Source of the DNA: Lysobacterales bacterium 66-474
Lineage (GTDB): Bacteria > Pseudomonadota > Gammaproteobacteria > Xanthomonadales > Rhodanobacteraceae
Reading direction: 5' to 3'
DNA: 64,000 nucleotides
Assembly: GCA_001899805.1 (NCBI GenBank)
Contig: MKWP01000016.1
Span: 124,001-188,000 of the forward strand
Numbering within the stretch: position 1 is the first letter of the stretch; each line of letters starts with the position of its first letter. The notes beneath the pieces were generated by a model, which did no database searches, was not told where the DNA came from, and saw nothing but the letters and a program-made list of their open reading frames with translations. This document shows positions 1 through 64,000 of the stretch, one piece after another. The position numbers and the translations under genes are program-made.

Positions 1-123
1 CGCCTCACGCAGCTCCGGTCGCGCGAAGGCGTTGAACAATCGCAGCTTCCCCGCGTAGTCGCGTTGCGGGGTATCGCCGAGCCACCCGGTTTCCGGCAAG
101 CGTGATTGCACGATGCATTTCAT
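1..123 (-). CDS. N-terminal part of an unidentified protein, cut by the window edge
   Basis: An open frame starts at ATG 123-121 and runs off the left edge, giving 41 residues that begin MKCIVQSRLPETGWLGD and continue with a stretch rich in Arg and Leu. The start overlaps the stop of the preceding glycosyltransferase as ATGA, the same coupling used through this cluster, which supports it as a real gene. No domain can be named from 41 residues. The segment somewhat resembles the N-terminus of class I methyltransferases, but this is only an impression. It is the seventh visible gene of the cluster read from 6692 leftwards, so the cluster continues outside the window. Confidence 0.55.
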   Translation of the reverse strand, partial: MKCIVQSRLPETGWLGDTPQRDYAGKLRLFNAFARPELREA

Positions 124-1229
124 CCGCGAGAACAGCTGGCCAGGCGCTGGTAAAGCGCCTCGAACGTGCGCGCCGTGTAATCGGCGTCTTCCGACAAGGC
201 CCTGCATTGCGCCGCGCGCGCGACGCGCAGCCTCAAATCCTCGTCGCCGAGCAGGGTATGGATGGCATCCGCCAGGCGTTCGGGATTGGCCACCGGCACG
301 GCCAGCGCCGCCGAGGGTGCCCATTCGACGATATGTCCCACCGCCGTGCCGACCGTCGGCACGCCGGCCACCGCCGCTTCGAGCAGCACCGCCGGGCCGG
401 CTTCATGGCGTGACGACACCACCAGCAGATCGGCGGATTCCACCAGCGGGCGCAACTCGCGTTGGGTCCTGAAGCCCAGATACCGCACGCGTCCACCCAG
501 ATCGAGTCGGCCCAGCAGTTCCTGCATTTCGCCCTGCAACGTGTCCACGCCGACGATGTCCATCTCGAAGTCCATGCCGGTTTTCGCCAGCCTCGCCAGC
601 GCGTGCAGCAAGGTCGGCTGATCCTTGACGCGATTGAGGCTCGCGACATGGATCAGCCGCGCCGGCCCCTCGCGACGCGGCCGCGGGGTGAGCGGCGGCC
701 ATTTCCGAAGGTCCACGCCGAGCGGCACGCGCTGCGCCTGCACGCCGAACGCCCGCAGCTCGTCGATGATCGGCGCGCTGGTCGCGGTGACGGCATCGGC
801 GCCGCGCAAGGTGAGGCGCTCGGACAGCCGCCCCTTCCAGTTCAGTTGTCCGCCGTAGCCGATATCCCGCAACGCCACGAGTTCGCCACTGGTGTAGTGC
901 ACCATGCTCGGCAACCGCAACAGCCCGGCGGCAGCCACGGCGATCAGGCCGCACGGGCCCGCAAACACGGCGTGGACCAGATCGAAGGGTGCGCACCGAT
1001 GTTCGGCGCGGATCGCGGCGATGCCGCGCACGTGGGTCCGCCCGCGACCGATGTTGTGGATGGTGGCGCCGGCGAGTTTCCAGCACGCTGCCGCCGGCTC
1101 CTGCACCAGCGCGAAGACATGCACTTCATGGACGCGCGACAACCGTTCGATCAGTGCCAGCAACACCGGGATCACCGCGTACTCGCCGCTGCGATCGACG
1201 CCGCCCCCCACGACGAGCGCGAGTTTCAT
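120..1229 (-). CDS. GT4-type glycosyltransferase
   Basis: A 369-residue glycosyltransferase of the GT-B fold. The N-terminus is MKLALVVGGGVDRSGEY. The C-terminal half carries the nucleotide-sugar binding signature: a segment around VVSSRHEAGPAVLLEAA with the E-x7-E pair, followed by GVPTVGTAVG. The start at 1229 is chosen because a GGAGGG ribosome binding site lies just upstream and because it overlaps the previous gene's stop as ATGA; an in-frame upstream extension has no such signal. It presumably transfers a sugar from a nucleotide donor to the product of the cluster in the cytoplasm. Donor and acceptor cannot be read from sequence. It is paired with a second GT4 enzyme immediately upstream, which suggests a disaccharide or two separate glycosylations. 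Confidence 0.88.
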   Translation of the reverse strand: MKLALVVGGGVDRSGEYAVIPVLLALIERLSRVHEVHVFALVQEPAAACWKLAGATIHNIGRGRTHVRGIAAIRAEHRCAPFDLVHAVFAGPCGLIAVAAAGLLRLPSMVHYTSGELVALRDIGYGGQLNWKGRLSERLTLRGADAVTATSAPIIDELRAFGVQAQRVPLGVDLRKWPPLTPRPRREGPARLIHVASLNRVKDQPTLLHALARLAKTGMDFEMDIVGVDTLQGEMQELLGRLDLGGRVRYLGFRTQRELRPLVESADLLVVSSRHEAGPAVLLEAAVAGVPTVGTAVGHIVEWAPSAALAVPVANPERLADAIHTLLGDEDLRLRVARAAQCRALSEDADYTARTFEALYQRLASCSRG

Positions 1230-2365
1230 GCCGCCCTCCTGCGCCAGCCATCGCGCATCTGCGAATAGGCATCCGCCCATAAGCGTCCCACGGCTTGGAA
1301 CGAAAGCGTGGCGTCGAAATGCGCACGTACCTGTTGCGGTGATGCTTGTCCGGTTGCCGCGAGGAACAGCGCATCGGCCAGGCGCTTTGCATCCCCGCAT
1401 GGCCACAGCTGGCCGATGCGTCTGCCACCGGTCAGTGCGCGAAATGCCGGGATGTCCGTCAGTACCGGCGTGACGCCGCAGGCGATGGCCTCCATCGCGG
1501 CATAACCGCTGCCCTCGGCGCGGCTGCCCGAGACGAACAGGTCGGCGGCGCGCAGCAGCGTTTCGACCTGGACATGCGGCACCTCACCCAGAAGATGCAC
1601 CCGCCCGGCCAACCGCGGGTCGTCGGCGATCCTCGCCCGCACCTCGGCCAGCATCGGCGCTGCTCCGAAAGCACACCAAAGCTGCAGACCCGGCAGACGT
1701 GACGCCGCGAGCGCGATACCCTCGAACACCGTCAGGGGATCCTTGCCGCGGCTAAGGCGCCCCACCCACAGCACGCAGGGATCGCCGTACAGGCCCGTGG
1801 CGGCGCGTGCGCGCGAACGATTGCCCGGCGTGAAACGGCTGCTGGACTCGGGGATCGCAAACAGCCGCGTAGTGGGGCCGAACATGCCGGCCGCCACGAA
1901 CGGCTGCGCCTGATCGAGCGACGTGAAGGCAACGCCGGACGCCTTCGCGAAACAGCGCCGGTGTCGCGGGCGCCGCCACCAGCGTGGCACGCGGTCCGCA
2001 TGGTCCTGGAACAGGATCGGCAACGCCGATGGCAACTGGCTGGCGACCGCGGCTGCTTCCTCGGCGAAGCCCAAGCCATGCGCGTGCAAGACGTCAACAT
2101 CCATGTCCGCCAGCACTTCCGCGAAACGGCGGCCCAATGCTTCCGCCGAACGCGCTTCCGCGAGGTCGACGAAACGGTAATCCACGCCGTTGCGCGTGAG
2201 GTGCTCCGCATGGGATGCCGCCTGCAACACCGAAACCCGGACGCCGGCGCCCGCCGCCAATTCCGCGATGTCCGCCAGCGACGGCCAGCGTTCGAGCAAT
2301 GCCTCGATGCCCAGACCTTCCGGCGCGGGCAGGAAATTGAGCTGCGCGACGTGCAGGGCCGCCAT
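1226..2365 (-). CDS. GT4-type glycosyltransferase
   Basis: A 379-residue GT-B glycosyltransferase, related in fold but not close in sequence to its downstream neighbour. The N-terminal domain has a DVLHAHGLGF strand-loop. The C-terminal domain starts near VLWVGRLSRGKDP and ends with the E-x7-E signature in SRAEGSGYAAMEAIACGV. The start ATG at 2365 lies two bases after the radical SAM gene's TAG stop; the open frame extends much further upstream, but that part is only the shadow of the upstream gene. The stop overlaps the next start as ATGA. Expected role is cytoplasmic sugar transfer during synthesis of an unknown glycosylated product. Confidence 0.88.
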   Translation of the reverse strand: MAALHVAQLNFLPAPEGLGIEALLERWPSLADIAELAAGAGVRVSVLQAASHAEHLTRNGVDYRFVDLAEARSAEALGRRFAEVLADMDVDVLHAHGLGFAEEAAAVASQLPSALPILFQDHADRVPRWWRRPRHRRCFAKASGVAFTSLDQAQPFVAAGMFGPTTRLFAIPESSSRFTPGNRSRARAATGLYGDPCVLWVGRLSRGKDPLTVFEGIALAASRLPGLQLWCAFGAAPMLAEVRARIADDPRLAGRVHLLGEVPHVQVETLLRAADLFVSGSRAEGSGYAAMEAIACGVTPVLTDIPAFRALTGGRRIGQLWPCGDAKRLADALFLAATGQASPQQVRAHFDATLSFQAVGRLWADAYSQMRDGWRRRAA

Positions 2366-2367
2366 CG

Positions 2368-3885
2368 CTACGCGCCCGTGATCTGCGGCTTGCGCAATTG
2401 CACGAAACGGTTGGCGATGTCGAGTTCCCAGGGATGACCGTAGCGCCGGTGCCGATAGCGCCACGCTGCCATCGCGCTCATGCCGCGCTTGGCCCAATGC
2501 GGTGCGCGCTGATCCTGCACCGTAGGGAACCGGCAACGCAGCACGGTGACGAAGTCGTAGATGCGCCGGCGCAGCTTTTCGGTGAGCCACGGCGCATCGG
2601 CATGGCAGGCGTAGTCGACCCAGCGTCGCTCGGTCCATTCGTCCGGCGTCGCGGGGAATACCACCGGCTCGCCGTGCAGGTCGAGCAGGGGCGTCGACTT
2701 GCGCTTGCCGCGATCCTTCTCGTGTTTGGCGCTTTCGGGCAGCGGCGTATAGATGTACGTGATGATTTCCGACGCAGGGTTGATGCGCTTCAGTTCGCGA
2801 ATGAACTCGAACGCCTGCTCGGTTTCCTGCTCGGTATCCACCGGCGGCGCCAGCATGAAGGAGAACTCGGGGATCACGCCGTGGCGGGCGCACAGCTCGG
2901 CCACCGCCAGCGTCTGGTCCGGCCGCGTGCCCTTGCGGATTTCCTTCAGCATCGCGCCGCTGGGCGATTCGGCACCGATGTAGGCCATCCGCAACCGGCT
3001 CTTGCGCACCAGCTTCCAGGTGCTTTCGGAAAGCTTGAGCAACGCATCGGCGCGGGCAAAACACCACCATGGCATTTCGAAGCGCGCCATGATTTCAAGC
3101 AGCGGAATCATGTCCTGCTCGCGATCGAAGAAGTTGTGGTCGTAGAAAAGGATGGAATCGGCGCCGAGCCCGTACTTGAGATGGTTGAGTTCGCGCTCCA
3201 GCCGCGCGGTCGGCGGCAGCGACGTCGCGCCGCCGAACATCGCGGCCACACCGCAGAAGGTGCAGCGGAAACGGCAGCCGATCGACGCCTGGTGCACGGC
3301 CGTGCGGCGCCCGAGGAACGTGCCGCCCAGGTATTTTTCGAGGTCGCCCAGCTTCCCGTATGGAAGCAGCATGGGCGCGATGTCGCCATGGTGGAATTTG
3401 CGATTGGGGTTGTGCACGATCCCGCCATCGCGGCGCCAGGACAGACCGCCGATCCTGGCCAGCGCCTCGTCGCCGCCACCGCCATCGCCCAGCGCGGACA
3501 CCAGCTCGACGAGGCTTTCCTCGCCCTGCCCGCGTATCGCGTAATCCACGTACGGCGCGGCCAGCGTGGTGTCGGTGTACAGCGTCGGGAAGTAGCCGCC
3601 CCAGATGATCGGTATCGACGGATGCTGCTCGCGGATCGCCTTCGACACCGCGATCGCCGGCGCCACTTGCGGGCCGCCCATGATGCCGATGCCGATGGCG
3701 TCGAAGTGGCGTTTCCCGGCGGCCGCCAGGGTTGCGCCCACCAGATCCCGATCGACGTTGCCATCCAAGATGTGGCTGTCGCCGAAGCGGTCCAGTGCCG
3801 CGGCCAGGTTCAGCAGCGACAGCGGAAAGCGCGGCCGCGTGGTGACGGTCGGGTTGATCAGCAGCGTGTTGGGCGGACGTGTCAT
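2368..3885 (-). CDS. B12-binding-domain radical SAM protein
   Basis: A 505-residue protein with an N-terminal cobalamin-binding-like Rossmann domain (residues about 5-130, starting TLLINPTVTTRPRFPLSLLN, with IGIGIMGGPQ and IIWGGYFPT). It is followed by a radical SAM barrel whose cluster motif C-x3-C-x2-C is seen at C204, C208 and C211 (GCRFRCTFCG). Such enzymes use a 4Fe-4S cluster and S-adenosylmethionine, often with cobalamin, for methylation or rearrangement at unreactive carbons. No DxHxxG cobalamin motif is obvious, so cobalamin use is uncertain. It lies 22 bp after a methyltransferase gene and 2 bp before a glycosyltransferase gene, marking this as a biosynthetic cluster. Confidence 0.9.
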   Translation of the reverse strand: MTRPPNTLLINPTVTTRPRFPLSLLNLAAALDRFGDSHILDGNVDRDLVGATLAAAGKRHFDAIGIGIMGGPQVAPAIAVSKAIREQHPSIPIIWGGYFPTLYTDTTLAAPYVDYAIRGQGEESLVELVSALGDGGGGDEALARIGGLSWRRDGGIVHNPNRKFHHGDIAPMLLPYGKLGDLEKYLGGTFLGRRTAVHQASIGCRFRCTFCGVAAMFGGATSLPPTARLERELNHLKYGLGADSILFYDHNFFDREQDMIPLLEIMARFEMPWWCFARADALLKLSESTWKLVRKSRLRMAYIGAESPSGAMLKEIRKGTRPDQTLAVAELCARHGVIPEFSFMLAPPVDTEQETEQAFEFIRELKRINPASEIITYIYTPLPESAKHEKDRGKRKSTPLLDLHGEPVVFPATPDEWTERRWVDYACHADAPWLTEKLRRRIYDFVTVLRCRFPTVQDQRAPHWAKRGMSAMAAWRYRHRRYGHPWELDIANRFVQLRKPQITGA

Positions 3886-3907
3886 GGTCTGAAAGACGAA
3901 CGCGCGA

Positions 3908-4606
3908 TCAGGATGGGCGCAGCAGCAGGAACACCAATGCCACCGGAACCTCGAGCGCGAGCGGGTCGAAGTGGGCGCCGGCAGGGATGTCGGCGGGATC
4001 GAGCATCGGTTCCAGTACCCGCGCGATTTCCAGATTCAGCGCTGCGCAGGACGCGTGCCAGTGGCTGTAGAGGTGGGGCGTGTGCCGCACGGCGTAGTGC
4101 CGGTCCCCGGACTTGAAATCGCGCGCCCAACCGAGCGCGTGCCCGATCGGATGCACGTCGCTGCACAGGATGGCGCCGCCGGGCCGCGTCACCCGACGCA
4201 GTTCCGCCAGCGCAGGTTGCAGGCGATCCAGATGGCCGATCGCCAAGCCGCAGATCGTCAGGTCCGCGCAAGCATCCGGCAGCGGCAAGCTCTCCAGGTT
4301 GCCCTGCACCAATTCGATCCCGCCCACGTGGCGGTACGCGCCCAATTCCGCGCCGGCGCGCTCCAGCATTTCGACCGAGAGGTCGACGCCGGTCACGCGC
4401 GCCGCACAGCGATGCAGCGCGTGCAGCATGTAGCGTCCGCTGCCGCAACCGACATCGAGCACCGAGCGTCCGCGCAGGTCCGCGGGCAGCAACGCCAGCA
4501 TCGCGTGCTCCTCGGCGTGCATCACCGGGTTGTGCGCGCGCGGCGGATAACCGGCTGCCCACAACGCGTAGGCATCGCGCGGCTCGAGCATTTCGATGCG
4601 CGACAT
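3908..4606 (-). CDS. Class I SAM-dependent methyltransferase
   Basis: A 232-residue methyltransferase of the UbiE/Methyltransf_11 kind. Motif I is VLDVGCGSGRYML (residues about 49-61); an acidic residue binding the ribose follows in VTGVDLS, and a post-motif LRRVTRPGGAILCSD is present. The start ATG shares one base with the amidohydrolase stop (TGATG), so the two are translationally coupled; a longer open frame upstream is only the shadow of that gene. It should be cytoplasmic. Substrate unknown; it may act on the product of the amidohydrolase. It is one of two methyltransferases in this cluster and is not closely similar to the other. Confidence 0.87.
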   Translation of the reverse strand: MSRIEMLEPRDAYALWAAGYPPRAHNPVMHAEEHAMLALLPADLRGRSVLDVGCGSGRYMLHALHRCAARVTGVDLSVEMLERAGAELGAYRHVGGIELVQGNLESLPLPDACADLTICGLAIGHLDRLQPALAELRRVTRPGGAILCSDVHPIGHALGWARDFKSGDRHYAVRHTPHLYSHWHASCAALNLEIARVLEPMLDPADIPAGAHFDPLALEVPVALVFLLLRPS

Positions 4607-5826
4607 CAGCCACCCCCTTCCGCAAGCACGGGCTCCTGTGCCGCTTCGTCGATCCGCGAAGCGAGCTCCAGGCCGGGTTCCAGCGCGACCAGCGCCGGAT
4701 CGGCGAGTTTCCTTGCGAGCAGTTTCGGCCAGCCGTCCAACGTCACCGGTACCGCTTCCACGCCGGCAGCGTCGAACCACCCCGCGAAATCGGGATCGGC
4801 GATGCGCGGCACGCCATCGCGCACCACCGCGCGGACATGGCTGCGTCCGATGCCGACCACGCTGCGCGCCGCTTCGCCGCCACGATCGGCGGCGATCAAC
4901 AGGTCCGCGTGCGCGCCCGCCGCGAGATGGCCGCGTTGCGGCAGGCGCAAGATGTGTGCGGCATCGGTGGTCGCCAATGCCAGTACCTCTTGCGCATCGA
5001 GCGCACCCATATCGACAACGACGCGCAATTCTTCGAGCAGGTCGCGCGCACCACTGAGCCGCGAGTCGCTGCCCAGCGCCAATCGCCCGGCCGCTTGCAG
5101 GCGACGCGGATCGAGCGTGCGCCCGAGCAGGTTGCGGTTGCTGGTCGGGCACCACACCACCGCGGCGCCGCGCTCGATCACGCGATCGATGTCGCGTTCG
5201 CGCAGGCCGACGCCGTGCACCAGCACGCTGTTCGACGCGAGGCAACCCAGCGCGTCCAGTTGCGTCAGTTCTGCCCGCGCGGTCGCATCGGTGCCTTCGG
5301 CCAGATGGATCATCCACGGCCGATCGGGCGGAGTGGCATCGAAACTCCGCCATGCCGGTGGCCCGTAAGCTGGCCAGCCCAGCGCATACGCCCAGCCGTA
5401 GTCGCGCAGCAACGCGACAGGAAAATCCGGGGCGTCGAGCGCGGGATGCCAGGGATCGTGGTGCGCCACGCAAGTCGTGCCCGCGAGCAGGTTTTTCAGC
5501 GCGCCGTGCCGGAGCCGCAAGGTTTTCGGAGTGGCGAGTGCGGCGACGACGGCGGGATCCCCGAAATGCGCCTGGAACGCCGCGATCCATGCGTAGCTGT
5601 TCGGGAACGGCGCGCCGATCGGCAAGGGCGGCACGGCATTGAGGTGCAGGTGTTCGTGCGCGTTGACCAGGCCCGGCGCAATCACGTGATCGCGCAGGTC
5701 GATCCGGTACGCGTGTTCGGGCAATGCAGCGCAGATCCTGCCGGCGGCGATCGACAACGGCGCGCGCGACTCGCCGTCGGCGGTGATCGTCCGCGCACCA
5801 TGCAGGCTGATGTTGTGGACCGTCAT
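4606..5826 (-). CDS. Amidohydrolase (cytosine/adenosine deaminase-like metal-dependent hydrolase)
   Basis: A 406-residue TIM-barrel amidohydrolase with a split N- and C-terminal beta-sandwich. The metal site is visible: H57 and H59 in NAHEHLH after the strand IAPGLVN, H174 in MIHLAEGTD, H204 in VLVHGVG, and the catalytic Asp D254 in LALGSDSRLSG. This set matches the chlorohydrolase/S-adenosylhomocysteine deaminase branch (metal-dependent hydrolases that deaminate or dehalogenate ring compounds). The substrate is unknown. Its start overlaps the upstream methyltransferase stop as ATGA and its stop overlaps the next start as TGATG, so it belongs to the cluster's core. A biosynthetic deaminase or cyclic-amide hydrolase role is inference. 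Confidence 0.87.
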   Translation of the reverse strand: MTVHNISLHGARTITADGESRAPLSIAAGRICAALPEHAYRIDLRDHVIAPGLVNAHEHLHLNAVPPLPIGAPFPNSYAWIAAFQAHFGDPAVVAALATPKTLRLRHGALKNLLAGTTCVAHHDPWHPALDAPDFPVALLRDYGWAYALGWPAYGPPAWRSFDATPPDRPWMIHLAEGTDATARAELTQLDALGCLASNSVLVHGVGLRERDIDRVIERGAAVVWCPTSNRNLLGRTLDPRRLQAAGRLALGSDSRLSGARDLLEELRVVVDMGALDAQEVLALATTDAAHILRLPQRGHLAAGAHADLLIAADRGGEAARSVVGIGRSHVRAVVRDGVPRIADPDFAGWFDAAGVEAVPVTLDGWPKLLARKLADPALVALEPGLELASRIDEAAQEPVLAEGGG

Positions 5827-6692
5827 GGCCGCGACCGCGCACTCATCACCATCAGGAAGTGATCACCCATGCCGCGCAGCAGCGGCAGCGCGCCCAGGCG
5901 ATCGTCGAGCCAACCCAACCGATCGCCCCACCGCTGATGACGGCGGTAGAAATCCAGCAGGTACGGCGGCGGCATGAACAGTCCGAGCGCGCGATAGCCG
6001 CACAGCGAGAAATGCTCGGCAAAGGCACGGTAGAACTCGCGCGGCAGGTAATAACGCGTCCAGATCGTGTGGCGGTTCATGCCGACCGGCGTCACGCCGC
6101 GCGCGGCCCGCACCACGGCGCGCTTGATGCGCCCGCGCAACGCGTAGTGGCCGATTTCCCAGGGACAGATCCGGCCGATCACCGAACACACCAGCTTGCC
6201 GCCCGGCCGCAACAGGCGCGCACACTCGGCCGCCGCCGCAGCGAGGTCGGGCACGCAGTTCAACGGTCCCAGGTTTGAATAGATGCCGTCGAATTCGCCT
6301 TCGATCCGGTCGAGTTGCTGGATTCCGATGTGCCTGGCGTCGATCCGGGACCGCGTGGCAGCGAGCGCCGCGAGCTCGCGCGTGCGCTCCACCATCCGCG
6401 GCGACCAGTCGGTCGCGGTGACGCGATAGCCGCGGCGCGCGAACTCGGCCGCGTCGATGCCGGTGCCGCAGCCGAGGTCCAGCAACCGCGAGCCCGGCGG
6501 AACTTCATCGCGCACGGCGTTCCACAGCGCCCGCCGCATGCGCTGGATCAGCACGTTGTTGCCGCGCGGGCCGTCGTAATCGGCGGCCACGCTGTCGAAA
6601 GCAAGGCGCGTGTCGAGGAGTTGCGATTCAATCCCGGGCGTACCACGTTCAAACATGGAACGTCGGCTCGTCCCCAGTCGGGTGGCTGCCAT
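5823..6692 (-). CDS. Class I SAM-dependent methyltransferase, first gene of the cluster
   Basis: A 289-residue methyltransferase. Motif I is LLDLGCGTGIDAAEFA, followed by YRVTATDWSPRMVE, then SNLGPLNCVPD and LLRPGGKLVCSVIG. The C-terminal third is basic and aromatic (RYYLPREFYRAFAEHFSL), as in small-molecule or lipid methyltransferases. Start choice: ATG 6692 has AAGG eight bases upstream; a GTG at 6701 and an ATG at 6656 are also possible. Its stop overlaps the amidohydrolase start (ATGA). It is the promoter-proximal gene of the leftward cluster and is divergent from the barrel protein at 7033. Substrate unknown. Confidence 0.85.
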   Translation of the reverse strand: MAATRLGTSRRSMFERGTPGIESQLLDTRLAFDSVAADYDGPRGNNVLIQRMRRALWNAVRDEVPPGSRLLDLGCGTGIDAAEFARRGYRVTATDWSPRMVERTRELAALAATRSRIDARHIGIQQLDRIEGEFDGIYSNLGPLNCVPDLAAAAAECARLLRPGGKLVCSVIGRICPWEIGHYALRGRIKRAVVRAARGVTPVGMNRHTIWTRYYLPREFYRAFAEHFSLCGYRALGLFMPPPYLLDFYRRHQRWGDRLGWLDDRLGALPLLRGMGDHFLMVMSARSRP

Positions 6693-7032
6693 CACGTGCA
6701 CCTTCGTCTATTCGTGGGTGTCCGCGCCGCGTCGCTCCGGACGGCTGCGACGGGTCCGCAAATGGGTGCCTGCGCGAAGCGCTTTGGTTGAACGGTCGCG
6801 ACGGATGTGCGCGATGCCGGCCTGCCTGCGACCGTGGACCCCGACTTGACACGATCACTGGCGCGCTAGTGCAATCAGCCAACCGTTGCGCGGGCTGCGG
6901 ATGGCGGTCACGCATTCGCCCGTGGCTGGTGACGATGCGCGACGCGTTTGTGCTGTAATGCGGCGCGTGTTTCGCCGGTCGTTGGTCGGATTGGGTGGCG
7001 ACCGGGGTTCGGGTTGGCGGAGTGCCGGTCAC
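6693..7032. promoter_or_regulatory. Divergent intergenic region between the biosynthetic cluster and the barrel protein
   Basis: About 340 bp without a convincing gene separates the leftward cluster from the rightward barrel gene, so promoters for both should lie here. On the plus strand a TTGACA hexamer sits at 6845-6850, with TGCAAT 18 bp downstream at 6869-6874, a plausible sigma-70 promoter for the barrel gene. No clear operator or hairpin was seen. Open frames through this stretch have no ribosome binding sites. Confidence 0.35.
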
Positions 7033-7851
7033 ATGATGCACGATGGTGGGAATCCGATCCGGCACCGCTGTTGCGTCCACCCCGAACCGCGGCGCCGAAA
7101 GGCGCCCTGCCGCCGCGATCCCGTCGGCAACACGCCCACCGCCCTCGCGGGCCGAGCCTTCGCCGTCGCGCTCATCGCGGCCTGCCTGCTGGTTGCGGGC
7201 CACGCCCGCGCCGGGGAGCTGAGCGGCACGCTATCACTCACTTCCCAGTTGGTGGATCGTGGCCTCGCGATCACCTCCGCGACCCCGGCCCTGCAGGGAG
7301 GCGTTGCGTGGACGACGCCGTCGGGCTGGTCGCTGGGGCTGTCGGGCGGAATTGAACTGCGTTCGCCAGACCATCTCTACGCGGGCGTGGTCCGTGTCGC
7401 GCGCACATGGACGCTTTCGGAGAATTGGCGGATGCAGACCGGCCTGGTCTATTACCACTACGCCGGTCGCCTGCGTGCCAACGTTTACGAGCCGGGGGTT
7501 TACTGGCTGTACCGTGACATCCTGACGTTCGGCCTGTCGGGCGTTTATGTTGCCAGCGCGGACGAGCACCGACTGCACCCGGCCGCGGATCTGAATGTCC
7601 ACTGGCCATTGGCCGGGGGCTTCTCCCTTTCCGGCGGGGTCGGCATCGCGCGGTATGCCGTGCCTTACGGCTACCCGCCCAACGAGCGTTACCACACCGG
7701 CTATTACCGTTACGGCGAAGCGGGATTGCTATGGAGCCACGGCGCGTGGCAGGTCGAACTCGATCGCATCGTGGTCGACCCGGGTTCACGCCGGTACCTG
7801 CGCCGCCTGGTTGCCTCGCCGTGGCTCCTGACCCTTTCCCGGTCTTTCTAG
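7033..7851 (+). CDS. Outer-membrane beta-barrel protein of the TIGR02001 (Gcw_chp) kind
   Basis: A protein of about 272 residues whose mature part is built of alternating amphipathic strands ending LLTLSRSF, with the terminal Phe typical of outer-membrane barrels. A hydrophobic export segment AFAVALIAACLLVAGHARA precedes the mature start GELSGTLSLTSQLVDRG. The mature N-terminus, with LTSQ..DRG and ALQGGVAW, resembles the TIGR02001 family of proteobacterial barrel proteins of unknown role. The start is uncertain: ATG 7033 or 7036 leaves an unusually long basic N-region before the hydrophobic core, and no strong ribosome binding site supports either. It lies 58 bp before the sigma factor gene on the same strand and may or may not belong to that operon. 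Confidence 0.65.
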   Translation: MMHDGGNPIRHRCCVHPEPRRRKAPCRRDPVGNTPTALAGRAFAVALIAACLLVAGHARAGELSGTLSLTSQLVDRGLAITSATPALQGGVAWTTPSGWSLGLSGGIELRSPDHLYAGVVRVARTWTLSENWRMQTGLVYYHYAGRLRANVYEPGVYWLYRDILTFGLSGVYVASADEHRLHPAADLNVHWPLAGGFSLSGGVGIARYAVPYGYPPNERYHTGYYRYGEAGLLWSHGAWQVELDRIVVDPGSRRYLRRLVASPWLLTLSRSF

Positions 7852-7909
7852 GCAACCTTTCCGCACCGGACCGGCACCCACCCTTCGGATTGGTCTTTCC
7901 CCAGCACCG

Positions 7910-8494
7910 ATGACCGAAGCCAGAGACGAGATCGATTCACGCGACCGCCTGCTGCTCCAGCGCATGGCGGCAGGCGATCGCGCCGCGCTGGAAACGCTCT
8001 ATCGCGCCTATCACGGCGGCATGTGCCGTTTCCTGTCGCGGTTGACGCGGCGCGCCGACCTGATCGAGGAAGTCATCAACGATTGTTTCTGGGTGGTCTG
8101 GCGCAAGGCGGATGGTTTCCAGGGCGACTCGCGTGTTTCCACCTGGCTGATGGGCATCGCCTATCGCTGCGGACTCAAGGCGCTGCGCCAGCGCGGCGAC
8201 GAACCCGTGGACGATTACGCGTTGCGGGAAGGGCGTGGACCGTCCCACGACCCCGACGAGGATCGCCAATTGCGCGACTGGCTGGGCAAGGCACTCGAGC
8301 ACCTGTCCGCGGATCAACGGCTCGTGGTCGAACTGGTTTACGGGGTCGGCAACAGCCTGGAAGAGGTTGCCGCGATCATGCAGGCGCCGGTCGGTACCGT
8401 GAAGGCACGTTTGTTCCACGCGCGCATCAAGTTGCGCAACGTGCTTCCGGTGCTCGCGGGGGAATCGCCTGCACAACGAGGGAAGTTGTCATGA
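7910..8494 (+). CDS. ECF-type RNA polymerase sigma factor
   Basis: A 194-residue sigma-70 family protein with only regions 2 and 4. Region 2 is seen in LETLYRAYHGGMCRFLSRL through VINDCFWVVWRKADGFQGDS and STWLMGIAYRCGLKALR. Region 4 is seen in HLSADQRLVVELVYG and the helix-turn-helix SLEEVAAIMQAPVGTVKARLFHARIK (split here only in description). It directs RNA polymerase to a small set of envelope-related promoters when released from its anti-sigma factor, which is encoded next with an ATGA overlap. The downstream protease, FolE2 and cytochrome genes are its likely targets, but no ECF promoter motif could be firmly identified. Confidence 0.92.
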   Translation: MTEARDEIDSRDRLLLQRMAAGDRAALETLYRAYHGGMCRFLSRLTRRADLIEEVINDCFWVVWRKADGFQGDSRVSTWLMGIAYRCGLKALRQRGDEPVDDYALREGRGPSHDPDEDRQLRDWLGKALEHLSADQRLVVELVYGVGNSLEEVAAIMQAPVGTVKARLFHARIKLRNVLPVLAGESPAQRGKLS

Positions 8495-9123
8495 CCAACG
8501 AAACGAATGCCGGCAAGGATTGCACCCGCGCGTGGGAAATCATGCCCTGGGTGCTGCAGGCCACCGCTCCACCGGAGCAGGGCGAATGGTTGATGCACCA
8601 TCTCGCGCAGTGCGAGTCGTGCAGCACCGAATTCGCCCAGCAGAGCAGGCTGCGCAGTGCGCTGGCCTTGCCCGCGGACGTGGCCGTCGACGTGGACACC
8701 GGCTTGAAGCACCTGTTCGAACGGCTCGACGCACCCGAACCCGGAACGCTGCCCGCCCGTTTGCAATGGGGCGGCCGCCTGACCAAGGCGCTGGCCGTCG
8801 CGGTCTTGGTGCAGGCGATCGGGATCGGCGTGCTCGGCGCGAGGTTGTGGTGGGATCAGACACCGCAATACCGGACCCTCAGCCAGCCGGCCTCGCTGGA
8901 ACCCGCTGGTGCGATACGCGTCGCACCGGAGGCGTCGATGACCTTGGCCGACTGGAACAAGCTGCTGCACGATTTCGACCTGCGCGTGGTCGATGGCCCG
9001 AACGAGGTCGGCGCGTACACGGTCGTGGCGAAAGGATCCCCGGCGACGTCCGCGCGTCTTCTCCAGGAGTTGCGCGCCTCGCACAGCATCCGCCTCGCGG
9101 AGCCCGTCGGCGACACGCCATGA
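8491..9123 (+). CDS. Transmembrane anti-sigma factor with zinc-finger (ZAS) domain
   Basis: A 210-residue anti-sigma factor. The cytoplasmic N-terminus has the zinc-binding H-x3-C-x2-C motif in HHLAQCESC (residues about 37-44), and one membrane helix lies at about 98-117 (KALAVAVLVQAIGIGVLGA). The rest is periplasmic. The periplasmic end, residues about 172-206, reads AYTVVAKG.. then RLLQELRASHSIRLAEPV, which closely resembles the propeptide-like segment of the protease encoded next (YCIVLEP.. then ALLRQLAADDRVQLAEPL, residues 112-142). This suggests the periplasmic domain is related to an I9-type propeptide inhibitor and may bind the protease. Start and stop overlap both neighbours as ATGA. 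Confidence 0.88.
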   Translation: MTNETNAGKDCTRAWEIMPWVLQATAPPEQGEWLMHHLAQCESCSTEFAQQSRLRSALALPADVAVDVDTGLKHLFERLDAPEPGTLPARLQWGGRLTKALAVAVLVQAIGIGVLGARLWWDQTPQYRTLSQPASLEPAGAIRVAPEASMTLADWNKLLHDFDLRVVDGPNEVGAYTVVAKGSPATSARLLQELRASHSIRLAEPVGDTP

Positions 9124-10433
9124 AAACCGGCGCCCTCCTGATCGCCGCCGCGACCATGGTCTGGGGCCTGTCCGCGAACGCAAGGTCCGCTGCGCCCCCT
9201 GGCGCAAGCATCGCCGCCCAATCCGCGCCGACCACCGGCGCGGCGACGCTCGATGCCGGGCGCGACATCGTGCTGGCGGTCGCCGATCCGCTAACGCCTC
9301 CCGCGATGCACGCGGGCTCCAGTTTGCTGGGCTACACCCCGGCGAGCCACTACGGCGGTGCCGGGATGCGCGCGGCGCGCACGCTCACCACCTTGAAGCG
9401 GCGCTACGGCTGGCGCGAGCTCGAGGGTTGGCCCATCAAGTCCCTCGCTCTTTATTGCATCGTGCTGGAACCGGCGTCCGGCACCGACCGGGATGCGTTG
9501 CTCCGGCAACTCGCCGCCGACGATCGCGTGCAGCTCGCCGAACCGCTGCGCGACTTCTCGGTCTATTCCGGGACCGCACCGGCAGCGCCCCGCTACAACG
9601 ATCCCTACGTCGGCCTCGAACGTGGTTTCATCGCCACCGACGCCGCCGACGCACATGCCTACAGCCGGGGCAAGGGCGTCGACATCGCGGTGGTCGACAC
9701 CGGCGCCGATACCTCGCATCCCGACCTGCGCGGCCAGATCCGCGGCGTGTTCAACGAAGTCGACCAGGACGCCGCGGCGTTCGACGGCGACCACCACGGC
9801 ACCGAAGTCGCCGGCATCATCGCCGCAATCGGCAACAACCACATCGGCATCGTGGGCATGGCGCCCGAAGCCACGCTCAGCCTCTACAAGGCGTGCTGGT
9901 ATCCGCCCGAATCCGGTGCGGGCGCGCGCTGCAATTCCTTCACGCTGGCCAAGGCGCTGGCAGCGGTGCTCGACAACACCGACGCCCGCATCGTCAACCT
10001 GAGCCTGGGCGGACCCGCCGACCCGCTGCTTGCGGCGCTGCTCGGGAAGTTGCTAGGTCAGGGCCGCATCGTGGTGGCGGCGATGCCACCGGACGGCGAC
10101 CTCGACGGATTCCCCGACCAGGCGCCGGGTGTGATCGTCGTGCGCACCAGCGGGGCATCGACGGCGCCGCCCGGCGTCCTGAGCGCGCCCGGCCGCGACA
10201 TCCTCACCACCCAACCCGACGGCGGCTACGACTTCAGTTCCGGATCGTCCATGGCCGCCGCGCACGTCAGCGGCATCGCCGCGTTGCTGGTGTCGCTGGC
10301 GCCGGGCCTGGGTGCACGCGCGATCCACGATCTCCTGCTGCGCAGCAGCAAGGTCGTCGACGGCATGCCCGAGGTGAACGCCGCGGCGGCGGTGGCGGCG
10401 TTGCGCAACACGGAGTTGTCGATCCATGACTAG
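9120..10433 (+). CDS. Secreted S8 (subtilisin-like) serine protease
   Basis: A 437-residue exported protease with a signal peptide (residues 1-22, MKTGALLIAAATMVWGLSANA). An I9-like propeptide covers about 85-145 and the S8 domain about 175-420. The catalytic triad is visible: Asp193 in VVDTGAD, His226 in DGDHHGTEVAG and Ser377 in SSGSSMAAAHVSG. The usual oxyanion-hole Asn in the AAGN motif is not there; the matching place reads VVAAMPPDGD. Activity may therefore be low or a nearby polar residue may substitute. The gene overlaps the anti-sigma gene (ATGA) and FolE2 (8 bp), so it is part of one transcript. A role in proteolysis of the anti-sigma factor or in handling envelope cytochromes is inference. 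Confidence 0.88.
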   Translation: MKTGALLIAAATMVWGLSANARSAAPPGASIAAQSAPTTGAATLDAGRDIVLAVADPLTPPAMHAGSSLLGYTPASHYGGAGMRAARTLTTLKRRYGWRELEGWPIKSLALYCIVLEPASGTDRDALLRQLAADDRVQLAEPLRDFSVYSGTAPAAPRYNDPYVGLERGFIATDAADAHAYSRGKGVDIAVVDTGADTSHPDLRGQIRGVFNEVDQDAAAFDGDHHGTEVAGIIAAIGNNHIGIVGMAPEATLSLYKACWYPPESGAGARCNSFTLAKALAAVLDNTDARIVNLSLGGPADPLLAALLGKLLGQGRIVVAAMPPDGDLDGFPDQAPGVIVVRTSGASTAPPGVLSAPGRDILTTQPDGGYDFSSGSSMAAAHVSGIAALLVSLAPGLGARAIHDLLLRSSKVVDGMPEVNAAAAVAALRNTELSIHD

Positions 10434-11478
10434 CGCGGACGCTCCTTCGACGCCGGCGCATCCCGGATCGAGCCTGCGCGAGATGGACGGCCATCAGGCA
10501 ACGAACGCGCCGTGGCCCCCGAGGAATCACGCTTCATCCTTCGCGGCGCCCGATGTCGCCGCCGAGACAGTGCCGCATGGCGACGATGCGATCGACTGGG
10601 TGGGCATGCAGGGGATCGAGATGCCGATCCTGTTCGACGCCGGCGATGGCGACCTGCAGCGCTGTCACGCCCGGGTGGATGTGTTCGTGAACCTGATGCG
10701 CCCGGACCGGCGCGGCATCCACATGTCGCGCCTGTACCTGCTGGCCAACCAGCACCTCGGTACGGAACCCGTCGACGCTGGCACGCTGGGATCGTTGCTG
10801 CGCGCGTTCCTGCGATCGCACCACGATCTGGCCGACCGTGCGCGCATCCGCATCCATTTCGAGCAGTTGGTGCGCAGGAAGGCGTTGCGCAGTGATCATC
10901 ACGGCTGGCGGGCCTATCCGGTTTCCGTCGAAGCGGCCCTGATCGGCGATGTGTTCCACCTCGATCTCGACACGCAAGTCGTGTACTCCTCGACCTGCCC
11001 CGCTTCCCTCGCGCTGTCACGGCAAGTTGTCCAGCAACAGTTCGCGGCGGATTTCCGTACAGGGGAACCGCCGAGCCATGCCGCCGTGTTCGAATGGCTG
11101 GGCAGCGCACGCGGCATGGCCGCGACGCCGCACGCACAGCGCAGCGTCGCGCAGGTGCGCGTGCGCTTCGCCCCGCGTGCGCCGATGAACCTGATCGCCT
11201 TGATCGATCGGATCGAACGCTCGCTGCGGACCGCGGTGCAGACGGCCGTGAAGCGCGAAGACGAGCAGGCCTTCGCGCAAGCCAACGCCGAGAATCCAAT
11301 GTTCTGCGAGGACGCGGCGCGCCGCATCCGGCGCGCGCTCGACGCCGACGATGGCATCGAGGCTTTCCACGTCCGCGTCGAGCACCAGGAAAGCCTGCAC
11401 GCGCACGACGCCGTGGCGCAGGTGGGCAGGAATCTCCCGGTCTCCGGACCTGCCGATATCGATCATGGCTTCTTCTGA
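10426..11478 (+). CDS. folE2: GTP cyclohydrolase FolE2 (type IB)
   Basis: A 350-residue FolE2, which opens the ring of GTP to make dihydroneopterin triphosphate for folate or other pterins. Family blocks are visible in order: DWVGMQGIEMPI, RRGIHMSRLY, SSTCPASLALSRQ with metal-ligand Cys191, ATPHAQRSVAQVRV, VQTAVKREDEQAFA, MFCEDAARRI and FHVRVEHQESLHAHDAVA. FolE2 is the metal-flexible isozyme that can replace zinc-dependent FolE when zinc is short. The N-terminus is about 50 residues longer than the conserved domain, and an internal Met at residue 20 could be the true start. It overlaps the protease gene by 8 bp. Its place between an envelope protease and an electron conduit is unusual. Confidence 0.9.
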   Translation: MTSADAPSTPAHPGSSLREMDGHQATNAPWPPRNHASSFAAPDVAAETVPHGDDAIDWVGMQGIEMPILFDAGDGDLQRCHARVDVFVNLMRPDRRGIHMSRLYLLANQHLGTEPVDAGTLGSLLRAFLRSHHDLADRARIRIHFEQLVRRKALRSDHHGWRAYPVSVEAALIGDVFHLDLDTQVVYSSTCPASLALSRQVVQQQFAADFRTGEPPSHAAVFEWLGSARGMAATPHAQRSVAQVRVRFAPRAPMNLIALIDRIERSLRTAVQTAVKREDEQAFAQANAENPMFCEDAARRIRRALDADDGIEAFHVRVEHQESLHAHDAVAQVGRNLPVSGPADIDHGFF

Positions 11479-12709
11479 ACGGCCGGTGCACGGCATGGTT
11501 CTGCGGTCGGCCATCGCGCTGCCCGCCCTGTTCGCCATCGCAGGCGCATTGCTGGTTGCCCGGCACGTTGCCGCGCAAGTGGTTCATCCATCCACTGCCT
11601 CCAGCGCGCTGACCGAACGGGACTTCAGCCGCATGTTGCCGGCGATGACGGCGCAAGCAGTGGGGAATGCAGCGAACGACGGCAACCCGCACGCGGGCGC
11701 GTTGCCGGCCAGCGCATTGACAACGGAAGACTTCAAGCGAATGTTGCCGCGCACCGACATGCGCAGCGATGCGGACGCGAACGCGCATCCGCATGCACAC
11801 GCCTTCCTCGACAGCGGCACGGCCACGCCCTTCGACGGCGCATCGATCGCGAGGAATCCGCTGGCGTCCGATGCGATCGCGATCGGCGCCAAGAGCTGCG
11901 TTGCCTGCCACGCGCTGGAAAACGTGCAGGCGTCCCACTCGCTGCACGTACAGGCGTTCCGCGCCGGTGCCGCCGGAACCGGCGCCGCGGCAGCGTGCGA
12001 AGCCTGCCACGGCCCCGGTTCCGCACATGCGAAAGATCCGACCAAGCCGGGCTTGATCATCGCGTTCACCCGCGATGCCAAAACGCCGATCGACACGCAA
12101 ACCGGTGTGTGCCTTGCGTGCCACAAGGGCGGAGCGCGCCAGGACTGGATCGGTTCGGTGCACCAGCAACACCAACTTTCCTGCACCGATTGCCACAACC
12201 CGATGGCGCGGTTGTCGGCCGAGGGCGTGCTGGCCGACAACTCCATCAACCAGGTGTGCAGCACTTGCCATCAGGACATCCGCAACAAGTTCAACCGCCG
12301 TTCGCACATGCCGCTGCCGGAAGGACAGATGTCCTGCGTGGATTGCCACAATCCGCACGGCACGTTGACGGCGGGCCTGATCAAGACCGACACGGTCAAC
12401 CAGACCTGCTACGCCTGCCACGCCGAGAAACGCGGACCGTTCCTGTTCGAGCACGCGCCGGTGCGCAAGGATTGCCTGACCTGCCACGACCCGCACGGGT
12501 CCAACCAGCAGGCGCTGCTCACCCTGCCGGTGCCGATGCTGTGCCAGCAGTGCCACACCATGACGGGCCATCCCAATGACCTTCTGACGACGGCCGGGCT
12601 CGCGGCCGGGCCTGCGCCTGACGAGCGACTGATCGGCCGTGCCTGCCTGACCTGCCACGCCAACATCCACGGTTCCAACAATCCCTCCGGTTCGAGGTTC
12701 CACAAATAG
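11465..12709 (+). CDS. Decaheme c-type cytochrome, DmsE/MtrA family
   Basis: A 414-residue periplasmic multiheme cytochrome. Ten C-x2-C-H heme sites are visible in order: CVACH, CEACH, CLACH, CTDCH, CSTCH, CVDCH, CYACH, CLTCH, CQQCH and CLTCH. The signal peptide is AIALPALFAIAGALLVARHVAA. The start is either ATG 11465, overlapping folE2, or ATG 11495, which begins right before the signal peptide. Between the signal and the first heme is an extra stretch of about 100 residues containing two short repeats, LTERDFSRMLP and LTTEDFKRMLP. In the family, this protein threads electrons through an MtrB-type barrel across the outer membrane; the barrel is encoded next. Direction of flow is not evident from sequence. 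Confidence 0.93.
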   Translation: MASSERPVHGMVLRSAIALPALFAIAGALLVARHVAAQVVHPSTASSALTERDFSRMLPAMTAQAVGNAANDGNPHAGALPASALTTEDFKRMLPRTDMRSDADANAHPHAHAFLDSGTATPFDGASIARNPLASDAIAIGAKSCVACHALENVQASHSLHVQAFRAGAAGTGAAAACEACHGPGSAHAKDPTKPGLIIAFTRDAKTPIDTQTGVCLACHKGGARQDWIGSVHQQHQLSCTDCHNPMARLSAEGVLADNSINQVCSTCHQDIRNKFNRRSHMPLPEGQMSCVDCHNPHGTLTAGLIKTDTVNQTCYACHAEKRGPFLFEHAPVRKDCLTCHDPHGSNQQALLTLPVPMLCQQCHTMTGHPNDLLTTAGLAAGPAPDERLIGRACLTCHANIHGSNNPSGSRFHK

Positions 12710-12742
12710 CGCCATCGCGGCGCAACGGAGCAGCAGAAGTCC

Positions 12743-15325
12743 ATGCGCAAGATGCTCGCCGCATCACTGACCATCGCCATCACCGCATCCCTCGTGGGCT
12801 CGCGGGCGTTGGCCGATTCCAGCGACAGCGCGCGCGTGGGCGACATCCAGTACGGCAATGCCCTCGATCCCACCGGTTGGGCGCCGCTTGCGTGGCCCGA
12901 TCCGCGCGGCTTCTCGTGGCTGCACGCCGGCATGATGCGCACGCCCAGCGGCGTGCTGTATCCGTATCCGCCGCAGCGCGATGAACAAAGCTCGCCGCTG
13001 TACAGGAACAGCGACTGGGTCTACTCGGGCTTTCTGCAAATCGGTTACCTGCACGTGGGCGGCGACACCCACGCCGAATTCTTCCGCCAATACACCGGCT
13101 GGAAGAGCGGCATCGCGCTCGGCCTGTTCGCGCTGTACGCCGACAACCCGAAAACCGGCCAGTACGTGGAATTCCGCGGCAGCCGCTTGAGCGGCGACGA
13201 CCAGTACTACCGCCTGCGCGCCGGGCAGTACGGTAAATACAAGATCGAAGGTTTCTACCGGGACATTCCGCACGCCGTCAGCACCAACGCCTATCCGCTG
13301 TGGAACGGCGTCGGCAGTACCAACCTGACGCTGCCCGCACCGCTGGTGCCCGGCGGCAGCACGCCCGCCGAAGTGGCGGCCGTCGCGAACACGCGCCCGC
13401 GGCAAACCATCGGCCTCACGCGCCAGCGCGCAGGCCTCAGCTTCGAAGACAACTTCTATCGCGACTGGACCGGTTACGTCTCGATCGTCAACGAGCAACG
13501 CTCGGGCGATCGGCTGTGGGGCGGCCCGATGTTTTTGAACTACATCCTCCGCGACAACGGTGGTGCGCTGGAAACGGTGCGGCCGATCGACTTCACCACC
13601 ACCAACGTCAGCATGGGCCTGCGCGACGTCGGCACGGTCTGGCAATTCCAGTTGAACTACACGGGTTCGTTCTTTCGCAACCACAAGGACGAGTTGAACT
13701 ACCAGAGCCCGTTCGCCCTGACCAACGTGGTCGGGGTGCCGCAGGTCGCCAACATCCAGCAGGGCCAGTTCTCGCTGGAACCCGACAACGACTACCACAA
13801 CCTGCGCGCGGAACTTTCGCGCAGCCTGAAGTGGAACGGCCAGTTTTCGCTGGCCGCGGCATGGGGCACCATGCGCCAAAACGATCCGCTGCTGCCGCCG
13901 GTCACTTGCACCGGCACCGGCGGCATTTTCATTTCGCCGTCGGCCGACTACACCTTCAATTGTGCCAACTGGAACACGACCGCGGCGCTGTCGCAGCAGA
14001 CCGCGAACGCGCGCATCGACACCGGCCTGCTCGATGCCAGGATCACGCTGCATCCTTCGCCCAAATTCGGCTGGCACGCGGGCCTGCGCTGGTACCGCGA
14101 GGACAACAAGACCAACTACCTCGCCTTCAATCCGTTGACCGGACAGTACGGCTACATCGCCGAGAACGGTTCGCAGGGCAGCATCATCCCCGGCCAGATC
14201 GGCATCTTCGATCCGCGCAATCCGCTGTACGCGTCGTACGTGACCCAGGTGCGGGCGATCCCGTTCGGCTACACCGATACCGTGTTTGACACCGGCATCG
14301 ACTGGCGCGTCAGTGAAAACAATACCCTCAACCTGACCTACAGTTTCGACCGCGACCAGCCGAAATACCGCGAACGCAAACTGGTGAACGAGCAACGCAT
14401 CAAGCTGGGGTGGGTGGACCGCGCGCTGGGCAAGGCCACGCTGCGCCTCGATTACGAATTCGCATACCGCAACGGCGGCCCCTACAACTACGACCCCTAC
14501 GCACCGTTCTATTCGACTTCCTTGCCTGGCTTCGTGACGCCGCCGCTCGGCAACGTCGCGTTCACCACCGACGCGATGCGCAAGTACGACTTGAGCAACC
14601 GCATCGAACACAAGCTGCACGCGACGCTGATCTACCCGATCGGCGACACCGCCACGTTCTCGGCCATCGCGTACGCGACCCGCGACGACTACGGTGCCGC
14701 GATCGGCCGGCAAGCCACGCGCAACCGCGGTTTCGATGTGTCGTGGGACTGGCAGCCCTCGCCCATGACCAGCATGAGCGCGAACCTTGGACGCGCCGAT
14801 TCGAGCCTGGATTTCACGAACGTCGCCGACAACGAAGACGTCACGGGTGCACCGGGTCGCGACAATCCGTCGCTGGGCGGCCCGCTGTTCCCGCTCGCGA
14901 ACCAGTGGCAGGGCCTCGATCACGAGCGCGACTACAACGCGGGGCTCACGTTCCGCCGCGATTTCGGACGCGTGCGCGCCGACCTGGGTTACACCTATAC
15001 CTACGCGCTCGGCAGGATCGGTTACGTGTTCGCCTCGCCCGGCGCGCTGCCCATCACGCAGCAACCCTTCGTCGATGGTGTGGGCAATGCCTTCCCGGAC
15101 AACCACTATCACATCAACACCCTGCAGCTCGGCTTCGACATCACCTTCTCGCGCACCTTCGGGATGCGGGTGTTCGACCTGTTCGAGACCGGCAGCTTCG
15201 CCGACTGGCACTACCTCGGACTGCAGGACAACCTGGTGATCGACCACCGGATCTACACCGACCTCGGGCCGCAGCCGCATTACAGCGCCAACCTGGTCGG
15301 CGTGATGCTCAACGTGAAACTGTGA
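12743..15325 (+). CDS. MtrB/PioB-family outer-membrane beta-barrel protein
   Basis: An 860-residue barrel protein with a signal peptide (MRKMLAASLTIAITASLVGSRALA). Many amphipathic strands follow, rich in Tyr, Trp and Arg, with repeated features such as RLRAGQYGKYKIEGFYRDIP and LDYEFAYRNGGPYNYDP. Length and strand density match the PioB/MtrB porins, which sheath a decaheme cytochrome in the outer membrane. The preceding gene supplies that cytochrome. The short C-x-x-C motif near the N-terminus of Shewanella MtrB is not visible. Start ATG 12743 has GGAG upstream. No gene for an outer-surface MtrC/OmcA-type cytochrome is found next to it, as in the simpler PioAB/MtoAB layout. Confidence 0.88.
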   Translation: MRKMLAASLTIAITASLVGSRALADSSDSARVGDIQYGNALDPTGWAPLAWPDPRGFSWLHAGMMRTPSGVLYPYPPQRDEQSSPLYRNSDWVYSGFLQIGYLHVGGDTHAEFFRQYTGWKSGIALGLFALYADNPKTGQYVEFRGSRLSGDDQYYRLRAGQYGKYKIEGFYRDIPHAVSTNAYPLWNGVGSTNLTLPAPLVPGGSTPAEVAAVANTRPRQTIGLTRQRAGLSFEDNFYRDWTGYVSIVNEQRSGDRLWGGPMFLNYILRDNGGALETVRPIDFTTTNVSMGLRDVGTVWQFQLNYTGSFFRNHKDELNYQSPFALTNVVGVPQVANIQQGQFSLEPDNDYHNLRAELSRSLKWNGQFSLAAAWGTMRQNDPLLPPVTCTGTGGIFISPSADYTFNCANWNTTAALSQQTANARIDTGLLDARITLHPSPKFGWHAGLRWYREDNKTNYLAFNPLTGQYGYIAENGSQGSIIPGQIGIFDPRNPLYASYVTQVRAIPFGYTDTVFDTGIDWRVSENNTLNLTYSFDRDQPKYRERKLVNEQRIKLGWVDRALGKATLRLDYEFAYRNGGPYNYDPYAPFYSTSLPGFVTPPLGNVAFTTDAMRKYDLSNRIEHKLHATLIYPIGDTATFSAIAYATRDDYGAAIGRQATRNRGFDVSWDWQPSPMTSMSANLGRADSSLDFTNVADNEDVTGAPGRDNPSLGGPLFPLANQWQGLDHERDYNAGLTFRRDFGRVRADLGYTYTYALGRIGYVFASPGALPITQQPFVDGVGNAFPDNHYHINTLQLGFDITFSRTFGMRVFDLFETGSFADWHYLGLQDNLVIDHRIYTDLGPQPHYSANLVGVMLNVKL

Positions 15326-15335
15326 GGACGCCGCC

Positions 15336-16028
15336 GTGATCTTCACCACGCGCGCCACAATCGGTGCCTCGATCGCCTTGCTGGCGATGGCGGTCGGCGT
15401 GGCGCTGGCCGCGACGGTACCCTTCGACGATTTGCGCGAGCAGGCACCGCTACACGGCGACACGGCGGCGGGCGCGACCAAAGCTGCCGTCTGCGCAGCC
15501 TGTCACGGCGCCAATGGCATCGCGGTCGCAGCCACGTTTCCGAATCTCGCAGGGCAATCGCAAACCTACCTGTACGTGCAATTGCGCGCGTTCAAGGACG
15601 GCGCGCGCACCAACGCGGTGATGCAGCCGCTCGCGAGAACGCTGACCGATGCGGACATGCGCAACCTTGCGGCGCATTTCGCTTCGCTGCCGGGCAGGCC
15701 AGCGGCGCACACTGCGCAGGCCACTTCGCGCGGTTCCATCCTGTTCCACGACGGCGACGCCGCGCGAGGCGTGCCGCCCTGCCAAGGCTGTCATGGTGTC
15801 GACGGCAGAGGCCCACACCCCGATGCCGCCAGCACCGCGCCGCAACCGGCGTGGTCGACCTTCCCGGTGCTCGCAGGCCAGAACGCCCCATACGTGCTCG
15901 CGCAGTTGCAGGCTTATCACGACGGCACCCGCATAGGCACCAGCAACGACAAGGTGATGCAGGGCGTCGCGCACAACCTCGACGCCGCGGACATGCAGGT
16001 GCTCGCCGATTACGTCTCGACCTTGTAG
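15336..16028 (+). CDS. Diheme cytochrome c, c4-like
   Basis: A 230-residue exported cytochrome with signal peptide (IGASIALLAMAVGVALA) and two C-x2-C-H sites: CAACHG in the first domain and CQGCHG in the second. Each is followed by a Met-containing region (VMQPLARTLTDADM and VMQGVAHNLDAADM) that probably supplies the axial ligand. The two-domain layout, with PNLAGQSQTYLYVQLRAFKDG and PVLAGQNAPYVLAQLQAYHDG, is that of cytochrome c4. It probably shuttles electrons in the periplasm between the decaheme conduit and an inner-membrane complex. The start is GTG 15336, preceded by a GAGGA motif at the end of the MtrB gene, 10 bp away. Confidence 0.9.
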   Translation: MIFTTRATIGASIALLAMAVGVALAATVPFDDLREQAPLHGDTAAGATKAAVCAACHGANGIAVAATFPNLAGQSQTYLYVQLRAFKDGARTNAVMQPLARTLTDADMRNLAAHFASLPGRPAAHTAQATSRGSILFHDGDAARGVPPCQGCHGVDGRGPHPDAASTAPQPAWSTFPVLAGQNAPYVLAQLQAYHDGTRIGTSNDKVMQGVAHNLDAADMQVLADYVSTL

Positions 16029-16137
16029 CGACTGGCTCGACGAGTCGGGCAGGCCCCGCGCTTCAAAGCCTGCGCGTGGATCGATCCAGCATCGGCTCCC
16101 TTGCCGACCACACTCCACCGTGGCCAGTGCTGCCCGC

Positions 16138-16452
16138 TCACACGGCCACGCGGTCGTCGGCCGGGTCGCGCGAACTGGCGTACGCGGCTTCGCCGGCGAG
16201 GGACGCCGCATCGCACAACAGGCCGAGGCTGCGCACGCTGATCACGTCGACCAACTTGCCCGTTTGCCGCACGATCTGTTCCAGCGTGGCGTCGCTGCCG
16301 TGGATCACCACCGTGAGGTGCGACATCGCGGGTTCATGGGTGGGCGCCACGGTGAGCGTGTCGATGTTGACGTGGCGCGCGGCGAACAGTCCCGCCACGC
16401 GCGCCAGCGCGCCGGCTTCGTTCTGCAACAGGATGGACAGGGTGTGTTTCAT
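16138..16452 (-). CDS. ilvN: Acetolactate synthase small subunit (ACT domain)
   Basis: A 104-residue regulatory subunit with one ACT domain, MKHTLSILLQNEAGALARVAG, followed by HVNIDTLTVAPTHEP and QTGKLVDVISV. It binds branched-chain amino acids and tunes the large subunit, which is encoded 20 bp upstream. It resembles the first half of the 160-residue IlvH family but lacks that family's second domain, so its size is closer to IlvN or IlvM. GGAGG precedes the start. It is the last gene of the branched-chain operon; no strong terminator follows, only a weak inverted repeat before the convergent cytochrome gene. Confidence 0.88.
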   Translation of the reverse strand: MKHTLSILLQNEAGALARVAGLFAARHVNIDTLTVAPTHEPAMSHLTVVIHGSDATLEQIVRQTGKLVDVISVRSLGLLCDAASLAGEAAYASSRDPADDRVAV

Positions 16453-16472
16453 GGCTTGCCTCCAACGTGTCG

Positions 16473-18341
16473 TCAAAACATCGAATCGACCGGCGCGGCT
16501 TCGGTTGCCTTCGCCACCGCGGCGCGCGACGCGATGAAGTCGCCCGTGACCATCTGCGCGTAGCTGGCGCCCGGCCCCACCATCGGATACACGCCGGCTT
16601 CGGGATCGATCACCACTTCGAGGAAGGCGGGGCCCTCGAAAGCGAGGAATTCGGCGATGGTCGATTCCAATGCGGCCTTGTCGTCGAGCCGTCGCGCCCA
16701 TGCGAAGCCGTCGGCTTCGGCAGCCTTGATGAAGTCCTTGCGACGCAGGCTTTTGTCGGAAGCCGAAAAGCGCTGTCCGAAATACAGCTTCTGCCACTGC
16801 CTCACCATGCCGTCGCCGCCGTTGTTGAGCAGCACGACTTTCAACGGCAGGCCGTAGGTGGTGACGGTTTCCATCTCGCCGAGGTTCATGCGGATGCTGC
16901 CGTCGCCGTCGATGTCGATCACCAGCGCATCGGGACGCGCGAACTGCGCGCCGATCGCCGCGGGCAAGCCGAAGCCCATCGTGCCCATCGAACCCGAGGT
17001 CAGCCACTGCCGCGGCGCGCGGAAATCGAAATATTGCGCGGCCCACATCTGGTGCTGGCCGACGCCGGTGCTGACGATGGCGCGGCCTTGGGTCACGCGG
17101 TTGATGGCTTCGATCACGGCCTGCGGCTGGATCAACGGGCTGGCACGATCGTGGTTCATCGCATGGTCGCGTTTCAGTTGCGCGACGTGCGCGTGCCAAT
17201 CCTGCAGCATCGGCCGGATGCCATGCGCGCGACCGTAACGGGTCAGGCGTTCCAGTGCGGCGGCGAGCGGGCCGACGTGCTGCCAGTCCACGCGCTTGAC
17301 CTTGCCGATCTCGGCGGGATCGATGTCGATCTGCGCGATGAACCTGGCGCGCGGCGCGAACTTGCCGGGCGCGCCGGCCACGCGATCGTCGAAACGCGCG
17401 CCCAGCGCGATCAGGCAATCGCAATCCTCGACCGCGTAATTCGCATACGCGGTACCGTGCATGCCCAGCATGTGCAGTGCCAGCGGATGCGTGGTGTCGA
17501 TGCCGCCCAAGCCCATCAGCGTGGTGGTGACGGGCAGGCCGAAGGCGTCGACGAACGCGGCCAGCGCGGGCGCGGCACCGGCCGCGATCACGCCGCCGCC
17601 GGCATAGATCAACGGGCGCTCGGCCTGCGCCAGTGCGGCGAAGAAGGACGCGCAATCGTCGTCGCCCAGGCGTGCGTTCTCGACTGCGCGCAGGCGCGCG
17701 CGGTAGCCCGGAATCGGCAAGCGGCTGGTGCCGTCGAAACGCAACTCGGCGTTCTGCACGTTCTTGGGAATGTCGACCACCACCGGACCCGGCCGGCCGC
17801 TGCGCGCGATTTCGAACGCGGTGCGCAGGGTGGCTTCCAGTTGCTCCGCTTCGGTCACCAGGAACACGTGCTTGGCGCAGGCACCCATGATGTTGCTGAC
17901 GGGCGCTTCCTGGAAGGCATCGCTGCCCAGCGCCGAAGTCGGAACCTGCCCGCAGATGACGACCAGCGGCACCGAATCGGCCATCGCGTCGCGCACCGGC
18001 GTCACCGTGTTGGTGGCACCGGGGCCGGAGGTGACGATGGCCACGCCGACCTTGCCGGAGGCGCGCGCGTAACCCGAGGCCATGAAGCCCGCACCTTGTT
18101 CGTTGGCCGGCACCACCAGCGGCATCGGTTCGCGGCCATCGGCCCCGCGATGCCTGGCGTTGTAACGGAACACCGCGTCGTACACGGGCAGGATCGCGCC
18201 GCCGGAATAACCGAACAGCACGTCAACACCTTCGTCCACGAGCACCTGCACCACCACGTCGGCGCCGCTCATGGCGCGGCCGGCGAGTGGGTGGCAGTCG
18301 GGAGCATGGGTTGCGGCGGCGGTTTGGGGCATTGCGGTCAC
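16473..18341 (-). CDS. ilvB: Acetolactate synthase large subunit
   Basis: A 622-residue thiamine-diphosphate enzyme that condenses pyruvate with pyruvate or 2-oxobutyrate, the first step common to valine and isoleucine. Visible features are the catalytic Glu region VPANEQGAGFMASGYA, SGPGATNTVTP, the FAD region LMGLGGIDTTHPLALHMLG, and the thiamine motif starting GDGSIRMNLGEMETV and ending VVLLNN. A GTG at 18341 is placed as start because GAGGAA lies 6 bases before it; ATG at 18332 is the alternative. The 5' region directly upstream is occupied by a palindromic repeat rather than normal spacer. It lies after ilvC and a VOC gene in the leftward operon. Confidence 0.93.
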   Translation of the reverse strand: MTAMPQTAAATHAPDCHPLAGRAMSGADVVVQVLVDEGVDVLFGYSGGAILPVYDAVFRYNARHRGADGREPMPLVVPANEQGAGFMASGYARASGKVGVAIVTSGPGATNTVTPVRDAMADSVPLVVICGQVPTSALGSDAFQEAPVSNIMGACAKHVFLVTEAEQLEATLRTAFEIARSGRPGPVVVDIPKNVQNAELRFDGTSRLPIPGYRARLRAVENARLGDDDCASFFAALAQAERPLIYAGGGVIAAGAAPALAAFVDAFGLPVTTTLMGLGGIDTTHPLALHMLGMHGTAYANYAVEDCDCLIALGARFDDRVAGAPGKFAPRARFIAQIDIDPAEIGKVKRVDWQHVGPLAAALERLTRYGRAHGIRPMLQDWHAHVAQLKRDHAMNHDRASPLIQPQAVIEAINRVTQGRAIVSTGVGQHQMWAAQYFDFRAPRQWLTSGSMGTMGFGLPAAIGAQFARPDALVIDIDGDGSIRMNLGEMETVTTYGLPLKVVLLNNGGDGMVRQWQKLYFGQRFSASDKSLRRKDFIKAAEADGFAWARRLDDKAALESTIAEFLAFEGPAFLEVVIDPEAGVYPMVGPGASYAQMVTGDFIASRAAVAKATEAAPVDSMF

Positions 18342-18366
18342 GGCGGATTCCTCAAGCTGGAGATAC

Positions 18367-18508
18367 GGAACCCTTGAATAACCGTTGCGAGCGACGGCAG
18401 ATTGCGTGACGCCGGAGCGCAGGAAGCGGAGCGTACACATGAGTACGTGAGCATTCCGAGCACCGCCGGCGCGCAAGCTGCCGAGCACAGCAGGTTATTA
18501 AGGGTTCC
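18367..18508. repeat. Palindromic MITE/ERIC-like repeat between the VOC gene and ilvB
   Basis: A stretch of about 142 bp is bounded by inverted ends GGAACCCTTGAATAACC (18367-18383) and GGTTATTAAGGGTTCC (18493-18508), which pair almost perfectly. Inside are further imperfectly paired arms (CGGCAGATTGCG against CGCAAGCTGCCG) around a centre containing GTACACATGAGTACGTGAGC. The whole can fold as one long hairpin in either strand. It has no coding capacity. It resembles small non-autonomous palindromic elements scattered in intergenic DNA of gammaproteobacteria. Its right end supplies the stop codon region of the VOC gene and its left end lies 9 bp from the ilvB ribosome binding site region. Confidence 0.75.
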
Positions 18509-18852
18509 TAATTGCGGATCAGGTCGTCTTCGGTGGGCACGGGATGCACGGGCACGCCATAGGTCAGGATCACCTGCAGATCCTGTTCGACCGTCGAGAA
18601 GCGCTCCCACGGCACGCCGTTGACGTCGACTTCCGAGGTGAATCCCGTGGCCTCGTCGTCCTCGAACCCGACATTGCACAGCTGGCCGCTGCGTTCGGGT
18701 TGCTGGCGGATGGAGAAATTCAGCTGGCCGGTACGCCACATGGCGTAGGTGCCGGTGACCACGGCCTGCGGCGGCTGGCCCAGCCGCTTGCTGTAGTCGT
18801 CGATGGAAGTGTCCAGGTCGGCGACGGCCAGGGCGATGTGGAAGCGTTTCAT
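18508..18852 (-). CDS. VOC-family (glyoxalase/dioxygenase fold) protein
   Basis: A 114-residue single-domain protein starting MKRFHIALAVADLDTSIDDYSKRLG, the first beta-alpha-beta unit of the vicinal oxygen chelate fold. A second unit starts near NVGFEDDEATGFTSEVDVNG. Substrate and metal use are unknown; it resembles small CadI/ArsI-like members in its opening, but that name is not supported by specific motifs. It sits within the branched-chain operon, 61 bp after ilvC, and its stop codon touches the palindromic repeat. It may be a passenger gene. Start ATG 18852 has GAGG upstream. Confidence 0.75.
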   Translation of the reverse strand: MKRFHIALAVADLDTSIDDYSKRLGQPPQAVVTGTYAMWRTGQLNFSIRQQPERSGQLCNVGFEDDEATGFTSEVDVNGVPWERFSTVEQDLQVILTYGVPVHPVPTEDDLIRN

Positions 18853-18913
18853 GGTGAACCTCGCTGCTTGTTTCGGTGTCCGGATGGACGTGTGGGGAAA
18901 CGCGACGCAGATG

Positions 18914-19924
18914 TCAGCCGACTTTCCGAAGCGGTTCGGCCACTTTCGGCGCATCGGGTTTCAGCCACGACATGCGCGCGCGCAATGCCGCGCCGACCTG
19001 CTCGATCGGGTGCTCGAGGTCGGCCTGCTTGTAGCGCTTGTAGTTGGGCAGGCCTGCGGCGTACTCGGCGGTCCAGGCCTTCGCGAAGGTGCCGTCCTGG
19101 ATCTCCTTGAGCACGTCCCGCATGCGCGCCTTCACGCCGGCGTCGATCACGCGTGGACCGCTGACGTAGTCGCCGTACTGCGCGGTCTCGGACACGAACT
19201 CCAGCATCCGCGTAATGCCGCCTTCGTAGAACAGGTCGACGATCAGCTTCAGCTCGTGCAGCACTTCGTAGTAGGCGATCTCGGGCTGGTAGCCGGCCTC
19301 GACCAGGGTCTCGAAACCGGCCTGCACCAGCGACGTGGCACCGCCGCACAGCACGGCCTGCTCGCCGAACAGGTCGGTTTCGGTTTCTTCCTTGAAGTCG
19401 GTCTTGATCAGCATCGCGCGCGCGCCGCCGATGCCGTCGGCATACGCTTTCGCGCGCGCCTCGGCATGGCCGCTGGCGTCCTGCGCCACCGCATACAGGC
19501 AGGGCACGCCGCGCCCGCGTTCGTATTCACTGCGCACCAGCGCGCCCGGGCCCTTCGGCGCCACCATCACCACGTCGACATCGGCGCGCGGCTTGATCTG
19601 TCCGAAGTGCACGTTGAAACCATGCGCGAACAGCAACGCCGCGCCGGGTTTCAGGTTCGGCTTGATCGCGTCTTCGTACAACCTGGGCTGCACCATGTCG
19701 GGGGTGAGCACGGCGACCAGATCGGCGCCGGTCACGGCCTCGGCCGGTTCGGCGACCTTGAAGCCTTCATCGCGGGCGCGTTGCCACGACGGGCCGCCCT
19801 GGCGCACGCCGACCACCACGTCGAGGCCGGAGTCGCGCAGGTTGAGGGCGTGGGCGCGGCCTTGGCTGCCGTAACCGAGCACGGCGATGCGGGACTTGTC
19901 GAGGGAATGGTTCTGCGTGCTCAT
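18914..19924 (-). CDS. ilvC: Ketol-acid reductoisomerase
   Basis: A 336-residue class I enzyme that isomerises and reduces acetolactate and acetohydroxybutyrate with NADPH, the second step in valine and isoleucine synthesis. The nucleotide-binding motif is [15 protein letters not shown], and residues typical of the magnesium site occur in [12 protein letters not shown] and [12 protein letters not shown]. Its ATG overlaps the ilvD stop (ATGA), indicating coupled translation. The length is typical for the short class I form. Confidence 0.95.
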
Positions 19925-21618
19925 GCGATGACTCCTTCGGGGGTTGGGATGCGTGGATGGGTTGAGCGGGACTTGTCGAGTTGCGTGGTGGCGCCGTCGG
20001 AAGCGGAGCCCACCAGGCGCACGAACTTGGCCAGCGCGCCGCGGGTGACTTTTGGCTCGGGCGGTTTCCAGCCGGCGCGACGGCTTTCGATGTCGGCGCT
20101 GGTGCGCAGTTCGCGATTCGCGGCGTCGATGACGACGGGATCGCCGTCGTGCAGCAATGCGATCGGACCGCCGCGCACAGCTTCCGGCGCGACGTGGCCG
20201 ACCATGAAGCCGTGCGTGGCGCCGCTGAAGCGACCATCGGTGATCAACGCGACGTCATTGCCGAGTCCGCGCCCGATCAACGCGGCGGTGACGCCCAGCA
20301 TCTCGCGCATGCCGGGTCCGCCGGCCGGCCCCTCGTTGCGGATCACCACGACGTCGCCGGCGTGGATGCGATCGTGCTGCACGGCCTCGAACGCGTCCTC
20401 CTCGCTTTCGAACACGCGCGCGGTACCTTCGAACTGGCCGCCCTCGCGCGGAATCTTCAGCACGCAACCGTCGGGGGCGAGATTGCCGTACAGGATGGAA
20501 TAACCGCCGCGCGGCTTGAACGGCGCCGTCACTGCATGCACGACGTCCTGTTGCTCCGCGCGTGGTGCGGCGGCGGCCTCACTGAACAGCGACCGGCCGG
20601 TGACGGTGGGCGTGTCGTCCAGCATGCCGGCCGCGATCAGTTCCTGCGCCACGCGCGCGACGCCGCCCGCACCGAACAATTCCACCGCGGTGTAGCGACC
20701 GCCGGGCAACAGGTCGGCGATCACCGGCGTGTGCTTCGAGGCCGGCTCGAAATCCTCCAGCGACCACTCGACGCCGGCTTCGCGCGCGATCGCCAGCAGG
20801 TGCAGCACCGCGTTGGTGGAACCGGCCGTCGCCGCGACCATGCGCGCGGCGTTGCGGAATGCGGTGCGCGTCAGCAACGATGACGGACGGCGATCCGCCT
20901 TCAGGCATTCCATCACCAGTTCGCCGCAGCGATACGCGGCCGCAGCCTTGGCCGGGTGTGTGGCCGGAATGTCATTGAAGCCCGTCGGCGACAGGCCCAG
21001 CGTGGTCAGCACCATCGCCATGGTGTTGGCGGTGAACTGGCCGCCGCAGGCACCGGCGCCGCAGCAGGCATCGCATTCGACGCGCGTCAGTTCCGCATCG
21101 TCGATCTTGCCGGCGCCGTGCGCGCCGACCGCCTCGAACACCTGCTGGATGGTGATCGGATGGCCGTCGTGCGTGCCGTGCGCGATGGTGCCGCCATACA
21201 AGGCGACTGCAGGGATGTCGAGGCGCGCCATCGCCATCGCCGCAGCCGGGATGGTCTTGTCGCAACCGCACAGCACCACCATCGCATCGAGGCAATGGCC
21301 TTCCACCGCCGCCTCGATCGAATCGGTGATGATCTCGCGACTGACCAGCGAATAACGCATGCCCGAGGTGCCCATCGCGATGCCGTCGGTGACCGCGATG
21401 GTGTTGAACTCGATCGGGGTGCCGCCGGCGGCGCGGATGCCGGCCGCAACCTGTTCGGCCAGATCGCGATGGTTGAGGTTGCACGGGCTGACATCGGACC
21501 AGGTGTGCACCACCGCGACCAGCGGCTTGGCGATGGCGTCGCCGTCGAGGCCGGTGGCGCGCAACATCGCGCGCGCGGGGGCGCGGTCGGGTCCATGTTT
21601 GATGACATCACTGCGCAT
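19921..21618 (-). CDS. ilvD: Dihydroxy-acid dehydratase
   Basis: A 565-residue iron-sulfur dehydratase, the third step of valine and isoleucine synthesis. Cluster-ligand cysteines are visible in [16 protein letters not shown] and [13 protein letters not shown], and the C-terminal [14 protein letters not shown] block is intact. Start ATG 21618 is preferred because GGAG lies 7 bases upstream; a GTG one codon earlier is the alternative. It follows leuB by 12 bp and overlaps ilvC by 4 bp. The length is normal for the family. Confidence 0.95.
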
Positions 21619-21630
21619 CACAAGTCTCCG

Positions 21631-22803
21631 TCAGCCGCAGGCACGTTGGCCGGCAAGGAACGCCGGCCGCGATGCCGCATCAAGTTTCGCGAGCACCGCG
21701 TCGCGCACGTCGGCGGTACCGGCGTCGCCACCGAGGTCGCGCGTGTACGGACCGTTCGCCAACACCTCGGCCACCGCGGCTTCGACCGCCGTCGCTTCCG
21801 CTTCCAGCCCCAGTGAATGCCGCAGCAGCAACGCGGCGGACAGGATGGCGCCCGTCGGATTGGCCACACCCCGTCCCGCGATGTCCGGCGCCGAACCGTG
21901 GATGGGTTCGTACAAACCCATACGCGTTGTGGCGGCCGCAGGCCGCGCCGCATTCCCTTCTCCCGTTGACGGGAGAAGGTGGCCCGAAGGGCCGGATGAG
22001 GGGGCGCAATCCCCGAGCGACGCCGACGGCAACAAGCCCAGCGAACCCGCCAATGCCGCGGCCTCGTCGGTGAGGATGTCGCCGAACAGGTTTTCGGTGA
22101 CCACCACGTCGTAGCTGGCCGGGCGCGCCAGCAGCAGCATCGCCATCGAGTCGACCAGTTGGTGTTCCAGCTTCACGTCGGGATAGTCGGCGGCCACGCG
22201 ATTGACGGTGCTGCGCCACAGCCGCGAGGTTTCCAGCACGTTGGCCTTGTCGACCGAGGTGAGGTGCTTGCGGCGGCCGCGCGCCAGTTCGAACGCGCGC
22301 CGCGTGACGCGCTCGACCTCGCCTTCGGTGTAGCGGCACTCGTCGGTGGCGGTGTCGGCCGTGCGCGTCTTGGCGCCGAAATAGGCGCCGCCGGTCAACT
22401 CGCGCACGAACAGCACGTCGACGTTGTGCAGCTTTTCGGTCTTGAGCGGCGACAACGCGGCCAGCGCGGGATGCACGTTGAGCGGACGAAGGTTGGCGTA
22501 CACACCCAGCGCCGCGCGCAAACCCAGCAAACCCTGCTCCGGTCGCACCTTGGCGTTCGGATCGGACCACTTCGGTCCACCGACCGCGCCCAGCAATACC
22601 GCGTCTGCGCGCTGGCAGGCAGCCAGCGTCGTGGCCGGCAACGGTTCGCCGGTGGCGTCGATGGCACAACCGCCCATCGGGTGTTCTTCGAAATCGAAGT
22701 CATGGCCGAACTGTTCGGCCACGGCGTTCAATACGGCCACCGCCGCCGCGGTGACTTCGGGACCGACGCCATCGCCGGGCAGGGTGACGATAGTTGCTTT
22801 CAT
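21631..22803 (-). CDS. leuB: 3-isopropylmalate dehydrogenase with an in-frame repeat-derived insertion
   Basis: A 390-residue NAD-dependent decarboxylating dehydrogenase of leucine synthesis, about 30 residues longer than usual. Family features are [10 protein letters not shown] at the N-terminus, [10 protein letters not shown], the catalytic Lys region in [29 protein letters not shown] and the NAD-site block [15 protein letters not shown]. Between LLPSASLGD and MGLYEPIHG lies an extra stretch of about 29 residues rich in Ser, Pro, Gly, Ala and Arg. Its DNA is a palindromic repeat (21922-22008). The insertion keeps the frame and lies at a loop between a helix and the NAD-binding block, so activity could be retained; this is untested. 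Confidence 0.93.
21922..22008. repeat. Palindromic repeat inserted in frame inside leuB
   Basis: The added DNA carries a perfect 10-bp inverted repeat, CCTTCTCCCG (21956-21965) and CGGGAGAAGG (21970-21979), with a 4-base loop. A second small hairpin, GGCCC-GAA-GGGCC (21981-21993), and a GGATGAGGG tail follow. This double-hairpin motif is typical of dispersed repeats that are normally found between genes in Xanthomonadales. Here it is translated as part of LeuB without a stop or frameshift. The exact borders are estimated from where LeuB homology should resume, so they may be off by a few codons. Confidence 0.8.
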
Positions 22804-22835
22804 GCGTGAACGTCCTTGCAGAGGATTATTTGATT

Positions 22836-22920
22836 GCCGTCATCCCGGCGCAGGCCGGGATCCAGTGTCTGTTTCTTTGCTGTGAAAACCTCTGGGTCCC
22901 GGCCTGCGCCGGGACGACGA
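22836..22920. repeat. Palindromic repeat between leuD and leuB
   Basis: Two inverted arms of 27 bp, at 22838-22864 and 22892-22918, match at 25 positions when one is reverse-complemented; the shared core is CCCGGCGCAGGCCGGGA. The loop between them is about 27 bp. This is a different dispersed repeat family from the one inside leuB. It fills most of the 145-bp gap between leuD and leuB, the only large gap between leuA and ilvC. Transcription of the operon would read through it, so it could affect mRNA stability or the relative level of leuB and ilv genes. Confidence 0.82.
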
Positions 22921-22948
22921 CGGGGCGTCCAAGTGTGTTCGATGCGCT

Positions 22949-23533
22949 TCATGCCGCTTCCTCGACACGCGACTCGAACTCACGAATTGCATCGGTGTGG
23001 TGCAACAGGAATCCCAACTGATCGACGCCTTCCAGCAGGCAGTGGCGCGCGAAGGGTTCGAGTTCGAAATGGATCGGGTCGGCACCGGGCCGCGTGATCG
23101 TTTGCCCGCACACATCGATCGCGAGTTCGACGCCGGGGTGATCGAGCAGCCAGCGGTGTTCGGCGGCGCCGACCACGATCGCGAGCAGGCCGTTCTTCAG
23201 CGCGTTGTTGCGGAAGATGTCCGCGATCTCGCTCGACAGCACCGCGCGGACGCCGTAATCCAGCAGCGCCCATGGCGCGTGTTCGCGCGAGGAGCCGCAG
23301 CCGAAGTTGCGGCCCGCCACCAGGATTTCGCAGCCACGTGCTTCGGGCGCATTCAAGGGAAACGCCGGATCGTCGCTGCCATCGCTGCGGTAGCGCCAAT
23401 CGTTGAAGCAGACACGGCCCAACCCTTCGCGCGTGGTGGTGGTGAGGAAGCGCGCCGGGATGATGCGGTCGGTGTCGATGTTCTCGTCCGCAAGCACGGC
23501 CGTGCGGGACTGGATGCGGGTGACGGGTTTCAT
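22949..23533 (-). CDS. leuD: 3-isopropylmalate dehydratase small subunit
   Basis: A 194-residue small subunit that pairs with LeuC to interconvert 2- and 3-isopropylmalate. It begins [30 protein letters not shown] and holds the [17 protein letters not shown] block and [16 protein letters not shown]. The ATG overlaps the leuC stop as ATGA. The longer open frame upstream is only the shadow of leuC. The length is close to that of E. coli LeuD. Confidence 0.95.
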
Positions 23534-24948
23534 GCGGCTTGCTCCTCGGCCAGATACACGCGCGGATCGGCGATCACGCCGGCCACGGCCGAGGCCGCGG
23601 CGGTGGCGGGACTGGCCAGCACCGTGCGCGCGCCCTTGCCCTGGCGTCCCTCGAAATTGCGGTTGGAGGTCGACACGACCAACTGCCCCGGCTGCGCCAT
23701 GTCGCCGTTCATCGCGATGCACATCGAACAACCCGGCATGCGCCATTCGGCGCCGGCCGCGCGAAACACTTCGTGCAGGCCTTCGGCTTCGGCATCGCGG
23801 CGCACCGCTTCGGAACCCGGCACCACCAGCATGCGCACGTTTTTCGCGACACGGCGGCCACGCAGCACGTGTGCCGCTTCGCGCAGGTCCGGCAGGCGCC
23901 CGTTGGTGCAACTGCCGACGAACACCACGTCCACCGGCGTGCCCTGCATCGGTTTGCCGGCGGCGGCTTGCATGTAATCCAGTGCGCGCTGCTCGATGGC
24001 GTCGTGCGCGGCGGGCACCGGCGCGTCCAGCGCGATCGCCATGCCGGGATGGGTGCCGTAGGTAACGGTGGGTTTCACGTCGCGTGCGTCGATGTGCACC
24101 TCGCGGTCATAACGCGCACCGGCATCGGTCTTGAGTTCGCGCCAGTTCGCGACCGCCACATCCCACGCCGCGCCTCGTGGCACGCGCGGGCGGCCCTGCA
24201 ACCAGGCAAAGGTGGTGTCATCCGGTGCGATCAGCCCGGCGCGTGCGCCGGCCTCGATCGACATGTTGCACACCGTCATGCGTGCTTCCATCGACAAGGC
24301 TTCGATGGCGGCGCCGCGGTATTCGATCACGTGGCCGGTGCCGCCGTTGACGCCGATCCTGCCGATCACGTGCAGGATCAAATCCTTGGCGCCGACGCCG
24401 GCCGGCAGCTCGCCATCGACGTGGATCGCCAGCGTCTTCGGCTTGCGTTGCAGCAGGCATTGCGTCGCCAGCACGTGGCCGACTTCGGTGGTGCCGATCC
24501 CGAAAGCCAATGCGCCGAACGCGCCGTGCGTCGAGGTGTGGCTGTCGCCGCAGACGATGGTCGTGCCAGGTTGGGTGACGCCCAGCTCCGGGCCGATCAC
24601 GTGCACGATGCCGCGCTCCGCGCTGTCCCAGCTGTGCAGCTCGACGCCGAACTCGCGGCAGTTGGCTTCCAGTTGCGCGACCTGCGCCTTGGCCGCGGGC
24701 GTCGCGTAAGGCCGTTCGCCGTCGGCCGCGGCGGGCATGGTCGGAATGGAATGATCCAGCGTCGCCAGGGTGCGACCCGGACGGCGCACTTTCAGGCCTT
24801 GCGCACGCAACACGTCGAACGCCTGCGGCGAGGTGACTTCGTGCACCAGCTGCAGGTCGATGTAGAGGATTGCCGGCGTGTCCGCGGTTTCGGCGACGAC
24901 GACATGCGTGTCCCAGATCTTGTCGAACAAGGTGCGCGGGGCGTTCAT
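23530..24948 (-). CDS. leuC: 3-isopropylmalate dehydratase large subunit
   Basis: A 472-residue aconitase-family protein carrying the 4Fe-4S cluster. Cysteine ligands are visible in [10 protein letters not shown] and [36 protein letters not shown] and [13 protein letters not shown] are further family blocks. It starts with [17 protein letters not shown], and its ATG overlaps the leuA stop as ATGA. Length and motif set are standard, and no anomalies were seen. Confidence 0.95.
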
Positions 24949-26186
24949 GCGGCGACTCCCGCGGCACGGGTTTTCGCCGCGCGCGAACCGGCGGCACGGC
25001 CACCGGCGAGTGCATCCAGGTCGTCATCATGGATTTCGCGCTTGCGATCGGCCAATGTCTTGAAGCGCGCGAAGATGTCGTCCAGCGCCGCTTCGTCGGG
25101 ATCGTGGCCGAGTGCGACCAGGCGCGCACGCAATGCGGCACGGCCGGAATGCTTGCCCAGCACCAGTTGCGTGGCGCCGAAACCCACGTCTTCCGGCCGC
25201 ATGATTTCGTAGGTACCACGGTGCTTCAGCATCCCGTGCTGGTGGATGCCCGATTCGTGCGCGAAGGCGTTGGCGCCGACCACCGCCTTGTTGCGCGGCA
25301 CCGCGTGACCGGTGAGTTCGGCCAGCAGTCGCGAAGCCGGATACAGCTTGCGCGTGTCGATGCGGGTATCGACGCCGAAATATTCGGCGCGCACCTTCAT
25401 CGCCATCACGACCTCTTCCAGCGCGGCGTTGCCGGCGCGCTCGCCGATACCGTTGATGGTGCATTCCACCTGGCGTGCACCCGCGCCGATCGCGGCAAGG
25501 CTGTTGGCGACCGCCATGCCCAGGTCGTCGTGGCAATGACCGGAGAACTCCAGCTTGTCGGAACCCGGCACGTGGCTGCGCAGGTAGCGGAACAAGCCGG
25601 CCATCTCGGCGGGCGTGGTGTAGCCGACGGTGTCCGGCACGTTGAGCGTGCTGGCACCGGCCTTTGCGACAGCGCTGAACACCTCGGCGAGGAAATCCCA
25701 TTCGGTGCGGGTCGCGTCCTCGGCCGAAAACTCGACCTCATCCACGCGTTGGCAGGAGCGCTCGACGGCTTCGACCGCGATGTCCAGCACTTCGGCCCTG
25801 CTCTTGCCGAGCTTGTGCTCGCGGTGCAGCGGACTGGTGGACAGGAACAAGTGGATGCGCGAGCGGCGCGCCTTTTCCAATGCGCGCCCTGCAGCATCGA
25901 TGTCGCCCGGCACGCAACGCGCCAGCCCGCAAGCCGTGGTGCCTTGCAGCGCGCGGGCAATCTCCGCGACCGCCGCGAAATCGTCCGGCGAGGCCTGCGG
26001 GAACCCCGCTTCCAGCACGTCCACGCCCAGCGACTCCAGCATCTGCGCCATGCGCAACTTGGATTTGCGGTCCAGCGAAAAGCCGGGCGCCTGCTCGCCG
26101 TCGCGCAGGGTGGTATCGAACACGCGTACGCGTCCGGCCGGAACGTCGCCGGGCTCGCCTGATTCGTCGCTTTGCTGGGGTTCCAT
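24945..26186 (-). CDS. leuA: 2-isopropylmalate synthase lacking the C-terminal regulatory domain
   Basis: A 413-residue enzyme making 2-isopropylmalate from acetyl-CoA and 2-oxoisovalerate. The catalytic barrel is complete: [28 protein letters not shown] with the metal-binding His pair, [13 protein letters not shown] and [11 protein letters not shown]. The protein ends soon after the linker subdomain ([15 protein letters not shown]) with an Ala/Arg-rich tail. The C-terminal leucine-binding domain found in the usual 510-570 residue enzymes is absent. There is no room for it, since the stop overlaps leuC by 4 bp. The protein may be insensitive to leucine feedback, which would leave control to the upstream attenuator. 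A homocitrate-synthase-like activity is less likely given the operon. Confidence 0.9.
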
Positions 26187-26222
26187 GGTGGGCTCCGATG
26201 GGGAAGCCGGACCTTGGGCAAC

Positions 26223-26255
26223 AAAAAACCCCGCGCCATTTCTGGTGCGGGGTTC
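26223..26255 (-). terminator. Attenuator terminator before leuA
   Basis: On the minus strand a hairpin with arms AACCCCGCACCA and TGGCGCGGGGTT around a GAAA loop is followed by a run of six T. This is a strong intrinsic terminator placed between the leader peptide stop (26302) and the leuA start (26186). It therefore acts as an attenuator, not an end-of-operon signal. Translation pausing at leader codons would decide whether it forms. One G-U pair interrupts the stem. Confidence 0.9.
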
Positions 26256-26301
26256 TTCGGGTGTTTTCAGGTTCGTTTTCTAGCTACCTGGACACATGCC
26301 C

Positions 26302-26442
26302 TCAGCCCGCACCTCCGTTGGTAATAAGAAGGACGAGTGCAAGAAGGGCAAGGAGCAGCATGCCGCGCAGCTGCAGCAGGCCGTCGACCGTCGCGAGACG
26401 ATCGATTGCGGCGATGCTGAGGTGGTTGTTGCGCTGCGGCAT
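26302..26442 (-). CDS. Leader peptide of the leu-ilv operon
   Basis: A 46-residue peptide starting MPQRNNHLSIAAIDR and containing a run LLLALLALVLLI (8 Leu, 1 Val, 1 Ile in 12 codons), ending TNGGAG. This is the composition expected for attenuation by charged Leu, Ile and Val tRNAs. It lies between a TTGACA promoter and the attenuator hairpin. The predicted -10 element ends only 6 bases before the ATG, so the mRNA may be leaderless; an internal ATG just before the Leu run has no clear ribosome binding site. Too short for ordinary gene finders. Confidence 0.85.
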   Translation of the reverse strand: MPQRNNHLSIAAIDRLATVDGLLQLRGMLLLALLALVLLITNGGAG

Positions 26443-26448
26443 GAGTCG

Positions 26449-26478
26449 AACGTAAAGCAGGACCCGCGAGCGTGTCAA
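26449..26478 (-). promoter_or_regulatory. Promoter of the leu-ilv operon
   Basis: On the minus strand TTGACA (26478-26473) and TACGTT (26454-26449) are separated by 18 bp. The -35 is perfect; the -10 matches three of six consensus bases. Transcription would start at or within a few bases of the leader ATG (26442). The layout is nearly identical to that of the thr leader. Confidence 0.6.
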
Positions 26479-26586
26479 CTGTTTTCTTATGATTATTTTT
26501 TCTGAACGCAAGATTTGGCAGTCTGGATGGCCATACGTCCAGATGGCGAGCGGCCTTGCCATCGTGGGACGTGGACCCTCGTCCAT

Positions 26587-27963
26587 TCAAGGCCGCACCC
26601 CGGCGGCGCGGGCCTGCGGGTGGCGGTCTTGGCCGCTCCACCCCGACCGCAGCCAGCGCTTCAATGCTTCGTCATCCGCGGCCAGCGGTTCGGCCTCGGC
26701 CGGTCGCTGCAACATCGCTGCCAACGCGTCTGGCACCGCCACGCGCCGGCCGACCAGGGGTTCCACCACGCTGTCGAACTTGGCCGGATGCGCGGTGGCG
26801 ACCACGACCCAGCGTTGATCATTGCCTGCGGCACGCAACTCGTCCAGCACGCGCACTGCACACGCCGTGTGCGGGCAAAAGACGTCGTCCTGCTCCAGGG
26901 CATGGTGTCCGAGTGCGTGGGCCTGGATGGTTTGCCGGATGCCTGCATCGTCCACGCCCTCGGCGCACAGCGCGCGCCGCAACGCGACGTCATCGCCGCC
27001 GAAGGTCCAGCGCAGGCGTTCGAAATTGCTGGGTGCGCCGACGTCCATGGCATTGGCAAGCGTCGCCACGGCCTCGCGCGGCGCGTAGTCCGCGCCGTCG
27101 AAATACGCCGGCAAGGTGGCGTTGGCGTTGCACGCCAGCCTGATTTCCCCCACCGGCAGACCCGCTTCCCGCACCCACAGGCAGGCCAGCGCGTTGCCGA
27201 GGTTGCCGGTGGGCACGACAAAGTTCAGCGAAGAACCGTGCTCGCGCCACCACGCCAACGCGGCGTGCGCGTAATAGCTCATCTGCGGCAACAAGCGGCC
27301 GAGGCTGATGCTGTTGGCGGAACTCATCGGCACTTCGCGCTGCAAGGCCGCATCGTTCAACGCGGCCTTGACCATGCGCTGGCATTCGTCGAAGCCGCCG
27401 GCCACGCGCAAGGCTTGCACGTTGTCACCGAAACAGCCGAGCTGGTGTGCCTGGCGCGGCGAAACCCGGCCATCCGGATACAGGATCGCCACGCGGGTGT
27501 CGGGCTGGCCGTGGAACGCCGCGCCGACCGCAGCGCCGGTATCGCCGGAAGTGGCGACGAGGATGGTGAGTGGCCGTGCATCGGCACGCGGCAGCCGGCG
27601 CAGGCACGCCGCCAGGAAGCGCGCGCCGATGTCCTTGAACGCGGCGGTCGGACCATGGAACAGTTCCAGCACGTGGCCTGCCGGATCACCCGCAAGCCGC
27701 CGCAACGGCGTCTCGAAATCCAGTGCTTCGGCGCAGATTGCCGGCAGCGCATCCGCCAGTGGATCACCCGCGAAGAACGGCGCCAGCAGGGTGGCGGCAG
27801 TGTCGGCCAGCAAACCGTTCGGATCGAATATCGATGGATCGAGTTGCGGCAATTTCTCCGGCACGTACAGGCCGCCGTCCGGTGCAAGCCCCGCCGCAAT
27901 CGCGCTGCCGATGCCGGCCGCCGGGCCGCGACCGCGGGTACTGGCATAGCGCGGTGTGCTCAT
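26587..27963 (-). CDS. thrC: Threonine synthase
   Basis: A 458-residue PLP enzyme converting O-phosphohomoserine to threonine. The PLP lysine lies in [13 protein letters not shown], and the substrate and phosphate regions are [29 protein letters not shown] and [13 protein letters not shown]. The N-terminal [11 protein letters not shown] and [11 protein letters not shown] blocks are those of the E. coli-type enzyme. The ATG overlaps the thrB stop as ATGA. It ends the thr operon, about 110 bp before the leu-ilv promoter on the same strand; no clear terminator was seen between them. Confidence 0.94.
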
Positions 27964-28910
27964 TCGCCGTCCGTGATGTCGTCGAGCAAGGCGGCGGCAG
28001 GGCCGTCGATCGGCGCGACGAACGTGTCGCTGGCAAGGCCCGCTTCGGCGAACGCGGCCTGCATCGCCGCGGCAGCGGCTACGGCATCCGCGCGCTGTTC
28101 GTACCAGCCGAATACGCTGGGCCCGCCGCCCGAAATACTGGCGCCGAGCGCATGATGATCGAGCGCCGCCTGCTTCACGCGCGCGAAATTCGGCACCAGC
28201 TGCGCGCGCCGCGGTTCCACCAGCACATCCAGCATGCCTGCGCGCACCAACGCAGCGTCACCGCGGAAGCATCCCGCCAGTACCAATGCGAGGTTGCCGC
28301 TTTGCGTCACGAATTGGCCCAGCGCGTAATCACCGGCCAGTGCCGCGCGCGCCTTGCGCGTCTCCAGCACGCAATGCGGATGCACCAGCGCGCAATGCCA
28401 TGCACGCGGCACCGGGACGCGCAGCAAACGATCACGCGTGGCCAGCACCAGGCCGCCCAGCAGCATCGACCCGATGTTGTCGCCGTGGCGGCCGCCGCTG
28501 GCCACGGCTTCGCCTTCGAGCGCGAATGGATACAACGCCTCGCGCGACAGCGGCCGCTCCAGCAGCGCGTTGGCGGCCACCAGCGCGGCCACGCAGGACG
28601 CCGCCGAGCCGCCCATGCCGGAACCGAGCGCGATGCCCTTGTGCAGGACCAGTTCGAAGCCGTGCTGCAATTCCAATGCATCGCGTAGCGCCGACAATGC
28701 GGCGCCCGCGGTGTTGCGCGCGGGATCGCGCGGCAGGTCGGGGACGCTGCCATGGATCGCCGCGATGCGCACCACGGGTTCCTCGATCACGCGCACTTCG
28801 GCGTGATCGCCGGCGCCGTCGACGCTGTGGCCGAGGATGTCGAACCCCACCGCCACGTTGCCGACGCTGGCGGGAGCGAACGCCCGAGCAGCAAGAACAG
28901 GTGGCGTCAT
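27960..28910 (-). CDS. thrB: Homoserine kinase
   Basis: A 316-residue GHMP-family kinase that phosphorylates homoserine. It begins [27 protein letters not shown]. The ATP loop is [14 protein letters not shown], and the C-terminal motif is [19 protein letters not shown] 28910 is chosen because GGAG lies eight bases upstream; the frame is open further upstream without such a signal. It lies 35 bp after the homoserine dehydrogenase gene and overlaps thrC by 4 bp. Confidence 0.94.
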
Positions 28911-28945
28911 GGAACTTGCTCCGTCGCTGGCGATTGCGTCGATGC

Positions 28946-30103
28946 TCACGGTCGCACCGCCAGCGATTCGGCGATGCGCAGGAGATCGGCGAACACGCCG
29001 GCTGCGGTCACCTCGGGACCGGCGCCCGGCCCTTGCACCATGAGCGGATTGTCGCGGTAGCGCCGGGTGCGGAACTGCACCACGTTGTCGGCAAGCCGCG
29101 CGTGCGCAAACGCATGTGCAGCCGGCAGAGCTGCCAGTCGCACGCTGGCGCGGCCTTCGCGATCCAGCCGGCCCACGTGCCGCAGCACGCCGCTGTGGAC
29201 CTGGGCCTTCGCGAGCTTCGCCGACATCGGCGCATCGAGCTCGTGCAGACGGCGCGTGCACTCGCCCAGCGGCAACCCAGCCAGTGCGGGAGGCACCAGG
29301 CTTTCCACGTCGACATCCTCCAGCGACAATGGCAGCCCCGCCTCGCGTGCCAGGATCACCAGCTTGCGCGCGACGTCGATGCCGGACAAATCCGCGCGCG
29401 GATCGGGTTCGGTATACCCCAGTGCCTGTGCCTCGCGCAGCAGTGCCGAGAACGGCCGGCTGCCATCGTAACGGTTGCACAACCAGGCCATGGTGCCCGA
29501 GAACATGCCCTCGATATCGATCAATTCGTCGCCGGTGTCGAGCAGGTCGCGCAAGGTCTGCACCACCGGCAGGCCGGCGCATACCGTCGCTTCGCAACGG
29601 AAGCGCGCGCCGCTGTCGACACTGGCTGCGCGGATCGCATGCCAGCGTTCGAGTGGACCGCTGCCGGCCAGTTTGTTGGGCGTGATCACATGGATGCCCG
29701 CCGCCAGCCAATCCGGATAGTGCGCGGCCACCTCGTCGCTGGCGCTGCAATCGATCAACAATGCATGGCGTCCATCGTCGCCGCGCACGTGCGCAGCGAA
29801 TTCGCCGAGGTCGTTCGGACGCCAGGTTTGCGCGCGGTGATGGCGTGCGTTGAGTTCGGGATCATCGCAGTCCAGCCACATCTGCCTGCTCGCCACGACG
29901 CCGCACAGGTTCAACACCAGGTTCATGCTGCGCTCCAGCCGTGGCTGCGCCGCGCGGAGTTGTTCCAGCAACGCGCTGCCGACCCGGCCGGGACCGATCA
30001 CGCCCACCGCCAGCGCGCATCGGCGCGGAGTTCGCGCGGACGGCGCCAACGCAACAGGTGGCGGCAGCCGGGATTGGGCGATGGGCGAAGCGACGATGTT
30101 CAC
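28946..30103 (-). CDS. thrA: Monofunctional homoserine dehydrogenase of the ThrA C-terminal type
   Basis: A 385-residue homoserine dehydrogenase. It has the NAD(P) loop [18 protein letters not shown] and [18 protein letters not shown], then [17 protein letters not shown]. The catalytic region is [19 protein letters not shown] and [12 protein letters not shown], ending [16 protein letters not shown] and [17 protein letters not shown]. Sequence style matches the C-terminal half of bifunctional ThrA/MetL, but the aspartokinase half and its ACT domains are absent. The GTG start at 30103 is supported by AGGAGG five bases upstream, so the short form is genuine. An aspartokinase must be encoded elsewhere. 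Threonine feedback through ACT domains would be missing, and control falls on the thrL attenuator. Confidence 0.9.
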
Positions 30104-30153
30104 GGTGACCTCCTGTAGAGGTCCCGTCTCGGCTGGCGGTTGCGGTTTGCACC

Positions 30154-30178
30154 GGCCCGCCTCGTCGAGGGCGGGACC
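30154..30178 (-). promoter_or_regulatory. Hairpin between thrL and thrA, attenuator-like
   Basis: An inverted repeat CCCGCC / GGCGGG with a short CG-rich loop lies 15 bases after the thrL stop. There is no T-run after it on the minus strand (GCCGGTGCAAACC follows), so it is not a textbook intrinsic terminator. It could be the pause or terminator stem of the thr attenuator, or an anti-terminator arm. Confidence 0.55.
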
Positions 30179-30192
30179 GTTGCGTGCAAGGG

Positions 30193-30342
30193 TTACTCGC
30201 GCACGGACACCCACCCGCGACCGGTCGTGGTCGTGGTGGTCGTAGTCGTGGCGATCGCGGCAACGCCGTTCGCGGCCAGCAGCATGCCGCCGGTCGAAAC
30301 CGGAGCGGGATGCGTGCGTGCTGGTTGGATCGCGGGCGACAT
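30193..30342 (-). CDS. thrL: Threonine operon leader peptide
   Basis: A 49-residue peptide (MSPAIQPARTHPAPVSTGG at the start, then NGVAAIA) with nine consecutive Thr codons, mixed ACG, ACT and ACC, followed by GRGWVSVRE and TAA. A Thr run in a short peptide directly upstream of a homoserine dehydrogenase-thrB-thrC operon is the classic thrL signal: ribosome stalling at Thr codons under threonine shortage favours read-through. Isoleucine codons are few (two). The ATG lies 7 bases after the predicted -10 box, so the leader mRNA may be leaderless. Confidence 0.9.
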   Translation of the reverse strand: MSPAIQPARTHPAPVSTGGMLLAANGVAAIATTTTTTTTTGRGWVSVRE

Positions 30343-30349
30343 GCTGCCG

Positions 30350-30379
30350 AAGGTACGGCGCGCCTCGTGCGGCTGTCAA
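30350..30379 (-). promoter_or_regulatory. Promoter of the thr operon
   Basis: On the minus strand TTGACA (30379-30374), an 18-bp spacer and TACCTT (30355-30350). The next ATG is 7 bases away. The -35 is perfect and the -10 weak. Spacing and -10 style match the leu-ilv leader promoter. Confidence 0.6.
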
Positions 30380-30528
30380 CTGACATTTCGGCATATCCCG
30401 GTACGCCGTCACAAAACCCGACGCGCTCGCCCTGTTCGCGCCAGGCACGCAGGCTCCTGCCGCGAAAACGGTCGGGAATGGCTTGACCTGATGGATTGAA
30501 CTTTGCTGTTGACCAGCGCAGCACGCGC

Positions 30529-30921
30529 TTAATCGCGGTCATCCGCATAACGGGAAACCTCGATCAGGTTGCCATCGGGATCGCGGAAATACACCGAGGT
30601 GATCGGCCCCAGCGCACCCGTGCGCGGCACCGGGCCCTGCTCGATCGCGATACCGGCTTGCTGCAATTCGGCCATCACCGCGTCGATCGGTGTCGCGCTA
30701 ATCAGGCACAGGTCGGCCGACCCACGCGTCGGTTTTGCCGCGTGCGGTTGCAGCGGCGCGTCGGCCGGATGCAGGTTGATCTTCTGCCGGCCGAACGCGA
30801 GCGCGCGCCGGCCATTGCCGAACACGACGGCGCGCATGCCGAGCACGCGCGTGTAGAACGCGACGCTCGCTTCCACGTCGCGGACCGTGAGCACCAGATG
30901 ATCGAGGCGTTCAATTTGCAC
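30529..30921 (-). CDS. VOC-family protein
   Basis: A 130-residue glyoxalase/dioxygenase-fold protein with two beta-alpha-beta-beta-beta units: IERLDHLVLTVRDVEASVAF then VLGMRAVVFG, and SADLCLISATPIDAVMAELQ then TSVYFRDPDGNLIEVSRY. The closing FRDPDGNLIE motif contains the common metal-ligand Glu. The GTG start at 30921 has AAGGA six bases upstream and overlaps the LysR gene stop by 11 bp, so the two are co-transcribed. Substrate unknown. It ends about 150 bp before the thr promoter on the same strand. Confidence 0.85.
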   Translation of the reverse strand: MQIERLDHLVLTVRDVEASVAFYTRVLGMRAVVFGNGRRALAFGRQKINLHPADAPLQPHAAKPTRGSADLCLISATPIDAVMAELQQAGIAIEQGPVPRTGALGPITSVYFRDPDGNLIEVSRYADDRD

Positions 30922-31822
30922 GCGTCGTCCTTTTTTTCCGCCCGCCTTGTTTGCGCGCAGACGCAAAATCGTCGCGCAGGCACTCGACCAGCAGCGTCAG
31001 TGCCGGTACATGGCGGCCGCGCAAGGTCACCACCGCGGTGCGCACGCGCGCGATCCTCGCCGGCACCTTGCAAACCGACACCGCGTCGCGTTGCGAGTAA
31101 ATATCCAGCACCGAACGCGGAATCAGACCGGTACCGACGCCCGAAGCGGCGGCCGCCAGGATGGCGTGGTAGGACGCGAACTCCAGCTCGCGCGCCGGCA
31201 CCACCCGCAGCATCTGCAGCCACTGTTCGAAGCGTTTCCGATACGCGCATCCCTTGCCGCCGAATACCAGCAAGGTGCTGCCGGCCATGCGCCGCGGGTC
31301 GCGCACGGCGTCGCCCGCGGCCGCCACCAGCACCAGTTCCTCGACGTGCCACGGCACGCTGGCGAAGCGCTCGTCATCCACTTCGTCGCTGACGATGGCT
31401 ACGTCCAACGTGCCCGCCTGCAAGCGTGCCAACAGCTCGCGCGAGTGCGCGGTCTGCAATTCGACCGAAATTTCCGGGTGCCGTTGATGAAACCCGGCCA
31501 GGGGACGCGGCAGACGGCTGGCCGCCACGCTTTCCATGGTGCCGAGGCGCAGCCGGCCGCACACCTTGTCGCGGCGCACCGCGGCACGGGTCTCGTCGGC
31601 CAGCGCCAGCAGCCGGTCGGTGTAACCGACCAGTACATCGCCGGCCGCGGTCAGGCGCAGGCGGCGGCCCTCGTGTTCGAACAACGGCACCCCCAGCGAG
31701 GACTCGAGCTGGCGGATGCGCGCGGTGATGCTGGATTGCGCGCGGTTCATGCGCGTCGCCGCGCGGTTCATGCCGCCGCTCTCGACGACGGCGCGGAAGG
31801 TTTCCAGTTCGCGTAGTTCCAT
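30911..31822 (-). CDS. LysR-family transcriptional regulator
   Basis: A 303-residue regulator. The N-terminal winged helix-turn-helix reads MELRELETFRAVVESGGMNRAA and continues through RMNRAQSSITARIRQLESSLG to PLFEHEGRRLRLTAAG. A substrate-binding domain follows from about residue 90, with LRLGTMESVAASRLPRPLAGF. It is divergent from an MFS transporter gene, the usual arrangement in which the regulator controls its neighbour. The VOC gene is co-transcribed. Effector unknown. Confidence 0.92.
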   Translation of the reverse strand: MELRELETFRAVVESGGMNRAATRMNRAQSSITARIRQLESSLGVPLFEHEGRRLRLTAAGDVLVGYTDRLLALADETRAAVRRDKVCGRLRLGTMESVAASRLPRPLAGFHQRHPEISVELQTAHSRELLARLQAGTLDVAIVSDEVDDERFASVPWHVEELVLVAAAGDAVRDPRRMAGSTLLVFGGKGCAYRKRFEQWLQMLRVVPARELEFASYHAILAAAASGVGTGLIPRSVLDIYSQRDAVSVCKVPARIARVRTAVVTLRGRHVPALTLLVECLRDDFASARKQGGRKKRTTRAN

Positions 31823-31887
31823 GATCGATATTTTCGATAAATAGTGTTCGAATAATTCGTTTTACTCGATGAATTCGGAAGCTTAGC
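31823..31887. promoter_or_regulatory. Divergent promoter/operator between LysR and MFS genes
   Basis: A 65-bp AT-rich spacer in an otherwise GC-rich region. It holds ATCGATATTTTCGAT (ATCGA-N5-TCGAT), which fits a T-N11-A LysR box, and a second palindrome CGAATAATTCG. These are probable binding sites for the LysR protein. GGAAG before ATG 31888 serves the MFS gene. Confidence 0.6.
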
Positions 31888-33138
31888 ATGGCCGGCCTTT
31901 CCCGTACCGAGCCACCCATGAACCGCGAACTTCGCACCGCCTTGATCGGCATGACCACCCTGGCCCTGGCCCTCGGCATCGGCCGTTTCGTGCTGACGCC
32001 GTTGTTGCCGTTGATGCAAACCGACCACGGACTGACCCTGGTCGCCGGCGGCTGGCTGGCTTCCACCAACATGCTCGGCTATCTGCTCGGTGCCTTGCTG
32101 TGCGCGCTGTGGCCGTTGCCGCCACGGCTGAGCCTGCGCATTGGTGCGGTCGGAGTGGCCCTCGCCACCCTCGGCATGGGCCTGACCGATCGCCTGGACA
32201 TGTGGCTGCTGTGGCGGTTCGCGGCCGGGCTCGCTTCGGCCGCGTTGGTGGTGCACGGCATCGCCTGGAGCATGGCGCGCCTGCGTGCCGCCGGCCGGCC
32301 GTTGCTGGAACACGTGATGTTCAGCGGCACCGGCATCGGCATCGTCGGCAGCGGCTTGCTGGTGGCGACAACGCGACCCTTCGGTGCTTCGTCGTCGGGC
32401 TTGTGGACCGCGTTCGGCATCATCGCCGTCGCGCTGTTCGCATGGACCTGGCGGCATATGGGTGAAGACGACGCGATAGCCACCGGCAGTGCCCCGGCGC
32501 CTTCGCGCGCCGCACCACCGTCCGGCCCCGCCTGGACACTGGTGGTGATGTATGGCCTGCTGGGCTTCGCCTACACGATTCCCGCCGCCTTCCTGCCGCT
32601 GATCGCCGAACGCCAGTTGCACCTGCCGGCGTTGCGCGAATGGTTCTGGCCATTGTTCGGCGCGGCGATGACCGCCTCCACGTTGGGACTGCGCTGGCTG
32701 CCGACGCGCATCGGCAACCGCAGCGTGCTGGCCGCGTGCAGTGTCTCGTTGGCGAGCGGCATGCTGTTGAGCGTGGTCGGACATGGCGTGGCCGTGCTGG
32801 TGCTGGCCACCCTGCTGATCGGCATCGCCTGCATGCCGGTGGTGATGTACACCATGCGCGAGGCGCGCCTGCTGGCGCCGCGCAATCCCGTGCGCCTGAT
32901 CGCCGCGCTCACCACCACCTTCGGCGTGGGTCAGGCCGCGGGTCCGGCTTTCGCGGCATGGCTGGCGGCGCGCACGGGCGGCTTCGGCCTGCCGCTGGTG
33001 GTGGGCGCCGCAGTCAGCGCAGTGGCCTTGGCGTGCATGCTGGTGCGCCGGCCGGGTCGCGAAGCCAAACTGTCTGCGGGCGCCCCTTCAACGAACCCTG
33101 TCCTTCAGCCTTCGCGGTTGTGCGAACGGCGTCCCTGA
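31888..33138 (+). CDS. MFS transporter, YbfB/YjiJ-like
   Basis: A 416-residue major facilitator with about 12 hydrophobic segments. The first is MTTLALALGIGRFVLTPLLPLM, typical of the YbfB/YjiJ group. Others include GWLASTNMLGYLLGALLCAL, SGTGIGIVGSGLLVA and TTTFGVGQAAGPAFAAWLA. A cytoplasmic Pro/Ala-rich loop splits the two halves (near APAPSRAAPPSG). Substrate unknown; probably an efflux or uptake system under the divergent LysR regulator. Start ATG 31888 is supported by GGAAG; a second ATG at 31918 is possible. It converges with the dehydratase gene, 13 bp away. Confidence 0.88.
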   Translation: MAGLSRTEPPMNRELRTALIGMTTLALALGIGRFVLTPLLPLMQTDHGLTLVAGGWLASTNMLGYLLGALLCALWPLPPRLSLRIGAVGVALATLGMGLTDRLDMWLLWRFAAGLASAALVVHGIAWSMARLRAAGRPLLEHVMFSGTGIGIVGSGLLVATTRPFGASSSGLWTAFGIIAVALFAWTWRHMGEDDAIATGSAPAPSRAAPPSGPAWTLVVMYGLLGFAYTIPAAFLPLIAERQLHLPALREWFWPLFGAAMTASTLGLRWLPTRIGNRSVLAACSVSLASGMLLSVVGHGVAVLVLATLLIGIACMPVVMYTMREARLLAPRNPVRLIAALTTTFGVGQAAGPAFAAWLAARTGGFGLPLVVGAAVSAVALACMLVRRPGREAKLSAGAPSTNPVLQPSRLCERRP

Positions 33139-33151
33139 CCGGATTTGTGGT

Positions 33152-34120
33152 TCACCGCGCGGACGACCGGAACGGGATCGCGTCGAGATCGACGTTGCCC
33201 CCGCTCAGCACCAGGCCGATGCGCCTGCCTGCAAAGCGTTCGCGTTGCGCGAGCAGCGCCGCCAGCACGATGGCGGAGGACGGCTCCACCGTCTGCTTGA
33301 GTTCCGCCCACAACAAACGCATCGCGACAAGCACGGCGTCATCGTCGATGGCGATGACGTCGACCTGCAGCTCGCGGAGCAACGCAAGGTTCGGCGCACC
33401 GATGGTGGCGCGCAGGCCGTCGCACACGGTGTGTGGCACGATGTCGGTGACGCGTTCGCCGCGCCGCAGCGATTGCAGGGCGTCATCGGCGCCGGCGGGT
33501 TCCGCGCCGACGACCTCGACGCCGGGAGCCAGTGCGCGCAACGCGATCGCGCATCCGGAGATCAAGCCCCCGCCACCGATCGGCGTGATCACCGCGTCGA
33601 GATCGGGCACCTGCTGCAACAGCTCCAATGCGATCGTGCCCTGGCCCGCCATCACGCGTGCGTCGGCATAGGGATGCACCAGCGTCGCGCCGGTTTCACG
33701 CTGAACACGTGCGCAGGCTTCCTCGCGTGCTGCCTGCGTCGGCGCGCATCGGTGCAGGATGCCTCCGGCGCGTTCGATGTTGGCGAGCTTGGCCGCGACC
33801 GCGCCTTCCGGCACCACGATGTGCGCCGGGATGCCGCGCGTTCGCGCCGCCAGCGCCAGCGCCGCGCCATGGTTCCCGGACGAATGCGTGACGACGCCGC
33901 GTCGCGCTTCGTCGTCCGTCAGCGACCACACGGCATTGCAGGCGCCGCGGAACTTGAACGCGCCGCCGCGTTGCAGGTGTTCGCCCTTGAAAAACAATCG
34001 CGCGCCTGCGATTTCATCGAGCACGTCGCTGCAAAGCACCGGCGTGACCCGCGCATGCATGGCAATGCGTGCAGCAGCGGCGCGGATGTCGGCGAGGGCG
34101 GGATTTGTGAACCCGGTCAT
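33152..34120 (-). CDS. PLP-dependent threonine/serine dehydratase-like enzyme
   Basis: A 322-residue fold-type II PLP enzyme. The cofactor Lys lies in GGAFKFRGACNAV, SSGNHGAALALAA is the substrate loop, and the phosphate-binding loop is ITPIGGGGLISGCAIAL. It lacks the C-terminal regulatory domain of biosynthetic IlvA, so it is closer to catabolic threonine dehydratases, serine racemase or hydroxyaspartate ammonia-lyase. Start ATG 34120 has AGGA upstream. It could supply 2-oxobutyrate for isoleucine, since no ilvA appears in the leu-ilv operon, but this is inference. Confidence 0.85.
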   Translation of the reverse strand: MTGFTNPALADIRAAAARIAMHARVTPVLCSDVLDEIAGARLFFKGEHLQRGGAFKFRGACNAVWSLTDDEARRGVVTHSSGNHGAALALAARTRGIPAHIVVPEGAVAAKLANIERAGGILHRCAPTQAAREEACARVQRETGATLVHPYADARVMAGQGTIALELLQQVPDLDAVITPIGGGGLISGCAIALRALAPGVEVVGAEPAGADDALQSLRRGERVTDIVPHTVCDGLRATIGAPNLALLRELQVDVIAIDDDAVLVAMRLLWAELKQTVEPSSAIVLAALLAQRERFAGRRIGLVLSGGNVDLDAIPFRSSAR

Positions 34121-34182
34121 GCAATCGTCCTGGAGGCGTGGTGAAGGGGATGCATTTTGGCACTGGAAGCCAGCGGGCGGTT

Positions 34183-34190
34183 GATAAAAT
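34183..34190 (+). promoter_or_regulatory. Extended -10 promoter predicting a leaderless pepN mRNA
   Basis: TGATAAAAT on the plus strand matches an extended -10 (TGn-TAAAAT). It ends 6 bases before the pepN ATG at 34197, leaving no room for a ribosome binding site. No good -35 box is seen at the matching distance. Confidence 0.45.
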
Positions 34191-34196
34191 GGCCGG

Positions 34197-36869
34197 ATGG
34201 ATACTCCATCCCGCAAACCCGCGCCCAACGCCGATTCCACCGTTCGCCTCGCCGATTACCGCCCGCCCGCCTGGCGTGTCACGCGGGTCGAGCTCGCGTT
34301 CGACCTCGGCATCGACGAAAGTCTGGTTCGTTCGAAGCTCACCCTCGCGCGCGATCGCGACGAACCGCTCCGGCTCGATGGCGAAGGCGTGGAACTGGTC
34401 GAGGCGCGCCTGGACGGACGCAAGCTCGAGAGCCGGGACTTCGCGCTCGACGTGCAAGGCCTCACGCTTCCCGGCGCGCGCGACGGCGGCGTGCTGGAAC
34501 TGGATGTCCGCATCCATCCGGCGCAAAACAGCCAATTGTCCGGGCTGTATCTCTCCGGTTCGCGCGAGCACGGATTTCTCCTGACGCAATGCGAGGCGCA
34601 GGGCTTTCGCCGGATCACGTTCTTTCCCGATCGTCCCGACGTGCTGACGCGTTACGACGTCACGCTGACCGCCGACAAGGCGCGCTTTCCGGTGCTGCTG
34701 GCTGGCGGCGAGGAAGTCGAATCGGGCGAACTGCCGGACGGCCGCCATTTCGCGCGTTTCGTCGATCCGCACCCGAAGCCGAGTTACCTGTTCGCGCTGG
34801 TCGCGGGAAACCTCGAAAGGATCGAACAGCCGTACCGCACCGCCGATGGCCGCGACGTGAGCTTGCGCCTGTGGGCCGAGGCCGATGCGATCGACCGCTG
34901 CCACTACGCGATGGGCGCGCTGCAGCGCGCGATGCGTTGGGACGAGCGCGCCTACGGCCGCAACTACGACCTGCCGGTGTTCAACGTGGTCGCGACCCAC
35001 GACTTCAACATGGGCGCAATGGAGAACAAGGGCCTCAACATCTTCAACAGCAAATACCTGCTCGCGGACCCGGACACCACCACCGACGACGAGTACCGCC
35101 ACATCGAAGCGGTGATCGGCCACGAATATTTCCACAACTGGAGCGGCAACCGCGTCACCTGCCGCGACTGGTTCCAGTTGTCGTTGAAGGAAGGCTTCAC
35201 GGTGTTCCGCGAACACTCGTTCTGCGAAGCGATGCACTCGGCGGCACTGAAGCGCATCGAGGACGTGTCGTTGCTGCGCCGTGTGCAGTTTCCGGAGGAC
35301 GCCGGTCCGCTCGCGCATCCGGTGCGCCCGGCCGAGTACCAGGCGATCGACAACTTCTACACCGCGACGGTGTACGAGAAGGGCGCGGAGCTGATCCGCA
35401 TGCTCGCGGGGCGGCTGGGTGCGGAAGGCTTCCGGCGCGGCACCGACCTGTATTTCTCGCGCTTCGACGGCGAGGCCGTCACCATCGACGACCTGCTCCG
35501 GGCATTGGGCGAAGCCAACGGCGTGGACCTTTCGGCGTATCTTGCGTGGTACGCACAGGCCGGCACGCCCGAGGTCCGGACGCGCGGCGAATACGACGCG
35601 GCCTCGCAACGCTACACGCTTGCGCTTGCACAGCACACGCCCGCGACGCCCGGCCAGCCGCGCAAACAGCCGGTGCCGATCCCGCTCAACGTTGCGTTGT
35701 TCGCGGATGACGGCGCGCCAATCGCGCTGCAACTCGAAGGCGACACTCAGGCCGCCTCGAACGAACGCGTGCTGGAACTCAACCAGTCCGAACAGCGATT
35801 CGTGTTCACCCACGTGCCCTCGGCACCGACGCCATCGCTGCTGCGCGGATTCTCCGCACCGGTGCAGATCGCCTTCGACTACACGCCGGCGCAACTCGCG
35901 TTGCTGCTGCAACACGAGACCGAGGGTTTCGACCGCTGGAATGCCGCGCAACAGCTCGCCACGCGCGCGTTCGACGAACAATTCGCCGGCCGCGGCGAAC
36001 ACGCCGCCAGCGACGCCTGGCTGGACGCGCTGGCGCGTTTGTTCGGGGCACGCGCGGCCCTTGATCCGGCGCTGCTGGCCGACCTGTTGACGCCCCCTTC
36101 GGCGCTCGAACTCGGCGCACACCACGCGCCCTTCGATCCCGACGCGGTGCAGAAGGCGCGCGAATCCATGGAAAGTACGCTGGCCCGACGCCTCGGCGGC
36201 GCACTGGCGACGGCGTATCGCGAATTGCACGCCGGCGAGTCCGGCGACCTCGGTGCGCCTGCTGCGGCAAGTCGCCGACTGAAAGGCCGCGTGCTTGCGT
36301 TGCTGATGCGCGCCGCCCCCGCGACGGGCACCGGACTCGCGCTCGCGCAATTCGAAAGCGCCATGGGCATGACCGATCGCCTGGCCGCGCTGGCCGCGCT
36401 GGTCCGCAACAACGCGCCGCAAGCCGCCGGCGCGCTGCGCCTGTACCGCGAACGCTTCGACGGCGATGCGCTGACCCTGGACAAATGGTTTTCGTTGCAG
36501 GCCGCGCAGCCCGAACACGCGACGCTGGAACGGGTGCAGGCGCTGGAAACCGACCCGGCTTTCACGCTGGCCAATCCCAACCGCGTCCATTCGCTGCTGG
36601 GCGCATTCGCGCGTTCCAATCCGGTCGCATTCCATCGTCCCGACGGCGCGGGCCACCGCTGGTTCGCCGACAAGCTCGTCGAAATCGACAGACGCAACCC
36701 GCAGTTGTCGGCGCGGCTCACCAAGGCCTTCGAGGATTGGCCGCGACTCGAGCCGCAACGTCGCGCATCCGCCGAATCCGTCTTGCGCGGCCTGCTGGCA
36801 CGCACCGGTCGGTCACCCGATCTCACCGAGGTCCTGACCCGGATGCTGGACGCGGACACCGCAACCTGA
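34197..36869 (+). CDS. pepN: Aminopeptidase N
   Basis: An 890-residue M1 metallopeptidase that removes N-terminal residues from peptides in the cytoplasm. The substrate N-terminus motif NMGAMENKGLNIFN and the zinc site VIGHEYFHNWSGNRVTC (HExxH followed by a distant Glu in LKEGFTVFREH) are intact. The N-terminal saddle domain and the helical C-terminal domain are both present at normal length. The ATG at 34197 lies 76 bp from the divergent dehydratase start. No upstream ribosome binding site is visible, consistent with leaderless translation. Confidence 0.96.
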   Translation: MDTPSRKPAPNADSTVRLADYRPPAWRVTRVELAFDLGIDESLVRSKLTLARDRDEPLRLDGEGVELVEARLDGRKLESRDFALDVQGLTLPGARDGGVLELDVRIHPAQNSQLSGLYLSGSREHGFLLTQCEAQGFRRITFFPDRPDVLTRYDVTLTADKARFPVLLAGGEEVESGELPDGRHFARFVDPHPKPSYLFALVAGNLERIEQPYRTADGRDVSLRLWAEADAIDRCHYAMGALQRAMRWDERAYGRNYDLPVFNVVATHDFNMGAMENKGLNIFNSKYLLADPDTTTDDEYRHIEAVIGHEYFHNWSGNRVTCRDWFQLSLKEGFTVFREHSFCEAMHSAALKRIEDVSLLRRVQFPEDAGPLAHPVRPAEYQAIDNFYTATVYEKGAELIRMLAGRLGAEGFRRGTDLYFSRFDGEAVTIDDLLRALGEANGVDLSAYLAWYAQAGTPEVRTRGEYDAASQRYTLALAQHTPATPGQPRKQPVPIPLNVALFADDGAPIALQLEGDTQAASNERVLELNQSEQRFVFTHVPSAPTPSLLRGFSAPVQIAFDYTPAQLALLLQHETEGFDRWNAAQQLATRAFDEQFAGRGEHAASDAWLDALARLFGARAALDPALLADLLTPPSALELGAHHAPFDPDAVQKARESMESTLARRLGGALATAYRELHAGESGDLGAPAAASRRLKGRVLALLMRAAPATGTGLALAQFESAMGMTDRLAALAALVRNNAPQAAGALRLYRERFDGDALTLDKWFSLQAAQPEHATLERVQALETDPAFTLANPNRVHSLLGAFARSNPVAFHRPDGAGHRWFADKLVEIDRRNPQLSARLTKAFEDWPRLEPQRRASAESVLRGLLARTGRSPDLTEVLTRMLDADTAT

Positions 36870-36950
36870 ATGCGCGGCATGAACAGCCGCCGCCCGCGGC
36901 CAAAAGGTGTACCATCGGGTACAGGATTCCTCGCGGCCCGGAGGTGCGCG

Positions 36951-37799
36951 ATGACACATCCCGATCGATCCATGACCTGGAGCCGTCTGGCGCGCGGCGT
37001 GGTACTCGGCGCCGGCGTCCTGTGTCTCGCCGGCTGCGCGACCGGCTACAACTTCGTGCAGCCAAACATGGCCGGCAGCGGAAGCTACTACACCGGCGAC
37101 GGCCCCTATACCGGACAAGGGTATTACGACGATTACGCCACCGGCCCGTACTATCCGGGCACCAGCGGCTGGGGCTATTACAACGGCACCTACCCGTACC
37201 CGTTCGGGTGGTATGGCGGGTACGGTTACGGGCCTTCGCTGGGCTTCAATCTGGGTTTCTCCAACGTGTGGGGTTTCCCGGGCTACTGGGGTCCGTGGTA
37301 TTCCACGGGTTGCTACGGCGGGTATGGCTGCGGCTGGCGGCATCATCACCACCATCGAACCCCGCACGGCAATACGGGTGAGCCGCAACCCTGGCTGAAA
37401 CCCGACCATCCGCCGGTACCACCCCGGATCGCCCACGATTCCGGAGCGGCGCCACCGGCCGCGCTGCCCACCCGCCCCATGGTCAGGCGCCCGGTCGAGG
37501 GATTCGCGAATCGCCGCCCCCTCGGGGTCGAAGCCGCGGTGCCCGGTGATTTTGTCCGCGCACCGATCCGCCGGCCCGTCGAGGCAGGCCTCGGCCGCAT
37601 GCCGATGCGTCCCGCCTACATGCCGCGCGTCCCCGAGGAATCCGCGTTCGCCAACCGCCGGGAAGTCCCGGCGATGATTGCGCCGCGCGCGCCGCAGCCG
37701 GTCGCGCGGCCGGTATTCCGGTCGCAGCCGCCACCCCCCGCGCCGGTGGTGTCACCACCACCCCGCAACGAGCGTACGCCACAGACCAGGATCCGGTGA
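36951..37799 (+). CDS. Gly/Tyr-rich lipoprotein with a proline-rich tail
   Basis: A 282-residue predicted lipoprotein. The signal ends with the lipobox LAGC (VLGAGVLCLAGCATG). The mature N-terminal part is rich in Gly, Tyr and Trp (GSYYTGDGPYTGQGYYDDYA, FGWYGGYGYGPS). A CGWRHHHHH stretch of five His follows, then a Pro/Arg-rich region with repeats like RPVEGFANRRPLG and RPVEAGLGRMPM. No enzyme motif is seen. Gly/Tyr-rich segments of this kind occur in surface-exposed disordered proteins, and the His run could bind metal; both points are inference. The start is well set by GGAGGT five bases upstream. A bidirectional terminator follows. Confidence 0.8.
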   Translation: MTHPDRSMTWSRLARGVVLGAGVLCLAGCATGYNFVQPNMAGSGSYYTGDGPYTGQGYYDDYATGPYYPGTSGWGYYNGTYPYPFGWYGGYGYGPSLGFNLGFSNVWGFPGYWGPWYSTGCYGGYGCGWRHHHHHRTPHGNTGEPQPWLKPDHPPVPPRIAHDSGAAPPAALPTRPMVRRPVEGFANRRPLGVEAAVPGDFVRAPIRRPVEAGLGRMPMRPAYMPRVPEESAFANRREVPAMIAPRAPQPVARPVFRSQPPPPAPVVSPPPRNERTPQTRIR

Positions 37800-37852
37800 G
37801 GCGGAACACGCGGCTGCACGCCTCGTTCCCATGAACCCCGTTCCAATGAAAA

Positions 37853-37887
37853 CGGGGAGCGCCGGATGCCCGGACGCTCCCCGCTTT
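37853..37887. terminator. Bidirectional terminator
   Basis: Inverted arms CGGGGAGCG (37853-37861) and CGCTCCCCG (37875-37883) with an inner CCGG-ATGC-CCGG pairing. T runs occur on both sides (GCTTTT on the plus strand, GTTTTC on the minus strand). It lies between the convergent lipoprotein and small unknown genes. Confidence 0.85.
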
Positions 37888-37917
37888 TCCCCGCAGGGTC
37901 GAAACGGCCTGGCCGTC

Positions 37918-38118
37918 TCAGTGCTGGATGCCGGCGATGACCGTATCCAGTTCGTGCAGCTGCAGCTCGACCGGCTTGGCCGCGTGGACCGACGCACCGG
38001 CGCGTGGCGCCTCGCGGATTTCCTGGGTCTGCATCTCGAGTTCGCCCATGTGGACGAGGGCGTCGTGACGGCGGTACACCTCGGCCCACTCTTCATTGGT
38101 CATGTCGACGAAGTTCAT
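37918..38118 (-). CDS. Small protein of unknown function
   Basis: A 66-residue acidic protein starting MNFVDMTNEEWAEVYRRHDAL and ending HELDTVIAGIQH. AGGAG lies eight bases before ATG 38118, and the convergent terminator lies just past the stop, so it is probably a real gene. The sequence looks helical and soluble, with no signal peptide or membrane segment. No family recognised. Confidence 0.6.
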   Translation of the reverse strand: MNFVDMTNEEWAEVYRRHDALVHMGELEMQTQEIREAPRAGASVHAAKPVELQLHELDTVIAGIQH

Positions 38119-38638
38119 CACACCCACTCCTCTGTTTTTGTGCGGCAACGCGCTTCTCAAAACTGAATGCTTCAAGTGGCGTTCATCCGTTGCCGCTGAT
38201 ACTCTTCGCCGAAGGGGCTGCTGCAACCTGTTTCGCCGCTTCGGCACCCGATGATTTTTCGTAATCTGGCGCCCGGAACCCGGTTACTCTGGATTCCCCC
38301 TGTTCCTGATGACCGCCGGGCGCCAGTTCCTTTTCGCACCAGTCCGTGGTGCTTCCCGCCGATGCAAGACCAGCTCCTGACTGCCGGTCCCGTGCCGTTT
38401 GCGGCTGCATCGGCGGGAGCGCAAAGTGTCGGTGCACGGCGCGTGCCAAACCATCGGGAATCGCACCCGGAATTTGCAAGAGAATGTGACGTTGACGGGT
38501 CAGCGGCGGATTACGTGCGCCACGCACATCCGCCGAAACCATTCGCAACGATTCGCGTCGGGATTGCAAACGGGAATTCACATTTGCAACGCGCACCGGC
38601 GATGATTCCACGTTGCATTTGGATACAACTGACACGCC
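38119..38638. other. Intergenic stretch without a supported gene
   Basis: About 520 bp between the small gene and the flavoprotein remnant. Open frames exist on both strands but lack ribosome binding sites and show no recognisable domain. A minus-strand frame ending AAAPSAKSISGNG has no supportable start. No tRNA, hairpin or repeat of note was found. It probably contains the promoter of the small gene at its left end. Confidence 0.5.
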
Positions 38639-38827
38639 ATGACCAGTTATGACGTCATTGTTGTCGGCGGTGGGCGAGGCAACGCGCTTGCGCTCTGCCG
38701 GGGGCAGATCGCGCGTTGTCGAGCGCTCGAGGCAGGAAGCCGAGGGCGGGGTCACCTGGCGAGAACAGGATGTTCGAGACTGGTGACTGCGCGTGGCCGC
38801 CGCGCCGTGCGTCCGTCAGGCAAGTGA
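38639..38827 (+). pseudogene. 5' remnant of a flavoprotein gene
   Basis: A short open frame opens with [19 protein letters not shown], a typical FAD/NAD-binding first strand and glycine loop, then loses all similarity within about 10 residues. A shift of frame downstream gives [12 protein letters not shown], which would be the second strand ending in the ribose-binding Glu. This looks like a decayed N-terminus of an FAD-dependent dehydrogenase. The GRGNA motif is closer to TcuA-like (tricarballylate) dehydrogenases than to MnmG, although the first 12 residues nearly match MnmG encoded directly after. A duplicated mnmG start is the alternative, but the shared codons differ strongly. Confidence 0.5.
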
Positions 38828-38832
38828 TCAAG

Positions 38833-40707
38833 ATGAATTCGTACGACGTCATCGTAGTAGGCGGCGGCCACGCAGGCACCGAAGCAGCCCTTGCCTCCGC
38901 ACGTTGCGGTGCGCGCACCTTGCTGCTCACCCACAACATCGAAACCATCGGCCAGATGAGTTGCAATCCCGCGATCGGCGGGATCGGCAAGGGGCATCTC
39001 GTCAAGGAAATCGATGCGCTGGGCGGCGCGATGGCGCACGCAGCCGATCTCGCCGGCATCCAGTGGCGCACCTTGAATGCATCGAAAGGTCCGGCGGTGC
39101 GCGCGACGCGCTGCCAGGCCGACCGCGTGCTGTACAAGGCCGCGATCCGCCGCATCGTCGAGCAGCAACCGAACCTGGAAATCTTCCAGCAAGCCGTCGA
39201 CGATCTGGTGATCGAAAGCGGTCGCGTCGTCGGCGTCGTGACGCAGATGGGGTTGACGCTGCGTGCGCCGCGCGTGGTGTTGACGGTCGGCACGTTCCTC
39301 GCCGGCAAGATCCACATCGGTCTGGAAAACCACGCGGGCGGTCGCGCCGGCGATCCTCCCGCGACCACGCTGGCGAAGCGCCTGCGCGAACTGCCGCTGG
39401 GCGCCGATCGACTGAAGACCGGCACGCCGCCGCGCATCGACGCGCGCACGCTGGATTACTCGGTGTTCGAGGCACAACCGGGCGACGATCCGTTGCCGGT
39501 GTTTTCCTACCTCGGTTCGCGCGAAGAACACCCGCGCCAGGTGCCGTGCTGGATCACGCACACCAGCGAACGCACCCACGAAATCATCCGCGCCGGACTC
39601 GATCGTTCGCCGCTCTACACCGGCAAGATCGAAGGCACGGGGCCGCGCTACTGCCCGTCGATCGAAGACAAGGTGGTGCGTTTCGCCGACAAGGCTTCGC
39701 ACCAGGTCTTCATCGAACCGGAAGGGCTGGACGCGATCGAGATTTATCCGAACGGCATTTCGACATCCTTGCCGTTCGACGTGCAGGTGGAATTGGTGCA
39801 TTCCATCCTCGGGTTCGAACGCGCGCACATCACGCGTGCCGGCTACGCCATCGAATACGACTATTTCGATCCACGCGGTTTGCAACCGTGGCTGGAAACC
39901 AAGGCCATCGCCGGTTTGTATTTCGCCGGCCAGATCAACGGCACCACGGGTTACGAGGAAGCGGCCGCACAGGGCCTGATCGCCGGACTCAATGCTGCGC
40001 GCGCAACCCGCGACGAACACCCATGGTGGCCGCGCCGCGACGAGGCCTACACCGGCGTGTTGATCGACGACCTCACCACCAACGGCACCATCGAGCCGTA
40101 CCGGATGTTCACTTCGCGCGCGGAATACCGTTTGCACCTGCGCGAGGACAACGCCGACCTGCGCCTCACCGAAAAGGGTTTCGAGCTGGGCGTCGTGCCG
40201 CTGCAACGCTTCGATGCGATGCGCGCGAAGCGCGATGCCGTGGAACGTGAAACCGCGCGGTTGAAGTCCATTTGGGCAACCCCAGCGAACGCGTTCGGCA
40301 TCGCATTGCAATCGCAACGCGGCATCACGCTTGCGCGCGAGACCAATTCGCTGGACCTGTTGCGCCGGCCGGAACTCGACTATGCGGCGCTGACGGCCAC
40401 GGCCGGATTCGGTCCCCCGGTAGACCGCGAAGACGTCGCTGCGCAGGTCGAAGTGCAAACGAAGTACGCGGGCTACCTCGATCGCCAGCGCGACGAGATC
40501 GAACGCCAGCAACGCCACGAATCCACGCCGATTCCGGACGACTTCGACTACGACCGCGTGCGCGGACTGTCGGCAGAAGTATCGGCGAAATTGAAACGCG
40601 TGCGACCGGCCACGCTGGGCCAGGCGCGACGGATCGGCGGCGTCACGCCGGCAGCGATTTCGCTGTTGCTGGTGCACTTGAAGCGCGCAGGGAACCGCGC
40701 GGCGTGA
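38833..40707 (+). CDS. mnmG: tRNA uridine-5-carboxymethylaminomethyl modification enzyme MnmG
   Basis: A 624-residue FAD protein that, with MnmE, modifies the wobble uridine of several tRNAs. The N-terminal FAD loop is [20 protein letters not shown]. The family signature [21 protein letters not shown] is intact (shown here across the conserved block), followed by [36 protein letters not shown] and [20 protein letters not shown]. The start at ATG 38833 aligns with the family; the frame is open upstream but without a signal. No strong ribosome binding site is seen. Length normal. Confidence 0.96.
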
Positions 40708-40909
40708 ACCGCAACAACAGGTCCGCGGTAAGCAAGCATCCCTGCAGCACCTTCCGGCCGCACTTCCCTGTGCGGGCGCTCGCCGAAGCGTGATGCCACC
40801 GGCATCTCGCGAAAACTCCGGCTCGCCCATACGCGGGCGGATGGAATAAAACAAACGTCCGTATTAGGCTTGGCGCGTCCGCCGTCAGGCGATCAGGAGA
40901 TCCCAGGCC

Positions 40910-42982
40910 ATGCTTCGTCCCCGCCATCTTGCCTGCGCCGTGGCGCTGGCGCTTGCCAGTTCCGTCAGCTTCGCGCAATCCGCGCCGCCTGCCGTGCAGC
41001 CGTCCGCGCACGCGGGTTTGTTCGACAACGTCGTGGTATTCGGCGACAGCCTGAGCGATGACGGCAATCTGTCGCTGGCGTTGCAATTGCCCCAGATCGT
41101 GCGCTTCACCACCAATCCCGGTCAAACCGGCATCGAGGACGTCGCCAGCTATTTCGGGATTGGCATGACACCCGCACTGGCGGGGGGCTCCAACTTCGCT
41201 TTCGGCGGCGCCGGCATCCTCAACAATTCGCCGGGCACGCCTTCGGTCGTTCCGACCCTGCCGACGCAGCTTGGCATGTATCTGCAGGCCACCGGCAACA
41301 GGGCCGATCCCAACACGTTGTACTCCGTCTGGGGCGGGGCCAATGATGTGTTCTATGTCGCCACGTCCGCCGCGGCCGGCGCCACCGCGCAACAGTTGAT
41401 CCAGCAAACCATCGCGGCGCAAGTCCAGCAGGCCATCGCCAACAACGTGATCCCCAACGATCCGACCGCGATTGCCGCGTTCACCGCGCAGATCACGCCG
41501 ATCGTGACCCAGCAGGTGGTGGCACAGGTCACGGCTGCCGCGGGCGTTTCATCGTTGATGGACCAGGCGCAGGTGACCGCGACGCTGCAGCAGGCGGCAG
41601 CCACCGAACTCGGCATGGTCAAGCAGCTCGGCGATGCCGGCGCGCGCTACGTGATGGTGTCCAACCTGCCCAACATCGGGTTGACGCCATCGGGGCTTGC
41701 ACAGGGACCCGCGGCGGCGGCCCAGCTCACCGGCCTGTCGATCATCTACAACAACGCGCTGAACGCGGGACTGGCCAACGCCGGCGTCAACATCATCCCG
41801 GTGAATACCTTCGCGGTGCTCAACGAAATCGTGGCCGATCCGTCGCGCTACGGATTCACCAACGTTACCCAGCCGGCTTGCACCGGCAGTTCGTTCGGGT
41901 GCTTGCCGGCCGGTACCCCGGGAGCGCAAAGCACCTATCAGCCCGGCACCGAGAGTACTTACCTGTTCGCCGACGGCGTGCATCCGACTGCCGCCGCGCA
42001 TGCGATGCTGGCGCAATACGCGGAATCGATCATCATGGCGCCGGGCGAGATGTCGCTGCTGGGCGAAGCGCCGCTGCAGATCAACCACAGCCTCAACCGT
42101 TCGGTGCTCGACCAGGCCATCACCAGCCTCGCCATCCCGCCCGGCAACGGCCTGCGCCTGTGGGCGAACTACAACTACTCGCGCCAGCGGCTGGACGCAC
42201 AGGTGAATTCGCCCAAGAGCAGCAACGACGTGAATACCCTCAGCGTCGGTGCAGACATCCGTCCGTCCGACGCGATGACCGCGGGCCTCGCCTTTACGGC
42301 CGGCCAGCAGAAGGACAACTTCGCGGGCAACGCGGGCGGCTTCAAGCTGCAGGATCTGCTGGCGACGGGCTACGTGATGTGGGGCTGGCAACAGGCGTAC
42401 TTCGGCGCGATCGGCAGCTTCGGCCACCTCGGCTACAGCAACATCCATCGCAACATCCCGATCGGCCCCACCGTGCGTTACGAGGACGGCTCCACTTCAG
42501 GTTCGCAGCTCGCCTTCGCGCTCACCGGCGGCTGGTGGCTGGACTTCGGCAACTGGAAAACCGGCCCGTATGCCGACCTGACCTGGCAGCACATCGAAGT
42601 CAATGCCTACAACGAGAACAACAACGACTCCACCGCGATGACCTTCGGCAAGCAGAAGCGACACTCGATGATCGGGACATTGGGCTGGCAGTTGACCGCC
42701 AACCTGCAGGCGGGCAGCGCGCTGCTGCACCCGTACGCACGCGTCGCGTGGAACCACGACAACGATGCCGACGCGCGCGAGGTCAGCGCCGGGCTGGTTT
42801 CCATGCCCGGCACCTTTGCACTGCCGGGTTTCGCGCCTGACAAGAACTGGGGCAGTGCGGGCGTCGGCCTGGCCGCCGATTTCACGCCGAACTTCTCGGG
42901 CTGGATCGGCTACGACGGCCGCTTCTCGGATTCCACCCAGCGTGTCGACAGCCTGAACATCGGGGCCAGGTTCCGGTTCTGA
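40910..42982 (+). CDS. Autotransporter with a GDSL (SGNH) esterase passenger
   Basis: A 690-residue outer-membrane protein of the EstA type. Signal peptide at residues 1-22 (ACAVALALASSVSFAQ). The passenger esterase has the nucleophile block VVFGDSLSDDGN, block III in VWGGANDVFY and the catalytic Asp-His in FADGVHPTAAAH. The C-terminal 270 residues are a beta-barrel ending NIGARFRF, with terminal Phe. Between GGAND and the later catalytic part, an Ala/Gln/Thr-rich helical stretch (about residues 150-235) is inserted. The enzyme would be displayed on the surface to hydrolyse esters. GGAG precedes the ATG; a bidirectional terminator follows. Confidence 0.93.
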   Translation: MLRPRHLACAVALALASSVSFAQSAPPAVQPSAHAGLFDNVVVFGDSLSDDGNLSLALQLPQIVRFTTNPGQTGIEDVASYFGIGMTPALAGGSNFAFGGAGILNNSPGTPSVVPTLPTQLGMYLQATGNRADPNTLYSVWGGANDVFYVATSAAAGATAQQLIQQTIAAQVQQAIANNVIPNDPTAIAAFTAQITPIVTQQVVAQVTAAAGVSSLMDQAQVTATLQQAAATELGMVKQLGDAGARYVMVSNLPNIGLTPSGLAQGPAAAAQLTGLSIIYNNALNAGLANAGVNIIPVNTFAVLNEIVADPSRYGFTNVTQPACTGSSFGCLPAGTPGAQSTYQPGTESTYLFADGVHPTAAAHAMLAQYAESIIMAPGEMSLLGEAPLQINHSLNRSVLDQAITSLAIPPGNGLRLWANYNYSRQRLDAQVNSPKSSNDVNTLSVGADIRPSDAMTAGLAFTAGQQKDNFAGNAGGFKLQDLLATGYVMWGWQQAYFGAIGSFGHLGYSNIHRNIPIGPTVRYEDGSTSGSQLAFALTGGWWLDFGNWKTGPYADLTWQHIEVNAYNENNNDSTAMTFGKQKRHSMIGTLGWQLTANLQAGSALLHPYARVAWNHDNDADAREVSAGLVSMPGTFALPGFAPDKNWGSAGVGLAADFTPNFSGWIGYDGRFSDSTQRVDSLNIGARFRF

Positions 42983-43003
42983 TCCGATCCGTCGTTGCAA
43001 CGA

Positions 43004-43030
43004 AAAGGCCGCGCGATGCGCGGCCTTTTT
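43004..43030. terminator. Bidirectional terminator
   Basis: Arms AAAGGCCGCGC (43004-43014) and GCGCGGCCTTT (43018-43028) with a GAT loop and a T run after it on the plus strand. The A run on the other side makes it functional on the minus strand too. It lies between the convergent esterase and lipoprotein genes. Confidence 0.92.
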
Positions 43031-43048
43031 CATTCCGGCGAACCGGGT

Positions 43049-43915
43049 TCAGCGCCTGGCGTACTTCTTGTACTGGGCCTCGGCCTCGGCATGCAGTGCC
43101 TTCGCACTCGCGTCGGACAACGTGCCGGTCTTGCCGCCGCTGACCTGCTGCTTCAGCACCAGTACGCCATTGTCGTCCCAGCCGGCACGCTGGGTCGACG
43201 TAGCCGGCGCATCCGGCTTGGGCATCTGCTCTTGCACCACCACCCACGGCAAGTTGTTGCGGTAGGCGTATTCGGTCTTGTTGAAGCCCTTGTCGGTGTT
43301 GTTGACCTGCTCGATGATGAACTCGACGCCAGGGATGTCGCTGAACACCTGCCAGCTGCGCGACTCACCGATCTTGCTGGCGGTGCCGGATTTCACCGTC
43401 ATCGCGCCGGTCTGGCGCTTGGCGCTCTGGAAATCGGACAACATCTTTTCCGCCGGGGTCGGCTCGGCCACCAGCGTCAGGTCGACCCTGGCGGGTTGGC
43501 CACGGGTCAACACCGGTTGCTGCAACTTGGTCGACCAGGTGCGGCCGTTGTCCTGCATGACGGCCTGGACCACGTACAGGTCGTTGGCGTTGATCGCCGA
43601 CGCCGCAAAGGGAATACGGAACTCCTGCGGGAACTTGGGCGGGCTGAAGTCCTGCTTGTTGATCGTGACGCTCGGCTGCTGGGTGACGTCCACCAGCGAC
43701 AGTTCCAACGTGGCCTGCGCCGTCACCGGAATGTCCTGGTTCTGCACGGTCACCGTGCCCGTCACCGCAGTAGCGGCGGGCGCCGGCGTGCCGGCAGGGG
43801 AGGGTGTCGATCCCGCGGACGCGGAAGCGCCGCCGGATTGATCGGACGTTCCGCAGCCCGCCAGCAGCAAGGCGACCACGACAACAGACAACGGCGCTAC
43901 AACAAGCTTTCGCAT
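43049..43915 (-). CDS. Lipoprotein with a YbaY-like domain
   Basis: A 288-residue lipoprotein starting MRKLVVAPLSVVVVALLLAGC, with the lipobox LAGC, then a Ser/Ala/Pro-rich linker. A beta-sandwich domain follows: VTGTVTVQNQDIPVTAQATL, VELSLVDVTQ-like strand order, FRIPFAASAINANDLYVVQA and an RVDLTLVAEPTP end. This is the YbaY/YscW-type lipoprotein domain. The C-terminal 110 residues have no recognised domain. GAGGAA lies seven bases before the ATG. Its cellular role is unknown; it is probably anchored in the outer membrane facing the periplasm. Confidence 0.78.
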   Translation of the reverse strand: MRKLVVAPLSVVVVALLLAGCGTSDQSGGASASAGSTPSPAGTPAPAATAVTGTVTVQNQDIPVTAQATLELSLVDVTQQPSVTINKQDFSPPKFPQEFRIPFAASAINANDLYVVQAVMQDNGRTWSTKLQQPVLTRGQPARVDLTLVAEPTPAEKMLSDFQSAKRQTGAMTVKSGTASKIGESRSWQVFSDIPGVEFIIEQVNNTDKGFNKTEYAYRNNLPWVVVQEQMPKPDAPATSTQRAGWDDNGVLVLKQQVSGGKTGTLSDASAKALHAEAEAQYKKYARR

Positions 43916-44167
43916 GGAGATTCCTCGGATTGAAGCCGGTCCGCGTCGCGTCCGACGCGTTGCAACGGCGAGCCCGGGGGACAACCGCGGGCAAGAGCTC
44001 CCATGTTACTGCGAGCCGCCGCGCGACGAAAGGCGTCGTGCTGGAAGCATTCAGTGCCGAGGAGGTCTTGGCCCGCGTCCCGTGCACCGGAAGGATCGCA
44101 CTTCGGTCGATGACGAGAATCATCTGATTTGACACATTGTTTATCTTTCAAAAGTCTTTCTAATACA

Positions 44168-44196
44168 TTGCAAGTCGGTTAATTTGCCGCTAATGT
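44168..44196 (+). promoter_or_regulatory. Putative promoter of the first TonB-dependent receptor
   Basis: Within a markedly AT-rich stretch (about 44120-44220) of the 423-bp gap upstream of the receptor, TTGCAA (44168-44173) and TAATGT (44191-44196) are 17 bp apart. The -10 ends 142 bases before the ATG. The second receptor gene has a similar pair at almost the same distance (143 bases). The rest of the 43916-44338 gap shows no gene. Confidence 0.4.
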
Positions 44197-44338
44197 GAAC
44201 CGTGCGTTAACTCGCCGTTCTGTTTTGGGGAACTTCCACACACGTTCCGGGCGAAGCGCATACCTGCCGATCGTCGACGCGTAGACGCATTGCAGGATTT
44301 CCACACAACTGATCACAGCACTTCGGGGAGTACTCCTG

Positions 44339-47170
44339 ATGAATCGCAAGCTTCTGACGTCAGCCATCTGCGCCAGCCTGCTCGTTGCGGGCACGGCGTA
44401 CGCACAGGACAACGCAGCGCCTCAACAGCCGCAGGACCAGTCCGCGGCCACGCAGTCGAACAACTCGAATTCACAGCAGGACCAGGAAAGGAAGGCGAAG
44501 AAACTTCAGACCATCACGGTTACCGGTTCGCTGATTCCGCAATCGCAGGTCGAAACCGCCAATCCAGTTATTACGATTACGGCACAGGATCTGCAAAAGC
44601 AGGGCTTCAAGGACGTATACGATGCCCTGCGTTCACTGCCCGCCGCCAACGGCGCGGTGCTGGACAACCAGTTCACCAATGGCTTCACCCCCGGCGCGAG
44701 CACGATCAGCCTGTTGGGTCTGGATCCCAGCTTCACACTGGTGTTGATGAATGGTCGACCCTTGGCAGACTACCCGCTGCTGTATAACGCCAACAGCAAC
44801 TTCGTCGATTTGAATACGATCCCGATGGCATTGGTGGATCGCATCGAAATCGTCCCCGGTAACCAATCGGCGATCTACGGCTCGGCCGCGATCGCGGGCG
44901 TCGTCAACATCATCCTCAAGCAGCGGATGGAAGGTGTTGCTCTGGATTACCGTGCTGGTGCTTACACCGACGGTGGCGGACAGCAAATGCGCCTGCAGAT
45001 CAGCGGAGGCCATAGCATTGGCAAGCTCAGCTTGATGGGCGCTGTCGAACTGAATCAACAGCATCCGATTTACTACTCCCAGCGCAGCTACACCGACAGC
45101 TACGAAGACAATCCGGATCCGAGAGGCCGGATCGCCGAACGCGACCGTCTCGCCATCAATCCGTTCACGGGCCGCTACTGGGGTACGCCTGACGGTGCCG
45201 CGACCTGCGCGCCGATCAGCAACCTGTTCAACGGCACCTTGCATTACGCCACTCGTCCGGGCATTGGTTCCTACTGCGGCACCCTCACTCCTGGCACCGA
45301 ACTGGGCACGATCCTCAATTCGAACAAACAGGCCACGCTTTTCGGCGAAGCGACGTATGACCTCAATGACAACACGCAGGTGTACGGTGACCTGCTGTAC
45401 AACTTCACCAAGGTCAACTACCTGACGGGCGGTGTCACTTGGTGGGGTACCGGTACGGGCGTGCCGCTTTATGTTTACGATTGGGACGCGGGGCAGCTGC
45501 AACGGCTGCAGCACATCCTTGCGCCGGAAGAAACCAACAACACGAACGCTGCGACCAACCTGGAAAACAGCTGGGTGTTCGATGCGGGCATCAAGGGCAG
45601 CTTTGGCAATTCCAACTGGAACTACGATGCCTATTATCACCGTTCGCAGTACGAAACCCGTGCACGTCGGTTGCGCTTCCTGACCGACAAGGTCAACGCT
45701 TTCTTCCTCGGCCCCCAAGACGGCACAGATCCGTATGGCTATGGCTATCCGGCCTTTCACATCGTGCAGAACGGCAAGTTCTGGGGTGCAGTCACCCCGG
45801 CCGAATATCTGAGCATCACCGATTACATCCGCAGTCACTCCAAGACCTATACGCAGCAGGGGACCTTCCAGATCACCAACACCGATCTGTTCAGTCTTCC
45901 CGCGGGTTCTGTCGGCTTTGCCGGCGTGCTGACGCTCGGTAACCAGCTGTGGGACAACCCTGTCGATCCACGTGTAACCGCTGGACAATTTTGGGGCAGT
46001 GGTGGCACCAGCGGTCATGGTACGCGCGACTTCCAAGCGGCGGCCGTTGAGTTCAGCGTGCCGATCTTCAAGATGTTGACCGCGGACCTGTCCGGCCGTT
46101 ACGACCGTTATTCGCCGGACGGCGGCACCTCCGACAGCAAGTTCACGTACAAGGCCGGCTTGGAATTCCGTCCGTTTGACACCCTGCTGCTGCGCGCGAA
46201 CTACGCCACCGCATTCCGCGCGCCGGACATGGGCTACGTGTTCTCCACTGGCAGCAAGTTCTTCACTTCCGTATTTGACTGGTACAACTGCCGCAGGCTG
46301 TACGGCAACAATCCGGCAAACTGCGATCCGCCCTATGACAGCGTGCAGATCCAGGGCTTCCAGAGCGGCAACAAGGACCTGAGATACATCACTGCCAAGT
46401 CCTGGGGCTATGGTGCTGTGTGGTCGCCGATCAACAACCTGAGCCTGAAGGCCGACTATTACCACATCAAGATCGCCGACGAGGTCAATTCCTACAGCTT
46501 GAGCACGATCCTGCAGCGCGAGGCCGACTGCCGGCTCGGCGTGACTGTGCAGGGCAATCCGGTGGACATCAATTCTTCCGTTTGCCAACAGTTCCTGTCG
46601 CAAGTAAGCCGTAATCCCCTGAGCGCACCGGTCGGTGGCGGCAACCTGAATTCGGTGACCACGGTGCCGATCAACATCTCTCGGGAATCCGTCTCGGGCA
46701 TCACGGCGTCGGGTCAATATCGTTGGGATGCGGGGCGCTTCGGCGATTTCACCTTCAACGCCGACTATGCGGTGCAGACATCGCATCTGAAGCAAACCTT
46801 CCCGGGCGATGATCCGCTGGATTTGCTCCGCACCAACTCGTACGGCAACCAGTTCAAGACGATCGGCGCCCTTGCGGTAACCTGGGACATCGGCAAATGG
46901 AGCACGACCGCTCAGTACCAACGTTACGGCAAGACCTTCAACTTCGCCGGCAACGGCACCGTAGGCCCATGGATGAAGTACAACGCCACGGTGCAATACC
47001 ATGTAACGCCCGACATCACCGCAACCCTGATCGGGAACAACATTTTCAATGCGCGTCCCCCGAAGGACAAGACCTTCACGGCGTATCCGTACTACGACTA
47101 CTTCAGCTACAACGCTTACGGTCGTCTGGTAATGCTTGAGTTGAACGTCAAGTTCGGCGGCGCCAAGTGA
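44339..47170 (+). CDS. TonB-dependent outer-membrane receptor
   Basis: A 943-residue receptor. Signal peptide MNRKLLTSAICASLLVAGTAYAQ, a Gln/Asn/Ser-rich linker, then a TonB box-like LQTITVTGSLI. The plug domain runs to about residue 200 (NPVITITAQDLQKQGFKDV, IEIVPGNQSAIYGSAAIAGVV), followed by the barrel. It lacks an N-terminal STN signalling domain. The end is aromatic-rich and closes LNVKFGGAK, without the usual terminal Phe. Substrate unknown. It converges with two TPR-sulfotransferase genes and is strongly similar throughout to the receptor at 50880, so the two arose by duplication. GGAG precedes the ATG. Base composition is visibly less GC-rich than in flanking housekeeping genes. Confidence 0.92.
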   Translation: MNRKLLTSAICASLLVAGTAYAQDNAAPQQPQDQSAATQSNNSNSQQDQERKAKKLQTITVTGSLIPQSQVETANPVITITAQDLQKQGFKDVYDALRSLPAANGAVLDNQFTNGFTPGASTISLLGLDPSFTLVLMNGRPLADYPLLYNANSNFVDLNTIPMALVDRIEIVPGNQSAIYGSAAIAGVVNIILKQRMEGVALDYRAGAYTDGGGQQMRLQISGGHSIGKLSLMGAVELNQQHPIYYSQRSYTDSYEDNPDPRGRIAERDRLAINPFTGRYWGTPDGAATCAPISNLFNGTLHYATRPGIGSYCGTLTPGTELGTILNSNKQATLFGEATYDLNDNTQVYGDLLYNFTKVNYLTGGVTWWGTGTGVPLYVYDWDAGQLQRLQHILAPEETNNTNAATNLENSWVFDAGIKGSFGNSNWNYDAYYHRSQYETRARRLRFLTDKVNAFFLGPQDGTDPYGYGYPAFHIVQNGKFWGAVTPAEYLSITDYIRSHSKTYTQQGTFQITNTDLFSLPAGSVGFAGVLTLGNQLWDNPVDPRVTAGQFWGSGGTSGHGTRDFQAAAVEFSVPIFKMLTADLSGRYDRYSPDGGTSDSKFTYKAGLEFRPFDTLLLRANYATAFRAPDMGYVFSTGSKFFTSVFDWYNCRRLYGNNPANCDPPYDSVQIQGFQSGNKDLRYITAKSWGYGAVWSPINNLSLKADYYHIKIADEVNSYSLSTILQREADCRLGVTVQGNPVDINSSVCQQFLSQVSRNPLSAPVGGGNLNSVTTVPINISRESVSGITASGQYRWDAGRFGDFTFNADYAVQTSHLKQTFPGDDPLDLLRTNSYGNQFKTIGALAVTWDIGKWSTTAQYQRYGKTFNFAGNGTVGPWMKYNATVQYHVTPDITATLIGNNIFNARPPKDKTFTAYPYYDYFSYNAYGRLVMLELNVKFGGAK

Positions 47171-47220
47171 TCAGGCAAAATCACGGCGGCAACTGACGTC
47201 GTAATCTGCATCTGATATCC

Positions 47221-47250
47221 AAGGGCCGACCCTAGGGTCGGCCCTTTTTT
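47221..47250. terminator. Terminator after the first receptor
   Basis: Perfect arms AAGGGCCGACCC and GGGTCGGCCCTT with a two-base loop, followed by TTTTTT on the plus strand. It separates the receptor from the convergent sulfotransferase genes and may work on both strands. Confidence 0.95.
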
Positions 47251-47295
47251 GCGTGCCGAAAGGCGGTCTGTCGCTCAAGCAACGACGGATGGAAA

Positions 47296-48852
47296 TCATT
47301 TGCTCAACGCGTTGCGCAACGAGGTCAATTGTTCAGCATAGGGTCGCCATTCGCCAAACGCGCGGGCATGTATGGGCTGGCGGACTTGCGCCATGCTCAG
47401 GGTTGCGACTGTCGCCGTATTGCGCTTGAGGTCCGTGCACCCCGCTTCGAAATCGAGCCTGCAGAACGCGAAAACTTCGCGAGCCACGCCTTCCGGCTCA
47501 CGCACAAGCCGGGCATAGTCCACATCCAGGATCGCTCCTGGAAAAGCCTCGTGCCAGCGGCCCATCAGACGCTTGTACTGACGGTGGTGTTGCGCGAGGG
47601 CATCAAGATCGTAGCTGTAGGGATAGGCATCGCCAAAAAGCGCCCGATAATTGGAAAAGCACACATCCATCGGATCTCGAACAACATTCACGATTGGCGC
47701 GCGGGGGAACGCCCGGTGGATGAGACCAGCGACCATCCAGTTACGAGGCAGTTTGTCGATGAAAAACGGCCTGCCGCGCGCACGCCACTGCGTTTGCTCG
47801 AGGTAAAGGCGACCGAGCTCCCTCCAGTCCACGCGCCCCAAGCGATCGACAATCACCTCGTCGGGAACCACCGTGGCGCAATGGTCGGTTGCCCATATCA
47901 GCAAGCGGGCGAAATCGCCCAATTCACCCGCTGAGCGCACCTGCGAGTGGTTGCCGAGGATCCTGTCCAGAACTGTTGTTCCCGAGCGTGGCAGCCCGAT
48001 CACGAAGATCGGCTGCGGACCCGCCAAGCTCAATTCGACCGCGTCCGTGGGTTTCCCGAGATCAACCTGTGCAAGCGAACCCAGGATGGCAGCCTCACGC
48101 GCGGGATCGTGGGCGAGGCGCCGGTACATCAGGCGATTCGCACGCGTCAGTGCTTCCCATGCCTCGGTGTGGCGGCCGATATCTTCCAACTCCTTGTACC
48201 GCGCGAATTCCAGGCCGGCCTCGTTCTCGCTGCCGGGCTCGGCGCGCGTCAAGGCCTGTTCGATTCGCGGCAAGTGATTGCGCTCAGGCGTTTGCGTCCG
48301 CATCCGGGACAACTGCAGGAAAGCACGGCCCAATGGCGGATCGGCCAAGATGCAGCTTTCCAGGTCAGCCTCGGCTTCGTCCAGGCGCCCATTGAACGAC
48401 AGTTGCACGGCGCGGTAGAACTGGAAATCCGGTCCGGACGCTCCAAACCGGCCCGCCCTTTCAATCAGCGCCAACGACGTTTCGTGTTCGCCGAGCATTT
48501 GACGTTGTGCGGCTGATCGCATCAGGACGGTAGGCGACTCGCTCTTGCCGATGCAAGGATGATCAAGACAGCGCCGCGCCTCGACAATTTCCCCGACCTG
48601 CATCAGGGCCGCAATCACGCTTCCTATGGCATCTGCCTCGTCTGGCAAGTCGCGTGCCGCAGCCAGCGCGTGGCGGGTGGCGGCACGAATGTGGCCTTCT
48701 GCGATTTCAAGGCCGCCCATCACAAGGTGGGCGCGAACATCATCCGGATTACGACCGAGGATGGACTCCAGAAGCGCTCGTGCAGGTGTGGGCTGGTCCA
48801 TGGCGATGTAACGCTCGACGCGTTCCCAACGCTTGTCCTGGTTCTCATTCAT
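47296..48852 (-). CDS. TPR-containing sulfotransferase
   Basis: A 518-residue cytoplasmic protein with no signal peptide. The N-terminal 270 residues form TPR-like helical repeats (AHLVMGGLEIAEGHIRAATR, FYRAVQLSFNGRLDEAEADL). The C-terminal half is a sulfotransferase: the PAPS 5'-phosphate loop IFVIGLPRSGTTVLDRIL at about residues 282-299 and the 3'-phosphate region VVRDPMDVCFSNYRALFGD at about 390-408. It should move sulfate from PAPS to a hydroxyl. TPR-linked forms resemble bacterial protein or peptide sulfotransferases, but the acceptor is unknown. Its ATG overlaps the stop of the next sulfotransferase gene upstream (ATGA). Confidence 0.92.
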   Translation of the reverse strand: MNENQDKRWERVERYIAMDQPTPARALLESILGRNPDDVRAHLVMGGLEIAEGHIRAATRHALAAARDLPDEADAIGSVIAALMQVGEIVEARRCLDHPCIGKSESPTVLMRSAAQRQMLGEHETSLALIERAGRFGASGPDFQFYRAVQLSFNGRLDEAEADLESCILADPPLGRAFLQLSRMRTQTPERNHLPRIEQALTRAEPGSENEAGLEFARYKELEDIGRHTEAWEALTRANRLMYRRLAHDPAREAAILGSLAQVDLGKPTDAVELSLAGPQPIFVIGLPRSGTTVLDRILGNHSQVRSAGELGDFARLLIWATDHCATVVPDEVIVDRLGRVDWRELGRLYLEQTQWRARGRPFFIDKLPRNWMVAGLIHRAFPRAPIVNVVRDPMDVCFSNYRALFGDAYPYSYDLDALAQHHRQYKRLMGRWHEAFPGAILDVDYARLVREPEGVAREVFAFCRLDFEAGCTDLKRNTATVATLSMAQVRQPIHARAFGEWRPYAEQLTSLRNALSK

Positions 48853-50429
48853 GTTCGAACGGAGGTCCTTGCGGATTCATGCATCTTGGAAATCGAGGTG
48901 AACAACTCGACGAGATGCTCGCCGTAGGGTCGCCAAGCTCCTATTGATCGCGCATGCAGTGGTTCATGGACCTGCGCTGCACTCAAGGTCGAAACAGGAC
49001 GATCGTTAAGAGTAATGTCCACACACGCCGGCTCCCACTCCAGACCGCAAAAATCAAGCACTCCGCGCAGCGTATTCTCCGTCTCCGATACCAGATCGGC
49101 ATAGGAGACATCGAGGATTGCACCCGGTACAAGCTCGTGCCAACGCGACACCAAACGCCGATAGTCGTGGTAGTGCTGCGCCAGCGAATCAAGCTGATAG
49201 CTCCATGTATACGCATCGCCAAACATGGCGCGATAGTTGCTGAAACATACATCCATGGGATCGCGCACCATGTGCAGTATCCGGGACCCCGGCAGGGCAG
49301 CGTGCAGCCATCCAGCCACCATCCAGTTAACGGGTTGCTTGTCAATGAAGTAGCGTTTTCCGCTGGCGCGCCACTGTGTCTGTGCGAGATATCGCTTTCC
49401 GAGTTCGACCCAATCCAGTTTTCCAATGCGATCCGCAAACACCTGATCATGGAAATGTCGGTGATTGGCCGCCCAGCGGAGTTGCTGTCCGAAACTCGCA
49501 AGTTCTCCTGCCGAAACGACTTCCGCATGGTTGCCAAGCAAGCGTTCGAGAACGGTGGTTCCCGAGCGCGGCAGTCCGATCACGAAGATCGGCTGCGGAC
49601 CGTGGGGGACCGACTCCGCAGACTGTGACGCAAATTCTGCACTGATGTCGTACAAACTTCGCAGGGCCGCGTGTTGCCGTGCCGCGTCCTGGCCTGACTG
49701 CGCGCTCATGATGGCATTCGCGCGCGCCAGTGCTTCCCAGGCACCCGCGTACTGTTGCAAATCCTCGAGCACCTTGTAGCGTGCAAATTCAAGGGCAGCG
49801 TGGTCCCGGGTTCCAGAAGCAACCGCCGCCAGCCCTGTTTCCAATCGGCCAAGGTGATTGTCTTGCAGCGTTTGTCGGCGCAACCTGACCAGCGGCAAGG
49901 CGGCACGGCCATACGACGGCGCCAGATCGAGGCTCGTTTCGTATCCGGCTTCGGCCTCCCTCAGGCGTCCAAGAAACGCCAGTTGCTGGGCCCGGTAGAA
50001 ATGCAGTTTTGCATCACGAGGAGTACCCGGCAATGCCTTATCCAGCAGTGCCAGGGAGTCACCATGTTCTCCGAGCTCCTGGCGCAGATCCGCGCACCGG
50101 ATCAGCGTTTCATGGGACTCGATTGCGTCAAGTGAAAGGCGTTCAATGCACTCGTGTGCCGCGGCAACTTCACCCGTCAGCAGGAGAACTTCCGTAACGT
50201 CGAGAATCCCTTCCGGTTCATCGGCAAGCCGCGCGGCTTCCAGCGCCTCGCTCGCTGCCGTTCTAACTTCGTCATTCCGCCACGCGATTTGCGCCGCAAG
50301 GAGATGCGTTCTTGCATGGGTTGGCATGCGAGCTCGCATCGAATCCAGCGTCGCCAGTGCCGGAGCAAGATCTCCTTGTGCCAAATATCGTTGTGCGCGT
50401 GCCCAGAGGCGGCCCATTGGGTCGGTCAT
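48849..50429 (-). CDS. TPR-containing sulfotransferase
   Basis: A 526-residue protein of the same build as its downstream neighbour. TPR repeats occur in the first half (LHFYRAQQLAFLGRLREAEA), then the PAPS loop IFVIGLPRSGTTVLERLLGN, the linker FIDKQPVNWMVAGWLH and MVRDPMDVCFSNYRAMFGD. It ends with the family's C-terminal signature TLSAAQVHEPLHARSIGAWR. Start: ATG 50429 lies one base after the stop of an upstream sulfotransferase remnant, repeating the coupling used in this cluster; a TTG at 50453 is the alternative. No signal peptide. Similarity to the other three intact copies is high around both PAPS motifs. Confidence 0.9.
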   Translation of the reverse strand: MTDPMGRLWARAQRYLAQGDLAPALATLDSMRARMPTHARTHLLAAQIAWRNDEVRTAASEALEAARLADEPEGILDVTEVLLLTGEVAAAHECIERLSLDAIESHETLIRCADLRQELGEHGDSLALLDKALPGTPRDAKLHFYRAQQLAFLGRLREAEAGYETSLDLAPSYGRAALPLVRLRRQTLQDNHLGRLETGLAAVASGTRDHAALEFARYKVLEDLQQYAGAWEALARANAIMSAQSGQDAARQHAALRSLYDISAEFASQSAESVPHGPQPIFVIGLPRSGTTVLERLLGNHAEVVSAGELASFGQQLRWAANHRHFHDQVFADRIGKLDWVELGKRYLAQTQWRASGKRYFIDKQPVNWMVAGWLHAALPGSRILHMVRDPMDVCFSNYRAMFGDAYTWSYQLDSLAQHYHDYRRLVSRWHELVPGAILDVSYADLVSETENTLRGVLDFCGLEWEPACVDITLNDRPVSTLSAAQVHEPLHARSIGAWRPYGEHLVELFTSISKMHESARTSVRT

Positions 50430-50430
50430 G

Positions 50431-50583
50431 TCATGACAAATCGCAAATTCCAACTTTCCTGCACGTAAATTTCGAAAACCGATGGGTCAATTGTGTTGCA
50501 AGCCACAACTCGTCCCGCAGCCGATTGTGCAGGGATGAGTGTACCTGCGCGATGCTCAACAAGGTCCGGTCATGGACCGTGTC
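50431..50583 (-). pseudogene. C-terminal remnant of a fifth TPR-sulfotransferase gene
   Basis: A minus-strand frame ending at 50431 encodes TLLSIAQVHSSLHNRLRDEL and then ATQLTHRFSK. This aligns with the last 35 residues of the intact sulfotransferases (TLSMAQVRQPIHARAFGEWR, then AEQLTSLRNALSK). No PAPS loop or TPR part is found upstream; that DNA is now the promoter region of the second receptor. The stop lies one base before the next sulfotransferase ATG, so the remnant is the end of a former operon partner. Similarity is moderate but covers the whole tail in the right order and place. Confidence 0.72.
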
Positions 50584-50707
50584 GCGTCCCCGGTCTTGTA
50601 ACCCGCGTCCAGCGCGATCCGTGGGGCGGCTTCGATCACTGGTCATCCGGCGGATACTCAGCAGGCACTGAGATCACCGGCAAATTTGCCCCCACCCCAT
50701 CCCCCTC

Positions 50708-50798
50708 TTGCATTCAAGTTAAATTGACGTTAGTTTCGCCGGCGTGCTGCTACCGGGGACAGTGCAGGACGACCACTGAGACGTCATCGCCTCAGTGG
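50708..50798 (+). promoter_or_regulatory. Putative promoter and 5' hairpin of the second receptor
   Basis: TTGCAT (50708-50713) and TAGTTT (50731-50736) are 17 bp apart, the -10 ending 143 bases before the ATG at 50880, nearly the same as for the first receptor. TTGACG at 50724 is an alternative -35. Downstream, CCACTGAG (50773-50780) and CTCAGTGG (50791-50798) form a perfect 8-bp inverted repeat that could be an operator or a 5' UTR hairpin. No gene other than the sulfotransferase remnant lies in 50430-50879. Confidence 0.4.
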
Positions 50799-50879
50799 TT
50801 GAGTGTACCTGCTCGTGTCCCGAACATTGCTGCGAAGCGGCGCCGGGGCACTGCAGCCACCCTCTTGGGGAGCCCTGTA

Positions 50880-53768
50880 ATGAATCGCAAGTTGTTGGCC
50901 ACAGCCATCTGCGCCAGCCTGTTCGCGACTGGCACCGCTTATGCGCAAACCGCGTCGTCCGACTCGCAGGCGCAACAGAATCAACCACAGCAGCCCAGTC
51001 CAACCACGACAGCATCACAGTCGCAGAAAAAGAAGGAGAAAACTCTCCAGACCATCACCGTCACCGGTTCGCTGATTCCGCAGTCGCAGATTGAAACTGC
51101 CAACCCGGTGATCACGATTACCGCGCAAGACATGCAGAAGAAGGGGTTCGTCAACATTTACGACGCGTTGCGTTCGCAACCGCTTTCCACCGGCTCGGTA
51201 CAGGACAACCAGACCACGGCCGGTTTCACGCCAGGCGCACAAACTATCAGTTTGCTGGGCCTCCCGCCCGATTTCACGCTGTTCCTGTTGAACGGTCGTC
51301 CGATGGCGGACTTCCCTCTGCTGTACAACGGCTCCGCCAACTTCGTAGACCTGTCCAACATCCCGATGTCGATGGTGGACCACATTGATATCCTGCCAGG
51401 CAACCAGTCGTCCATCTACGGCTCCTCGGCGATCGCCGGCGTAGTCAACGTGGTGCTGAAGAAGAAGATGGATGGTTACAACCTTGAATACAGGGCGGGC
51501 GGATACACTGACGGCGGCGGTCAGCAGCAACGTCTGAATTTCTCGGGTGGTTACAACACCGACAAACTGAGCGTGCTGTACTCGGTGCAGGTGGATGACC
51601 AGCATCCTTTGTTCGGGTACAACCGCGACCTGACCTCCTCAACCCTCAGCAATCCGAACCCGGCCGCACGTTATGCGACCCCGGCGGTGATCCACTGGCA
51701 AGGCTTGACCCAGAGGACTCACTACATCGATCCTGATCTCGATGGCGGCTGCGGCGCACTCTCTGGTTTGTTCGGCAGTACGGTAACCCGCCAGGCGCGC
51801 AACAGCCGTGGCCCGGGCGGCGTTGGTCCGGGCTACTTCTGCGGCAGCTATACCGAACTGGGCTACTCAACCCTGCTCAACAGGAAGCGGGATGCCTCGG
51901 GTTACGTCAATCTGACTTACCAAGTCAACGACAATACGCAGTTGTTTGGCAGTCTGTTGTACGACTTCCAGAAGCAGCGGTTCTATGCCGGACCCAACTA
52001 CAACTGGTGGGCTCCCGCCAACGGCAACTACATCTGGAACACGAACACCAACACGTTCGATTTCTACGAGAAACTGTTTTCGCCGGAAGAAATCGGCGGC
52101 CCGTTGGCCAACGCCGACAACCAGATCGCCAGGATGTACAACGGTGACATCGGTATCCGTGGAAACTTCGGCAATTCCGACTGGAACTATGAAGCCTATT
52201 TTTCGCGCGCCGACTACAAGGTCGCCGACAAACAGTTGAGACCGCTGGCAGGACCGGTCGACACCTTCTTCGAGAAGATGTTCCTGGGTCCGCAACTTGG
52301 TCTGGACCCCAACTACAGCTACTACCCGGCCTACGCGCCCAACGACGCGGCCTTCCTGAAGCCAATCACCCCGGCCGAATACCGCAGCTTCTCGGATTAC
52401 ATCCGCAGCACTTCGCACACCTACACCCAGCTCTTCAACGCCCAGATCACCAATTCCTCGCTGTTCCACCTGCCGGCAGGCGATGTGGGCTTCGCGGCAG
52501 TTCTGCAAGGTGGCGATCAGATATGGGACAACCCCACCGATCCGCGCGTGGTCGCGGGCGATTTCTGGGGCCTGACCGGCACCTCAGGCTACGGCAAACG
52601 CAACAACTACGCCGCTGCGGTCGAGTTCCGGGTACCGATCTTCAGCATGCTGAGTGCGGACATATCGGCCCGCTACGACCACTACAAGAATGTCAACGCC
52701 GGGTCGGACAGCAAGCCCACCTACAAGATCGGGCTGGAGTTCCGTCCGTTCGATACTTTGCTGCTGCGTGCCAACTACGCGACCGCATTCCGCGCCCCAG
52801 ACATGGCCAGCGTGTTCCAGGGACCCAGCGGGTTCTACAATTTCGCCACGGATTACTACAAGTGCGAAAAGTACGAGCCTACGACGGCAATCCAGGACTG
52901 CACCTGGGACAACGTGCAGTACAAGGGCACCCAGGAAGGCAACGCAGCCCTGAAGTCGATCACCGCGAAATCCTGGGGGTACGGTGCCGTGTGGTCACCC
53001 ACCGACAAGTTGACCGTCAAGGCCGACTATTACGACGTCAACGTCAAGAACGAAATCATGCCCCTGAGTGTCGATGGCCTGTTGCGTACTGAAGCAGCCT
53101 GCCGACTGGGTCAACTGGACATCAATTCGGGGTCCTGCGTGGATGCGCTGACCCGTATCCAGCGTACGCCGGAATCCACCAACCAGAGTCAGTCACAGAA
53201 CATCTCGGGGATCACGGTCGGCCCGATCAACATCGCCACGGAGCGTGTCAAGGGCATCGTCGCCGGGCTGGATTACAAACTGGACGCGGCCCGCTTCGGT
53301 GACTTTACCTTCGGCGCGCAATACAACGTCACGTTGAACCATTACCTCCAACAGTACCCGACATCCCCCAACATCGACCTGCTGCGTCATCCGGAGTGGT
53401 CCTGGGCCAACGCCACGGCCGCCGAGTTCAAGACCATCTTCACCGGCAGCGTGACCTGGGACATCGGCAAATGGAGTGCCACCTTGGCTGGCACGCGATA
53501 CGGCGCCAGCGCGAATTACGCTGCACAGACTCAAGGCTATGGCACCCCGAATGCCGGAACCGTCGCGCCATGGATGGTCTACAACGGCAGCGTGACGTAT
53601 CACGTGACTCCGGATATCACCACGCAATTGATCGTCAACAACATCAAGGACTCGATGCCGCCACGCGATACCACGTGGGTTGGCTGGCCGTACTACAACC
53701 AGTACAACTACAATCCTTACGGACGCATCCTCTGGCTGGATCTCAACATCCACTTCGGAGGCAAGTAA
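50880..53768 (+). CDS. TonB-dependent outer-membrane receptor
   Basis: A 962-residue receptor. It starts MNRKLLATAICASLFATGTAYAQ, nearly the same signal as the receptor at 44339, then LQTITVTGSLIPQSQIETAN. The plug (TITAQDMQKKGFVNIYDALR, DILPGNQSSIYGSSAIAGVV) and a long barrel follow, ending LDLNIHFGGK. There is no STN domain. Blocks such as LEFRPFDTLLLRANYATAFR are identical between the two receptors. ATG 50880 has GGGGAG upstream; the frame is open further up, but the shared signal peptide fixes the start. It converges with a second pair of TPR-sulfotransferase genes. Ligand unknown. Confidence 0.92.
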   Translation: MNRKLLATAICASLFATGTAYAQTASSDSQAQQNQPQQPSPTTTASQSQKKKEKTLQTITVTGSLIPQSQIETANPVITITAQDMQKKGFVNIYDALRSQPLSTGSVQDNQTTAGFTPGAQTISLLGLPPDFTLFLLNGRPMADFPLLYNGSANFVDLSNIPMSMVDHIDILPGNQSSIYGSSAIAGVVNVVLKKKMDGYNLEYRAGGYTDGGGQQQRLNFSGGYNTDKLSVLYSVQVDDQHPLFGYNRDLTSSTLSNPNPAARYATPAVIHWQGLTQRTHYIDPDLDGGCGALSGLFGSTVTRQARNSRGPGGVGPGYFCGSYTELGYSTLLNRKRDASGYVNLTYQVNDNTQLFGSLLYDFQKQRFYAGPNYNWWAPANGNYIWNTNTNTFDFYEKLFSPEEIGGPLANADNQIARMYNGDIGIRGNFGNSDWNYEAYFSRADYKVADKQLRPLAGPVDTFFEKMFLGPQLGLDPNYSYYPAYAPNDAAFLKPITPAEYRSFSDYIRSTSHTYTQLFNAQITNSSLFHLPAGDVGFAAVLQGGDQIWDNPTDPRVVAGDFWGLTGTSGYGKRNNYAAAVEFRVPIFSMLSADISARYDHYKNVNAGSDSKPTYKIGLEFRPFDTLLLRANYATAFRAPDMASVFQGPSGFYNFATDYYKCEKYEPTTAIQDCTWDNVQYKGTQEGNAALKSITAKSWGYGAVWSPTDKLTVKADYYDVNVKNEIMPLSVDGLLRTEAACRLGQLDINSGSCVDALTRIQRTPESTNQSQSQNISGITVGPINIATERVKGIVAGLDYKLDAARFGDFTFGAQYNVTLNHYLQQYPTSPNIDLLRHPEWSWANATAAEFKTIFTGSVTWDIGKWSATLAGTRYGASANYAAQTQGYGTPNAGTVAPWMVYNGSVTYHVTPDITTQLIVNNIKDSMPPRDTTWVGWPYYNQYNYNPYGRILWLDLNIHFGGK

Positions 53769-53794
53769 CAGGCCGTCCACCAATGTTGCCTTTC

Positions 53795-53822
53795 AAGGGC
53801 CGGCTCTTGCCGGCCCTTTTTT
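53795..53822. terminator. Terminator after the second receptor
   Basis: Arms AAGGGCCGGC and GCCGGCCCTT with a TCTT loop and a run of six T. It lies between the receptor and the convergent sulfotransferase genes, as in the first module. Confidence 0.95.
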
Positions 53823-53942
53823 CTTTGAAAACTTCGCACCGGTCAGAACGGCAACCCCGGACGACCTGTCGAATTGAAATTGTGGTTGTAAGCGGTCCAC
53901 ACAGCGGCACGCAGTCACGCTGCACCTATTTCGTGGGGCCGT

Positions 53943-55532
53943 CTAAACCATGAGCCGCAGCGGTTCCAACTGCTTTTCGTACCGCCGCCACTCACCTACC
54001 GCGCGGCGATGGATCTTCTCGCGTACCTGCGGGCTGCTGAGCGTGGAAACGGGATTGCGATTCCGCGTAATGTCGCCGCAGTCCGCCTCATGCGGCAGAC
54101 CGCAGAACTTCAGTACCCGCGCCGTCATGGCCTCCGGATCGTCAACCAGCGCGGCATAGTCCACGTCCATGACCACGCCGGGCAGCGCGCGCCGCCAATG
54201 CGTCATCACTTTCTCGAACTCGGCGTAATGCGCAGCAAGCGCCTTGATGTCGTAGCTGTAGGCATAGGAATCACCAAAATAAGCCTTCCAGTTGGAATAG
54301 CAAATGTCCATCGGATCACGTCGCAAGGCAAGGATGCGCGCCATCGGCAAGGCCCGATGGATGAGCCCGGCGAGCATGAAGTTGGCCGGCAGCTTGTCGA
54401 CGTAGTAGGGCTTGCCGCGTGCGCGCCAACGGCTTTGCAGCAAGTAACGCTCGCCAAGCAACCGGTAATCGAACGCACGCAGGCGATTGATCAACTTGGC
54501 GTCGACGACCCCCGTGCCGGGATCCACGCCATACATGTCAGCAGTCCAACGCAACTGATTTGGGAAATCCGGCAGCTCGCCCGGGCTTGCGACCATGGAG
54601 TGATTGCCGAGGATGCGATCCAGGAGGGTGGTGCCAGAGCGGGGCATTCCGATGATGAAGATCGGTTTGGGCCCATCGTCTTCGGCTACACCGTCGACAA
54701 TGTCGAAAAAGCGTGCGTCACACAGCTCGATGATCGCGTTGCACCGTCTGTGTTCGGCCGCACTGTCATGAGGCAGACGCGCGGACATGATGGCGTTGCC
54801 GTGTTCCAAAGCATCCCACGCTTCATCGCATCGGTCCAGATCGTCCAATTCCTTGAAGCGCGCGAATTCAAGGGCTGCCTGATGCTCGCTGCCGGACTCG
54901 ACTCTCCCAAGCTGAGCGGCGATCGAAGCCAAGTGATTGCGTTGCGGGGTCTGCCTGCGCATGCGTGCCAGCGCCAGCCAGGCGCGGCCATGGCTGGGCC
55001 CCATGCACAGACAGGCTTCCAATTCGCCCTCGGCTTCGCGGGTGCGTCCGTTGAACTGCAGTTGCAATGCGCGGTAATAACGAAAATCAGGAGTGTTGAA
55101 GCCGATTTCGAGGGCGCGGTCCATCAACCCCAACGCGCGGCGATGCTGGCCAAGCAACTGATGCAATTGCGCAAACATGGCCAGCAATTCACCAGAGTCT
55201 GAACTCACGATTGCCGGGTACTCAAGACAATCGTGCATGACCCGGGTTTCCCCCAACTTATGCAGACAAAACGCCAGCTTGTGCAATTCTGCCAAGTCGT
55301 CAAAAGCTACGTTGGCCGCTGCGACCAATTGTGCACAGGCGTCACGCAGGCGCTCCAGTTTCAGGCACACGCTGGAGAGTAGTAGACGTGCCTGCACATT
55401 GCCTGGAGCATGCGACAACAGCGCCTCCAATGCTGCGCGCGCGGCGGGGAACTGTTCCGCAATGATGTAACGCTGCGCACGTTCCCATTGCCGTTCGATC
55501 GTTCGTGCCGAAACGCTGTCAGCAATGTTCAC
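53943..55532 (-). CDS. TPR-containing sulfotransferase
   Basis: A 529-residue member of the same family. TPR half with FRYYRALQLQFNGRTREAEGE; PAPS loop IFIIGMPRSGTTLLDRILGN; YYVDKLPANFMLAGLIHRAL; LRRDPMDICYSNWKAYFGD; and a tail TLSSPQVREKIHRRAVGEWR. The start is taken as GTG 55532, which overlaps the upstream sulfotransferase stop as GTGA; the open frame reaches further up but inside that gene. No signal peptide. Within the 3'-phosphate region it reads LRRDPMD where the other three have VRDPMD. Confidence 0.9.
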   Translation of the reverse strand: MNIADSVSARTIERQWERAQRYIIAEQFPAARAALEALLSHAPGNVQARLLLSSVCLKLERLRDACAQLVAAANVAFDDLAELHKLAFCLHKLGETRVMHDCLEYPAIVSSDSGELLAMFAQLHQLLGQHRRALGLMDRALEIGFNTPDFRYYRALQLQFNGRTREAEGELEACLCMGPSHGRAWLALARMRRQTPQRNHLASIAAQLGRVESGSEHQAALEFARFKELDDLDRCDEAWDALEHGNAIMSARLPHDSAAEHRRCNAIIELCDARFFDIVDGVAEDDGPKPIFIIGMPRSGTTLLDRILGNHSMVASPGELPDFPNQLRWTADMYGVDPGTGVVDAKLINRLRAFDYRLLGERYLLQSRWRARGKPYYVDKLPANFMLAGLIHRALPMARILALRRDPMDICYSNWKAYFGDSYAYSYDIKALAAHYAEFEKVMTHWRRALPGVVMDVDYAALVDDPEAMTARVLKFCGLPHEADCGDITRNRNPVSTLSSPQVREKIHRRAVGEWRRYEKQLEPLRLMV

Positions 55533-57106
55533 GCTGCCCCCAACATCTCTCGCAATGACGACAATTGCGCTGCATGTCGCCGCCACTCGCCGAACGAACG
55601 ATCATGCACGGACGACCGCACCTGCGCCGCGCTCAAGGTCGCGCTGGGCGCGGTATTGCGTTTCAAATCCGTGCAACCGGGTTCCCACTCCAACCCGCAG
55701 AATGCGAACACCTTGCGCAAGGTGGCTTCGGGTTCGCGCACCAGGTCGGCGTAGTCCACGTCGAGGATCGCGCCCGGCATGATCTTGTGCCAGTGCATCA
55801 TCACGCGACGATAGTCGCTGAAATACTCCGCCAGCGCGCCAAGATCATAGCTGTAGGCACAGGCATCGCCGAAGTATGCGCGCCAGTTGGAAAAACAGGT
55901 ATCCATGGGATCGCGCACCAGGTTCAGGATCGGCGCCTGCGGCAACGCCGCGTGGATCGCCGCCGCCAGCACCCAGTTGGGCGGCTGCTTGTCGATGAAG
56001 AAAGCCTTGCCGGGCGCACGCCACTGCGTTTGCGCAAGATAGCGCCGGCCCAGTTCAGGATAGTCGATGCCACCAAGACGCGACACCAGTACGTCGCTTT
56101 GCGCGTTGCGGGTATCGGCCATCCAGTGCAACTGCGCGCCGAAATCCACCAGCTCGCCGGCGTTCGCCACCCGCGAATGGTTGCCGAGCATCCGCTCCAG
56201 CAAGGTGGTGCCTGAGCGGGCGACGCCAACGATGAATATGGGCATCGATCCGGTGTGCGTTTCGCCCTCGCTGCGCACAAGCGCCGCATCCCACGCGGAC
56301 AGATAGCGTTCGATCCACGCGTGGTGTCGGGCGACCTGGTCGCACAACCTTGCATGCATCAGCGCATTGCCGCGCGCCAATGCCTGCCAGGCTTCCTCGT
56401 GGCGATCGAGATCCTCCAGCGTCTTGTAGCGCGCGAACTCGAAGGCAGCCTGATCGCTCGTGCCCGGCGCGGCCATGCGCGCGCCCGAATCCAGCGCAGC
56501 CAGATGATTGCATTCAGCGGTTTGCCGGCGCAGGCGCACCAGCGGCACCGCGATGCGGCCTCGCGCCGGCGCTTCGGCAAGGCTCGCGGCGAGCTCGGCT
56601 TCGGCTTCCTCGATACGCCCGTTGAACAGCAACGCTTCGCCGCGGCGGAACCGCGAGACGGCGCTGGCGTGCCCCAGTGATTTTGCTTTGTCCAGCAACG
56701 CCAGCGTCTCGGCATGTTGCCCCAATCGCTTGCGCAACACCGCCATGCGCATCAGCAACAGCGGATTCCCGCAATCCGCCATCACCGGCCGGTCGATGCA
56801 TTCGCGGGCCGCGACGGTCTCGCCCACCTCCTGCAGCACGGTCGCCACCGTGCAGAGCGCTTCCGGATCGTCGGGCGCCGCCCGCGCCGCTTCCAGCGCG
56901 TGGCGGGTGCCGTCGCGGACGCGATCCTCGCGCCATGCGAGCTGCGCCGCCAACAGAGGCGCGTACACGTTGCCGTGGGTTTCCCGCGCACGCATCGAGG
57001 CAAGGACCTCGCGCGCGGCGGCTATGCGCCCCCGCAACAGGCACGACTGGGCTTGCTGCCACAGCGGGTCGGAGGCGAAGCTCCCGCTTGCGGCGACGGC
57101 GGCCAT
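55529..57106 (-). CDS. TPR-containing sulfotransferase linked to glyS
   Basis: A 525-residue family member with TPR half (RFRRGEALLFNGRIEEAEAE). The PAPS loop is IFIVGVARSGTTLLERMLGN, which has Ala where the others have Pro before RSGTT. Then come FIDKQPPNWVLAAAIHAALP, LVRDPMDTCFSNWRAYFGD and the tail TLSAAQVRSSVHDRSFGEWR. Its ATG shares a base with the glyS stop (TAATG), so it is translated with the glyQ-glyS transcript. Codon use is more GC-rich than in the other three copies, like the housekeeping genes. Acceptor unknown. Confidence 0.92.
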   Translation of the reverse strand: MAAVAASGSFASDPLWQQAQSCLLRGRIAAAREVLASMRARETHGNVYAPLLAAQLAWREDRVRDGTRHALEAARAAPDDPEALCTVATVLQEVGETVAARECIDRPVMADCGNPLLLMRMAVLRKRLGQHAETLALLDKAKSLGHASAVSRFRRGEALLFNGRIEEAEAELAASLAEAPARGRIAVPLVRLRRQTAECNHLAALDSGARMAAPGTSDQAAFEFARYKTLEDLDRHEEAWQALARGNALMHARLCDQVARHHAWIERYLSAWDAALVRSEGETHTGSMPIFIVGVARSGTTLLERMLGNHSRVANAGELVDFGAQLHWMADTRNAQSDVLVSRLGGIDYPELGRRYLAQTQWRAPGKAFFIDKQPPNWVLAAAIHAALPQAPILNLVRDPMDTCFSNWRAYFGDACAYSYDLGALAEYFSDYRRVMMHWHKIMPGAILDVDYADLVREPEATLRKVFAFCGLEWEPGCTDLKRNTAPSATLSAAQVRSSVHDRSFGEWRRHAAQLSSLREMLGAA

Positions 57107-59307
57107 TACAACAAGGCGATCTCGGCGATCACGTCGAAACGGGCCTTGACGCGCGCCAGCAACGCGATCCGGTTGCCGCGCAGGACCGTGTCGTCGACCA
57201 TCACCATCACGTCATCGAAGAACGCATCGATCGGCGCCTGCAATTGAGCGAGGCGCGCCAATGCGCCTTCGTAGTCGCGTGTTGCGGTATCCCCCGCGAG
57301 GCGCGCTGCGTTGTCCCTGCGGGCGTCGTCCAGCGCCTGCGCCAACGCCTGCTCGGCCGGTTCGCGCAGCAATGCCGCATCGAGTTCGCGTCGTGCGGCC
57401 GCATCCATGTCGACGCCTTGCTTGCGCAGGATGTTGGCGACGCGCTTGTTGGCGGCCGCGAGTTTTTCGGCTTCGGGTTGTTTTGCGAACGCGGCAACCG
57501 CGCGCAGGCGGCGATCGAAATCGACGAGGCTGTTCGGACGGACTGCGGCGACGGCGTCGAACTGCTGCGCCGTGAATCCCTTTTCCGCGTAGTAACCCCG
57601 CAGGCGGTCGAGGATGAAGTCGCGCAGGGCCGCAAACACTTCGCCTCCAGGCAAATCGACGTGCGCGGACTGGACCGCGGCTACCTTGACGCCCTTCGCT
57701 TCGGCCTCGGCGGCAGATGCGCCCTGGCGCGTGACAGTCGTCGCGACCAGTGCGTCTTGGACTTGCGACAACGCCTCCTTCAACAATCTGTCCAGATCGA
57801 GATCGAGGCCGCCTTCGACCAGCGTCCGCGCCAGGCCCAGTGCGGCACGCCGCAACGCGAAGGGGTCCTTGTTGCCGGTGGGTTTCAACCCAACCGCGAA
57901 AATGCCGGCCAGCGTGTCCAGCTTGTCGGCCAGCGACAGGCATTGCGCCAGCGCACCTTCGGCGATGCCGTCACCGGCGTTGCGTGGACGGTAGAACTCG
58001 TCCAGCGCATTCGCCACTTCGGCGGGCTCACCCTGCGCGGCAGCGTAATGGCGCCCCATCACGCCCTGCAGTTCGGGAAACTCGCCGACCATGCGTGTCA
58101 GCAAATCGCAGCGCGACAGCCCGGCTGCGTGCGCGACCTGCGCCGCATCGACTTCGATGCCTTGCGCAAACAGCCGTTCGGCGATCGCACTGGCCAGCTC
58201 GGCCACGCGCACGGTCTTGTCCCACAAGCTGCCCAGGGCCTTCTGGTAAGTGACATCGCGCAACCCCTGCTGGTGCCGCGCCAGCGGCGTCTTCAGGTCT
58301 TCGTCGAAGAAGAATTTTGCATCGGCGAAACGCGGCCGGATCACGCGCTCGTAGCCGTGGCGGACCTGCGCAGGATCCTTCGACTCGATGTTGGCGATGC
58401 CGATGAAGTGTTCGCCGAGCCTGCCGTCCGTGCCGAACACCGGCACGAATTTCTGGTTGGCGCGCATGGTGGTGACCAGCGCTTCGTGCGGCACCGACAG
58501 GTATTCGCGATCGAAGGTGCAGGCGATCGCGACCGGCCACTCGTTGAGGTTGGCGAGTTCGTCCAGCAATGCATCGTCGAGGCGCGGCTCGCAATCGGCG
58601 GGCGCAACGCGCGCGACTTCGTCGCGGATGCGCTGGCGACGCTCGACCGGATCGGCCAGCACTTTCGCCGCACGCAGGGATTCGGCGTAACCGTCGGCGT
58701 CCACGAGGTGCACCGGCGTCGGGTGCATGAAGCGGTGCCCGCGCGATTGGCGGCCACCCTTCACGCCGAACAGCTCGCCCGCGATCACCTGGTCGCCGTG
58801 CAATGCCACCAACCAGTGCACCGGGCGCACGAACGCGAAATCATGGTCGCCCCAGCGCATCGGTTTGGCGATTGGCAATGCCGCGGCGGCTTCGCGCACG
58901 ATCTCCGGAACCAGTTCGGCGGTGCTGCGGCCGGGCGTGACGCTGCGGTGCACGAAGCGCTCGCCCCTGGCATCCGTCGCACGTTCGAGCTGCGTCCAGT
59001 CGACACCGGCCTTGTTCGCGAAACCGGACAGTGCCTTGGTGGGTTGGCCATCCGCATCCAGCGCGATGTTGAGGTACGGGCCGAGGCTCTCGCCGCGTTG
59101 TTCGGGCTGGGTGAACGCCACGCCCGGCACCAAGACCGCGAGGCGCCGCGGTGTCGCGAAGGTCTGCGCGTGCCCGACGTCGCCCATGATGCCGCGTTTG
59201 GACAAGCCGTCGCACACCCCTTGCGCGAAGGCCCGCGCCAGATCGTCCACCGCGTGGATGGGCAATTCCTCGCATCCGATTTCGATCAGCAACGAACGCT
59301 CAGCCAT
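57106..59307 (-). CDS. glyS: Glycine-tRNA ligase beta subunit
   Basis: A 733-residue beta subunit that binds and positions tRNA(Gly) in the tetrameric enzyme. It begins [20 protein letters not shown]; later blocks include [28 protein letters not shown] and [20 protein letters not shown] with the HD-like and anticodon-binding regions. ATG 59307 has GGAGG six bases upstream and overlaps glyQ by 8 bp. It is followed without gap by a sulfotransferase gene. Length is slightly above that of E. coli GlyS (689). Confidence 0.95.
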
Positions 59308-60190
59308 GCGCGGCCTCCGCGTTCGCGTTTTCGCGAGGCGCGACCCATTCCTTGGCAACGGCGTGCGCCAGCGCGCGCACCCGCAGGATGTAACGCTGGC
59401 GTTCGGTCACCGAAATCGCGCGGCGTGCGTCCAGCAGGTTGAACGCGTGGCTGGCCTTCATCACCTGTTCGTAGGCTGGCAACGGCAGGTGCAATGCGAC
59501 GAGCTTGTTGGCTTCGGCTTCGCAGGCGTCGAAGCGGTGGAACAATTCCCTGGTGTCCGCGTGCTCGAAGTTGTAGGCGCTCTGCTCGACTTCGTTGCGG
59601 TGGAACACGTCGCCGTAGGTCACGACACCATGTGGCGCGGTGGTCCAGACCAGGTCGAACACGCTGTTGACGTTCTGCAGATACATCGCGAGCCGTTCGA
59701 GGCCATAGGTAAGTTCGGCGGTGACGGGCTTGCATTCGAGGCCGCCGGCCTGCTGGAAATAGGTGAACTGGGTGACCTCCATCCCGTTCAACCACACCTC
59801 CCAGCCAAGCCCCCATGCGCCGAGTGTCGGCGATTCCCAGTTGTCCTCGACCAGCCGCAGGTCGTGCACCAATGGATCGATGCCGAGCGCGCGCAGCGAG
59901 CCGAAGTAGCGTTCCAGCACATCGTCGGGATTCGGCTTCAGCACCACTTGATACTGGTAGTACTGCTGCAGGCGGTTGGGATTTTCGCCGTAGCGGCCGT
60001 CGGTCGGACGCCGGCACGGCTGCACGTAGGCCGCAGACCACGGATCGGGACCGAGCGCGCGCAGGAACGTCGCGGGATGGAACGTGCCGGCGCCGACTTC
60101 CAGGTCCAGCGGCTGCAGCAGCACGCAACCCTGCTCCGCCCAGTAGCGGTTCAGGGTCCGGATCACGTCCTGGAAAGTCGGTCCTGCCAA
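59300..60190 (-). CDS. glyQ: Glycine-tRNA ligase alpha subunit
   Basis: A 296-residue catalytic alpha subunit. Almost the whole family pattern is present: [57 protein letters not shown] and [18 protein letters not shown]. No ATG or GTG lies near the expected start. A TTG at 60190, five codons before TFQDVI, gives the usual length and has GGGA five bases upstream. A TATACT box on the minus strand (60227-60222) would place transcription about 25 bases ahead. It forms an operon with glyS and the following sulfotransferase genes. Confidence 0.94.
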
Positions 60191-60292
60191 CTGCGTCCCG
60201 GCGGGCTGCGCAAAGCGCGTTAGTATAGCCGCGAGGCCGAAATCCCGAGCGCTTCTGGTGGATCGGATGTCTTTTTGGCAACGGGGCAGGCG

Positions 60293-62092
60293 ATGGCGGC
60301 AAACCCGAATTCCACGTCGATGATCGGCCGGCACGGACGCCTGGAACTGGGCGAAGTGCTGGCTGCGCTGATCGCCGACGGCCTGCTCGCCGCCGAGGAT
60401 GCCAAACGCATCCGTGGCGCGAGCCGGGCAGGCAGGGGCACGGCGGAACTGCATCCGCTGGTATTGATCGCCAGCGCCAAGCCCGAGAATCGCACCGACC
60501 CGGGCAAGCCGCTGACGGTGGAATCGCTGACCGTGTGGCTGGCCGAGAAAGCGGGGCTGGCGTACCTCAAGATCGATCCGATGAAGATCGACGTGGCCGC
60601 GGTGACGCAGGCCGTGAGCCAGGCCTACGCGCAACGCCACCGCATCCTGCCGGTCGCCGTCAACCACGGTACCGTCACCTTCGCCAGCGCCGAGCCCTTC
60701 GACACGCACTGGGCCGCCGATCTTTCACAGATGCTGCGGCGCGAAGTGAAACGCGTGGTCGCCAATCCGCTGGACATCCATCGCTATCTGATGGAGTTCT
60801 ACGGCGTGCAGCGCTCGATCGCCAAGGCGCGCGAGGCCAAGCAGGACTCGATGGACGGCTCGGCCATCCTGAACTTCGAGCAGTTGCTGGAACTCGGCAA
60901 ATCCGGCGAGATCGGCGCCGACGATCGTCACGTGGTGCACATCGTCGACTGGCTGCTGCAATACGCGTTCGAGCAGCGCGCTTCGGACATCCACCTCGAA
61001 CCGCGCCGCGATGCCGCGCAGCTGCGCTTTCGCATCGATGGCATCCTGCACAAGGTGTTCGAGTTGCCGCCGGCGGTGATGACCGCAGTAACCGCGCGCA
61101 TCAAGATCCTCGCGCGCCTGGATGTCGCCGAAAAACGCCGCCCGCAGGATGGCCGCATCAAGACCCGCTCGGCCGGCGGGCGCGAAGTGGAACTGCGCAT
61201 CTCGTCGATGCCGACCGCGTTCGGCGAGAAGATCGTGATGCGCATCTTCGATCCGGACATCGTGGTCAAGCAATTCGCGCAGCTCGGTTTTTCCGACGAG
61301 GAAGAAAAAGCCTGGCGCATGATGGTGGAACGCCCGCACGGGATCGTGCTGGTGACCGGCCCGACCGGTTCCGGCAAGACCACGACGTTGTATTCGACGC
61401 TGAAACATCTGGCGCGGCCGGAACTCAACGTGTGCACCGTCGAAGATCCGATCGAGATGGTGGCGCCGGAATTCAACCAGTCGCAGGTGCAACCCGCGAT
61501 CGACTTCGACTTCGCGGCCGGCGTGCGCACACTGCTGCGGCAAGACCCCGACATCATCATGGTCGGCGAAATCCGCGACCTCGAAACCGCCCAGATGGCG
61601 GTGCAGGCGTCGCTGACCGGACACTTGGTGTTGTCGACGCTGCACACCAACGACGCACCGTCCGCGATCACGCGCCTGCTCGACCTCGGCGTGCCGCATT
61701 ACCTGATCCAGTCGACACTCGCCGGCGTGGTCGCGCAGCGCCTGGTGCGCACGCTGTGCCCGCATTGCAAAGTGAAAGCGAAGCAGGACCCGCAAACCTG
61801 GTCGGTGCTGACGCGCGGCTGGGTCATCCCGCCGCCCGCGGAGGTGTACGAGCCTGTCGGCTGCCTCGAATGCCGCAACACCGGCTATCTCGGCCGTACC
61901 GGCGTGTACGAAATGATGACGATCTCGCCGCGCTTGCGCGGCATGGTCACGCCGCAACTCGACCTCGCAGGCTTCACGGGCTTCGCGCTGGAAGAGGGGA
62001 TGCAGCCGCTGCGCATTTCCGCGGCGACGCAGGTGCGGCGCGGCCTCACCACCGTCGAGGAAGTGTTGTCGGTGTTGCCGGCCAACGAATGA
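60293..62092 (+). CDS. GspE/PilB-family assembly ATPase
   Basis: A 599-residue secretion or pilus ATPase. The N-terminal T2SSE_N-like domain contains [20 protein letters not shown]. The ATPase core has [20 protein letters not shown], Walker [15 protein letters not shown], the Asp box [10 protein letters not shown], Walker [15 protein letters not shown] and the His box [14 protein letters not shown] zinc-binding tetracysteine follows in LCPHCK and [10 protein letters not shown]. It hydrolyses ATP on the cytoplasmic face to drive type II secretion or type IV pilus assembly. Which of the two cannot be told, since no gsp or pil neighbours are present. ATG 60293 is preferred over an upstream TTG. 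Confidence 0.92.
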
Positions 62093-62105
62093 CCTGCCGC
62101 GGGCA

Positions 62106-62723
62106 TCACGCCGCGACCCGCGACACGAAACGCAGCGCCAGCGAATTCATGCAGTAGCGCAAGCCCGTCGGCGGCGGACCGTCATCGAACACGTGTCCGA
62201 GGTGTCCTTCGCAGCGGGCGCAGCGGATCTCGGTGCGCAGCATGCCGAAGCTGGTGTCGCGCAGCTCGACCACGTTGTGCGGCGAAATCGGCCGCCAGAA
62301 GCTGGGCCAACCGGTGCCGGAATCGAACTCGGTCGCATCGTCGTACAGTGCCGTGGCACAACCGGCGCAGCGAAATATGCCGCGCACTGCGGGGCGTTCG
62401 TGCGCACCGCTGAAGGCGCGCTCGGTACTGCCGCGGCGCAGGATGCCAAATGCTGCCGGCGACAAGCGCTGGTGCCACTGCGCATCACTCAGCACCAGCC
62501 GGGGCAGGTGTCGAGAGCCAAGGTCGCGACCGTCGTCGCCGAACACTTCCAGCAGGACCTCGCCCGGTTGGGTGCGGATCGAACCGGGCAGCATCGGGCC
62601 GGCCGCGTCGATCGCCGCGAACAGCCGCGGCAACGCGGCGGTGGTGGCGAGCACCGCGCCGCCGCCCAGCGCCAGTTGCAGGAAGCGGCGACGGCCCGAA
62701 CTCTTTTGTGGATACCGCGACAT
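62106..62723 (-). CDS. msrB: Tat-exported peptide-methionine (R)-S-oxide reductase
   Basis: A 205-residue MsrB with an N-terminal twin-arginine signal (SSGRRRFLQLALGGG then AVLATTAAL). The catalytic domain has the two zinc-binding C-x2-C pairs (FRCAGCATALYD and IRCARCEGHLGHVFDDG), GTGWPSFWRPI and the catalytic Cys in RYCMNSLALRF. It repairs oxidised methionine in exported proteins. Start ATG 62723 has GGGAGG five bases upstream. It is 32 bp downstream of a dipZ-type gene whose thioredoxin-like domain could reduce it, a sensible functional pair. It converges with the ATPase gene, 13 bp away, without a clear terminator. Confidence 0.93.
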   Translation of the reverse strand: MSRYPQKSSGRRRFLQLALGGGAVLATTAALPRLFAAIDAAGPMLPGSIRTQPGEVLLEVFGDDGRDLGSRHLPRLVLSDAQWHQRLSPAAFGILRRGSTERAFSGAHERPAVRGIFRCAGCATALYDDATEFDSGTGWPSFWRPISPHNVVELRDTSFGMLRTEIRCARCEGHLGHVFDDGPPPTGLRYCMNSLALRFVSRVAA

Positions 62724-62755
62724 GCTGACCTCCCGGGGCATGGCCCCGCCGTGGA

Positions 62756-64000
62756 TCAACCGAAGGTGAAAGCGTAAGCGCGCACACCCGGGTCGAGGAA
62801 AGTAATGGTGAACACCCGCTCGCCATTCCCTGCGTGTTGGCGCACCAATTGGTACAGGCGTTGCGACGTCACTTCGCCGTTGCCTTGCGCATCCGTATCG
62901 GTGCCGTGGTCGGCGCCCGGTGCCTTGCCGTCCAGGCTGACGCGAAAGCGCACCGGCTTGCTGTCCGCCGTCGGCCCCAGCACCAGGTTGAGGTCGCGGC
63001 CGCGGAAGCGGAAGGTGATTTGCCCGTCGGCCCGTTCCAGTACGGCATCGCTTGCGTGCACCGTCCAGCGGCCAGCGAGCGACCACTCGTTCAGGGCCAG
63101 ACCGGATGGCGCGCGGTAATCGAATGCATGATCGCCCGCCAATCGCCCGCCCGCGAAGTGCTCCGCGCGGTCATACCCGACATAGGTTTCCGGCGAGCGC
63201 AGGCTGTCGCCCGACGCCGAGGCCTGCACGCCGCGCCCATCCGGTTGCACGTAGCCACCGGGCAGGTTCTTGTACCCCGCCGCGGCGAGCAGTTGGCGGA
63301 TCACGTCCTCGCCTTCCTTGTAACCACCCTCGCCGAAGTAGTGGTGGCGGATGCGGCCCTGCGCATCGATGAAGTAATCGGCCGGCCAATACTGGTTGTT
63401 GAAGGCCCGCCAGATCGCGTAGTCGCTGTCCAGCGCGACCGGGTAGGCGACACCCAGACGCCGCACCGCCGCGGCCACGTTGGCCGGGTCCTTCTCGAAC
63501 GCGAACTCGGGCGTATGCACGCCGATCACGACCAGACCATGGTCCTTGTACTTTTGCTGCCAGGCTTCGACGTACGGCAGCGCGCGCAGGCAGTTGATGC
63601 AGGAATAGGTCCAGAAGTCGACCAGCACCACCTTGCCGCGCAGCGCCTGCGGCGTGAGTGCCGCGCTGTCGAGCCAGCCGGTGGCGCCCGCCAGCGACGG
63701 CAATTCGCCTTCCACCGGCAACGCTTCGCCGGACACCGTCGTGGCCGCCGCGGCCATGGCCGGCTTCGGCGAAATCGCGTCGATCAGCTTCTGCTCGATG
63801 CCGTTGCTGCCGGCCAGCGAAACGCGGGTAAGCAAGCCGGTATCCACGCCCAGTCCGATCGCCAGCACGCCGGCCAGTACCGCCACGCCCAGCCCGCGGC
63901 GAACCCATTCGCCCACGCCCAACGAACGTTTCATCAGTGCGAACACGCGGCCGCCGACGGCCAGTGCCAACGCGAGCGAGGTCGCCGCGCCCGCTGCATA
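62756..64000 (-). CDS. dipZ: DipZ-type thiol-disulfide protein, C-terminal part (cut by window edge)
   Basis: The last 414 residues of a larger protein; the frame stays open to the right edge. Visible parts are one or two membrane helices (SLALALAVGGRVF, LGVAVLAGVLAIGLGV), then a periplasmic thioredoxin-like domain with FWTYSCINCLRALPYVEAW (active-site C-x2-C). A C-terminal beta-sandwich follows (AEHFAGGRLAGDHAFDYRAP to FTITFLDPGVRAYAF). This matches DipZ-like proteins, in which a CcdA-like membrane part passes electrons to the thioredoxin domain. The CcdA part would lie outside the window. It sits directly upstream of msrB and probably supplies its reductant in the periplasm. Confidence 0.88.
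   Translation of the reverse strand, partial: YAAGAATSLALALAVGGRVFALMKRSLGVGEWVRRGLGVAVLAGVLAIGLGVDTGLLTRVSLAGSNGIEQKLIDAISPKPAMAAAATTVSGEALPVEGELPSLAGATGWLDSAALTPQALRGKVVLVDFWTYSCINCLRALPYVEAWQQKYKDHGLVVIGVHTPEFAFEKDPANVAAAVRRLGVAYPVALDSDYAIWRAFNNQYWPADYFIDAQGRIRHHYFGEGGYKEGEDVIRQLLAAAGYKNLPGGYVQPDGRGVQASASGDSLRSPETYVGYDRAEHFAGGRLAGDHAFDYRAPSGLALNEWSLAGRWTVHASDAVLERADGQITFRFRGRDLNLVLGPTADSKPVRFRVSLDGKAPGADHGTDTDAQGNGEVTSQRLYQLVRQHAGNGERVFTITFLDPGVRAYAFTFG

Follow-up and report, generated by a model that had tools for sequence, protein, structure and literature searches.

TonB-dependent receptors (TBDRs) and TPR-sulfotransferases (STs) are paired beyond chance, and in two receptor classes that are unrelated to each other, tyrosine clusters track the presence of the enzyme. 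Certain loop tyrosines tend to be absent in receptors without the enzyme, which points to a chemical tagging of the receptors by the bacteria themselves. In the reading that we prefer, with a probability of about 0.5, the TPR-sulfotransferases act in the cytoplasm as protein-tyrosine sulfotransferases, each serving the adjoining receptor, of which it sulfates one loop before export.

Organization of the Two Receptor-Sulfotransferase Modules

In the window, i.e., the whole analysed stretch of 64,000 nucleotides, positions 44339-57106 are occupied by TBDR1 (+), ST1 and ST2 (-), TBDR2 (+), and ST3 and ST4 (-), with glyS adjoining on the minus-strand side. Pfam domains and ORF coordinates confirm the layout given in the first-pass annotation, a plus-strand receptor and two minus-strand sulfotransferases twice in a row. 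TBDR1 (44339..47170, + strand, 943 aa; Plug 81.5 bits, barrel 96.9 bits) and TBDR2 (50880..53768, + strand, 962 aa; Plug 69.7 bits, barrel 99.1 bits) both exceed the Pfam cut-offs for Plug and barrel. All four minus-strand ORFs match Sulfotransfer_3 at 149-157 bits compared to a Pfam cut-off of 27, i.e., ST1 (47296..48852, 518 aa; 157.1 bits, TPR_19 26 bits), ST2 (48849..50429, 526 aa; 157.2 bits), ST3 (53943..55532, GTG start; 149.4 bits, TPR_19 42.8 bits, scored from a longer start), and ST4 (55529..57106, 525 aa; 155.2 bits). A TPR half had been claimed for all four enzymes; Pfam bears this out for ST1 and ST3, and the predicted fold does so for ST1, but ST4 remains below the TPR cut-off and ST2 is without a match.

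As described before, start and stop codons overlap by 4 bp within each enzyme pair, with ATGA (48849-48852) being common to the ST2 stop and the ST1 start and GTGA (55529-55532) to the ST4 stop and the ST3 start. By-eye reading also recovered a terminator-like element behind each receptor, a GC hairpin with a T run at 47221..47251 (+) and 53796..53823 (+) on the 3' side of TBDR1 and TBDR2, respectively. Base 57106 belongs to both the ATG of ST4 and the stop codon of glyS (57106-59358), and ST4 and ST3 may be read or translated together with this housekeeping synthetase gene. Because glyS occurs near STs in several related loci (7 out of 78, with an adjoining ST in 6 of these 7), the glyS-ST site is regarded as old. 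Apart from glyS and the STs themselves, the modules adjoin a gene for a YscW-domain lipoprotein. ECF sigma and anti-sigma genes, which accompany FecA-type signalling receptors, are absent from the flanks of the window modules. The same-genus genomes G111, G126, and G172 have a single TBDR with two convergent STs behind it.

The description as a duplicated module holds in part. TBDR1 and TBDR2 are 53% identical and the four STs 42-52% pairwise, but TBDR1, TBDR2, ST1, ST3, and ST4 are each nearer to a relative from another genome than to the other module, which indicates either a tandem of old age or two modules that came together at a single site. The closest relatives outside the window are L173 for TBDR1 (62%), L057 for TBDR2 (73%) and ST3 (64%), L049 and L045 for ST1 (58-59%), and L061 for ST4 (70%); ST2 is about equidistant from ST4 (52%) and L269 (51%). 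The similar putative promoters noted earlier were recovered as TTAATTTGCCGCTAATGT (44179..44196, +) and TTAAATTGACGTTAGTTT (50719..50736, +), which start 160 and 161 bases ahead of the ATGs of TBDR1 and TBDR2, respectively. As a feature of the receptor class this promoter-like element was rejected, since the pattern derived from both sequences is rare (at most 4 mismatches, upstream of 8 out of 109 class receptors versus 2 out of 109 shuffled sequences).

The window receptors share plug and barrel with CirA/BtuB-like TBDRs, and among PDB sequences they match CirA, the receptor of colicin I, and BtuB best, with the match extending over the plug. They differ from named TBDRs in that no NCBIfam model reaches its cut-off.

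Predicted Fold and Active Site of the Sulfotransferases

The structure model indicates a TPST-like fold for the STs, their active-site residues agree with those of TPST, and tyrosine sulfation is the predicted activity. The predicted fold of ST1 (mean pLDDT 94.6) consists of a TPR-like helical half and a sulfotransferase half, and TPST is its nearest fold (top seven rows, Z 19.2-19.5; next 15.9). The 5'-PSB loop PRSGTT of ST1 comprises residues 288-293 (ARSGTT in ST4), and Arg392 and Ser400 represent the 3'-PSB. Among 40 relatives, Arg289, Glu310, and Arg392 are invariant and Ser400 is kept in at least 90%. Glu310 is situated 21 residues past the loop residue Arg289 and aligns with the Glu of tick TPST. 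In TPST2 the catalytic Glu99 likewise follows the loop residue Arg78 by 21 residues, with Arg289/Glu310 as the counterpart in ST1.

The TPR half resembles the TPR superhelix of the protein-modifying enzymes OGT and SPINDLY. O-GlcNAc transferase and SPINDLY likewise carry this superhelix ahead of a protein-modifying domain, but their catalytic domain is different, and the TPR likeness is partly generic to TPR proteins. Metazoan TPST1/2 differ as Golgi membrane enzymes lacking a TPR, whereas the window STs are, judged by sequence, soluble TPR fusions. With RaxST-RaxX of Xanthomonas they would share a cytoplasmic TPST-like enzyme that acts ahead of export, as described in PMC9372746, which also describes sulfotyrosine clusters, places RaxST in the cytoplasm and gives RaxST/RaxX as the example of an otherwise sparse bacterial tyrosine sulfation by TPST. 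The differences are that RaxST acts on a secreted peptide of 60 residues, for which a dedicated RaxA/RaxB exporter exists, and that the window enzymes have a TPR half and a TBDR as partner gene. RaxA/RaxB exporter genes were not noticed among the window ORFs and the listed neighbour clusters.

Association of Sulfotransferase Genes with Receptor Genes

The source genome contains 24 Sulfotransfer_3 matches, which were read as 23 genes. Sixteen of these genes, one being a short remnant, are located in seven clusters, each with a TBDR beside an ST, and the other seven are, by coordinates, without a directly adjoining TBDR. Among the 78 related loci, which represent the best 80 of 222 relatives from 350 pattern matches and were chosen for their likeness to the window, a TBDR is located within 1.5 kb of the ST cluster in 44 cases and within 500 bp in 42; reading of the loci adds L097, L055, and L062. 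The distances are 0-1 kb in 48 cases, 1-3 kb in none, 3-4 kb in 15, and larger in 7.

In a family-wide sample (40 out of 57 planned clusters, at most two per genome, with already-seen clusters skipped), a TBDR is strictly adjacent at 16 ST loci, one gene off at 2, farther away at 4, and absent from the stretch at 18. The first-pass annotation had proposed to compare the co-occurrence with chance, and an enrichment was observed: 19 out of 58 ST genes have a TBDR neighbour compared to 5 out of 172 control genes at least three genes from any ST in the same loci (Fisher 5e-9). The counts of TBDR neighbours are probably low, as a minimum of one receptor (L030:5795-8920) escaped the PF00593 profile used by itself. 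Since ORF calling yielded some antisense ORFs, gene labels are based on profile matches to six-frame ORFs. In other families of the class, 9 out of 20 hand-picked strong ST matches are strictly adjacent to a TBDR, in 4 out of 9 genomes. TPR-ST enzymes occur in 32 out of 40 and 34 out of 37 genomes examined, the latter 37 having been picked, save one, for a related receptor.

Window-type TBDRs often occur alone, with an ST in 10 out of 60 regions around such receptors in the family. Thus the ST link is confined to certain receptor lineages, which permits a comparison of linked and unlinked receptors. The suggestion that the pairing may be an undescribed system agrees with a literature search, with subscription journals and preprints outside its scope, that returned no account of TBDR-sulfotransferase pairing; however, it is not a closed two-gene system, given the 18 sampled ST loci without a TBDR and the 10 out of 60 receptor regions with an ST. 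In PMC6637879, raxST homologues of other function are placed in many phyla, none of them beside raxX; this published statement agrees with the results described here and makes them slightly less novel.

Among 100 TBDR-ST pairs with a gap below 700 bp, which were gathered non-randomly by ST or TBDR likeness, the ST is located at the 3' end of the receptor gene in 84 and at the 5' end in 16 (binomial 3e-12). Of the 3'-end pairs, 43 are on the same strand and 41 convergent. In case of the window-type class 5, 27 out of 31 pairs are convergent and therefore have no promoter in common. After removal of near-identical sequences ahead of the alignments, pairing was found with at least five TBDR classes (96 distinct pairs), and one ST class partners several TBDR classes. 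The FecA-like TBDR class 1 occurs exclusively with ST class 5 (8 out of 8), TBDR class 4 mostly with ST class 1 (12 out of 21), the window-type class 5 with ST classes 3 and 4 (29 out of 31), and the Oar-like class 3 with ST classes 2 and 3 (30 out of 31).

Receptor and enzyme trees, whose agreement had been put forward as a check on the pairing, match. Mapped onto the ST tree, the TBDR class shows 12 changes, compared to at least 43 in 200 shuffles, and the Mantel rho is 0.22 over all 96 pairs and 0.89 within the 31 window-type pairs (permutation p 0.0005 each), 0.53 within class 3, and 0.46 within class 4. Shared block inheritance adds to this match, and co-inheritance of linked loci alone gives such matches.

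Several loci deviate from the described layout. In L027:3145-19000 (source genome C9:104-120 kb), six successive TPR-sulfotransferase matches stand behind a single TBDR, and the cluster also holds two oxygenases, a TPR-2OG-Fe(II) enzyme (PF13759) and a small 2OG enzyme (PF13640), perhaps for hydroxylation and sulfation of one substrate. L032:9211-11070 (source genome C16:89-91 kb) encodes an aspartyl/asparaginyl beta-hydroxylase fused to a sulfotransferase domain, and fusions related by ST profile occur, e.g., in L055. TPR-STs without a TBDR in their flanks occupy apparently common genomic sites in L098/L099/L101/L113, L103/L116/L121, and L051/L054/L067. In L039:8562-12627, the gene behind a TBDR, in the same orientation, encodes a TPR-only protein (339 aa) that lacks a sulfotransferase domain.

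Loop Tyrosines and the Presence of the Enzyme

In the model of TBDR1 (mean pLDDT 75.7), loop L4 comprises residues 449-493 between the long strands 427-448 and 494-520 and is, by strand parity, presumably extracellular. The candidate acceptor cluster of TBDR1 is DPYGYGYP (residues 464-471; 45728..45751, +), assigned by the loop model and conservation, and that of TBDR2 is DPNYSYYP (residues 476-483; 52305..52328, +), assigned by loop words and position. Tyr occurs at columns 466/468/470, which were found by scanning and not predicted beforehand, in.61/.45/.84 of 31 linked receptors,.16/.03/.53 of 62 unlinked receptors, and.00/.00/.42 of 12 receptors from ST-free genomes, i.e., genomes with no ST match at 1e-30. 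Typical loop words are DPYYxxYPxF, TYYGYPxY, and DPYGYGYP in linked and DPDSGYPIF, TQNGVPVY, and similar ones in unlinked receptors. In an enlarged set of 111 receptors, at least two loop tyrosines are present in 34 out of 41 linked, 14 out of 70 unlinked, and 1 out of 12 ST-free cases, leaving 7 linked receptors with fewer than two; in the single ST-free exception, L209, the motif is absent by eye.

In the L108 subgroup, 17 linked receptors have 40 conserved Tyr columns, among which the L4 column is the one lost most often, i.e., in 12 out of 14 receptors (median column 14%); L106 and L107, in which it is retained, have an ST at a distance of 3.9 and 3.5 kb, respectively. L205 and L300 read DPFF where their linked sister L100 reads DPNY, and L178 from an ST-free genome reads DPFF as well; the linked L191 reads DPLF, with Phe in place of the expected acceptor Tyr. 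In a Pagel-type likelihood test, L4 scores highest among 92 Tyr windows (LR 20.7; near ties 20.3 and 18.4). In a per-column test, with L306 set as unknown, L4 ranks first of 67 Tyr columns, but four Trp/Phe columns rank higher among 134 aromatic columns, and thus the tree-based test is not specific. Tree-corrected independent pairs amount to 3.5 to 0.5 of 14 in the 111-receptor set and 4.1 to 0.0 of 12 in another count, neither being significant.

The Oar-like class 3 differs in its Pfam barrel family, with OMP_b-brl_4 in two members. Fourteen linked close relatives keep SLYGASYCRL-like words. Of 40 conserved tyrosines, L308 (G096, no ST match at 1e-30) has lost two, 757 being replaced by Asn and 761 by Ser; L309 (G097, on a contig without an ST) and L260 (G079) have each lost three, 757 and 761 among them; and L310 has lost one, neither 757 nor 761. 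In L260, the ST beside the class-3 TBDR is broken over several reading frames (L260:8029-9784). With duplicates L313 and L315 dropped, Tyr761 is present in 16 out of 16 linked receptors of this clade and also in L310 and L312, both without an adjoining ST; the corresponding genomes G107 (537 bits) and G062 (520 bits) contain a cognate-type ST, while G096, G097, and G079 have no intact one above 349 bits. Tyr761 thereby accompanies a cognate ST in the genome in 18 out of 18 cases compared to 0 out of 3 without (Fisher 7.5e-4, three separate branches), where the ST threshold and the explanation of L310 and L312 are post hoc and the near-identical pairs L089/L090 and L069/L316 inflate the 18. Further tree-corrected independent pairs, 2.9 to 0.0 of 4 and 3.0 to 0.0 of 3, are not significant. 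L260 and L309 have the same derived loop, and recombination may have joined their losses into one event. Since G079 holds other STs, the enzymes would be receptor-specific if this reading holds.

In class 2, the linked L026, L130, L274, and L275 have the loop word YYNYPRPM in common; this form is absent in the linked L104 and L122 and in two unlinked relatives (32% identity), which are too few for a comparison. For classes 4 and 1, no enzyme-tracking Tyr was found in the Tyr-rich windows of linked members. A Tyr regular expression was rejected as general marker, as it matches 20 out of 106 unlinked receptors and none of 21 class-4 and 7 class-1 linked ones. In the source genome, Tyr content is 5.3% in 10 linked versus 4.3% in 11 unlinked receptors, one of the latter having been wrongly trimmed to 652 aa (p 0.012); Tyr in acidic context was rejected as marker in the same receptors (mean 1.2 versus 1.4, p 1.0).

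Proposed Mechanism and Alternative Explanations

The first-pass annotation had named a ligand, a peptide, or the receptor itself as sulfated target, a claim that is partly supported; judged by sequence, the enzyme-tracking tyrosines appear to favour the receptor. We infer that the receptor is the substrate, that tyrosine is the modified residue, and that modification precedes export. After translation of the receptor, the OGT-like TPR half would capture the unfolded chain ahead of Sec export, and the TPST-like half would transfer sulfate from PAPS to Tyr of one extracellular loop, in the window to DPYGYGYP of TBDR1 and DPNYSYYP of TBDR2 in L4. Sec export and BAM insertion would then turn the loop outward, where the sulfotyrosines could tune which ligand, phage, or bacteriocin the mature receptor binds; the role of the tag would presumably be ligand choice or shielding against phages and bacteriocins.

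Alternatively, the target of the STs may be diffusible, either a peptide of ribosomal origin or a siderophore-like compound, which is sensed or taken up by the neighbouring receptor, with the loop tyrosines forming part of a binding pocket and decaying once the product is no longer made. TBDRs are uptake receptors, RaxST sulfates the RaxX peptide ahead of secretion according to PMC9372746 and PMC6637879, and loop-Tyr loss with enzyme loss fits a lost ligand equally well. Nevertheless, this explanation is rather unlikely: a peptide precursor was rejected for the window gaps, as their 29 small ORFs gave four tblastn matches in 13 linked loci, all short or out-of-frame overlaps with receptor ends and none conserved. 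Moreover, among the first 45 listed neighbour clusters (proteins above 100 aa, 78 loci), only STs and TBDRs adjoin STs in many separate contexts, and other frequent neighbours, e.g., glyS, look like common genomic sites. A sulfated ligand would also more naturally need basic residues than Tyr.

That the STs modify envelope glycans or other proteins, and adjoin TBDRs because both are part of exchangeable loci for surface variation under attack by the same phages or bacteriocins, would agree with the frequent orphan STs (18 out of 40 sampled loci), with an ST class that partners several TBDR classes, and with the heparan 3-O-sulfotransferases, which have the same fold at a lower Z of 13.1. It is improbable in view of TPST as the clearly nearest fold, the resemblance of the TPR half to a protein-modifying enzyme, the match of ST and TBDR trees within classes, and the lack of recurring glycan genes among the listed neighbour clusters. 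A real linkage without a common substrate, due to co-regulation or hitchhiking, would draw on block inheritance, which alone yields matching trees, and on the convergent window-type pairs without a common promoter; it is very improbable, as pairing extends to at least five TBDR classes and to other families, the ST lies mostly at the receptor 3' end, and Tyr is lost where the ST is broken.

Significance of the Proposed Receptor Sulfation

Receptor sulfation is directly testable with the broken-enzyme receptor and the enzyme-free genomes. A wider claim, which we put slightly short of even odds, is that in the family and some related families many TBDRs of several unrelated classes have their own TPR-TPST each, which would sulfate a tyrosine cluster of an extracellular loop ahead of export and make sulfotyrosine a common surface modification of these Gram-negative bacteria. 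If true, a substrate would be supplied for a large unexplained set of bacterial TPR-sulfotransferases, and modified receptors would be predictable from sequence, with a bearing on ligand, phage, and bacteriocin recognition. Tyrosine sulfation would then be a routine modification of receptors in the outer membrane, throughout a large group of bacteria that live in soil or with plants.
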